Part shown: positions 1 through 41,725 of the stretch, piece by piece
Layout of the letters: the number at the start of each line of letters is the position of its first letter
Numbering within the stretch: position 1 is the first letter of the stretch
Assembly: GCA_021817145.1 (NCBI GenBank)
Contig: JAKAVV010000021.1
Coordinates: 1 to 41,725, forward strand
Length of the DNA stretch: 41,725 bases
Origin: a bacterium
Lineage (GTDB): Bacteria > Vulcanimicrobiota > JABDET01
Direction of reading: 5' to 3'
Made by a program: the position numbers and the translations under genes
Notes under the pieces: model-generated
Seen by the model: the letters and a program-made list of their open reading frames with translations, nothing else
Databases searched by the model: none
What the model was told of the DNA's origin: nothing

Positions 1-1
1 G

Positions 2-64
2 ATTGACCAGTTAAATATGCGGCTGGACTCCATCATGTCTGTGTTGATGGAAAAGTTTAAATAA
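2..64 (+). CDS. C-terminal end of a small coiled-coil protein (partial, 5' end outside window)
   Basis: Frame 2 reads about 20 residues (IDQLNMRLDSIM...EKFK) and then TAA at 62-64. The heptad-like spacing of I/L/M residues suggests the end of a short coiled coil. The product cannot be named from this tip. It resembles in style, though not demonstrably in sequence, the coiled-coil protein at 12.6 kb. Confidence is limited because only 20 residues are visible. Confidence 0.5.
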   Translation: MDQLNMRLDSIMSVLMEKFK

Positions 65-140
65 TCAACATTTTTCTCCTTGGCGCTGAACTCCACTCTA
101 ACAATTTTTGAAAAACACTGTTTTCCTTTTGACAGCGACA

Positions 141-207
141 GTAAGCTGCCAGACAGCAGGTGGATTATGTTCGCGAAAATTGAAAAATAGAAACAAAATG
201 GACTGAA
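141..207 (+). repeat. Solo copy of a transposon-end-like repeat (copy 1)
   Basis: The stretch containing TGTTCGCGAAAATTG followed by ACAAAATGGACTG closely matches the reverse complement of 29959-30040, including the outer ACAGC and ACAGCA blocks. A weaker copy sharing AAAATGGACTGGT sits at 28648-28690. Two of the three copies bracket an ORF nested in an IS21 copy, so this lone copy is probably the end of a related, now lost or off-window, element. Confidence 0.6.
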
Positions 208-235
208 TCTTCGGCTCTTTGGATACGCGGAGGTG

Positions 236-325
236 AATGTTCTGCCAGCGAGGGCACAGATTTATAAAAGGTCCATAAAATAAAAAAAGGAGGGGTCAAT
301 TCTTGCTGCAGGTCTACAAAGAGAA
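236..325 (+). mobile_element. Relic of an IS21-family right end
   Basis: GAATGTTCTGCCAG followed by GAGGGC and CACAGA matches the 3' end of istB in the copy at 2.8 kb with two substitutions. The block GGGGTCAATTCT a little further on matches the right terminal repeat of that copy (2946-2957). The sequence between them is mostly lost, so this is a decayed end and not a working element. Confidence 0.55.
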
Positions 326-435
326 GTGAACCCACTTTTTGCCGTTTTTTGCAAAATGCTGTTTAACCGTATGGATGAAGGTGGTTTGGCAGCGGACAGA
401 GGGGGAAAATTAAGTAGAGAATAGAAAAAGTAAAC

Positions 436-1002
436 ATGGGGATGAATCGGATGAGTTTAAAGTTCGATGAAGTCAAAACAACCCAAGCGGCTGCTTACTT
501 GATAAAAAAACGCGGGCAGGGCTTTATGAGTTACATGAAGCTCATTAAGCTCCTCTACTTAGCAGACAGAGAAGCATTAATTCGATGGGGGCGTTCCATC
601 ACTTTTGATTCTTTTGCTGCCATGCCGCATGGAATGGTTTTAAGCAGAACGTTGGAGTTAATCAACGGGGAAGAACCTAAAGGAGTTTGGCAGGGAACTT
701 TTGAGCCGTGCGGGGATCACGAGGTGTGGTTGGTAAAAGAGGAAATCACCACGGAAAAACTTTCAAAAGCAGAACTGAAACTCCTGGATGAAATCTTTGA
801 AAAATTTGGGAGGATGAACCGATGGGATTTAAGGGAATACACCCACACCCTGCCAGAATGGGTAGATCCAGAGGGCAGCTCACTCCCTGTTAAAATCACC
901 GATATATTAAGGCACGCTGGAAAAACACAGGCGCAAATCGAAGAAATCATTCAAGACCTTCAGAGCGTTTCCATGGCTTCCAGCCTGTTGGGAAGCCGAT
1001 GA
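436..1002 (+). CDS. Panacea-domain (SocA-like) putative antitoxin
   Basis: The 188-residue product matches the Panacea/SocA domain (old name DUF4065): an N-terminal helix pair with KLIKLLYLADREAL, then SITFDSFAAMPHGMVLS, a W..TF...GDHEVWL strand region, and a helical C-terminus. Panacea domains are known as promiscuous antitoxins in two-gene systems and, in SocA, as a proteolytic adaptor. The stop is one base before the start of the next gene, so the two are almost certainly co-translated. Three in-frame ATGs are close together (436, 442, 451); the third has GGGG nine bases upstream and gives a protein starting MSLKF, so it may be the real start. No strong Shine-Dalgarno precedes 436. The antitoxin role is inferred from family and arrangement. 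Confidence 0.8.
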   Translation: MGMNRMSLKFDEVKTTQAAAYLIKKRGQGFMSYMKLIKLLYLADREALIRWGRSITFDSFAAMPHGMVLSRTLELINGEEPKGVWQGTFEPCGDHEVWLVKEEITTEKLSKAELKLLDEIFEKFGRMNRWDLREYTHTLPEWVDPEGSSLPVKITDILRHAGKTQAQIEEIIQDLQSVSMASSLLGSR

Positions 1003-1003
1003 A

Positions 1004-1387
1004 ATGGCCGTTCAAGCAGGAGACACTTTTCTTCTGCCATTAAACTACGGAGTGGTCCCTCACTTGTGGGTTATTCTTACGGATCCCGACGAAAATGGGG
1101 AAGTGTTGGGCGCCAATTTGACTTCTCATGACGTATTCAAGGACACCACGGTTACCCTTGAAGCGGGTGAACATCCCTTCATCAGAAGAAAAACTGTCGT
1201 TAATTACCCGGAAGCCAAAATTATCCACGCTGAGACTTTGGAGTCAAGCGTGGAGAGAGGTTATGCAGAACAGAAGGAACCCTGTTCGCCAGAACTTCTC
1301 AAAAAAATTAGAGATGGCGTTTTCTCTTCAGAATTCACCCCACAAGAAAAGAGCAAATACCTTAAAAAGCGCTTGGGTTTGTTGTAG
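1004..1387 (+). CDS. Candidate toxin partner of the Panacea protein
   Basis: The protein has 127 residues. It opens with AGDTFLLPL and has HLWVILTDPDENG, NLTSHDVFKDTTV and EAGEHPFIRRKTVVNYPEA, followed by a helical tail. This layout of short strands after a GD start resembles small beta-barrel PemK/MazF-type proteins, but I do not see a decisive motif and call it only a candidate toxin. It begins one base after the Panacea gene, the usual arrangement of a toxin-antitoxin pair. The last codons are TTG TTG TAG, and the TAG lies in the left terminal repeat of the IS21 element beginning at 1383. The IS therefore supplies the stop, and a few C-terminal residues may have been lost or replaced. Alternative: an unrelated conserved hypothetical protein. 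Confidence 0.6.
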   Translation: MAVQAGDTFLLPLNYGVVPHLWVILTDPDENGEVLGANLTSHDVFKDTTVTLEAGEHPFIRRKTVVNYPEAKIIHAETLESSVERGYAEQKEPCSPELLKKIRDGVFSSEFTPQEKSKYLKKRLGLL

Positions 1388-1490
1388 ACGATCATCAAAT
1401 TTGATCCCCTGCGATCATTGAAAAATGATCCCCTTTTAGAGATAGAAATCCTCTCCAAATTGAAAAGTAGAAGGAGGGGATTAAAAGGAG

Positions 1491-2363
1491 ATGATCACGA
1501 TGTATCGTTGGCATAAAATTCAGATGCTTCAAAAAGGGGGGATGAAATTAAAAAAAATTGCCAGAACCTTGGGACTTTCCATTAATACGGTTAGAAAATA
1601 TGTGAGAGGTCAAAGTCCTCCCGAATTTCAGCGGTCAAAATGTCTCTCGCAGCTGAATCCCTATGTTTCTCAAATTCAAGAAATGATTGAACAAAAATAC
1701 ATTGGAACACGCATTTATCGAGAGCTTCTATCGTTAGGATACAGCGGTGGAATTGCCCAAATTCGTCGATATATTCGAAAATGGAAACAAGAACACAAGA
1801 AAGAGGCGCGGGTGACCACCCGCGTGGAAACAGACCCGGGTCAGCAGGCTCAATATGACTGGAAAGAATGGATGCTCCCTGTCCAAGAGCAGTCCGTCAA
1901 AATTTATCTCCATCAAGTGATCCTCAGTTACAGCCGATACAAATATTACACCTTCTCCTTAACCCTTACTCGATTCGATATTATGCGAGCCATTCAAGCG
2001 GCTTTTCTGGCTTTTGGAGGAACCCCTTTAGAACTCTGGATTGACAATCCGAAGCAGATGATTCTCACGCATCGGAAAAATGGAGTCATCGGATACCAGG
2101 AAGACTTTCTAAAATTCTGCGGGCTGTATGGGATTGAACCCACGGCTTGCCAACCTTACCGAGCCCAAACCAAAGGAAAAGTGGAACGAGAAACTCGCCA
2201 AATCACTTCTGATGGGTATCTCCATTATGGAGGAAATCGTTATCCTGTTTCGATGGAGCTGGCCCTCCAGGAGGTCTGGGTCGAATCTGTTTTTGGACGC
2301 CCTTCCCATCCTGAGCATGAAATCCTGAATAAGGCATATCGAAAAAAAAATTCATTTTTTTAG
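1491..2363 (+). pseudogene. istA: istA transposase of IS21 family, internal deletion
   Basis: The N-terminus is a helix-turn-helix (KKIARTLGLSINTVRKYVRG). The catalytic DDE core is recognisable: QYDWKEW (first Asp), WIDNPKQM (second Asp) and KGKVER (Glu). Directly after KGKVERETRQ the protein jumps to ITSDGYLHYGGNRYPV, which belongs to the C-terminal beta domain. The roughly 100 residues normally between these two points are missing. The far C-terminus is also cut and runs into sequence read in another frame from istB. A run of nine A at 2342-2350 marks the istA-istB junction. The product is unlikely to be an active transposase, although all three acidic residues survive. Confidence 0.85.
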
Positions 2364-2878
2364 GTCCCCCAGGGGTGGGAAAAACGCATTTAGCCGCGGC
2401 TTTTGGGGTAAAAGCCTGCCAGGCAAAATATCGGGTTTTGTTCACCACCGTGGAAGCCTTGCTCGAAGAGTTGATGATTTCGGTTCGAGAGGGGAGCATC
2501 CGATCTAAACTTTTATCGTATTCAAGACTGCATTTATTGATTCTGGATGAATTGGGATATACCCCCATTAATCGAGAACAGGCGCATCTTTTGTTTCGGC
2601 TGGTCTGTTCTCGATATGAAAAAGGTTCTCTGATTATTACCAGCAATTACAATTTTGATGACTGGGGAAAAGTCTTTGAGGATTTAGTGTCAGCCAGCGC
2701 CATTATTGATCGACTGGTTCATCATGCCAATCTTTTCATCATTAATGGGTCCAGTTATCGGCTGAAAGACAAATTAAAAAAAGGAGGGGAATGTTCTGCC
2801 AGTGAGGGCGCAGAGGAGAAAGAAGAAACCAATAACTTTCCTGGAAAGCGGAGAAAGGAGGTTTTAAGAGTAGGATGA
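2333..2878 (+). pseudogene. istB: istB helper ATPase of IS21 family, 5' truncated
   Basis: The frame resumes at about 2333 and gives FIFLGPPGVGKTHLAAAFG (Walker A), then LLILDELGYTP (Walker B) and SLIITSNYNF (sensor region), and ends with SSYRLKDKLKKGG plus a short lysine-rich tail. IstB normally has about 90 residues in front of Walker A; these are missing and no start codon with a ribosome site remains. The first available start, GTG at 2375, lies inside the P-loop. It is fused out of frame to the end of the istA remnant, so one deletion removed the istA tail and the istB head. Confidence 0.85.
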
Positions 2879-2991
2879 CTTCTGAAAGAAGGATGAGACC
2901 GAAAAAAGGAAAAAGAAAAAGGGGGGTCAAATTTAAACGATCGTTAGGGGTCAATTCTAGATGATCGCCTACAGAAAAGGAGAAGAATACA

Positions 2992-3222
2992 GTGGACACT
3001 TTAATTATTGAAACCCAAATAGAACCAAGGAGAGTTGTATGGACATTGACACTTAATCAAAAAATTATTGGTACAAGTCAAACAGCAATTTCAGATAATT
3101 TTGACGAAGAGCTACTTAACCAGCATATAGCAGAGCAAGAAAATTTATATAGAAACCTTGCACGTCTTTTTGCTATGAATCCGAACATAAACGTTGAATT
3201 TATTAGAACTGATAACAGATGA
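2992..3222 (+). CDS. Small hypothetical protein next to the IS21 right end
   Basis: The protein has 76 residues, starts at GTG, and has AAGGAG about nine bases upstream. It reads like a small alpha/beta protein (strands around RRVVWTLTLNQKIIG, then a helix EELLNQHIAEQENLYRNLARLF, then a short strand). I do not recognise it. The gene begins 18 bases after the IS end, so it is either an intact short gene or the beginning of a larger one altered by the insertion. The Shine-Dalgarno sequence and clean stop favour a real gene. Confidence 0.5.
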   Translation: MDTLIIETQIEPRRVVWTLTLNQKIIGTSQTAISDNFDEELLNQHIAEQENLYRNLARLFAMNPNINVEFIRTDNR

Positions 3223-3361
3223 ACATCAATTAAATAATTAGAATTCCTTCTTAATATAAATCAAAATCTTCTGTGTTTCCAAGAGTTTTATTTCAATCTC
3301 TCCTGGTAGTTTGATGGATTGAAATCAAAACCAGCAAAACTCACAAACACCGCATAAATAC
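3223..3361. other. Intergenic spacer with a 9-bp perfect inverted repeat
   Basis: No gene is visible. ATTTCAATC (3290-3298) pairs with GATTGAAAT (3317-3325) around an 18-base loop, with additional T:A pairing outside if one base bulges. It lies downstream of the tRNA-Val on the minus strand and could stop or process that transcript, but no clean T tract follows. Confidence 0.4.
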
Positions 3362-3438
<77 letters not shown>

Positions 3439-3522
3439 CAAAAATCATCTTTTACCGCTCAACCACTCAAGCAGTTTCGACAGAATTTACGGCTTGTCCT
3501 TTGGGTCAAGCCCTGTCACTTG

Positions 3523-6500
3523 TCAAACATGCTCCAGGGGGTGCTTTTTCAAAAGATAATCCAGCCACAAATTAGACAGTTTCTCCTGGATAGTATTCTG
3601 TCTTAATCGATCATTCAAATATTTCCAGTCCACAAAATCCATTTTTTGATCTTGATTAAAGCAGGAGAAAACATAACTCTCTTTTCCTGTTTCAGGATCA
3701 ATGTGTCTCTGCAGGCACTGAGCGCAGACTTCTTTCATCATGCACTGCATGGGAGAGTTAATGGAAGCAATGGCTTCATGGGGATGGGCAAAATACTCTT
3801 TCAATACCGTAAATCGAGCTTGTTTAACAGCAGCCATCATGCGGTCGCTTCCAATGGCTAACATGCGATCCACTTTCCCCAGAGGAAAAACTTTATCTCC
3901 TAATTCACCTTTTTCATAAGCGAGCATTGCCTGCACAATATTCCCAACAAAACTTCTGTCCTGAGCTCTTCGAGCCTTGATCGCTTCACCCGCATCCACA
4001 CTCCAAATAACTTGATCACAGGCTGCTTCAATATCATCTCTATGGAAGAGATCTTCCGGTTTTTTATACCCCGCAAAATACAAGACTTTATTCCCCGCTT
4101 CTTTCATCGCTTTCGCAATCGAAAATAAAACGGCATTCCCAAGCCCTCCACCGCATAAAAGAGCATTCTCATTTTTTCCAATTTCACTGGGATACCCTGT
4201 CGGACCCATGGCAATCACTTCTTCCCCTTTTTTCAAGTAAGCGCATAATCGGGAAGAAACCCCTAATTCAAGGACAATTAAAGATAAGAGTCCTTCTTTT
4301 TTATCCACCCATGCTCCTGTTAAAGCAATCCCTTCCATTTGCAGTTTAGTCCCTTCTAAGATTCGGCTTTTCGTCTCGAAGTTTTGAAGTCTGTAAAACT
4401 GACCGGGTTTGAACTGGCGAGCCTGCATAGGGGCTCTTACAATCAGCTCTGTGATCGTAGGGGTTAATCGTTTCACTTCCTGAACCGTTACTTTTAACTG
4501 ATCATTCAGATTTTCACAGAACTTTTCCCAGGATTCATCTCGCTTTTGCTGATCAACAGGCTCCAGATTGGAAATCTCTTTTTCAAAAAGCTGGGTGATG
4601 GCTTGAGAGCCATATTTTGTCGAAGCAACAGCTTTCACAACACTTCCCGCATAAACAGGATGATTATCTCCATAATAAGAGATGAACTTCCCATCTTTTT
4701 GATAACTGGTAAAAAATCCATGATCCTGGAGGGTTTGAGGGGCATCTACCAGATCCCCGTTCACCACTTTATACCCATGGAAAAATCTTTTCCTGGAATC
4801 CAGTTTAAAAGTTCCTGGATGTTCTCTTTCATAAATAATATTCGGGCTTGTTCCTGCTGCCACTAAAACCGTTCTCGCGGGAATGGTCACAATCTCACCG
4901 CTGGGTTCCCATTTACCAGGGGCTGTTTCTTTCATTTTCTCAAATTTTACTTCTTTGACCCATCCACTTTCATCAGGAACAGCTTCACGAGGATCCAGGG
5001 CATCCACATAATGAATCCCTTCTTCTAAACCTTTAATGATCTCTTCATGATTGAGGCGGTACGCGGGAGCGTCCTGCATCTCTTTTCGATAGACCAGTTT
5101 GACCCCTCCCCATTTCTGGCAGAGAGAAACAAAATCAGGTTTTCGATCTTCTTTTTCCGCTTTTTTCCGTTCTTCCCGAATCGCTTTTCCGTGCTCCAGC
5201 ATCTCTTTTAAGATTGGTTTTTCCCAGTCGAAAAACGGCTTCCACACCTGTTCTTCTCCAAATTCTTGAACCATTTTTTCGTATCGTTCCAGCATTTTCT
5301 CAACTTGAAGCGGATAATAAGCAAGAGATTCAGTTGCTGTATCAATCCCGGTTAACCCCCCGCCAATCACGACCACAGGGAGTCTTACTAAAAGATTAGC
5401 GACAGAAAATTTCTTGTAAGCCCCTGTTAACTGCAGGGCCATTAGAAAATCGCTCGCTTTCCGAATTCCTGGAATTAAATTGTTTTTCATCTCCACAATT
5501 GAAGGTTTCCCTGCCCCTGCAGCAATGGCAAGATGATGGAACCCGAGATCCCAAACATCATCAATGGTAAGGGTTCCGCCAAAACGTACCCCGCCGTAAA
5601 CTCTAAACTGATTTTTCCTGAGAAGGGTCAAATAAATAAGCTTCAAAAAGTTTTTATCCCATCGAACAGTAATCCCATATTCAGCGACCCCTCCAAAACC
5701 AGAGGAAACCCTGCCATCCAATTCATCATAAATTTCTTTAAAAGACTGAATCGGTTTAGGAAGGGTTTGTTCATCTCCAATCCATTCTTTTGGAAGGGGT
5801 TCAATTTTTAACCCATCGCTCCCAACCACTCCAAACCCTTCATTGGTTAAATACTGAGACAAAGAAAAACCGGCTGGTCCCATTCCAACAACCAGAACAT
5901 TGATCCCATTATAAGGGAGCATATAAGGGCGTCTGGTATTGATCGGATTCCATCGGGTCAGCAGGCCATAAATTTCAACACCATAAGGGAGGTTTAAAAC
6001 ATCGGTCAAAGATCGAGTCTCAATCTGGGGAATATTAACAGGCTCCTGCTTCTGATAAATACAGGCTTTCATGCAGTCATTGCAGATTCGATGCCCTGTT
6101 GTCGGGCACATAGGATTATCAATCATGATCATGGCTAAGGAGGCAATCGTGTCCCCCTGGCGCTTCAAATAATGCATTTCAGAAATCCGTTCTTCTAAGG
6201 GACATCCTCTCAAAGTTACTCCCAGCACGTTTTTCTGCAAAGGTTGATCTTTTCGAGGGAGGGGAAGCCCTTTTGAGCAGGAATCTTTTTCTCGTTCATG
6301 ACAAATCACACAGTAATTGGCTTGATCTAAACTAAACTTCAATGATCCTCTTGGGTCTGTTAACTTAAACCCTTCCCTTAGTCTCAGTTCTCCTGGTGTT
6401 TCCATAAGATTAGGGAGATCAGGATCTGGTCTTTTGACTTTTACAAGGCCGTCTGGAAGATTCATGGTTTCTGGGAGATGCAGAGAAACCCAGTCATGAT

Positions 6501-7230
6501 ATTTCCCATGCTCCTCTTTTTCATGGATCGCTTTTGCTGTCCACTGAGCAAGGGTATCCAGAAGTCCTTTTAAAAATTCATGATTTTTTACATCATCTGA
6601 TTCCTCTGAAACCTGGAGAGCTTTCCTCATCTCTTTAACTTTTGCTCTGGTTTTTTCTGCCAGCGGAACAGGTTCCTTTTGTTTAAAATGTTCCTCATAA
6701 GCTTTATTCATCTCAAGCAGCTCGCCTGCCAGAATGGAAATCGCAAGCTCTGGATCCTCTGATACCATGGGTTGAAGATCAGTCCTGAGTTTTGAGATCC
6801 AGAGAAAAGGATCTTCAGGATTTAAGCTGACTGCCTGAGCGCGGTACTTCTTGGAAAGCCGAACCACCACTTCTCTTTTAAATTCAAAAACAGGATCGTA
6901 TTTCTGATGTTCCTGAAGAAGTTTCTCCCATTCCTTCTCAATATGAAAAAGCTTTGAGATAAAGCGAGATTGATAAGGAGCCACTTGAATGAGAAGATTC
7001 CCTTCCTGAACTCTATTCAACTGATTGGAATTGTTGTTTCTTAGATCGCTGAACTGTTTTGACAGATCGGGATTCTCTTGTTCCAGCCAGTGATAGAAAG
7101 TTTCTGTTAATCGTTTCAGTCCGTCTGAATCATAAAGATCGGAATATTTAAATCCGGGGAACCCAAGATCAAAATCCCCCTTTTTTTCTATTCTTGAGTT
7201 CTCTGTTTTTGAGTTTTCTGTTCTTATCAT
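3523..7230 (-). CDS. Very large NfnAB/GltD-PyrK-like flavoprotein oxidoreductase fusion
   Basis: About 1235 residues if it starts at the ATG at 7230; an in-frame ATG at 7341 would add 37 residues and overlap the upstream gene. Numbered from 7341, residues 60-330 are helical and not recognised. An Fe-S region follows with C344, C347, C355, C380, C412, C420, C423 and C427. A GltD/NfnB-like flavin domain carries VVGMGPAGFSLSQYL (484-498), and a second Rossmann site, VVVIGGGLTGIDTATE, starts near 656. Residues about 950-1180 are a ferredoxin-reductase/PyrK-like module with LLCGGGLGNAVLF, and C1200, C1206, C1209 and C1227 form the PyrK-type cluster site. Together these match both subunits of NfnAB (reduced ferredoxin:NADP+ transhydrogenase) in one chain, in the order NfnB-NfnA. 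Alternatives are a glutamate-synthase-type or other NAD(P)H:acceptor reductase. The domain calls are strong, the reaction is inferred. Confidence 0.8.
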   Translation of the reverse strand: MIRTENSKTENSRIEKKGDFDLGFPGFKYSDLYDSDGLKRLTETFYHWLEQENPDLSKQFSDLRNNNSNQLNRVQEGNLLIQVAPYQSRFISKLFHIEKEWEKLLQEHQKYDPVFEFKREVVVRLSKKYRAQAVSLNPEDPFLWISKLRTDLQPMVSEDPELAISILAGELLEMNKAYEEHFKQKEPVPLAEKTRAKVKEMRKALQVSEESDDVKNHEFLKGLLDTLAQWTAKAIHEKEEHGKYHDWVSLHLPETMNLPDGLVKVKRPDPDLPNLMETPGELRLREGFKLTDPRGSLKFSLDQANYCVICHEREKDSCSKGLPLPRKDQPLQKNVLGVTLRGCPLEERISEMHYLKRQGDTIASLAMIMIDNPMCPTTGHRICNDCMKACIYQKQEPVNIPQIETRSLTDVLNLPYGVEIYGLLTRWNPINTRRPYMLPYNGINVLVVGMGPAGFSLSQYLTNEGFGVVGSDGLKIEPLPKEWIGDEQTLPKPIQSFKEIYDELDGRVSSGFGGVAEYGITVRWDKNFLKLIYLTLLRKNQFRVYGGVRFGGTLTIDDVWDLGFHHLAIAAGAGKPSIVEMKNNLIPGIRKASDFLMALQLTGAYKKFSVANLLVRLPVVVIGGGLTGIDTATESLAYYPLQVEKMLERYEKMVQEFGEEQVWKPFFDWEKPILKEMLEHGKAIREERKKAEKEDRKPDFVSLCQKWGGVKLVYRKEMQDAPAYRLNHEEIIKGLEEGIHYVDALDPREAVPDESGWVKEVKFEKMKETAPGKWEPSGEIVTIPARTVLVAAGTSPNIIYEREHPGTFKLDSRKRFFHGYKVVNGDLVDAPQTLQDHGFFTSYQKDGKFISYYGDNHPVYAGSVVKAVASTKYGSQAITQLFEKEISNLEPVDQQKRDESWEKFCENLNDQLKVTVQEVKRLTPTITELIVRAPMQARQFKPGQFYRLQNFETKSRILEGTKLQMEGIALTGAWVDKKEGLLSLIVLELGVSSRLCAYLKKGEEVIAMGPTGYPSEIGKNENALLCGGGLGNAVLFSIAKAMKEAGNKVLYFAGYKKPEDLFHRDDIEAACDQVIWSVDAGEAIKARRAQDRSFVGNIVQAMLAYEKGELGDKVFPLGKVDRMLAIGSDRMMAAVKQARFTVLKEYFAHPHEAIASINSPMQCMMKEVCAQCLQRHIDPETGKESYVFSCFNQDQKMDFVDWKYLNDRLRQNTIQEKLSNLWLDYLLKKHPLEHV

Positions 7231-7312
7231 TGCTGTTATCACACTCTTTTCTTTTAGATTTTTCAGATAATTATTCTTCCTTTTCTCATAAGAATTCCCT
7301 TTATTAAAAAAG

Positions 7313-10300
7313 TCAAGGAAACAAAATTTGATGACCGGCAAAAAGGATCGGAACTCCTAATTTTACTGCCTGTTTATTATAAGAGGGAATCGCGCTTTTC
7401 AAAAACAAATTAAATCTCTTCGCATAACCGCGAAGTTCTTCCACTTTTTGATTGGCATACTCCAAAACCGCAGGTGTTACCGGCTTATCAAAATAAGAAT
7501 TTACCAGGGACATGCTCCATCCAAGCTGAGCATTCAGTCGAGAGAGATAGTGAAGCCCTTCCTCAGGGGCAAGTCTCTGAATTTTTGGATTATATAAGCG
7601 GTTTGAAAAAGAGGTTAAAGCAGTAGAAATCTCTTTCAATTTTTTCACGAGATCTTTATCTTTTTCCGAATCTTTTTTTCGGCTCTTGAGATCCCCCTGA
7701 ATCAGGTTAATCTGTTTTCTTAGACTGTAAATCCGATTTAAGATTTCGTTTAAACCAGAATAAGCATTTCTCATTTTCAAAGCTTCTTCTGTTTTTGTTT
7801 TAAAGGCTTGAAAATTTAAGCGAAAAGCGGGATCCAGCTTAACAACAGCAGTTCGAATCTGACTTATAGAATGAAGTTTGCCGTGAATCTTCTCTTTAAC
7901 TGTCATTGTAATCTTATATTTTCCTGGAGGGACAAAAGGTCCCCTTGGGAAATAGCGGTGTTGAAATTTTGGAGGGAGAACAGTAATCTCTTTTTCAAGA
8001 GCTTTTAATTTGACAGGGGCTTGATACCTAAAATTCCAAACAAAGCGATTCAGACCATTTTCTGCTTTTTTATGGAGGAGATCCACAAGATCCCCTTTCT
8101 CATTTCGGATAACAATCTTTACAGGAGCCTTCTTTTTCGTTTTTACATACAGATCTAAAATCACACCGTCAGGAGGATTAGGAGCCATAAATTCACCTGG
8201 TCTCTGTGGACGCCCAACACTGGTCACGCTGAAGGGGGGGTAAAGATAAGCGGGAAGAGGCTGAAAAAAATAAAAGGAAGAGCTCTGTATTTTTGAACTC
8301 CATTCCTCCATTGGAGAGATATCATCCAGGACAAAGATCCCTCTGCCATGAGTCCCTGCAGCCAGATCATGATCCAGTTTCTGAAACTTTATATCATAAA
8401 CAGGAACAGTTGGAAAATTCTTAAATTTATTCCAGGTTTGTCCATTGTTCATAGAATAGTACAAACTGGTCTCAGTCCCTAATGCCAGAAATCCACGTTT
8501 ATTCGGATCTTCTCGAATAACATGAGCGGAATTGTCTAAAGGAAGCCCTTTAGAGATTGATTTCCAGGTTCTCCCGAAATCTTTTGTTTTAAAAACATAA
8601 GGTTTGTCATTGTTCATTTTATGAAAATCTACTGTAATATAACAGCTGGAAGCGGAAAAAGGGGAAGCTGCCACCTGAATTTTCCCCCATTTGGGAAGAT
8701 GAGGAATAGAGGAGGTCGCATTAACCCAATTTTTCCCGCCATTTCGGGTTAATTGAATCAATCCATCATCTGTTCCAACCCAAATAACTTTAGGATTGAC
8801 AGGAGAAACAGAAATGGAAGTTATGGTATCGTAATTTTCAGCTCCGCTCATATCGTATTCGATCTTCCCCCCGCTCCGAATCTCTTTCTTTTTATCATTT
8901 CGGGTTAAATCAGGGCTGATCGCTTTCCAGGTGAACCCTTTATCCTGACTCTTGAATAACACATTAGCTCCTAAATACAAAGTCGCTGGATCCGTTGGGG
9001 CAATAGCAAGAGGGGCTGTCCAGTTAAAGCGATATTTCAATTTCGATGGGGGCATATCACCATTGCTTGGGATATAAGGCTGAAGAACAGTCTCAACTTT
9101 TGTTTTCAGATTCACTCGTTTGATATAACCATTTTGATCTTCTGCATAGACAATATCAGAATGGTTCGGACTTGGAAGAACATACTGCCCATCTCCCCCT
9201 GAAACAGTCACCCAATCCGAATTTTGAACTCCAGGCATAACCAGATTTCGGGAAGGTCCGCACCAGGATCCATTATCTTGAATCCCACCGCAGATCATAA
9301 AGGGATGACTCTCACTCACAGAAATCTGATAAAATTGCTCAATGGGGAGATTGTCAAAAAATCTCCAGGACCCCCCCCCATCCTGTGTTTCATAAACTCC
9401 TCCATCATTCCCAATCAAGATCCTTTTAGGATTCTCTGGATCAATCCAGATGGCATGCTGATCCGGATGCAGCTCCCAAAACTTAAACTTAGGTCCAAAA
9501 TAAACCGTTTTTCCGCCATTATTCGATTTTAAGAGAAAAACAGAAAGAAAATACAGTTCATTTTGATTCTTGGGGGAAACCTCAAAACGAGAAAAATAAA
9601 AAGGTCTTTCATCCAGGGCATGATTGCTGCTGATAAGATGCCAGTGGGTTCCTAAATCTGTTGAACCCCAGAGCATCCCTTTTTTCGCTTCAATTAAAGC
9701 ATAAATATGCTCAGGGTTAGAAGGAGCAATGGCAAGAGCAGTTCTTCCCCAGGGGGCTTTAGGAAGCCCTTTGATCAATTTTTTCCAGGTTTTCCCTCCA
9801 TCTATAGAACGGTAAATTCCGCTGCTTTTTCCTCCATCTTTTAATTCCCATGGATGGCGAACCGCTTCCCACATTCCCGCAAATAAAATCTTTGGATTCT
9901 TCGGATCCATCTCTAAATCCGAGCAGCCAGTTTTAGAATTTAAATATAAAACTTTCTTCCAAGTTTTTCCCCCATTGGTTGTGCGGAAAACTCCTCTCTC
10001 AGTATTTGATCCCCAGGCATCTCCAATCGCTCCAACAAACACCTCTTTAGGATCCAAAGGATTGATAAGAATGGAAGAGATCTGTCCTGCTGCCCGCAGT
10101 CCCATAAATTTCCAATGTTTTCCACCATCTGAAGAAAAATAAACTCCTTTACCTGGAGAAATGTCATTTCGAAGATTAGCTTCTCCTGTTCCAACCCAGA
10201 TTTGATTCGGATCTGTCGGCAGAACGGCAATCGCTCCAATCGAACCAGTCGCTTCTTTTGTAAAGATCGGGTTCCAGGTTTTTCCGCCATTCAGCGATTT

Positions 10301-10498
10301 AAAAACTCCTCCTGCTGCTCCCCCTGCATAAATGATATTTGGATTCCCGGAGATTCCAGCAATCGCTGTAACCCTCCCCCCTGCTGCAGCAGGTCCCAAA
10401 TTTCTGAAATGAAGGGGTTTAAACAAAAAGTGAGCAAAACCAGAAACTGAAGAGATAAAAAAGATAAAAAAGGTAAAAATTAAGCGTTTTTTCATCAT
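7313..10498 (-). CDS. Secreted sortilin/VPS10-type BNR-repeat protein
   Basis: The protein has 1061 residues and an N-terminal signal peptide (MMKKRLIFTFFIFFISSVSGFA). Repeated BNR/sortilin motifs of the form S.DGGKTW or T.NGGKTW follow, for example SLNGGKTWNP, SSDGGKHWKF, TTNGGKTWKK, SIDGGKTWKK and SQDKGFTWKA, each a blade of a beta-propeller. Residues about 60-720 would form one or two propellers. A beta-rich region follows, and the C-terminal 170 residues are helical and charged. Proteins of this type are common in some soil and deep-branching bacteria and are usually annotated as glycosyl hydrolase-like or sortilin-like; no enzymatic activity can be read from the sequence. It is upstream of the flavoprotein gene on the same strand, 82 bases away. 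Location is periplasmic or extracellular. Confidence 0.85.
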   Translation of the reverse strand: MMKKRLIFTFFIFFISSVSGFAHFLFKPLHFRNLGPAAAGGRVTAIAGISGNPNIIYAGGAAGGVFKSLNGGKTWNPIFTKEATGSIGAIAVLPTDPNQIWVGTGEANLRNDISPGKGVYFSSDGGKHWKFMGLRAAGQISSILINPLDPKEVFVGAIGDAWGSNTERGVFRTTNGGKTWKKVLYLNSKTGCSDLEMDPKNPKILFAGMWEAVRHPWELKDGGKSSGIYRSIDGGKTWKKLIKGLPKAPWGRTALAIAPSNPEHIYALIEAKKGMLWGSTDLGTHWHLISSNHALDERPFYFSRFEVSPKNQNELYFLSVFLLKSNNGGKTVYFGPKFKFWELHPDQHAIWIDPENPKRILIGNDGGVYETQDGGGSWRFFDNLPIEQFYQISVSESHPFMICGGIQDNGSWCGPSRNLVMPGVQNSDWVTVSGGDGQYVLPSPNHSDIVYAEDQNGYIKRVNLKTKVETVLQPYIPSNGDMPPSKLKYRFNWTAPLAIAPTDPATLYLGANVLFKSQDKGFTWKAISPDLTRNDKKKEIRSGGKIEYDMSGAENYDTITSISVSPVNPKVIWVGTDDGLIQLTRNGGKNWVNATSSIPHLPKWGKIQVAASPFSASSCYITVDFHKMNNDKPYVFKTKDFGRTWKSISKGLPLDNSAHVIREDPNKRGFLALGTETSLYYSMNNGQTWNKFKNFPTVPVYDIKFQKLDHDLAAGTHGRGIFVLDDISPMEEWSSKIQSSSFYFFQPLPAYLYPPFSVTSVGRPQRPGEFMAPNPPDGVILDLYVKTKKKAPVKIVIRNEKGDLVDLLHKKAENGLNRFVWNFRYQAPVKLKALEKEITVLPPKFQHRYFPRGPFVPPGKYKITMTVKEKIHGKLHSISQIRTAVVKLDPAFRLNFQAFKTKTEEALKMRNAYSGLNEILNRIYSLRKQINLIQGDLKSRKKDSEKDKDLVKKLKEISTALTSFSNRLYNPKIQRLAPEEGLHYLSRLNAQLGWSMSLVNSYFDKPVTPAVLEYANQKVEELRGYAKRFNLFLKSAIPSYNKQAVKLGVPILFAGHQILFP

Positions 10499-10613
10499 AG
10501 AAAAAGAGTCTTCGTAAATTAGAAAAAGATCCCTCTATGATTCAACTTGCTGTCATTCAGCTGCTCTTCAGCAGGACAATTGCTTTAAACGACAGAAGCA
10601 GAAGAGAAGCAGT

Positions 10614-11177
10614 ATGATAGAACCAGAGAAGATTCAAAATCCGATCGAAAAAACGACTGAAAGCAAAGTGGTTTTTCAGGGGAAATTTTTCAATGTCCGA
10701 AAACATCAAGTGATTCTTCCTGATGGGAAAAAAGCAGATAGAGAAATTGCGGAACATCCTGGAGCAGCAGGCTGCGTGGTTTTAAATGACAAAAACGAAC
10801 TTCTTCTTGTTAAACAGTACAGAAAAGCAGCAGAACAAGTTCTCACGGAAATTCCAGCAGGGAAAATTGATAAAAACGAATCACCTGAATCCTGTGTGGC
10901 GCGTGAAGTGGAAGAAGAGACAGGGGTCATGATCACAGCCCCAGAAAAGCTCATCGAATTCTATCCAAGTCCTGGTTTTACAACAGAAAAAATGTTTATT
11001 TATCGAGCATACGTCAAATCTCAAGGATCAACTCGCCAGATGGAGGATGAATGCATCTGGTCAGGTTTTGTCCCTTTTCATCATGCTCTTAACATGATAA
11101 AAACCGGAGAGATTCAAGACGCTAAAACGATCATCGGTATTTTATTAACAGAGGCAAAACTAAAAAATCCTGGCTGA
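10614..11177 (+). CDS. nudF: ADP-ribose pyrophosphatase (Nudix family, NudF type)
   Basis: The 187-residue protein carries a complete Nudix box: G-KIDKN-E followed after seven residues by REVEEETGV, matching GX5EX7REUXEEXGU. The N-terminal strand region (KVVFQGKFFNVRKHQVILPDGKK) and QYRKAAEQVLTEIPAGKID are typical of the ADP-ribose pyrophosphatase subgroup. It would split ADP-ribose to AMP and ribose-5-phosphate, which connects with phosphopentomutase further downstream. AGAAGAGAAG precedes the ATG. The next gene, endoQ, starts 29 bases after the stop, so the two are probably co-transcribed. Confidence 0.9.
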   Translation: MIEPEKIQNPIEKTTESKVVFQGKFFNVRKHQVILPDGKKADREIAEHPGAAGCVVLNDKNELLLVKQYRKAAEQVLTEIPAGKIDKNESPESCVAREVEEETGVMITAPEKLIEFYPSPGFTTEKMFIYRAYVKSQGSTRQMEDECIWSGFVPFHHALNMIKTGEIQDAKTIIGILLTEAKLKNPG

Positions 11178-11206
11178 CCCCTGAGAATAAAAGGAAGGAG
11201 TAAATC

Positions 11207-12427
11207 ATGCCGCTAAAATCATATTATGTTGATCTTCATATTCATCTAGGCAGATCAGAAGATGGAAGCCCGATTAAAATCACTGCTTCCTCACAGCTCA
11301 CCTTTGCAAACTGCATTAAAGAAGCGGTTGACAGAAAAGGGCTGGATATTCTTGGAGTTGTGGACTGCAGTTCCCGAAAAATTTTAAAAGATATCCATGA
11401 TCTAATGAAAAAAGGGCAGCTCATAGAGCTGGAAGACGGGGGGTTAAGACACAGAGATAAAGTTACCATTCTCCTGGGGGCAGAAGTTGAGACCTCTGAA
11501 GATGAAGGGAGAAAAATCGCCCATCATCTCGTCTATTTCCCTTTTTTAAAACAGATGGAAGAGTTTTCCAAAACCATGGGAAAATATATTTCCAACATGG
11601 ATCTTTCCACCCAAAGAGCCCGATTAACAAGCAGAGAATTGTTAACCATCGCCCGTTCCCTGGGGGGAATTTTCATGATAGCCCATGCATTTACCCCACA
11701 CAAATCGGTGTATGGAAACTGCGCAAAAAGGATCTCCGATCTCTTTGGTTCTCGAAGCGATGAAATCAGCGCATTGGAATTAGGATTATCTTCTGACAGT
11801 TATCTTGCGGATCGAATTGATGAATTAAAACCGATCACTTTTATCTCTAACTCAGATGCTCATTCTCTTGCCAAACTGGGACGAGAATACAATGTGATGG
11901 AACTGGAAAAACCAACGTTTAAAGAGGTCATTCTTGCCTTAAAACGACAGTCAGGCAGAAAAGTTTCAGCTAATTATGGACTGGATCCAAAATTAGGGAA
12001 ATACCATCGAAGCTTTTGCGAAACCTGCGAAAAAATCATCTCTGAAGAACCCCCTCCAGTTCTGGAATGCCCTTATGGAAAAGACCATGATCTGGTCACA
12101 GGGGTTCTGGACAGGATCACTGTCATTCAAGATCATTCTGAACCCATCCATCCTGAACACAGACCGCGGTATCATTATCAAGTTCCTCTTGAATTCGTGC
12201 CAGGACTTGGTCCTGCAACTTTAAACCGTTTGATTGCAGAGTTTGAAACAGAAATGGCTGTTCTGCATCAAGCCTCAAAAGAGGATATTACAAAAGTGGT
12301 GGGATGGAAAATCGCCAACCAGATCATTCTAGCTCGAGAAGGGCTTCTTCCTCTGCAAGCAGGAGGAGGAGGACATTATGGAAAAGTGGCAGCCCCTTCT
12401 GAAATTGAACAGCTGCGGATGATCTAG
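11207..12427 (+). CDS. Endonuclease Q-like PHP-domain DNA repair nuclease
   Basis: The 406-residue protein begins with a PHP metal-site motif (YVDLHIHLGRS, residues 7-17). It continues with GLDILGVVDC, LLGAEVETSED, GIFMIAHAFTPH and FISNSDAHSLAKLGRE, each placing His/Asp/Glu residues of the PHP fold. A zinc-finger-like block follows (SFCETCEKI ... LECPYGKDHD), then a helix-hairpin-helix-like segment (FVPGLGPATLNRLI ... VVGWKIANQIILAREG). This arrangement matches endonuclease Q/YqxK (TIGR00375 type), which cuts DNA 5' of deaminated bases such as uracil and hypoxanthine. GGAAGGAG lies about seven bases before the ATG, a strong ribosome site. EndoQ is known mainly from Thermococcales and some Bacillus relatives and is uncommon in diderms. 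Confidence 0.85.
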   Translation: MPLKSYYVDLHIHLGRSEDGSPIKITASSQLTFANCIKEAVDRKGLDILGVVDCSSRKILKDIHDLMKKGQLIELEDGGLRHRDKVTILLGAEVETSEDEGRKIAHHLVYFPFLKQMEEFSKTMGKYISNMDLSTQRARLTSRELLTIARSLGGIFMIAHAFTPHKSVYGNCAKRISDLFGSRSDEISALELGLSSDSYLADRIDELKPITFISNSDAHSLAKLGREYNVMELEKPTFKEVILALKRQSGRKVSANYGLDPKLGKYHRSFCETCEKIISEEPPPVLECPYGKDHDLVTGVLDRITVIQDHSEPIHPEHRPRYHYQVPLEFVPGLGPATLNRLIAEFETEMAVLHQASKEDITKVVGWKIANQIILAREGLLPLQAGGGGHYGKVAAPSEIEQLRMI

Positions 12428-12502
12428 GAAACTTGATTTTTTCGATAAACCGCATCAATATAGCAAAAACTTACCTTTAACCCCCTCTTTCTGCTGCTCT
12501 TT

Positions 12503-12538
12503 TTGACAGTTCTTTGACAAGGGTCTGTTAGACTGTCA
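12503..12538 (+). promoter_or_regulatory. Possible promoter overlapping a 7-bp inverted repeat
   Basis: TTGACA (12503-12508) is a perfect -35 hexamer, followed 17 bases later by TGTTAG, a poor -10. TGACAGT (12504-12510) and ACTGTCA (12532-12538) are perfect inverted repeats spanning both elements, as an operator or hairpin would. A second TTGACA is at 12514-12519. The next gene starts at 12591. Confidence 0.35.
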
Positions 12539-12590
12539 GGGAGAGGTTGATTTCAACCTTAAAACTTGATAGAATGAGGAGGTAAAGGAA

Positions 12591-12953
12591 ATGGCATTAA
12601 GAAAAGAGAGTTTAGAGGTAAGAGTCGGAAAAATGGAAAGTGAAGTTGGGTTATTGAAACAGATTGTGGTGCAGCTGCCTCTTGAGATGCAGAATGTAAG
12701 GGAAGAGCTGACGAACTTGAAGCAGGAGATGAGTGCTGGTTTTGCTCAGATGAGGCAGGAGATGACTGCTGCCATTACTGCATTGACAGCATCTATCAAT
12801 GCAGTTCGCCAAGAAATGAACGAGCGGTTTATTCAGATGGATCAAAAATTGTATCATTTAGAACAGAAGCTGGATCGGAAAACCGATAGAGTTTTTTGGT
12901 GGACGATCAGTCTTTTAACCGCTTTATGCATGGCTCTTTATTTTAAACACTGA
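12591..12953 (+). CDS. Coiled-coil protein with a C-terminal membrane anchor
   Basis: The 120-residue protein is one long predicted coiled coil (residues about 5-98, with KMESEVGLLKQIV, MRQEMTAAITAL, MNERFIQMDQKLYHLEQKLDRK) ending in a single membrane helix (VFWWTISLLTALCMALYF). AGGAGG lies eight bases before the ATG. It resembles small membrane-tethered bundle proteins that often carry no assigned function. Its own promoter-like region lies just upstream, so it is probably a separate unit from endoQ. Confidence 0.75.
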   Translation: MALRKESLEVRVGKMESEVGLLKQIVVQLPLEMQNVREELTNLKQEMSAGFAQMRQEMTAAITALTASINAVRQEMNERFIQMDQKLYHLEQKLDRKTDRVFWWTISLLTALCMALYFKH

Positions 12954-13017
12954 AGAAAAGTAAACCCGTGTCTGACTAAATGTTTACATCTTGTTCATCG
13001 CTTTTAGAGAATCCCAA

Positions 13018-13026
13018 TGATATACT
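13018..13026 (+). promoter_or_regulatory. Extended -10 promoter element before the deoB cluster
   Basis: TG-A-TATACT is an extended -10 sequence. It lies about 30 bases before the ATG at 13056 with GGGGTG in between. No good -35 is visible 17 bases upstream, as is common for extended -10 promoters. It would drive the small ORF, deoB and the treS fusion. Confidence 0.4.
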
Positions 13027-13055
13027 GAAAACAGAATCGAAATGGGGTGAAAATC

Positions 13056-13295
13056 ATGGATATTCTTTCAAGTTTGCTGCAGAAAAAAACACTGACCCTG
13101 GAAGATGAACTAGATCTGAAACGCTCGAAACATCATTTTGTTCAGTGGCTGGTAGGGGGAAACCGCAGATCCGTTCCAAAAGAAGCAAAACCTTTTTTAG
13201 AAGCATATCCTGAAGAGGCAAAAGCTCTTTTTGATCGATACCGCCAAAGAGCGAGGAAAAAGCAAAAGGTAAAAATGAATCTTTTTCTAATTTAA
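13056..13295 (+). CDS. Small hypothetical protein upstream of deoB
   Basis: The protein has 79 residues from the ATG at 13056; a GTG at 13047 would add three. GGGGTG lies seven bases before the ATG, which decides the start. It is charged and helical ([43 protein letters not shown]) with a basic C-terminus, no signal peptide and no membrane segment. I do not recognise a family. It ends five bases before deoB, which itself lacks a clear ribosome site, so translation of deoB may be coupled to this ORF. Confidence 0.55.
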
Positions 13296-13300
13296 GATTC

Positions 13301-14491
13301 ATGAATATAAAACGAATTTTTATTTTAGTCTGCGACAGTCTTGGAATCGGGGAGCTGCCAGATGCTTCAGATTATGGAGATAAAGGCAGCCATACCCTAA
13401 AACACACAGCAGAAGCGGTTGGAGGAGTGCATCTCCCATCCCTTGAGAAATTGGGATTAGGTCGGATTGACGAGATCCCTGGATTAGATCCCCATTCACC
13501 CTGCATTGGGGCTTATGGAAAAATGGCAGAAAAGTCCAAAGGGAAAGATACGACAACAGGACACTGGGAAATGATGGGACTCGTCAGCGAAAAACCATTT
13601 CCTCTTTATCCTGATGGGTTTCCTCCCGAAATTATCAAACCATTCGAAAAAGAGATAGGAAGAAAAGTGTTGGGAAACAAACCTGCTTCAGGGACTGAAA
13701 TCATCAAAGAATTAGGGGAAGAACATTATAGAACAGGATCTCCAATTGTTTATACGTCTGGGGACAGTGTGTTCCAGATCGCCTGCCATGAAAAAATTGT
13801 TCCTCTTGAAACGCTTTATGACTGGTCTCGAACTGCGCGAAAACTCCTGATTGGGGATCATGAAGTTGGCCGTGTGATCGCCCGACCATTTGAAGGGGAA
13901 CCAGGGCATTTTAAAAGAACGGAAAACCGCAGAGATTTTGCGGTTAAACCAAGAGGGAAAACTGTTTTAAAAACAGCTCAAGAAAAAGGGGTTAAAGTGA
14001 TTGGAATCGGAAAAATTGAGGATATTTTCTCGGGGGAAGGGATCACAGAAGGGTTCCACACAGGAAACAATCATGACAGCATGATGAAAACCCTTGAACT
14101 TGCGGAAACAGAAAACTCTGGGATCATTTTCACAAATCTCGTGGATTTTGATATGCTTTATGGGCATCGAAACGATCCGATTGGATATGCGAAAGCTCTC
14201 ACAGCTTTTGATCAGCAGCTTGAGCTCTTGTTAAGAAAATTAACCCCTTCAGATCTTCTTTTTATCACAGGAGACCACGGCTGCGATCCAACAGATGTCA
14301 GCACGGATCATACCAGAGAATATGTCCCGATTTTAGCTTATTCCCCCTCTGGATCCAGCAGCATTTCTCTTGGAATTCGAGAAACTTTCGCAGATCTCGG
14401 AGCCACCTGTTTAGAAGCATTTAACCTCCCCTACTCTTCCACTGGGAAAAGTTTTTACAAAGAGATTTTTTCAGAGGTAAAAGTATCTTAA
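13301..14491 (+). CDS. deoB: Phosphopentomutase
   Basis: The 396-residue length is typical. Metal-site and active-site motifs are in order: [14 protein letters not shown] (metal Asp), [13 protein letters not shown] (phosphorylated Thr), [16 protein letters not shown], and [22 protein letters not shown] (metal Asp/His). The enzyme interconverts (deoxy)ribose-1- and -5-phosphates in nucleoside salvage. It is in line with nudF, which produces ribose-5-phosphate. The last bases of the gene overlap the reading frame of the next one. Confidence 0.95.
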
Positions 14492-17400
14492 CTCGAAAAA
14501 CGACTGGACACTCTGACCCATTCTGGTATAAAGACGCGATTTTTTACGAACTCCGCATACGTTCTTTTTACGACAGCAGTGGAGATGGGATCGGAGATAT
14601 ACAAGGGCTGATTCAAAAACTGGATTATCTCAAAGATTTAGGGGTTACAACCCTGTGGCTTCTCCCTTTTTATCCTTCCCCTTTAAAAGATGATGGATAC
14701 GATATTTCGGATTACACTTCCATTCATCCTGATCTCGGCACACTGCGAGACTTTAAAGAGCTTCTGCACGAAGCCCATGCCCGAGATTTAAAAATCGTCA
14801 CTGAACTTGTTTTAAATCATACCTCCAATCAGCACCCCTGGTTCCAAAGAGCAAGGCAGGCAAAGCCGAAAAGCTCGTGGAGAGACTACTATCTTTGGAG
14901 CGATACACCTGATAAATATAAAGACGCGCGAATCATTTTTCAAGATTTTGAAAGCTCAAACTGGACTTATGATCCAATTGCAAAAGCATACTACTGGCAC
15001 CGCTTTTATTCTCATCAACCGGATTTAAATTATGACAATCCCGCTGTCAAAAAAGAGATTCTAAATAGTGTGGATTACTGGCTGGGAATGGGTGTGGATG
15101 GGTTAAGGCTGGATGCTGTTCCTTATCTGTTTAAAAGAGAAAATACCAGCTGCGAAAACCTGCCTGAAACCCACCGCTTTTTAAAAGAACTGCGCAGTCA
15201 TATTGACGAACGGTTTAAAAACAGAATGCTTCTTGCCGAAGCAAATCAGTGGCCAGAAGATGCCCTGGCTTATTTTGGGGCTGGGGATGAATGTCAGATG
15301 GCCTTTCATTTTCCGATCATGCCTCGGATGTTCATGGGGATTTACATGGAAGATCGAAATCCTCTTTCCAGCATTCTTATGCAGACCCCTGAAATTCCTG
15401 AAAATGCTCAGTGGTCTCTTTTCCTGAGAAATCATGATGAACTAACGTTAGAGATGGTGACAGATGAAGAACGGAATTTTCTGTATAAAACTTATGCCCA
15501 GGACCCGCAAGCCAAAATCAATCTAGGGATTCGAAGACGGCTTGCCCCTCTCCTTGGAAACAATCGGAGAAAACTTGAGCTGATGAACAGCCTCCTTTTT
15601 GCCCTTCCAGGGTCCCCTGTGATTTATTATGGAGATGAGATTGGAATGGGGGACAACATTTACCTCGGGGATCGAAATGGGGTAAGAACCCCAATGCAGT
15701 GGAACTCGGATCGAAACGCCGGATTTTCAAAAGCTCACCCCCAAAAATTGATCCTCCCTGTGAACATTGATCCAGAGTACCATTATGAAACAGTAAATGT
15801 TGAGGCACAGCAGAACAACCCGAGTTCACTTCTCTGGTGGATGAAAAGGATGATAGCTCTTGTCAAACGATACAAAGCTTTTGGCAGGGGATCCCTTGAA
15901 CTTCTTTTTCCCAAAAATAGAAAGATTTTCGCTTTTATCCGCCAGTATGAGCAGGAGACAATTCTAGTAACCGCTAACCTCTCTCGATTTGTCCAGTACG
16001 CTCATCTGGATCTCTCGAAATTTAAAGGGCTTATTCCTGTAGAGCTTTTTGGCAGAACAAAATTTCCGCTCATCACCGATTCCCCCTATTTTTTAACCCT
16101 TGGTCCCCATGCTTTTTACTGGTTTTCCCTTGAATCCGAAAGCTCCAAAATCAATCTTGAAGCACAAAAAGAGAACCCTGACATTCAAAAAAAGGTTTGG
16201 ATCGAAATAGAAGAAAATTGGAAAATTTTATTGGAAGAAGAAAAAGGGAAACTGGAAAAACTTCTTCCTGATTTTCTGCGAGAAAAAAATTGGTTTGGAG
16301 GGAAAAATAGAGAAATTAAAACAGTTTCCATTCAAGATTATTTCCCCGTATCAGATCAAAAACCAGGACCTGCTCCAGCAAATGAATATTTCATTCTCTT
16401 CCTTCAAGTAGAATACAGAGAAGGCGCAGGGGAAATTTATCTTCTGCCTCTTGGGGTTTCTTTTGAAGAAAAAGAGGGAGAATCAAAATTCGAAGATTCA
16501 AAAGTTATTTTAGCTCATCTAAAAATCATTGAAAAAGGAGAAGAAAAGCTTGGAGTTTTGTACGATTCTTTTTATGACAAAACCTTCTGCCTCCTTCTTT
16601 TAAATTTGGCAGCAGAGAAAAAACGGATCAAAGGGAAATTAGGGAAAACCTTCTCTTCTGTTTTTAAGCTCTTCAAAGAAAAGGAAAGGGGATTATCGAA
16701 AGGGGAACTTCCTGTATCCATCCTGGAAGAGACCAACAGCACTGCTGTTTTCGGGACCCAATGGATTTTAAAGCTGTTCCACCGCATTGAGCAAGGAATC
16801 TCTCCTGAGGTAGAGATGAGAAGAACTTTAATGAGTAAAAGCTCTTTCCGCCATTTCCCCCCCCTGGAAGGATATCTGGCATATCGTTCAAACTCAGGCA
16901 GTGAATTGACCCTGGCTGTCCTGCAGAGTTACATTCCCAACCAGGGGGATGCATGGGAATATACTCGAGATCAAATCGAACATTTTTTTGAAAAGGTTCT
17001 GGCTCTCCCTTCTGGCAGCGAGCCTCCTCTTTCACTCCTGGATTCTTATCTGCCCACAGCAGAACTCCTGGGGAAAGAGATCGCATCCCTTCACACAGCT
17101 CTTGCCTCTATTCAGGATGATCCCGATTTTCTGCCTGAGCCTTTTACTCTTTTTTATCAAAAAGCCCTTTACCAATCCCTCAAAAATCAAATCGCAGGAG
17201 GGATTTCCTCTGCCCAGGAATATCTCCAGGAACAAGGAGGCAAAATATCCCCTGAAACACAGCCGCAGTTATCCTCCATGATAAAACAAGAAGATAAAAT
17301 TTATGAGGCTCTGCAGCCTCTTCTCACCCGCAAAATCTCAGGGTATCGAATTCGCTGCCACGGGGATCTGCATTTAAAACAGTTTCTTTATACAGGAAAA

Positions 17401-17817
17401 GAGTTTGTGATCCTTGATTTTGAAGGGGAAACAGCCCGACCTTTCAGCGAGAGGAGAATGAAACGCTCCCCTCTTTTAGATGTGGCAGGCATAACCGCTT
17501 CTTTTCATGACGTCGTTTACGCAGCTCTTTTCAGACAGAGCCAGCAGGGCGTTCCTCCTGAAAAACTTTCTCTTTTGGAAAACTGGGGGAAATTATGGAG
17601 CAAGATCATCAGCGAAAAATTCTTAAAATCTTATCAAGAATCTTTATCTTCCAATCCTGTTCTGATCCCTCAGCCCTTAAAAGAGGTTCAAGAACTGCTG
17701 CTGATCTACTGGATTGAAAAGGTTTTCTATCGGCTGATTTATACTCTCAATTATCGTCCAAATTCTCTTAAAATACAACTGGAAAGAATCTTAAGAGTAG
17801 TGGAATCAATCTCGTGA
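14485..17817 (+). CDS. treS: Trehalose synthase-maltokinase fusion (TreS-Mak) with a non-canonical start
   Basis: About 1110 residues. The first 550 are a GH13 barrel: [50 protein letters not shown] (catalytic Asp), LLAEANQWP (Glu) and LRNHDEL (third Asp). This is the trehalose synthase signature, which isomerises maltose and trehalose. Residues about 580-1110 are a maltokinase of the aminoglycoside-kinase fold, with [13 protein letters not shown] and [12 protein letters not shown]. The fusion makes maltose-1-phosphate from trehalose. The GH13 homology begins well upstream of the first standard start, GTG at 15070, which would delete the front of the barrel. The open frame runs back to a stop at 14422 with no ATG, GTG or TTG; ATC at 14485 lies six bases after AGAGGT and overlaps the end of deoB by seven bases. 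A sequencing error cannot be excluded. Confidence 0.85.
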
Positions 17818-17820
17818 GCC

Positions 17821-17952
17821 TCAATTTTTGAGAATCTGCTCTATTTTAAGCCCTTTAACTTTCCCATAGTCGCGGGTAAGGATTACTCCCATAAACTCTT
17901 TCGCGGAATACGGGGTTGTTGATGAATAACCTTTTTTAAATCTATCCCCTTA
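17821..17952 (-). pseudogene. 3' remnant of an unknown gene
   Basis: The minus strand holds a short open frame, GYSSTTPYSAKEFMGVILTR followed by DYGKVKGLKIEQILKN and a stop at 17821-17823. A stop codon lies about 45 codons upstream and no start is present. It has the look of the C-terminal end of a small alpha/beta protein. It may be chance, but the residue mix is protein-like. It is next to the first copy of the 26-bp repeat, a place where accessory DNA has come and gone. Confidence 0.3.
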
Positions 17953-17962
17953 AATTCCGCCT

Positions 17963-17988
17963 ATCGCACGATGTGACAAGTGAAAAGG
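17963..17988 (+). repeat. 26-bp direct repeat, left copy
   Basis: A perfect 26-base repeat of the form ATCGCACGATGTG-ACAAGTGAAAAGG is present here and again at 19265-19290. The two copies enclose the AAA ATPase gene. Confidence 0.9.
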
Positions 17989-18070
17989 TGTTTCAGGTCT
18001 GACCAGGAATTATACTAAATTTATCGAATTATAGCTTAAATTGACTATAAATATATATAAATTACTATAA

Positions 18071-19255
18071 ATGGATCCAGTCAAGAATCCTTTTTCACCA
18101 GGTGCAGGGTCACCGCCTCCTGAACTAGTAGGCCGCGACCCCATTCTAGAGCAAGCCCGCATCCTTCTCGGCAGGGTTAAACAGCGGAAATCGGAAAAGA
18201 GTATCCTGCTCACTGGGCTTCGCGGTGTGGGCAAAACAGTACTGCTCAACCAGATCGAACGATTAGCCAAAAATGAAGGCTACCACACCATAAGCATCGA
18301 GGCCTATGAGGACAAGCCGCTGGGGCCGCTCGCTGCTCCGCACCTGCGAAGCCTTTTATTCGAATTGAATCGAATCGCCAGCACCGGAGACAAAGTAAGG
18401 CGTGCGCTTCGTGGATTACGCAGCTTTCTTGGAGTCCTCAGGGTTACTTACAATGACATCACAATTGGGTTGGATGTAGATCCTGAACAGGGATTGGCTG
18501 ATAGTGGAGATTTAGAAGTCGATCTCCCAGACCTGTTTACAGTGGTGGCCGAAGCCGCCGAGGAGAAGAAAAGCGCAGTGGCTGTGCTCATTGACGAGAT
18601 TCAGTATTTCAACCAAAAGGAACTTGGCGCCTTGATAATGGCAATGCATAAGGTTCAGCAGCGCCAGCTTCCCCTCGTGCTGCTTGGCGCAGGCCTGCCC
18701 ATCCTTCCTGGACTAGCGGGGGAATCGAAATCGTATGCCGAACGCCTATTCAGTTTCCCAGAAGTAGGCACGCTGTCACAGGAAGAGAGCGCCAAAGCCC
18801 TCCGCGATCCGGCGCAAGCGGCTGGAGCTAGTTTCGAGGATAAAGCATTGGAGGAGGTATTTCATCTGACTAAAGGGTATCCGTATTTCCTTCAAGAATG
18901 GGGGTACTGGTCGTGGAATCTGGCTCCAACCAACTCGATTACCTTGCAGGTCGTTAAAGAGGCTGCCACAAAAGTGATCACCATGCTGGATGAGAACTTC
19001 TTCCGTGTCCGCTTTGACCGCCTAACTGCCAGCGAAAAGCATTTTCTACGTGCAATGGCCGAACTTGGCTCAGGCCCTTATCGTATAAACGAAGTCGCGC
19101 AAATTTTAGGCAAGAAGACGGTTACTGGCCTCGGTCCACTACGCTCCACACTAATCAAAAAGGGGATGATCTACAGCTCTGCCCATGGCAGTATTGCATT
19201 CACTGTCCCAATGTTCAATGAGTTCATGATCCGAGTGATTCCTGAGTTCAAATAA
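18071..19255 (+). CDS. AAA-family ATPase (ORC/Cdc6-like), probably acquired
   Basis: The 394-residue protein has Walker A GLRGVGKT (residues 49-56) and Walker B VAVLIDEIQYF (D175, E176). An arginine-rich linker follows, then a C-terminal winged-helix-like segment (TASEKHFLRAMAELGSGPYR, INEVAQILGKKTV, LRSTLIKKGMIYSSAHGSIAF). This is the layout of a common AAA_16-type protein that spreads horizontally; its role is not established here. The codons (many GCC, CGC, CTG, GGC) are visibly richer in G and C than in the flanking genes. No Shine-Dalgarno precedes the ATG; the leader is very AT-rich. A 26-bp perfect direct repeat lies on each side, so the gene may have arrived as a cassette. Confidence 0.8.
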   Translation: MDPVKNPFSPGAGSPPPELVGRDPILEQARILLGRVKQRKSEKSILLTGLRGVGKTVLLNQIERLAKNEGYHTISIEAYEDKPLGPLAAPHLRSLLFELNRIASTGDKVRRALRGLRSFLGVLRVTYNDITIGLDVDPEQGLADSGDLEVDLPDLFTVVAEAAEEKKSAVAVLIDEIQYFNQKELGALIMAMHKVQQRQLPLVLLGAGLPILPGLAGESKSYAERLFSFPEVGTLSQEESAKALRDPAQAAGASFEDKALEEVFHLTKGYPYFLQEWGYWSWNLAPTNSITLQVVKEAATKVITMLDENFFRVRFDRLTASEKHFLRAMAELGSGPYRINEVAQILGKKTVTGLGPLRSTLIKKGMIYSSAHGSIAFTVPMFNEFMIRVIPEFK

Positions 19256-19264
19256 AATGGGCTG

Positions 19265-19290
19265 ATCGCACGATGTGACAAGTGAAAAGG
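19265..19290 (+). repeat. 26-bp direct repeat, right copy
   Basis: Identical to 17963-17988 over all 26 bases. It starts ten bases after the ATPase stop codon. The sequence beyond the repeat differs on the two sides. Confidence 0.9.
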
Positions 19291-19342
19291 AAAAAATGGA
19301 AATTTTGAGGAAATAGAAACAGAAAGGTTAAAAAGTAAAACT

Positions 19343-19663
19343 ATGTTTTGCGATCACTGCGGCTCTGAAATCCCCCAGAATGCGAAGTTTTGCTTTGCCT
19401 GTGATACTCCAATTCAGCAAACAAAAGACTCGAAAACAATCTCAAAAAACAACCCCCTGCTTTCACGTTTATTGGTTGTTTTAGGATGGATTGGAATCAT
19501 TTCCGTAACAGCAGTTCTCGTTTTTCTCTTCTTTCACGCTGACTTCCATTTACTGATTCCGAAAAACTCTGTTACTCCAATCGCAAAACCCACTCTAACT
19601 TCTGGAGCAAACTCTGGGTTACCCGCTCACTCAAACGCCAAAATGAAGTATGAGTGCCGCTGA
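19343..19663 (+). CDS. Zinc-ribbon membrane protein of unknown role
   Basis: The 106-residue protein opens with a treble-clef/zinc-ribbon signature, CDHCGSEIPQNAKFCFACD (two CxxC pairs). A linker follows, then one strong membrane helix (LLVVLGWIGIISVTAVLVFLFF), then a polar tail. Such proteins are common and usually unassigned. The 16-base gap to the next gene suggests co-transcription. The start is not preceded by a good ribosome site. Confidence 0.65.
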   Translation: MFCDHCGSEIPQNAKFCFACDTPIQQTKDSKTISKNNPLLSRLLVVLGWIGIISVTAVLVFLFFHADFHLLIPKNSVTPIAKPTLTSGANSGLPAHSNAKMKYECR

Positions 19664-19678
19664 GCCAATTAGCTTCCA

Positions 19679-20320
19679 ATGTCGACACTGGGGCTATTAA
19701 TATTCCTCGTTTTCCTAAGTTTAATCCTATTCCGAGATTCTAAAAATACAAAGAGAATGAGGAAGTTAAGATCTCTGCTGAATGGAAAGTTGAAAACCAG
19801 TTTTTTTTCAAGCAAAATAAAGATTGAAGCCGTGTTTCAGGATCAGAAATTCCTATGTCAATGGAGACAAATCATGCCAAATTCTATGGAAAATTCTCCG
19901 CAGACGCGCAGTCTTGATCCCGCTTTAACGACAGACCTGCTTGATATTGTTATACCCGCAAGTGTTCCGATAGAACTTGTCAAAGTCGGATTTTATCGGA
20001 GAAATCAAGTGGATTACAGGAAAACCCCTTCTCTAAAAGAGATTGAAGATTCCTTAAAGGATCCAGAGTTTATGAGAAAGATTGTTGTCATGCCCCTTTA
20101 CACTTCCCAAGACAAAGAGTATGCCAAGCGTTTTCTCTCAAATCCAGAAATTAAAAAACTGATTGAGAAATTCATGGATCAAGGATCATTAGGTATTACC
20201 TTTGATCTTGATGGAATTCATGCCTATCTGCCATTCCCGCATGAACTTAACGGGGTCGTCCAGCAAATTTACGCTATTTTGCCGACACTGAGACAGATAG
20301 CAGATACCCTGCGCAACTAA
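19679..20320 (+). CDS. Membrane-anchored hypothetical protein
   Basis: The 213-residue protein has an N-terminal hydrophobic segment (LGLLIFLVFLSLILF) followed by a basic cluster (KNTKRMRKLR), so the rest is probably cytoplasmic. The soluble part is alpha/beta, with VIPASVPIELVKVGFYR and a C-terminal GSLGITFDLDGIHAYLPFP. I recognise no family. It shares its direction with the zinc-ribbon gene 16 bases upstream, and the two may form a small unit. No clear ribosome site is visible. Confidence 0.55.
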   Translation: MSTLGLLIFLVFLSLILFRDSKNTKRMRKLRSLLNGKLKTSFFSSKIKIEAVFQDQKFLCQWRQIMPNSMENSPQTRSLDPALTTDLLDIVIPASVPIELVKVGFYRRNQVDYRKTPSLKEIEDSLKDPEFMRKIVVMPLYTSQDKEYAKRFLSNPEIKKLIEKFMDQGSLGITFDLDGIHAYLPFPHELNGVVQQIYAILPTLRQIADTLRN

Positions 20321-20365
20321 AAAACTCTAAAACATAAAAGCATGTATGTAAACAGTTTTATGAAA

Positions 20366-20395
20366 TTTTTATACCTTTACCCTTTCTTTTTATAC
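20366..20395 (+). promoter_or_regulatory. Paired TTTTTATAC sites, candidate KdpE operator
   Basis: TTTTTATAC occurs at 20366-20374 and again at 20387-20395, start-to-start 21 bases, which is two helical turns. The spacing between them is T/C-rich (CTTTACCCTTTC). As I recall it, the Escherichia coli kdp operator also begins TTTTTATAC followed by a T-rich TTTACA block. The position, just before kdpA, fits KdpE binding. This is inference; the response regulator is encoded 4.5 kb downstream. Confidence 0.45.
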
Positions 20396-20427
20396 GATCT
20401 TAATCTTCACAAGGTAAAATAAAAGAG

Positions 20428-20459
20428 ATGGCAAAATGATCGGTTGCAAAGCACAATGA
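20428..20459 (+). other. Two stop-start overlapped mini-ORFs leading into kdpA
   Basis: ATG GCA AAA TGA (20428-20439) overlaps ATG ATC GGT TGC AAA GCA CAA TGA (20436-20459), which overlaps the kdpA ATG (20456-20458). Each junction is an ATGA. The products would be MAK and MIGCKAQ. An in-frame TTG at 20444 could also start KdpA four codons early. No kdpF-like membrane peptide is visible. Confidence 0.4.
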
Positions 20460-22162
20460 CACCAACAAACCTTGCAGGCATATTTCTGTTTTTGATTGTA
20501 ACCACACTTCTTGCTTACCCACTTGGGGAGTACATGGCTCTGGTCTTTACGGATCAAAAAACTTTTTTAACCCCTGTTCTCAGTCCTATTGAAAAACTGT
20601 TTTATAAAATCTGCGGGATTGATGAAAAAAAGGAGATGTCCTGGAAAACTTATGCCCTTTGTCTTCTCCTTTTCAGTCTCGTAGGGATCATAGGGCTTTT
20701 CCTCATCCAAATTCTGCAGGGGCATCTCCCTTTTAATCCTGAAAAATTCAAAGGGGTTAAATGGGACCTTTCTTTTAATACTGCTGTTTCTTTTGTTACC
20801 AATACCAACTGGCAGAATTACGCGGGAGAAACCACGATGAGTTACCTGACCCAAATGCTGGGATTAACGGTCCAGAATTTCGTTTCAGCAGCAGCAGGAA
20901 TCGCGGTTCTGATTGCCATGATCCGTGGATTTATCAGAAAGACATCGGAAACAATCGGAAATTTCTGGGTGGATTTAACCCGATCCGTTCTCTATATTCT
21001 TCTCCCTTTATCCCTCATTTTAGCTTTCATTCTTGCTTCGCAGGGAGTGGTTCAAACCCTTGCCCCTTATGTAAAAGCCCATACCCTTCAAGGAAAAACT
21101 CAAACCATTGCTGTTGGTCCTGCTGCATCCCAAATTGCGATTAAACAATTGGGAACCAATGGAGGGGGGTTTTTTAATGCCAATTCAGCCCACCCTTTTG
21201 AAAATCCAACCCCTTTCACCACTTTTCTTGAACTGCTTGCCGAGTTTATCATTCCTGTGGCTCTTGTTTTTACTTATGGAGCAATGGTTAAGGAAAGAAA
21301 ACAGGGGTGGGCAATGTACTGGGCAATGATGGTTCTCTGCGCGGCTGGAATTTTGACAGCTTTGTATTTTGAGACACAGGGGAACCCGATTTTAAAAAAG
21401 ATGGGGGTGGCGCATGGAACCAATTTGGAAGGAAAAGAGGTTCGAATTGGGGTGATGCCCTCTGTTTTATGGTCTGTGATTACAACAGATACTTCAACAG
21501 GAGCAGTGGATTCCATGCATGACAGCATGACCCCAATTCCAGGACTGATTCAGATCTTCAATATGGCGATTGGGGAAGCGATTTTTGGAGGGGTTGGTTC
21601 AGGCTTGATGATGATGATCTTTTACGCCTTGATCACGATGTTTATCGCAGGGTTGATGATCGGAAGGACACCTGAATTCTTAGGGAAAAAACTGGGTCCT
21701 TATGAAATGGTCATGGCTTCTATTGGACTGCTCTCCTCCCCTATCACCCTGCTGATTTTTTCAGCGATTGCAATCTCTCTTCCAGCAGGATTGTCCGCTT
21801 TAACCAATCATGGAACCCATGGATTATCCGAAATTCTGTACGCTTATGCTTCTACAGCTAACAACAATGGATCCGCTTTTGCCGGGCTTAACAGCAATAC
21901 CCTGTTTTACAACCTGACACTGGGTTTTGCCATGCTGCTTGGAAGATTTACAACCCTTATTCCAGGATTAGCAGTGGCAGGTTCTCTGGCAAAAAAAAGA
22001 TTAACCCCTGGCACAGCAGCTACGCTTAGATCCGATACCCTTTTATTTGTTGTCATGTTAATCGGCGTTGTGATTGTTGTAGGGGCGCTGACTTTTCTCC
22101 CTCCATTAACCCTTGGACCCTTTTTAGAACAGCTCATGATGCATGCAGGGAGAACGTTCTAA
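20456..22162 (+). CDS. kdpA: Potassium-transporting ATPase subunit A
   Basis: About 568 residues with the usual ten membrane helices. The four selectivity-filter loops are clear: [49 protein letters not shown] and [16 protein letters not shown]. KdpA binds and translocates K+ in the KdpFABC pump. The start is taken as the ATG at 20456, which gives the [11 protein letters not shown]-terminus. Its TAA and the kdpB ATG share one base (TAATG). Confidence 0.97.
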
Positions 22163-24186
22163 TGCGAAAGAGAACAGGAAGCATCTGGGATCCTGCCCTT
22201 ATTAAACCCGCTCTTCGAGCTTCTTTTACGAAATTAAATCCACAAACTCTGTGGAGAAATCCCGTGATGCTCATTGTTGAGATCGTTTCTCTAATCACAA
22301 CAGTCATTACGATTAAAAACCTTTTTATCCATCACCCCTTCTGGTTCGATTTTCAAATCAGCCTCTGGCTCTGGCTGACAATTTTATTTGCCAATTTTGG
22401 AGAAGCCCTTGCTGAAGGGCGTGGAAAAGCCCAGTCCGATTCTTTAAAAGCAATGAGAAGTCAAACTTATGCCGTCAAAATTTTAGAGAATGGACAAACG
22501 GAAAAGATCCCTTCTCTCTCCTTAAAAAAAGGGGATAAAGTTTTAGTTGAAAAAGATGGAATCATACCAGGAGATGGGGAGATTATAGAAGGGGTCGCCC
22601 TTGTAGATGAATCTGCCATGACAGGGGAATCAGCCCCAGTTGTGAGAGAATCAGGTGGGGATAAAAGCGGGGTAACTGGAGGGACAAAGATCCTTTCAGG
22701 AAAAATTACGGTTAAAATTACGACGGATCCAGGAGAATCTTTTCTGGATCAAATGATCGCCATGGTAGAAAGCGCGAAACGCCAAAAAACTCCGAATGAA
22801 GTGGCTCTTGAAATCATGCTGGTTGCCATGTCTATTCTTTTTATTGTCGTATGCGGCACTCTCCTTCCTTTTGCCAAATACATGAAAGTCAATGTCAGTA
22901 TTACGGTTTTAATCGCCCTTCTGGTTTGCTTAATGCCGACAACCATTGGAGGGCTTCTTCCTGCTATCGGAATCGCTGGAATGGATCGTCTGCTCAGATG
23001 CAATGTGATCGCTTTAAGCGGAAGGGCTGTTGAAGCATCAGGGGATGTCAATGTCGTGCTTCTAGATAAAACAGGAACCATTACTCTTGGGAACAGAATG
23101 GCTTCTGAATTTCTCCCCGCAGAAGGGGTCGAATTAAAAGAACTGGCTGAATCAGCTGTGTACGCTTCTTTAGCAGATGATACTCCTGAAGGAAGAAGCA
23201 TTGTGGCTCTTGCCAAAACCATTCTTGGGAAAAGAGGGGGGGAAATCCAAGCCCCTGAATCTTCTGAATTCATCCCTTTTACAGCTGAAACGCGAATGAG
23301 TGGAGTAAATATCGGGGAAAGAAAAATCCGAAAAGGGGCTTCTGATGCCATTGCAAAAGCAGTCTCCACGGATGGGTCTCTACCTGAAGGGATTCAGCAG
23401 ATGGTGGATCAGGTGGCAAGAGAAGGCAGCACACCTCTTGTGGTGGCAGATGGAAATCGAATTTTAGGAGTTGTTAGACTGAAAGATACCCTTAAAACAG
23501 GGATCAGCGAGAGATTAAGTTATTTAAGAGGAATGGGGATTAAATCCGTGATGATTACAGGAGACAATCCTTTAACAGCAGCAACCATTGCAGCTGAAGC
23601 TGGAATTGATGATTTTGTGGCTCGCTGCACCCCTGAAATGAAATTGGAAAAGATCCGAAAATGGCAGAGCGACGGAAATTTAGTCGCTATGATCGGGGAT
23701 GGAACCAATGATGCCCCTGCTTTAGCTCAGGCAGATGTGGCTGTTGCCATGAATGCAGGAACCCAGGCTGCCAGAGAAGCAGCCAATATGGTGGATCTGG
23801 ATTCTAATCCAACAAAACTGCTGGATATTGTGGAGGTCGGGAAACAGATTTTAATTACACGAGGAGCCATTACGACTTTCAGCATCACCAATGATGTGGC
23901 AAAATATTTCGCCATTATTCCAGCTCTGTTCGCAGCCAAATATCCAGCTTTAAATATCTTAAATATCATGAAATTAAATACCCCGGAATCAGCCATTCTC
24001 TCTGCTGTTATTTTCAATGCCCTTGTGATTCCCATGCTGATCCCTCTGGCATTAAGAGGGGTTCGGTACCGCTTTACCAGCGCTGCAGCGCTTTTAGAGA
24101 TGAATCTTTTAATTTATGGATTAGGAGGCTTGCTCTTCCCCTTTATAGGGATTAAGGCGATCGATATGCTGCTGCATATTCTTTAG
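22162..24186 (+). CDS. kdpB: Potassium-transporting ATPase ATP-binding subunit B
   Basis: The 674-residue length is typical. It is a P-type ATPase with [14 protein letters not shown] (actuator loop), [13 protein letters not shown] (phosphorylated Asp), the nucleotide-domain motif [20 protein letters not shown], and [21 protein letters not shown] (hinge). Membrane helices flank these. It couples ATP hydrolysis to K+ movement through KdpA and sits one base overlapping kdpA. Confidence 0.97.
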
Positions 24187-24200
24187 CGCAAATGAGAAAA

Positions 24201-24254
24201 GCAGCCTGCTAGTGTGCGATGGTCAGCACATAACAAAAGGCTCACTAGAAGCCT
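24201..24254 (+). promoter_or_regulatory. Structured kdpB-kdpC spacer with competing hairpins
   Basis: The 82-base gap between kdpB and kdpC is unusually long for this operon. It can form TGTGC/GCACA (24213-24217 with 24226-24230), CTAGTG/CACTAG (24209-24214 with 24243-24248), and AGGCT/AGCCT (24238-24242 with 24250-24254), all perfect. The last one ends four bases before the AAGGAG of kdpC. Some of these exclude each other. Confidence 0.4.
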
Positions 24255-24268
24255 GAAAGGAGTTAGAT

Positions 24269-24847
24269 GTGAAAGAAATAAAACAAGCCTTGATGGTTTT
24301 TATCCTGATGACAATTCTAACCGGTTTTCTTTACCCGATGGCAGTCACAGGAATTGCTCAAGAAGTTTTTCCTTATCAAGCAAATGGGAGCCTTATCAAG
24401 CAGAAGAATAAAGTGGTGGGTTCTCAACTCATTGGACAGAGTTTTACAAGCCCAAAATATTTTAACAGCCGCCCTTCTTCTATCTCTTACAATGCTGCCA
24501 GCTCAGGAGCCAGTAATCTTGGTCCAACCAGCAAGCAGTTGATGGAAGAAGTAAAAAAAAGAATTCAAAAAATTCGCGCAGCCAATGGGCTTTCACCCAA
24601 TCAACCTGTACCGGCGGATCTGGTTCTTGGATCTGCCAGTGGACTGGATCCTGATATTACGGTTCAATCCGCTCTTTTACAAGTCCCAAGAATCGCAAAA
24701 ATCAACTGCATTTCTCCTGCCACTCTAAAAGCCCTAATTCAGAAAAATACGATTCATTCTTTTCTAGGATGGGGAATGACAAGAGTCAATGTATTGAAGC
24801 TGAATCTTGAGTTAAACAAAGTTCAATCCCACTGTTCTCATGGATGA
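24269..24847 (+). CDS. kdpC: Potassium-transporting ATPase subunit C
   Basis: The protein has 192 residues, starts at GTG with AAGGAG six bases upstream, and has one N-terminal membrane helix (ALMVFILMTILTGFLYPMAVTGIAQ). Family motifs GSQLIGQSFTSPKYFNSRPS, SGASNLGP, and PADLVLGSASGLDPDI are present. KdpC stabilises the complex and stimulates KdpB. A remnant resembling the first codons of this gene is found again before the kdpD half at 30.95 kb. Confidence 0.95.
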   Translation: MKEIKQALMVFILMTILTGFLYPMAVTGIAQEVFPYQANGSLIKQKNKVVGSQLIGQSFTSPKYFNSRPSSISYNAASSGASNLGPTSKQLMEEVKKRIQKIRAANGLSPNQPVPADLVLGSASGLDPDITVQSALLQVPRIAKINCISPATLKALIQKNTIHSFLGWGMTRVNVLKLNLELNKVQSHCSHG

Positions 24848-24848
24848 A

Positions 24849-24873
24849 AAAGGAAAACAGAATAAAAATTCTG
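24849..24873 (-). terminator. Probable intrinsic terminator of kdpE
   Basis: On the minus strand CAGAAT-TTTT-ATTCTG is followed by TTTTCCTTTTTC. It sits about 12 bases after the kdpE stop, between two convergent operons. The stem is only six base pairs and AT-rich, so efficiency is uncertain. Confidence 0.5.
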
Positions 24874-24884
24874 CGGCTTGTCAA

Positions 24885-25580
24885 TTATGAGAAAACTCTC
24901 ATACGATACCCAACCCCTGACTCTGTTAAAATATATTGGGGAAGGGAAGGATTTTCTTCAATTTTCTGGCGGAGCTGCCCAATATAAACTCTGAGGTACT
25001 GGGTGTCATCTCTGTACTCTTCTCCCCACACTTCACGGAGCAGCTGACTGTGGGTAAGAACCCTTCCTGCTTTCACAGCCAGAACTCGAAGCAGATCATA
25101 TTCTTTAGGGGTTAATTTAATCTCTTGACCACCAACAGCAACCTGCCTTTTAGTAAAATCAATGGTTAAAGCCCCGCAGTGAAAAACAGGTTCAAGCCCT
25201 TCAGATTGAATCTTCTGTCTTAATGCAGCGCGAATTCGAGCCAAAAGTTCCCCCATGCTGAAAGGTTTATCCACATAATCATTTGCTCCTAAATCCAGAG
25301 CTGAAATTTTATCTTTTTCATGGGAGCGCACAGACAGCACAATCACAGGAAGGTGAGACCATTCTCTTAATTGACGTATAACAGCTAATCCATCTTCATC
25401 TGGCAGCCCTAAATCTAAAAGCATTAAATCAGGGGATTCTGAAGCTGCTGCAGCAAGAGCTTCTTTTCCTGAAATGGCTTCTGAAACTTGATATTGATGA
25501 GCGGTTAAGCTGACTCTGAGAAGGCGTCGAATTTGAGGCTCGTCATCCACAACTAGAATTTTCGCCAGTTTATCAAGCAT
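24885..25580 (-). CDS. kdpE: Response regulator KdpE (OmpR family)
   Basis: The protein starts at the ATG at 25580 (MLDKLAKILVVDDEP) and has 231 residues. A longer in-frame reading into the kinase gene exists but would give an unnatural N-terminus. The receiver domain has the acidic pair VDDEP, the phosphoacceptor D56 in LLDLGLPDEDG, and VDKPFSMGELLARIRAALR. The C-terminal winged helix ends with VYIGQLRQKIEENPSLPQYILTE and GVGYRM, typical of OmpR/PhoB regulators. The start overlaps the end of the kinase gene by eight bases, so the two are coupled. The candidate target sites lie before kdpA. Confidence 0.93.
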   Translation of the reverse strand: MLDKLAKILVVDDEPQIRRLLRVSLTAHQYQVSEAISGKEALAAAASESPDLMLLDLGLPDEDGLAVIRQLREWSHLPVIVLSVRSHEKDKISALDLGANDYVDKPFSMGELLARIRAALRQKIQSEGLEPVFHCGALTIDFTKRQVAVGGQEIKLTPKEYDLLRVLAVKAGRVLTHSQLLREVWGEEYRDDTQYLRVYIGQLRQKIEENPSLPQYILTESGVGYRMRVFS

Positions 25581-26886
25581 ATTGTTTTTCCTTTTCAAGA
25601 GAGTAAGAGATTTCAGTTCCAGCAGGCAATTCAATAACCATGGAAACCCCTTTCCCAGAAGAAAGGCTTTTTGCGGAAATTTTCCCCCCATGAGCTTCGA
25701 CAATCCCTTTGCAAATCGAAAGTCCAAGTCCTGTTCCTGCATTAGGGCGGGCTGTTTCTTTTATCCGGTAAAATTTCTGGAAAACGGATCTCTGCTCCAA
25801 GAGAGGAATTCCAACTCCTTCATCTGTGATCTCGACAAAAATCCTCTCTTCTTTTTTGTATGCCTTAATCCAAATTGTTGTTCCTGGTTCAGAGTATTTT
25901 ACCGCATTATCTAAAAGATTTAGTAAAACATGCTCAAATAAAACAAAGTCTAAAAAAAGCATGGGAAGATTTGGTTCTAAAGCCACTACAAGATGGCGAT
26001 CAGAAAGGAGATTAGATAATCGGGAAAGAGAAGAACCCAGCAGATCCTGAAATTCCACCCATTCCTGATTCAATTTTAAACCTGATTGAAGTTTCATCAT
26101 GTCTAATAAGTTGCTGACAAAACGATTCAAACGTTCTGCCTCTTCCTGAATTGTGAAAAGAAGCTCTTTTTGGGAAGCAAGATCATAACGCGCCTCTTCA
26201 TCTAGAAGAGCAGCGCTTGCTCCAAGAATAGAAGAGATCGGAGTCCGAAAATCGTGAGAAATACAAGATAAAAGAGTGGTTTCCAATTTTCTTGCTTCGT
26301 TTAAAAGCCGAGCCTGTTCAATGACTTTTAAGTGACTGGCCCTTTCGATCACGATCCCCAACTGGCTGACAGTAGCATCTAAAAACCCATCCTGCTGCGA
26401 TGAAATAATCCCATCATTTGCCTGCAGATTTAAGCTTAAAATTCCAACAGGTTCCCCTTCCACTTCTAAAGGGAAAAAGAACCACTCTGATCCTGAGAAA
26501 AAATTCGTATGGCATCCAGCAGGTTTGTTGTTTTGGAATGCCCACACCGCTTTCGCATAATCCGATTCACTCATTTTGATTTGGGAAGGATACTCTGCCT
26601 TTTGAAACAACAAACTGTTTTCAGAGACAAAAAGGATCAAATTGCAGTGAAACATCTCTCCTATCCTTTTTGCGATTACTTGAAAAGCATTTTCCAGTTT
26701 TACAGAAACTGCGATTTCTCGGATAAGGGAATAAAGAAAAGCCATTCGGGCTTCTCGTTCTTGAGAGGCAGAAACTTGGCTTCGGGCTTGAGTGATAAGA
26801 TAGACGGCTGCAGCGAAAAGCGCAGCTGAGAAGAAAATAAAAACCGGGCTAATCATTCCTTTTTTGATTTTCTTGATTTGAACCAT
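25573..26886 (-). CDS. Histidine kinase half of the Kdp sensor (KdpD-like C-terminal part)
   Basis: The 437-residue protein has a membrane helix at residues 11-31, a GAF-like domain at about 50-185, and then the kinase: H211 in LLSCISHDFRTPIS, N-box LLNLLDNAVKYSEPG, G1 DEGVGIP, F FQKFYR, and G2 GTGLGLSICKGIVEAHGG. The kinase part resembles the C-terminal end of KdpD, but the KdpD sensory domains are absent and found instead in a separate gene at 30979-32919. It is translationally coupled to kdpE. A promoter region shared divergently with the porin gene lies just upstream. Confidence 0.88.
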   Translation of the reverse strand: MVQIKKIKKGMISPVFIFFSAALFAAAVYLITQARSQVSASQEREARMAFLYSLIREIAVSVKLENAFQVIAKRIGEMFHCNLILFVSENSLLFQKAEYPSQIKMSESDYAKAVWAFQNNKPAGCHTNFFSGSEWFFFPLEVEGEPVGILSLNLQANDGIISSQQDGFLDATVSQLGIVIERASHLKVIEQARLLNEARKLETTLLSCISHDFRTPISSILGASAALLDEEARYDLASQKELLFTIQEEAERLNRFVSNLLDMMKLQSGLKLNQEWVEFQDLLGSSLSRLSNLLSDRHLVVALEPNLPMLFLDFVLFEHVLLNLLDNAVKYSEPGTTIWIKAYKKEERIFVEITDEGVGIPLLEQRSVFQKFYRIKETARPNAGTGLGLSICKGIVEAHGGKISAKSLSSGKGVSMVIELPAGTEISYSLEKEKQYA

Positions 26887-26953
26887 TTCTCCCCTAATTT
26901 TAGGGTATTTTTATCAAATTTTTATTTTGCGTTAAAAAGTTTTTACAGGATAT

Positions 26954-26974
26954 TAACACCGACAGTGTTATAAT
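26954..26974 (+). promoter_or_regulatory. Extended -10 promoter overlapped by a palindrome
   Basis: TG-T-TATAAT (26966-26974) is a perfect extended -10. The inverted repeat TAACAC-CGACA-GTGTTA (26954-26970) overlaps it, as expected for a repressor site. It lies in the 97-base gap between the divergent kinase and porin genes. With a start point near 26981, the ATG at 26984 would be leaderless. Confidence 0.55.
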
Positions 26975-26983
26975 AACGTCATC

Positions 26984-28123
26984 ATGGATTTTGCTTTTCG
27001 CGGCAAGCATATTATTGATCATCCTTATTTTATGGGCAGAATCATCTTTCTGGCGGGGATGCTGGCTCTTTTCCCTTTAGGTGGTTTTGCAAAACCTCGG
27101 CATTCTTCAAAAATTCAATATCTGGTTACTTTGATTGGATCTTATACTGACAATTTAGCCAATCCTAAAATCGGATATAATGGAAATTACGGAGATAACT
27201 GGCAGTTAAATGGGCTTACAGTCAATAACGCCGACTTAACCATAAGGATGGCGCCAGGAACGAAAAACCATCCTTATGGAACTGGATTTCATCTTTCTCT
27301 GGACACAGGACAAAACATTATGTTTTACAAAGCATATTATGGAAATACATCGTTTTTTACAAAGCCATTTCAGCAGAGAAACCCTTATGATATAAGGCAG
27401 GCATACGTGAACATCAATCTCCCTGTTGGAAGCGGACTGGATATTCATATTGGGAAAGAAAAAGAGCTTCTGGGTTTTGAAAATTTTAATCCCATGCGAA
27501 ACTGGAACAATACCTATTCTCTTCTGGATTACGCTGAACCCGATACGTTTACAGGGATCTTTTTTTCCTATAACCCAACTCCATCCCTGAACACCACTCT
27601 TGGAATTGCCAATACGCAAAATGCGGTCGTTCCTATCAATACTGCTCCAACCGTTGAATTGAACACTTCATATCAGGCGGCTAAAACACTTACTTTCAGC
27701 AGCGGATTTATAGAAGGAGCAGACTTTTATGGTTATCTCGATGGAGAGTATTCTCCTTTTCCCAATTGGAGTTTTGTTCTGGATGGAGAACTGGCTGATT
27801 ATGGTTCTTCCCATTTCTCAGGTTATGCTTTTTACCTTCATCACCAAAACGAATTTCATGGCGGACTTTTTGGAGAAACACTGAGGGAAACGTTTGCCTT
27901 TGACCCTCAAGGTTTTTTCGAAGAAACCAGCCTCCCTGGCAGCTCCTATCATTATGCTGACACAACCCTCACTTTGTCTTATCAGCCGGATGCAGCAAAA
28001 CAAATACAATTTAGATTTGAATTTGAACGACAAGCAGCCAACCACAAGGTTTATCCTTTTGACGGGACAAACCTCCAGCCAATCCAGAATACCATCAATT
28101 TCATGGTTGTTGACAGTTTTTAA
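26984..28123 (+). CDS. Outer-membrane beta-barrel porin (OmpL-like, porin-2 type)
   Basis: The 379-residue reading has a signal peptide in MGRIIFLAGMLALFPLGGFA, whose Met is at 27032. The start at 26984 would put 16 extra residues in front and would lie nearly at the transcription start, so 27032 is probably the real start. The mature part alternates aromatic and polar residues in barrel strands, with RQAYVNINLPVGSGLDIHIGK and FSYNPTPSLNTTLGI, and ends in Phe, a mark of barrel assembly. It fits the putative beta-barrel porin-2 (OmpL-like) family. The position next to the Kdp genes suggests, but does not prove, a role in ion entry under the same stress. Confidence 0.8.
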   Translation: MDFAFRGKHIIDHPYFMGRIIFLAGMLALFPLGGFAKPRHSSKIQYLVTLIGSYTDNLANPKIGYNGNYGDNWQLNGLTVNNADLTIRMAPGTKNHPYGTGFHLSLDTGQNIMFYKAYYGNTSFFTKPFQQRNPYDIRQAYVNINLPVGSGLDIHIGKEKELLGFENFNPMRNWNNTYSLLDYAEPDTFTGIFFSYNPTPSLNTTLGIANTQNAVVPINTAPTVELNTSYQAAKTLTFSSGFIEGADFYGYLDGEYSPFPNWSFVLDGELADYGSSHFSGYAFYLHHQNEFHGGLFGETLRETFAFDPQGFFEETSLPGSSYHYADTTLTLSYQPDAAKQIQFRFEFERQAANHKVYPFDGTNLQPIQNTINFMVVDSF

Positions 28124-28274
28124 AAAAGAGGACAAGCGAGATGTGGAGAGGAAGTTAAAGCGGATCATTATTATTTGTCAGTGAATTCTCTGAAGCAGAA
28201 GCCTTGATATGCTTGTAGGCGATCATCTAGAATTGACCCCTAACGATCGTTTAAATTTGACCCCCCTTTTTCTT

Positions 28275-28382
28275 TTTCCTTTTTTAAATTTTTAATCTTC
28301 TTTTAATTTAATTTTATAAAAAGAAAAGGAAGGTTTTTTTAATCTTCTAAAATCACCTCCTGGTTTTTTTGTTTCCTTTTTT
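28275..28382. repeat. 97-base insertion in copy B bounded by an 11-base direct repeat
   Basis: TTTCCTTTTTT occurs at 28275-28285 and 28372-28382. Copy A has a single such block at the matching place, joined directly to CGGTCTCATC. The 97 bases between the two starts, T-rich and with no ORF, are therefore an insertion or a slippage product in copy B. Confidence 0.55.
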
Positions 28383-28405
28383 CGGTCTCATCTTTTTTTC
28401 AGAAG

Positions 28406-28596
28406 TCATCCTACTCTTAAAACCTCCTTTCTCCGCTTTCCAGGAAAGTTATTGGTTTCTTCTTTCTCCTCTGCGCCCTCGCTGGCAGAACATTCCCCTC
28501 CTTTCTTTAATTTGTCTTTCAACCGATAACTGGACCCATGAATGACAAAAAGATGACAGGATGAACTAGTCGATCAATAAGGGCGCTGGCTGCCGC
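28406..28596 (-). pseudogene. istB: istB 3' fragment of copy B
   Basis: The minus strand matches the last 60 or so codons of istB in copy A (2688-2878), including the region around CGATCGATTAT...CATGAATG and the lysine-rich tail. At 28597 similarity stops abruptly, just after GGCGCTGGCTG, where the nested element begins. The Walker motifs are lost. Confidence 0.75.
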
Positions 28597-28647
28597 TGTA
28601 TTGGTTAGGTGTGGGCAGCGGAGCACCTCCTGCGAAAGGTGGGGGGT

Positions 28648-28690
28648 ATCAATTTCGAAAAAATGTAAAAGAAGGATAAAATGGACTGGT
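28648..28690 (+). repeat. Left end-like repeat of the nested element (copy 3)
   Basis: GGGGG followed by a TTTCGAAAA block and then AAAATGGACTGGT corresponds to the right end read in reverse, but with a more diverged middle. It lies just before the ORF start at 28706. Confidence 0.45.
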
Positions 28691-28705
28691 AAAGAATTTA
28701 CTCTT

Positions 28706-29626
28706 ATGACTAACCCAGAACCACACATCAATCTAGAACCACGAACTGAACCACCCCCCTCTACTAAACCGCAGTCAGCGGCCCAGGAAACAGAACTGAA
28801 GTGCCAAATACAAACAGCACCTAAGTCCAAAACAGCTCCAGAACCTAAGCCGCAAGTCAAATCCTTTCTTTTCTGCTCTAAAGGATCTCAAGACAACCCC
28901 TGCTCCCTTATGAAAAATGGAACCAAAAAACGAAAACCTAAAGGATTAACCCCTCTTGACCCTAACACCATTCGCGTCCAGCGGTACTACTGCAGAACCC
29001 ACCAACGCTTCTTCACTGAAATCCCTTCTTCTCTTCTGCCCAGAGTCCACTACACTGCCCCTGTTGTCACTTTTTCTCTCGATTATTTTATCTTCCCTAA
29101 ATATTTAAAATACCGCAGAACCAAACATCTCAGCCGTGGGCGTGCGTGGAGAAAAGAGCCGAAGATTCATTCCACTTCGAAATTGAGAGACCAGATAATG
29201 AAGAATGAAGAGTTGAAGGAAGATCTGCTGAATCGGCTGGCTAAGCAGAGGGCAGTGCAGGCAGAAAGAGGGGAAGAAGGGGAGAGTAATTTGCAGAAGG
29301 AGCAATTGCAGGGGCAGAGCAGGCTCGAGGGGCAGAGCAGTCAGAAGCTGGAGAGGCAGAGCAGGCTCGAAGGACAGAAGGGGGAACTTCCTTCACTACC
29401 CCATCAGAGGACAATTCGCAGATGGATAAGAGTGCTTTCTGCTGGATGGGATCATCTGCATAAAACCGTGGCTCGCTATTTTGATAAATGGTGGAATCTT
29501 TTTTGGTATCGGACGAGAAGTGGGGTTTTTGATCTCTTTTCTCTGCAGTTTTTTCTGGATGGATTATCCAGGGAGGAGAAAAGGAGGGGATCTCCTTACT
29601 ACTACGCTTTTGTTCGTTCCCCGTAA
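28706..29626 (+). CDS. Transposon-associated zinc-finger-like protein (DUF6431-like)
   Basis: From the ATG at 28706 the protein has 306 residues; a TTG at 28601 would add 35 from non-homologous leader. After a Pro/Glu/Lys-rich N-terminus comes a Cys/His block, FLFCSKGSQDNPCSL ... IRVQRYYCRTHQRFFTEIP, followed by PRVHYTAPVVTFSLDYFIF. This resembles DUF6431-type proteins that accompany some insertion sequences. A charged, glutamine-rich stretch with imperfect repeats (GQSRLEGQSSQKLERQSRLEGQ, about 29310-29375) and a Trp-rich C-terminal segment (RRWIRVLSAGWDHLHKTVARY) follow. No catalytic residues are visible. The family assignment is by eye and tentative. Confidence 0.5.
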   Translation: MTNPEPHINLEPRTEPPPSTKPQSAAQETELKCQIQTAPKSKTAPEPKPQVKSFLFCSKGSQDNPCSLMKNGTKKRKPKGLTPLDPNTIRVQRYYCRTHQRFFTEIPSSLLPRVHYTAPVVTFSLDYFIFPKYLKYRRTKHLSRGRAWRKEPKIHSTSKLRDQIMKNEELKEDLLNRLAKQRAVQAERGEEGESNLQKEQLQGQSRLEGQSSQKLERQSRLEGQKGELPSLPHQRTIRRWIRVLSAGWDHLHKTVARYFDKWWNLFWYRTRSGVFDLFSLQFFLDGLSREEKRRGSPYYYAFVRSP

Positions 29627-29958
29627 CAAATTATGTTTTTCTTTTTATGCTTCTCTTTCTCTCAAACCATTATTAATCTCTCTTAAGCAGTTATTTATTT
29701 TTTTCCCAATAGTTTTTTCATAATAATTTTTCTTAAGCGATTCTCTTCTTTTTATATAATTTTTCTCTAATTGTTTTCTCTTTTTCATAATAATTTTCCA
29801 TAATGATTATTTTTCTTAATTTTAAGATTTATTTCTTGAGATTTATTTCTTTAAAGAGTTATTTTTGCTCAAGAAAGAGAATTGAAGAAGGATTTGTTTT
29901 AAGGGAATAATGGTTTGTTTTTTTTCAAAGTTGATTAGTGAGTAGAGAGGATGGGTTG
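29627..29958. other. AT-rich non-coding stretch in the nested element
   Basis: The 330 bases after the ORF are dominated by T runs and TTTTCTTAA-like segments, with several near-identical pieces such as TAATTTTTCT and ATAATTTTCC. I see no gene or clear hairpin. Confidence 0.5.
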
Positions 29959-30040
29959 ACCAGTCCATTTTGTTCGTAATTGTCAATTTTCGCGAACACA
30001 ACCCCCTTGCTGTATGGAATGTGCGCTGTAAGGCAGAAAA
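29959..30040 (-). repeat. Right end-like repeat of the nested element (copy 2)
   Basis: Read in reverse, it runs ACAGC, ACAGCA, GGGGG, TGTTCGCGAAAATTG, then ACAAAATGGACTGGT, and matches copy 1 at 141-207 through almost all of these blocks. It is inverted relative to copy 3 at 28648-28690. Confidence 0.6.
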
Positions 30041-30225
30041 AGGGTATCCGAGATGATAAGGGGCTTAAGAATTTTCTTAGGCCCAAGGGCAGGATTTATT
30101 TTGGAGATGGGATGCATCTCAACACAATGCGATGTCTGCGCGCGGATGGGTAGAGAAAATGGGTCAGCGATGGTTGAATTGTGAGAAAAAATATTTAACG
30201 AAACTGCCGCTTCCTTCTTGACAAT

Positions 30226-30560
30226 CTCTTGCGAAATGTAAAAGCGAATAGGCGTGCTTGAAATTCTTGAAGGTCGGAAACTTTTAAACCTCTTAAGAAC
30301 TGTTCCTGGTTAAGAACTGTTCCTGGATCGTATGGAAAGGGCGTTCCACTTTTCCTTTGGTTTGGGCTCGGTAAGGTTGACAAGACAGCCAGAATAACCC
30401 ATTTTTAGAAGTCCTCGATAAATGCGTGTTCCAATGTATTTTTTCTCCACCATTTCCTGAACGGCCTCAAGATACGGATCGATTTTTTTTGGAACCTTTG
30501 GCTTATGAAACTTGAAAGGTTCCGAACTTCGAATATATTTCTTCTTTCATTCCTCCTTTC
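30226..30560 (-). pseudogene. istA: istA fragments of copy B
   Basis: The minus strand gives, in broken frames, KKIDPYLEAVQEMVEKKYIG and TRIYRGLLKMGYSG, then jumps to CQPYRAQTKGKVERPFHTIQ and EFQARLF. In copy A the first block lies near 1650-1745 and the second near 2144-2190, so about 400 bases holding two of the catalytic residues were deleted. A 17-base tandem duplication (30293-30309 and 30310-30326) adds a frameshift. The N-terminal helix-turn-helix is also missing. Confidence 0.7.
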
Positions 30561-30635
30561 ATAAGGAGGAAATTCGCTGTTAAGGGGGGTCATTTTTTAA
30601 TGATCGCAGGGGGTCAAATTTGATGATCGTCTACA

Positions 30636-30943
30636 TGCATCGGGATTACAGCATTGTTGGAGCAGACATTGCCCTGGTCATCTTTTCAGATCGTTTGGAA
30701 ATTCAAAGCCCTGGACGGCTGCCCAATACCGTAACAGTGGAAGGAATGAAAAATGGACTGCGGTATGCGAGAAATCAAACTCTTGTCAATGTGATGCGAG
30801 ATTATCGTTATGTGGATTTCCGTGGAATGGGGGTGCGCGATAAAATCATGCCGGGGATGAAAGCGCACAATGGCACAGAACCTGATTTTATCGCAGAAGA
30901 GTACCGCTTTACGGTTCGGCTGTGGAAAGAGAAGAAACCTTAA
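30636..30943 (+). pseudogene. 3' fragment of an AlbA_2/RecG-like ATP-binding regulator
   Basis: The frame reads HRDYSIVGADIALVIFSDRL, EIQSPGRLPN, RYARNQTLVNVMRDY and RGMGVRDKIMPGM, the C-terminal HATPase_c_4 signature of proteins with an N-terminal AlbA_2 domain (often annotated as RecG-like or transcriptional regulators). The homologous part starts at the His right after the IS21 end, so the element cut the gene and the upstream two thirds are missing. An ATG inside the IS end (30620) would give a 107-residue chimera, unlikely to be functional. Confidence 0.75.
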
Positions 30944-30978
30944 AGGAGTTGGACGTGAAATAGCTGAAACAATCTCTC
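30941..30978 (+). pseudogene. kdpC start remnant in front of kdpD
   Basis: AAAGGAGTTGGACGTGAAA here matches AAAGGAGTTAGATGTGAAA at the kdpC ribosome site and GTG start (24256-24274) with two changes. The following codons read VK-stop-LKQSLM against VKEIKQALM in KdpC. A TAG at the third codon breaks it, and the frame then passes into the KdpD start. It is too short to be certain. Confidence 0.5.
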
Positions 30979-32919
30979 ATGGATGACCAGCGTCCAGATC
31001 CAGAAGCGCTTTTAAAACGGATCAAAGCAGAAGAAAGAATTACCTCGCAAACAAAAGGAGAACTTAAAATTTTCCTGGGGGCAAATGCCGGTGTTGGAAA
31101 AACTTACCGGATGTTAGCTCAAGCCAAAGTGCAAAAAGAAACAGGAATAGACGTTGTCATCGGCTATGTTGAAACCCATCAAAGACAGGAAACAGAAGCC
31201 CTTACACAAGGGCTGGAATTGATCCCCAGAAAAAAGATTGAATATGGAGATCTGCTCTTAGAAGAAATGGATCTGGATGCTGTTCTTGCAAGACACCCAA
31301 AACTGGTGCTTGTGGATGAACTGGCTCATACCAATGCCCCGGGATCAAGACATTATAAACGATATCAAGATGTGGAAGAGCTGTTAAGCGCGGGAATTGA
31401 CGTTTTCACAACATTGAACATTCAACATGTCGAAAGTTTAAATGATCAGGTGTATCAAATCACAGGAATTCGAGTAAAAGAAACGGTCCCTGATCGAATC
31501 CTGGAGATGGCTGATGAATTAAACGGAATCGAGTTAGTGGATCTCTCTCCACAAGAGCTTCTGCAGAGATTAAAAGAGGGGAAAGTTTATGTTCCTCAGA
31601 AAGCAAAACAAGCTTCTGAACAATTTTTTAAAGAAGGAAATCTCCTGGCCCTTAGAGAGATGGCGCTTCGATATACTACGCAGAGAGTAGATAAGAATGT
31701 GCAGTGGTATATGGAGCAGCATGCTATTGAAGGTCCTCTCACAGCTTCTTCTCGTATTCTGGTCTGTGTTGGCACAACAGAACTCTCTGAAAAAGTAATC
31801 AGACTGGCTAAGCAGCTGGCTTCAACCATGGATGCGGAATGGTATGCTGTTCATGTTCAGTCCCTTCTTCAGGCAGCCCTTTCTTCCAAAGCTCAAGATC
31901 GGCTGACTAAAAACCTGAAACTGGCAGAAGAATTGGGAGGAAAAGTTGTGACTCTAACAGGACAAAGCCTTGCTCAGGAAATCCTGAAATTTGCCAGACG
32001 CCAAAACATTTCCTTCATTTTAATCGGCTGGAGAGCGAGGTGGAACTGGAGGAGATTATTTCAAGGAGCTCTTGTGAATACACTGGTTAGAGAAAGCGGA
32101 CCAATTCATGTGCTGGTTATAACAGATTCTAATGAGAAAATAAAAACGGATGAAAAAGCAGAAGAAAAGAGCAGATTAGCCCCTGATTGGAAATCTCTGC
32201 TGAAAGGGGGAACATTATCTTTTGCCACTGCTGGAATTTGCTGGGCAGCAAAGAACTGGTTAAAGCTCCCTGATGTTCTAATGCTCTTTTTTCTGCCTGT
32301 TATCGCCAGTGTTGGTTTTTGGGGATGGCAGGCTGGGTTCGGAGCCATGATTTTAGCGATTCTTGCCTTTGGATTTCTCTTTCATCCTCCACCCTTCAGT
32401 TTAATCTTATTTTTACTGGCAGGTCTTTCATGTCAGTATTTAACAGAACAATTAAGATGGAAGGGAGAAAGCGCAAAACAGTCCGAACGGTTTGTTTTAA
32501 TTCTCTATGAATTAAGCAGAAAACTTCTGGCAATTGACACTGTATCCGATCTTTTTAAAATCGCGGGAGATCTGTTAAAACAGGCTTTTGACTGCGAGGT
32601 CCAATTCCTGTTTCCCGACAGCATCGGGAGATTACAAGTCAATTTTCAAACTTCTGGAGTTGGAGCATTAAAGGAGAGCAGCTCAGGGGTTGCGGATTGG
32701 ACTTTCCACTACGGGAAAATGGCGGGGAAAGGAACAGACACCTTATCCTCCTCCAGTTTGATCTACTTTCCCTTAAAAACAAAAGTCGCCACAGTTGGAG
32801 TTCTTGGAGTTCAAATTCCTAAAACACAAACCACTTTAGGCTCAGATCAAATGCGCCTTCTGGAATCATTCGCCAATATTGTGGCAGTCTCTGCTGCTCG
32901 CATTCTGCGCGTGAAATAA
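30979..32919 (+). CDS. kdpD: Kinase-less KdpD sensor (N-terminal half)
   Basis: The 646-residue protein begins MDDQRPDPEALLKRIKAEE and has the KdpD Walker-A-like GANAGVGKTYRM (residues 34-45) and the VDELAHTNAPGSRH motif. A universal-stress-like domain spans about 255-385. Hydrophobic helices of the DUF4118 type follow (about 410-495), then a GAF-like domain to the end (LLESFANIVAVSAARIL). No histidine-kinase domain is present; full-length KdpD is about 890 residues. Short KdpD forms lacking the kinase are known from cyanobacteria and Deinococcus. The missing kinase is likely the protein at 25573-26886. The 3' end overlaps the end of tgt by 54 bases on opposite strands. Confidence 0.9.
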   Translation: MDDQRPDPEALLKRIKAEERITSQTKGELKIFLGANAGVGKTYRMLAQAKVQKETGIDVVIGYVETHQRQETEALTQGLELIPRKKIEYGDLLLEEMDLDAVLARHPKLVLVDELAHTNAPGSRHYKRYQDVEELLSAGIDVFTTLNIQHVESLNDQVYQITGIRVKETVPDRILEMADELNGIELVDLSPQELLQRLKEGKVYVPQKAKQASEQFFKEGNLLALREMALRYTTQRVDKNVQWYMEQHAIEGPLTASSRILVCVGTTELSEKVIRLAKQLASTMDAEWYAVHVQSLLQAALSSKAQDRLTKNLKLAEELGGKVVTLTGQSLAQEILKFARRQNISFILIGWRARWNWRRLFQGALVNTLVRESGPIHVLVITDSNEKIKTDEKAEEKSRLAPDWKSLLKGGTLSFATAGICWAAKNWLKLPDVLMLFFLPVIASVGFWGWQAGFGAMILAILAFGFLFHPPPFSLILFLLAGLSCQYLTEQLRWKGESAKQSERFVLILYELSRKLLAIDTVSDLFKIAGDLLKQAFDCEVQFLFPDSIGRLQVNFQTSGVGALKESSSGVADWTFHYGKMAGKGTDTLSSSSLIYFPLKTKVATVGVLGVQIPKTQTTLGSDQMRLLESFANIVAVSAARILRVK

Positions 32920-34026
32920 AAGTTTAAACTCTTTAAATCTCTGTTCTTGAATCGCATTTTGAACCTCTTTCATTAAATGGATCATGAAATAAACATTGTG
33001 GTAAGAAAGTAAAATTGAAGCTAAAATTTCATGAGAATGAATTAAATGGTGAAGATATGCCCTTGTATAGCGCTTGCAAACATAACAGAGACAGTCTGAG
33101 TCAACAGGAGAAAAATCAAAACGGAAAGGAGAGTTTCGTATGACCATTCTCCCCCTGCTTGTAAACGCCAATCCTGTTCTACCTGCTCGTGTTGGAAAAA
33201 CGCAGTCAAACATATCCACGCCTTGTTCGACTGCTTCCAGCAGATCTTCAGGAGTTCCCAATCCCATAAAATAACGCGGTTTGTCTTCGGGCAGAAGAGG
33301 GATTAAACTGTCTAAAATCTCTTTTGTTTTATCTTTTGATTCTCCAATGCTTAATCCCCCAATGGCGAAACCAGGCGGGTTAAAAGAAAGAGCTGAAAGA
33401 GCGGCTTTTTCCCGAAGTTCAGGGAACATTCCACCCTGCAAAATCGGGAACAAAACTTGATCTTCCCTTTTTTTAGCGGCAAGGGAGCTCTCAAACCAGG
33501 AGATTGTCCTTTTTAATGCCTGTTCTGCCTCTTCATAAGAAGCAGACGGTCCTAAACACTCATCCAAAGGCATCATGATATCAGATCCAAGTATTTCCTG
33601 AATTTCAATCACTTTTTCAGGAGTAAATTCATGGAGAGAACCATCTAAATGAGAACGAAAAAGAACGCCATTATCTGAAACCTTGCGAAGAGAAGCCAGG
33701 CTGAAAACTTGAAAACCTCCGCTGTCTGTTAAAATAGGAGCTTTCCAGTTCATAAAAGAATGCAGTCCCCCTGCCTGCTGAATAACCCTGGTCCCTGGAC
33801 GCAAATACAAATGATAGGCATTGGAAAGAAGAATCTCAGTCCCCATCTCAATCAATTGGTCTGTCAGCAGTCCTTTCACAGCCCCCAATGTTCCCACTGG
33901 CATGAAAACAGGAGTAAAAACAGTCCCATGGCTTAATTCAAGCTTTCCTGAACGAGCCTGGCTTGAAGGATCTCTTGCTAGAACCTGAAAAGAAAATTTC
34001 ACCAGTTTTTTTTCCGCTTCATTCAA
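32866..34026 (-). CDS. tgt: tRNA-guanine transglycosylase (queuine tRNA-ribosyltransferase)
   Basis: The 386-residue protein has TDSGGFQVFSLA (catalytic-pocket Asp), GGLSIGESKDKTKE, GVDMFDCVFPTRAGRTGLAFT (nucleophile Asp), and the zinc site CLCYVCKRYTRAYLHHLIHS. It exchanges guanine for preQ1 at the wobble position of Asn, Asp, His and Tyr tRNAs. The start is TTG at 34026, preceded by AGGA and six bases; no ATG is in frame nearby. The 3' end overlaps kdpD. Confidence 0.97.
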   Translation of the reverse strand: MNEAEKKLVKFSFQVLARDPSSQARSGKLELSHGTVFTPVFMPVGTLGAVKGLLTDQLIEMGTEILLSNAYHLYLRPGTRVIQQAGGLHSFMNWKAPILTDSGGFQVFSLASLRKVSDNGVLFRSHLDGSLHEFTPEKVIEIQEILGSDIMMPLDECLGPSASYEEAEQALKRTISWFESSLAAKKREDQVLFPILQGGMFPELREKAALSALSFNPPGFAIGGLSIGESKDKTKEILDSLIPLLPEDKPRYFMGLGTPEDLLEAVEQGVDMFDCVFPTRAGRTGLAFTSRGRMVIRNSPFRFDFSPVDSDCLCYVCKRYTRAYLHHLIHSHEILASILLSYHNVYFMIHLMKEVQNAIQEQRFKEFKLLFHAQNASSRDCHNIGE

Positions 34027-34071
34027 TCATTTTCCTGGATCGCATAAGTTAAACTTGGAAAAACCTTGTTT

Positions 34072-34096
34072 TGCCTCCAAAAAAACTGGGTATAAA
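34072..34096 (+). promoter_or_regulatory. Possible promoter of the small heat-shock gene
   Basis: TATAAA (34091-34096) is a good -10; a TTGTTT is about 19 bases upstream, a little far. It lies between the divergent tgt and hsp20 genes. No CIRCE-type inverted repeat is seen, so the heat-shock control type is unknown. Confidence 0.3.
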
Positions 34097-34152
34097 AGAT
34101 CTGAAGCGGAGTGGAATCCAAAAAAATAAAAAAAATCAGGAGGGATAGCAAA

Positions 34153-34677
34153 ATGGTCCTTACAGAAGGTAAAGTTTCTGTTCCCACAATGCGGGAAGGC
34201 GGTTATACAACACTTCCCACAAATTTATTCAGCAGCTGGTTCAATATGACCCCAGTTCGCGAATTATCACAAATCAGAGAATCAATGGTTGAGCTTTTCA
34301 CCGAGCTTTTCCAGGGAAATCAAAACGGCTTTGGAGTGACCCTTCAGCCTGCCGTTAATCTTTACATTGAAGAAGATCAACTGATTGTTGAAGCCCTTGT
34401 TCCCGGCTGCAGCAAAACAGATCTCCATATCAATGCCATGCCCCATTCTTTAGTGATCTCCGGCGAAATTTGCCGAGGCGAAAGAGAAATGAAGAATGAT
34501 CAAAGATATTTCTGGAACGAATTCGGTGTAGGGCGACGATATTATCGGCACATCCAACTTCCAGTTGAAATTAAACCAGAAGGGATTGATGCTCAATACA
34601 AGAATGGCATTCTGCGCCTCCGCCTGCCTGTTCTTGAAACCGCTTATACAAAGAACGTATCAGTCAGCATTAAGTAA
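34153..34677 (+). CDS. Small heat-shock protein (Hsp20/alpha-crystallin)
   Basis: The start is taken at the ATG at 34153 because AGGAGGGA lies eight bases upstream; the GTG at 34111 would add 14 lysine-rich residues. The resulting 174-residue protein has the alpha-crystallin domain in its C-terminal two thirds: QPAVNLYIEEDQLIVEALVP, SLVISGEI, FGVGRRYYRHIQLPVEI, and YKNGILRLRLPV (the typical GxLxLxxP-type turn). It binds unfolding proteins without ATP. An intrinsic terminator follows. Confidence 0.93.
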   Translation: MVLTEGKVSVPTMREGGYTTLPTNLFSSWFNMTPVRELSQIRESMVELFTELFQGNQNGFGVTLQPAVNLYIEEDQLIVEALVPGCSKTDLHINAMPHSLVISGEICRGEREMKNDQRYFWNEFGVGRRYYRHIQLPVEIKPEGIDAQYKNGILRLRLPVLETAYTKNVSVSIK

Positions 34678-34704
34678 AAACATAAAGACAAAAGAATTAA
34701 AACG

Positions 34705-34729
34705 AAAAGGGATTCCACTCCCTTTTTTT
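34705..34729 (+). terminator. Intrinsic terminator of the small heat-shock gene
   Basis: AAAAGGGA-TTCCAC-TCCCTTTT forms a 4-GC stem extended by A:T pairs, followed by a T run. It begins 28 bases after the stop codon. Confidence 0.8.
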
Positions 34730-34748
34730 ATTTCGAAGTAAGATGACC

Positions 34749-34768
34749 CGCCGCTTGCGAGCGAGGCG
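34749..34768. repeat. Short GC-rich palindrome in the hsp20-hydrolase spacer
   Basis: CGCC-GCT-TGCG-AGC-GA-GGCG can form a hairpin of seven base pairs with a small bulge. It is clearly richer in G and C than its surroundings and might be a REP-like unit. No T tract follows in either direction. Confidence 0.35.
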
Positions 34769-34784
34769 CGATGGAAGTCTTTTC

Positions 34785-36101
34785 TTATTCTAAATACCCT
34801 TTGACTTTTGAGAGAATCGGCTGATTGGCTGGAGGAAACCCGATTTGATCAAAATCTTGATGATTCACCCACTGAACTTCCCCCCATTTAATCGCTCTAA
34901 TCGCTCCTTGCAAAACACGACATTTAAAAAAATGAATTTTAATTTTCCGATCCGGATAATTGCACATCACTGTATCAATCAGATGCTCAACAATAACTTC
35001 AAGATTAACCTCTTCTCGAATTTCACGAATCACAGCCATTTGAGGAGACTCTCCAGGTTCCAATTTTCCGCCAGGAAATTCCCACATTCCTTCCAGATGT
35101 TTCCCTTTAATTCTTCTGGCAATCAGAACTTTTCCATCCTGAATAATAACCCCTGCGGCCACATCAACAACCCCATCTCGGGACAAAGAAAGATCTCCTT
35201 TTTTCTCAACCTTTTTTCCTAAAAATTGAAGCAGTTTTTTCTGATACAAATCAGTCTGCTGGTCATAAGCCTCTGCATGGCCAACTTGAGGGACGATCCA
35301 CAGCTCTTTTTTTACGGATGGACACTTTTTAAACAAAGCCTTTGCGTGAGAAACTGAAATGGTCTGATCCCCCTCTCCATGAATAAAAAAAATGGGAAGA
35401 TCTCTCAGCTTTTTAACAGCATCCAATGGTTTTTCAGGATCTTCAGGATAGCCTCCAATTTTCCTTAAAAAAAACCAGCAAATACCCCAGAAGTACTTTT
35501 TAGGGAGTCCGTGAAAAAAAAGAGAAAAATTTCTTTTTAATAAAGCCATCCCATCAGCATAAGAGCTGTCGCACACAAGACTCGATATTTGATCTGTTTC
35601 CGCGGATGCCAAAAGAGCGGCAGCTGCCCCCATACTGAAACCAATAACAATCACTTTCCCATCAAAGGTCAAATGATTTGCCTCAGCATATTGAATCGCC
35701 CCCAGGAGATCCTCTTTTTCTCGATATCCAAGGTTAGAAAAGAATCCATCTGATTCTCCATGAGCTCTAAAATCAAAAACCAGACAGTCATATTCATTGC
35801 GAAACATAAAAGCAGCCAGAGGAAGGGTTTCCGCTTTGCTGGACATCAATCCATGACAAATAATCACCAACCCTTCTGATGCTTGATTATGCCGCATCAA
35901 CCATCCTGACAATTTCGTTCTGCCATCCCGACTGTAAAATTGAACTTTAGCAAAGGGAAGATTATAAGCTTTAGGAGAATAATCAGAACGAGAATGGAAG
36001 GGATGAATAAAGAGAAAAGTCGCGGCAAGAGCAGAAAAACCATAAAGCAAAAATAAAATAGTCAATAACTCCAGAATAAAAACTAAACTTTTTAGAATCA
36101 T
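34785..36101 (-). CDS. Membrane-anchored alpha/beta hydrolase fused to a MutT-type Nudix domain
   Basis: The 438-residue protein has an N-terminal membrane helix (residues 5-32). The hydrolase domain follows, with GFSMG (nucleophile S156), HGLMSSKAE (oxyanion region), D245 in HGEGDQT, and H275 in VGHAEAY, a complete triad. After a charged linker (KKVEKKGDLSLSRDG) comes a Nudix domain from about 312: VAAGVIIQDGKVLIARRIKG, MWEFPGGKLEPGES, REIREEVNL (box complete, Asn in place of the last Gly) and FPPANQPIL. The Nudix part resembles MutT, which removes oxidised dGTP. Such a fusion is unusual. The Nudix substrate is cytoplasmic, so the hydrolase would also be expected on the inner face of the membrane. 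Frame is open throughout. Confidence 0.85.
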   Translation of the reverse strand: MILKSLVFILELLTILFLLYGFSALAATFLFIHPFHSRSDYSPKAYNLPFAKVQFYSRDGRTKLSGWLMRHNQASEGLVIICHGLMSSKAETLPLAAFMFRNEYDCLVFDFRAHGESDGFFSNLGYREKEDLLGAIQYAEANHLTFDGKVIVIGFSMGAAAALLASAETDQISSLVCDSSYADGMALLKRNFSLFFHGLPKKYFWGICWFFLRKIGGYPEDPEKPLDAVKKLRDLPIFFIHGEGDQTISVSHAKALFKKCPSVKKELWIVPQVGHAEAYDQQTDLYQKKLLQFLGKKVEKKGDLSLSRDGVVDVAAGVIIQDGKVLIARRIKGKHLEGMWEFPGGKLEPGESPQMAVIREIREEVNLEVIVEHLIDTVMCNYPDRKIKIHFFKCRVLQGAIRAIKWGEVQWVNHQDFDQIGFPPANQPILSKVKGYLE

Positions 36102-36105
36102 ACCC

Positions 36106-36168
36106 CTTTATAAATTTCTTGCTTTTTATAAAGACCCCTTTCCAGGGATCTTTTCCGATAAGCAAGAA
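36106..36168. promoter_or_regulatory. Inverted repeats in the leader between the hydrolase and methyltransferase genes
   Basis: Two perfect inverted repeats overlap: CTTTATAA (36106-36113) with TTATAAAG (36126-36133), and TTCTTGCTT (36116-36124) with AAGCAAGAA (36160-36168), the latter enclosing CCCT/AGGG. They cannot both form at once. The second ends 11 bases before the ATG at 36180. Confidence 0.45.
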
Positions 36169-36179
36169 TAATCAACACA

Positions 36180-38039
36180 ATGCAAGGAAAACAGTTCCTC
36201 GAAGAACTTAAAGAAAGAATCATCATTGGAGATGGAGCCATGGGAACCATGCTGCATGAAAAAGGGGTTCCCTGGGAAATTAACTTTGATACGATGAATT
36301 TAATGCAGCCTGAACTCGTAAAATCAATCCATTTAGAATATATAGCAGCAGGAGCTCAATTCATTGAAACCAATACTTTTGGAGCCAATGCCAATAAACT
36401 GGCAGCCACTGAATTTTCAAAAAAAGTCAGAGAAATCAATCTGGCAGGGGGGAAAATCGCCCGTGAATCGGTAAACTCGAATATCGCTGTTGCCGGTTCT
36501 GTGGGTCCTTTAGGGAAACCCCGACTGGAAAATGGAGAAAGCCAGGGGGAAGAGGAGAAAGCAGCGGTCTTTCAGGAGCAGATCCAAGCCTTACGCGACA
36601 GTGGAGTGGATCTCTTAATCCTGGAATCTTTTCCAACAGCGGACGAACTTCTTCTAGCTTTAAGGGTTGCCCGTTCCATCACTGAAATTCCGATTATCTG
36701 TCAACTGGCGGTTCTGGACAGACTTGATCCATCGCAAGAAATTTGGGCTGCTAAACAGCTGCTGGAATTAATCACTTATGGAGCTGACTGTATTGGAGGG
36801 AACTGTGGATCAGGACCAGCTTACCTGATAAAGATCATTCAGAGATTAAGCCAGATGACAGATTTTCCGATCTCCGCTTTTCCCAATTTAAGTTTCCCCC
36901 AATATATCAATGGACGATACGTTTATATTTCAGACCCCAATTATTTTGCTGAAAGCGCTGTAAAACTGGCTGATTCAGGAGCTAACTTAATCGGAGGATG
37001 CTGTGGAACAACACCTCATCACATTCGTTTAATCAGCCAGAAATTAAAAGATCGAAAGCCTTCTCCCCGCATTCTGGTTGAATTTTCAGAAAAAAAGCAT
37101 GATGATTCTTTAAAATCCACGCTTCCCTCTTTCCCCAATCTTTTAGAAAAAATAAACAAGAAAAAAATAATCGTGATTGAACTGGACCCGCCAAGAGGAA
37201 TTGGATATGGAGAAGTTCTGGAAGGGGCAAGATCCCTGGCAAAAGAAGGAGCAGACGCCATCAGTATTGCTGAAAACCCTCTTGCCAGCATAAGAATGAG
37301 CGCTTTTGCTCTTGGATATCTGGTCCAAAAAGAGGCAGGGATCCTGGCAGTCCCTCACTGCACCTGCAGGGACCGCAATCTTCTAGGACAGCAGTCTGAA
37401 CTCATGGGGGCATGGGCATTGGGCTTAAATCATATTCTCCTGATCACAGGAGATCCAACCAGTATTGGAGGAGCCCTTGGCTGCAGTTCTGTTTTCGACA
37501 CCAATTCTTACGGATTAATTGAAATGGCGGTTAAATTAAATCAAGGGATCAATATCGCGGGAAACCCAATTGCCTATCCTACCAATTTTATTATTGGGTG
37601 CGCTTTTAATCCTAACAAAATCAATATGGACGCAGAAATCAAACGATTAAAGAAGAAAATGAATTTGGGAGCGAAATTCGCGCAGTCCCAAATTGTGTAT
37701 GATCCTGAAAAAATTAAAGAAATGTATGCCAAAACAAAAGAGCTTGAAATCCCTATTTTCTGCGGAATTATGCCTTTAATCAGCTATCGAAATGCAGAGT
37801 TTCTCCACAATGAAGTTCCTGGTTTTTCTATTCCTGAAGAAGTCCGCAGAAGAATGAAAAATGTGGAAGGGGAGAAAGAAAAAGGGATTCAAGAAGGGAT
37901 CAAGATCAGCAGAGAACTGATTGAGACTGCTCTTGAAGCCGGGGCTCCTGGAATTTACATGGTAACACCTTTCAATAAATGGAGGATCATGGCTGAATTA
38001 TGCAGACACATTAGAGCCTTAACTCCAGTCGCAAAATAA
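36180..38039 (+). CDS. Bifunctional homocysteine S-methyltransferase / methylenetetrahydrofolate reductase (YitJ-like)
   Basis: The 619-residue protein begins with the methyltransferase domain (IIIGDGAMGTMLHEKG, IETNTFGANANKL) carrying the zinc Cys sites GADCIGGNCGSGP and GANLIGGCCGTTPHHI. From about residue 315 a MTHFR barrel follows, with IELDPPRG, EGADAISIAENPLASI, TCRDRNLLGQQSEL, LLITGDPT and GAKFAQSQIVYDPE. The protein makes methionine from homocysteine and methyl donors and feeds the folate pool; the same fusion is YitJ in Bacillus. No SAM-riboswitch consensus is visible in the short leader. It stands alone on the plus strand. Confidence 0.93.
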   Translation: MQGKQFLEELKERIIIGDGAMGTMLHEKGVPWEINFDTMNLMQPELVKSIHLEYIAAGAQFIETNTFGANANKLAATEFSKKVREINLAGGKIARESVNSNIAVAGSVGPLGKPRLENGESQGEEEKAAVFQEQIQALRDSGVDLLILESFPTADELLLALRVARSITEIPIICQLAVLDRLDPSQEIWAAKQLLELITYGADCIGGNCGSGPAYLIKIIQRLSQMTDFPISAFPNLSFPQYINGRYVYISDPNYFAESAVKLADSGANLIGGCCGTTPHHIRLISQKLKDRKPSPRILVEFSEKKHDDSLKSTLPSFPNLLEKINKKKIIVIELDPPRGIGYGEVLEGARSLAKEGADAISIAENPLASIRMSAFALGYLVQKEAGILAVPHCTCRDRNLLGQQSELMGAWALGLNHILLITGDPTSIGGALGCSSVFDTNSYGLIEMAVKLNQGINIAGNPIAYPTNFIIGCAFNPNKINMDAEIKRLKKKMNLGAKFAQSQIVYDPEKIKEMYAKTKELEIPIFCGIMPLISYRNAEFLHNEVPGFSIPEEVRRRMKNVEGEKEKGIQEGIKISRELIETALEAGAPGIYMVTPFNKWRIMAELCRHIRALTPVAK

Positions 38040-38065
38040 AAAAAAATTAACTTTGCTCTGCTGTT

Positions 38066-39508
38066 TTATGAATGATACCGAATCGTATAAGTTATCTTAT
38101 ATTTGCCATGAGCAGGAACTCGAGGAAGAAATTCAAAAGAAGCGCCGCTTATTTTTTTATACGGTTCCGAAGAATGGGTAATCCTCCAGGATAAAGCAGA
38201 AGGCAGATTCTGAATCACGCGAATCTGAACAGGAACTTTTTTCCTGTTTTTTAGAATTATTTCAAGCTTCTTTTTATACAGGCCATTGGGTCCAGGCAGG
38301 ATAATCTGATAAGACAGCTGCTTTTCTTCCGCGGAAAGTTCAAAAGCGTTCCCGATTTTAAATTCTAATTTTTCCCCGACAGGAGTATTCCCAATTTCAC
38401 TCTCTCCAATCAGCAGTTCTCCTTTTTCAGATGAAGGCTGAATCGAGATTGGGTTGGGTGACATAGAAGCCAGCTTCTTATACATCATTATTTTCCCCTC
38501 AGGAAGGGGAACTCCCATTTTCTCTTTTTTACTGTTGTAAAATTTCAGGAGAACTCCAACTTGATGATTCTGGTTTTCTCCATAAGATGAAAGGATATTC
38601 ATATTTTTATAAAGATAAATCTTTTGGAAGGGGACCCTGTGGGCGGAAAGGAACTGAATTTGAGCGGTTTGGTTATTGAAAAGAGAGGCTCTGCGGTTCA
38701 AATGATACAAATGATATTCAAAAAAATGGGACTGCTGTAATGGAGCCTCCGCCATCGGCGCTGTTCGCATCCCCTTTACCCCATAAAACATTCTGGGACT
38801 GAACACAGGGTTAACCAGATGAATGACTCCAGAGACTAGATTCAAAGCAGCATGATGAAAAACTGCTCCACTCTGATTGCTGACAACAGCCCATCCCATT
38901 ATATCCAGATGATGACGACTTAAAACAGCCACATAATTCCCTTTCCAGTTAACTCCTCTCGTTATATAAGAAAGTTCGATTTTCTCTTCCCCTGTGATTG
39001 AGCTTTTAATCAGCCAGGAGAGCGCAGGTTTAATCAAAAATCGAGTTTGTTTAGAAACAGGAAAAATCAGATTTCCTGGAGGAGTTAAATAAACTTTTCC
39101 ATTAATCTCTAAAATAACATTAGAGCTGATACTTAACAATCTGGCGTTTTGAAATTTTATTTTTCCTGTCTTAGAATTGATTTCTTCAACTTGAATCTTT
39201 TCTCCTAAATATCGGGTTAAAAGCTCCTGCTGGCTGATAAGATTGTCATTATATCTCTGCTCTAAAATCTGAACTTTTCCAGAATGTGAAAGATCTTGGA
39301 AAAAGACGGTTGATGGTTCAATAGAAGAGGGAATGTTTTTTATAAAAACAGGATGAACCCCTTTTTTTACGAAAATCGTCTGTGTTTTTTGGACAAGGGC
39401 AATCCCTTGATTGTAAACGGTAATCGTGGTAGAAAGAGTTTTCGCGAAAGCGAAACTGCTGAATAACTGAGTAAAAAGTAAAATTAAAAGAAAACGGCGC
39501 AGTCCCAT
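38066..39508 (-). CDS. Secreted DUF4139 protein
   Basis: The 480-residue protein has a signal peptide (LRRFLLILLFTQLFSSFAFA) and typical DUF4139 strands: VYNQGIALVQKTQTI, YNDNLISQQELL, LSYITRGVNWKGNYVAVLS, LNLVSGVIHLVNP and the closing LPRVPAHGKYKITYTIRYHS. Function of the family is not established. It begins at the base after the Uma2 stop (TAG-ATG), so translation is coupled. Location is the periplasm or outer surface. Confidence 0.85.
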   Translation of the reverse strand: MGLRRFLLILLFTQLFSSFAFAKTLSTTITVYNQGIALVQKTQTIFVKKGVHPVFIKNIPSSIEPSTVFFQDLSHSGKVQILEQRYNDNLISQQELLTRYLGEKIQVEEINSKTGKIKFQNARLLSISSNVILEINGKVYLTPPGNLIFPVSKQTRFLIKPALSWLIKSSITGEEKIELSYITRGVNWKGNYVAVLSRHHLDIMGWAVVSNQSGAVFHHAALNLVSGVIHLVNPVFSPRMFYGVKGMRTAPMAEAPLQQSHFFEYHLYHLNRRASLFNNQTAQIQFLSAHRVPFQKIYLYKNMNILSSYGENQNHQVGVLLKFYNSKKEKMGVPLPEGKIMMYKKLASMSPNPISIQPSSEKGELLIGESEIGNTPVGEKLEFKIGNAFELSAEEKQLSYQIILPGPNGLYKKKLEIILKNRKKVPVQIRVIQNLPSALSWRITHSSEPYKKISGASFEFLPRVPAHGKYKITYTIRYHS

Positions 39509-40075
39509 CTAAACCCACAACTCTTTTAAAGAAAACTCAAGACCTGGGAAAAGAGAAGGGCTAACAATTCCACTCCCCTGGTTTTTTGCGATCAATTGAT
39601 ACTCTTTTTCCTCTAACTCATACACCTCTATGGTTCTTTCCATTGGATCCACTATCCAGCAGTGGGGAACTTTAAATTGAGCATAAAGTTTAAATTTAAC
39701 CATTCGATCCATTTTTTTGTTCCCTTTAGAAAGCACTTCTACCACCAGATCCGGAGAACCAAAAATTCCCCGCTCTTTAATCAGATTCTTGTTTGCATTG
39801 GAAACATAAACCAGATCCGGTTCAACCACATTGATATCAGATAGCACAACAGCAAAAGGAGAACAAAAAACCTTTCCAATCGGATGTCCAATAAGATAGT
39901 GAGCAAGAATTCTGGTCAATTGAGTAACTGAATTTTGATGAGAGTATCCAGGGGGTGGTGTCATGAACAGTTCTCCTTCAAGAATCTGATATCGTTTTCC
40001 ATTCTCAGGGAGCAAAAAATAATCATGATAATTGAAAAGATTTTTTTCTTCTAGGTTGGGTCGAGCAAGAGACAT
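39509..40075 (-). CDS. Uma2-family (DUF820) putative endonuclease
   Basis: The 188-residue protein carries the Uma2/restriction-endonuclease-like core: YQILEGELFMTPPPGYSHQN, VVEPDLVYVSN, PDLVVEVLSKGNKKMDRMVKFKLYAQ and CWIVDPMERTIEVYEL. Asp in EPDLVY, Glu in VEVLS and the following Lys form a PD-(D/E)XK-like site. Uma2 proteins are abundant in cyanobacteria and some deep-branching bacteria and their role is unclear. It abuts the DUF4139 gene with no spacer, the upstream gene of the pair. Confidence 0.88.
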   Translation of the reverse strand: MSLARPNLEEKNLFNYHDYFLLPENGKRYQILEGELFMTPPPGYSHQNSVTQLTRILAHYLIGHPIGKVFCSPFAVVLSDINVVEPDLVYVSNANKNLIKERGIFGSPDLVVEVLSKGNKKMDRMVKFKLYAQFKVPHCWIVDPMERTIEVYELEEKEYQLIAKNQGSGIVSPSLFPGLEFSLKELWV

Positions 40076-40154
40076 TTTTCACACTTTCCTTTGTAGAGAC
40101 TTTCTTTGCGATCATGACCAATCCCTTCACTATCGCACACAAGGATGTCAATCA

Positions 40155-40592
40155 TCACTTTCGATTTACGAAATAAAAAAAGAAAAAAATCATGGAAACT
40201 GTTACTGCTGAATCCGCAAAATTAAACACGGGCCAGAAGCGTAAATCCAAAAAATCTATGACATACCCCAGTCTTATTCTGTCAATTAAATTTCCAATTC
40301 CACCTCCGATTAAAAGGCCGATAAACAGTTGAAGAGTATAAGATTGATTATATCTTAACGCATAAAACAAAAAAAATCCGATTAAAATAAGAGTCATCGC
40401 AATAAAAAAAAGGTTGGGAAAAGGGAAAAGACTGAAAGCCCCTCGGGAATTATAAGTCAAAGTTAAATAAAGAATGTGATCAATAAATGGTTCTGAATGA
40501 TTCAAAATCAGATGATGAACACACCAGATTTTTGTCATCTGATCCAAAATCACTACCAGGCAGGCGGGAAAAAGAAAGAAAAATCGTCTCAC
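40155..40592 (-). CDS. lspA: Lipoprotein signal peptidase (signal peptidase II)
   Basis: The 145-residue protein has four membrane helices. The catalytic Asp sites are GNLIDRIRLGYVIDFL and FNFADSAV. It removes signal peptides from prolipoproteins. It lies 18 bases after the ileS stop on the same strand, the ileS-lspA order found in many bacteria. Confidence 0.95.
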   Translation of the reverse strand: MRRFFFLFPACLVVILDQMTKIWCVHHLILNHSEPFIDHILYLTLTYNSRGAFSLFPFPNLFFIAMTLILIGFFLFYALRYNQSYTLQLFIGLLIGGGIGNLIDRIRLGYVIDFLDLRFWPVFNFADSAVTVSMIFFFFYFVNRK

Positions 40593-40610
40593 AGAAATCT
40601 ATTCCAAAAA

Positions 40611-41725
40611 CTAAGAAACCGAAATTCCATCAACCACTGCAGCGCATCTTTTACACAAATCAGAAAGAGAAGAATCAGATGAAAATTCCTCTTCATAATG
40701 CCAGCAGCGCGCGCATTTTTTCCCTGGAGCTTTTGCGGCGGCAAGATGAATGGCTTGACTTGAATTCGAAACCGTTATATCCCCTTCTTTCCCTGGAGCA
40801 GATAAAGGGAAAAAATCATAAGCGGCTTCATCTGCTTTATAATTCTGTTTTATTTTTTCAGCTTCGGTAATCGGAGTATCGCTTTCCATCAATTTTAAAT
40901 CCGAAACAATCAGCAGTTCTTTGAGCAGCTCTTTTATCTCTTGAGGAGTTGAATTGCCAAACACAGATCGAAAATTAGAAGAATCATAAATCAGATAAAC
41001 GCGGGTTTCCAGAGGCTGGCGAACTAATTTCTTCTGTCTGAGGACTTCTACTAATTGATACACCGCTTCTCTCAGTCCCAGAAGTTTCTCCCACCGTTTT
41101 TGAAATTCTTCATCCCCTTTATAGTCAGCAGGCAGCTGGGGCCAATCCGTTAAAGAAACACTGATATGCTCTTTAAAAACAGTGGGAAGATTCTGCCAGA
41201 TATCTTCAGAAGTAAAACTTAAGATAGGATACAAGATCCTGGTCAGCGCCATTAAAATTTGGCGCAGAGCGGTTTGGGCAGACCGCCTTTCCTTTGAATT
41301 CGACGAGAAAGTATAGAGTCTATCTTTTAAAAGATCCAGATAAATCGAGCTCATGTCTTGAACGCAAAAATTTAAAACATGATAAAAAACCAGGTGAAAA
41401 TCATAATTTTCATAGAAATTCTTTGTTTTTTCAACCAAATCATACAAGCGATTCAGAGCCCACCGATCGATCTCATTCAATTGAGAAAATGGAACATCGT
41501 CTTTATCGGGCTGAAAATCATAAAGATTAGCCAGAAGAAAGCGGCAGGTATTTCGAATTTTGCGATATGACTCAGCTACATCTTTTAAAACCTTTTCCCC
41601 AATTCGAACATCATTTTTAAATTCGACAGAAGCAAAAAACAACCTTAAAATATCAGCCCCATGCTCTTTTAAAACATCCATTGGGTCAATGACATTCCCA
41701 AGAGATTTATGCATGGCTTTCCCTT
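40611..41725 (-). CDS. ileS: Isoleucyl-tRNA synthetase, C-terminal part (runs off the window)
   Basis: The frame is open to the right edge, so the start is outside; the first ATG in the window (41714) is the second base group of the signature loop and not the start. The catalytic loop reads AMHKSLGNVIDP, where KMSKS is usual; a variant with His is known in bacterial IleS. The tRNA-binding helical domain follows (DRWALNRLYDLVEKTKNFYE), and the C-terminus carries the zinc site CARCWHYEEE ... LCKRCAAVV. It charges tRNA-Ile. It precedes lspA in an apparent operon. Confidence 0.96.
   Translation of the reverse strand, partial: GKAMHKSLGNVIDPMDVLKEHGADILRLFFASVEFKNDVRIGEKVLKDVAESYRKIRNTCRFLLANLYDFQPDKDDVPFSQLNEIDRWALNRLYDLVEKTKNFYENYDFHLVFYHVLNFCVQDMSSIYLDLLKDRLYTFSSNSKERRSAQTALRQILMALTRILYPILSFTSEDIWQNLPTVFKEHISVSLTDWPQLPADYKGDEEFQKRWEKLLGLREAVYQLVEVLRQKKLVRQPLETRVYLIYDSSNFRSVFGNSTPQEIKELLKELLIVSDLKLMESDTPITEAEKIKQNYKADEAAYDFFPLSAPGKEGDITVSNSSQAIHLAAAKAPGKKCARCWHYEEEFSSDSSLSDLCKRCAAVVDGISVS

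Follow-up and report, generated by a model that had tools for sequence, protein, structure and literature searches.

A fusion of a membrane-anchored alpha/beta-hydrolase and a MutT-type Nudix domain confined to one genus of Vulcanimicrobiota

The fused gene and its hydrolase half

The window, i.e. the whole stretch of 41,725 nucleotides that was analysed, carries on its minus strand a gene in which two enzyme domains are encoded in one reading frame (Table 1). A single uninterrupted frame of 438 amino acids begins with a hydrophobic segment, continues into an alpha/beta-hydrolase domain and, after a short linker, ends in a Nudix domain. This agrees with the original prediction of one open frame behind a membrane helix, in which no strand was given. 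A terminator-like hairpin that reads both ways separates the gene from the gene facing it.

Table 1. Features of the fused gene and its immediate surroundings in the window.
Feature	Position	Strand	Basis
Whole fused gene, 438 aa (ATG at 36101, TAA ending at 34785)	34785..36101	-	Open reading frame; full-length homologue in G001, 69% identity
N-terminal membrane helix, residues 2-32	36006..36098	-	Kyte-Doolittle maximum 2.46; AlphaFold2 helix
Alpha/beta-hydrolase domain, residues 41-296	35214..35981	-	Pfam Hydrolase_4/Abhydrolase_1; PDB 5g59; homologue alignment
Ser156, nucleophile in GFSMG (GISMG in G001)	35634..35636	-	Invariant in 10 homologues
Asp245 of the triad (HGEGDQT)	35367..35369	-	Invariant in 10 homologues
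His275 of the triad (GHAE)	35277..35279	-	Invariant in 10 homologues
Linker, residues 297-311	35169..35213	-	27% identity between the two species
MutT-type Nudix domain, residues 312-434	34800..35168	-	TIGR00586, 105.2 bits (cut-off 97.9); AlphaFold2 pLDDT
Nudix box, residues 345-367, canonical except last Gly -> Asn366	35001..35069	-	Alignment; DR_0079 precedent (PMC5389931)
Asn426, equivalent of MutT Asn119	34824..34826	-	Alignment; role from PMC5314174
Candidate internal ribosome site GGAG (35195-35198) with TTG codon 306 (35184-35186)	35184..35198	-	Ranking of in-frame NTG codons
Bidirectional terminator-like hairpin separating the fusion gene from its facing Hsp20-like neighbour	34704..34727		Sequence

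The first half of the protein matches the Pfam families Hydrolase_4 (1e-15, 58.2 bits; gathering cut-off 27) and Abhydrolase_1 (5.6e-14, 52.8 bits; gathering cut-off 25.8), and its best solved relative is an esterase (PDB 5g59, 1.2e-21). The complete serine hydrolase triad that had been predicted is borne out: Ser156, Asp245 and His275 are unchanged in all ten aligned sequences, of which nine belong to other genomes. Judged from the fold family and the triad, this half probably has carboxylesterase or lipase-like activity. AlphaFold2 modelled residues 2-32 as a single confident helix (block pLDDT 86, 90 and 71), and the pLDDT of the hydrolase half was mostly below 50 because just two sequences in the alignment covered that half. 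The relatives of the hydrolase half are stand-alone membrane-anchored hydrolases, which are common in several phyla. They share with the fusion protein an N-terminal helix followed by a predicted hydrolase fold with the same Ser-Asp-His triad, but those found stop at the hydrolase, whereas the fusion protein runs on into the Nudix domain.

Other genes of the window merit a brief description. A second Nudix gene, at 10614-11177 (+), is near the ADP-ribose pyrophosphatase type, with a TIGR00052 score just below the cut-off. KdpD appears to be split near the Kdp operon into two genes on opposite strands, at 30979-32919 (+) and 25573-26886 (-); one gene matches positions 2-645 of 895 (the sensor part) and another positions 494-884 (the kinase part). 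Two adjoining frames at 1491-2878 (+) resemble, by eye from their translations, a transposase of the IS21 type with its ATP-binding helper.

Conservation and spread of the fusion

Another species of the genus (G001; contig JAJYZB010000001.1, 458 kb, independently assembled) carries the complete fusion with the same start and 69% identity. The gene order around it is the same as in the window: the fusion is flanked on one side by a bifunctional homocysteine methyltransferase/MTHFR gene, on the other by two genes that, judged from their sequences, are an Hsp20-like gene and tgt. The original prediction had allowed for an artefact should the fusion be absent from other genomes and the join at 35170-35230 be faulty. 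The first of these conditions does not hold, which speaks for a real protein. That an assembly error or a frameshift fused two adjoining genes is practically out of the question, since the independent assembly of G001 contains the same in-frame join, the join region of the window has neither a stop nor a change of frame, and the other two frames of the minus strand are full of stops (20 and 33); nothing was found in favour of an artefact.

Sequence conservation between the two species is uneven along the protein. Identity is 72% in the hydrolase and 74% in the Nudix domain, and 27% in the 15-residue linker. For the hydrolase dN/dS is ∼0.14; for the Nudix domain it is ∼0.06. Both values are approximate, with synonymous sites near saturation. 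By these estimates, both halves are kept as protein by purifying selection. In both fusion proteins the charge just after the helix is more positive than that of the few preceding residues. Under the positive-inside rule, this pattern would place the C-terminus in the cytoplasm, the one compartment where an 8-oxo-dGTPase would be meaningful. The charges of several stand-alone hydrolase relatives point the other way, a topological uncertainty that counts against the MutT reading.

Whole-length matches in a multi-phylum sample of 388 genomes came only from the window's genome and G001. The closest hydrolases in this sample are stand-alone and match up to about residue 297, whereas the matches to the Nudix half set in at about residue 311, on the other side of the linker; the boundary therefore falls between whole genes. 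Strong matches to both halves close together occur in no other genome of the sample. The search was extended to ∼1,200 distinct genomes from many phyla, and no other fusion was found in the bacterium's own phylum (149 genomes) or in two other large phyla, represented by 400 and 398 genomes. Among 72,556 plasmids none had a match covering 80% of the fusion protein, and only separate halves were seen; viral contigs yielded no fusion either. A scan of genome_contigs revealed no more distant fusion, using two narrow peptide patterns that distant fusions could escape. G002, the closest relative from beyond the genus, lacks the fusion as far as its genome sequence goes, which is 67% complete. Among the genomes searched, the fusion is restricted to one genus. 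Alpha/beta-hydrolases and MutT proteins are otherwise separate, as had been assumed at the outset, with every other genome examined matching one half only. No title or abstract found in the literature describes an alpha/beta-hydrolase-Nudix fusion, and abhydrolase and fused domains both go unmentioned in a Nudix clan review.

Several long open frames that bear a Nudix domain were considered as further fusions and rejected. Three (G265, G232 and G354, the latter two high in G+C) have no second Pfam domain, two others are MutY, and one is a MutT-HpnC-HpnD frame. Two hydrolases (G259 and G395) have N-terminal extensions but no Nudix domain.

MutT domains are joined to unrelated enzymes elsewhere, namely to ThiE in Dyella (L034) and to HpnC-HpnD (L062, G284). 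The latter is a putative open frame of 737 residues (L062:230-2440, minus strand) in which a MutT-type Nudix domain is followed by the squalene-pathway enzymes HpnC and HpnD. The Dyella protein belongs to PRK08999 (NF006530), which likewise combines a MutT-type Nudix domain and an unrelated enzyme in one chain but has its Nudix domain at the N-terminus and thiamine phosphate synthase (ThiE) as its partner; the PRK08999 model scores 116.8 bits on the fusion protein, over the Nudix part only and below the cut-off of 245. MutY proteins with NUDIX_4 resemble the fusion protein in carrying this domain at the C-terminus. Their partner, however, is a DNA glycosylase, the window's genome has MutY separately, and the canonical box is absent from the Nudix domain of MutY (PMC5389931).

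Identity of the Nudix half

Residues 314-431 match NUDIX_4 (1.7e-22) and NUDIX (4.7e-19) well above the curated cut-offs, and AlphaFold2 folded this half confidently, with pLDDT mostly 76-93. The NCBIfam model for MutT, TIGR00586, scores 102.3 bits on the protein and 105.2 bits in the genome search, against a curated cut-off of 97.9. In both the window's genome and G001, the Nudix half of the fusion is the only domain above that cut-off. The whole domain aligns with E. coli MutT (PDB 1mut, 3a6t) and retains the Nudix glutamates. Arg23, His28, Phe35, Arg78 and Asn119 of E. coli MutT correspond in this alignment to Arg330, His335, Phe342, Arg385 and Asn426. MutT Glu98 is a (fourth) metal ligand that other members of the family may do without; its column holds Lys405 here and Arg in G001, and it varies in other homologues too, the local alignment being uncertain. 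To distinguish 8-oxoguanine from other bases, E. coli MutT uses Phe35 and Asn119 (PMC5314174). Asn426, in FPPAN, agrees with MutT; the three other aligned homologues have Asp at this position.

The Nudix box was compared with the consensus GX5EX7REUXEEXGU. It had been described as complete, which holds for every catalytic position but not for the last Gly, replaced by Asn366 in both species. The same Gly to Asn change is present in DR_0079 of Deinococcus, a pyrimidine nucleoside triphosphate diphosphatase (PMC5389931); no further precedent for a box with this Asn was found. The half differs from E. coli MutT in its position behind a membrane hydrolase, in the last Gly of the box and in the Lys that aligns with Glu98, and Asn366 and Lys405 may give it an activity and specificity different from those of MutT.

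On balance, the Nudix half is likely to be the MutT (8-oxo-dGTP diphosphatase) of this genome. MutY is encoded by a separate gene in the window's genome (G000, L081) and in G001 (L080). MutM/Fpg (TIGR00577) was not found in G000, G001 or G002, while 8 of 14 control genomes were positive. The classical MutT-MutM-MutY trio is thus incomplete here, which counts against the MutT reading. The domain could instead be a membrane-tethered diphosphatase for other nucleotides, e.g. CTP or other pyrimidine nucleotides, and not an 8-oxo-dGTPase; the Asn shared with DR_0079 and Lys405 would fit such an enzyme, and the NudG-type, CTP-type model PRK10546 also matches, at 88.1 bits. We regard this as unlikely, though worth keeping in mind, since PRK10546 stays far under its own cut-off of 156 whereas TIGR00586 exceeds its cut-off, and Asn426 agrees with MutT.

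Relationship between the two halves

The reading to which we give moderate preference is a genus-confined fusion of two ordinary enzymes, a membrane serine hydrolase and the genome's MutT, whose halves are most likely independent. The N-terminal half would act as a membrane-anchored alpha/beta serine hydrolase through Ser156-Asp245-His275. In the C-terminal half, the glutamates of the Nudix box with bound metal would hydrolyse oxidised dGTP, yielding the monophosphate and pyrophosphate; removal of oxidised dGTP in this manner would leave a clean nucleotide pool. The halves would work separately on a flexible linker, the membrane helix merely carrying the MutT along. Both enzyme activities, the cytoplasmic location and the independence of the halves are points that we infer.

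The gene could also yield two products, the full membrane protein and, if translation can begin within the linker as well, a separate soluble MutT. A GGAG lies 8 bases before TTG codon 306, and this site ranks second strongest of the 30 in-frame NTG sites in the window's genome; in G001 the candidates are weaker ones, GTG at codons 312 and 314, and the site of the true ATG is weak in either species. Nevertheless, the internal sites of the two species agree neither in position nor in codon or strength, sites of comparable or greater strength are also seen at places unlikely to serve as starts (codon 412 in both species), and in a purine-rich linker chance matches are cheap. A second product is accordingly a doubtful proposition.

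A third possibility, which we consider improbable, is that the activities are coupled, the hydrolase and the Nudix domain acting on successive parts of one substrate or in one membrane-bound damage response. In favour, both species have retained the fusion in frame with the two catalytic sets intact, although 31% of the residues differ between them. Against this stand the absence of the fusion from every other genome of the ∼1,200, the lack in the 388-genome sample of another case with both halves strongly matched nearby, the unconserved linker, and the fact that MutT domains also fuse with enzymes as unrelated as ThiE and HpnC-HpnD. The original prediction, which had coupled hydrolysis of an ester or lipid to nucleotide repair at the membrane, fares poorly on the same grounds: the fusion is known from one genus only, and its linker is 27% identical versus 72-74% in the domains. 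Nor did the proposed shared substrate or repair role find support, as neither half shows a residue pattern pointing to a common substrate and no other sampled genome has strong matches to both halves close together.

A more specific form of coupling is a membrane-tethered nucleotide sanitiser, in which the esterase-like half would deacylate or sense products of membrane oxidation and so steer or control the MutT half. We consider this very improbable. If true, it would tie lipid to nucleotide oxidative damage within one protein.

We therefore return to the fusion of two independent enzymes as the preferred reading. What is new is the domain combination; both enzyme families are ordinary, and no new chemistry is implied. 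If the Nudix half is a working MutT, cleaning of the nucleotide pool would be done from the inner membrane in these bacteria, which would be unusual for a normally soluble enzyme. The fusion provides a clean case of lineage-specific domain joining in which the parts are still recognisable.
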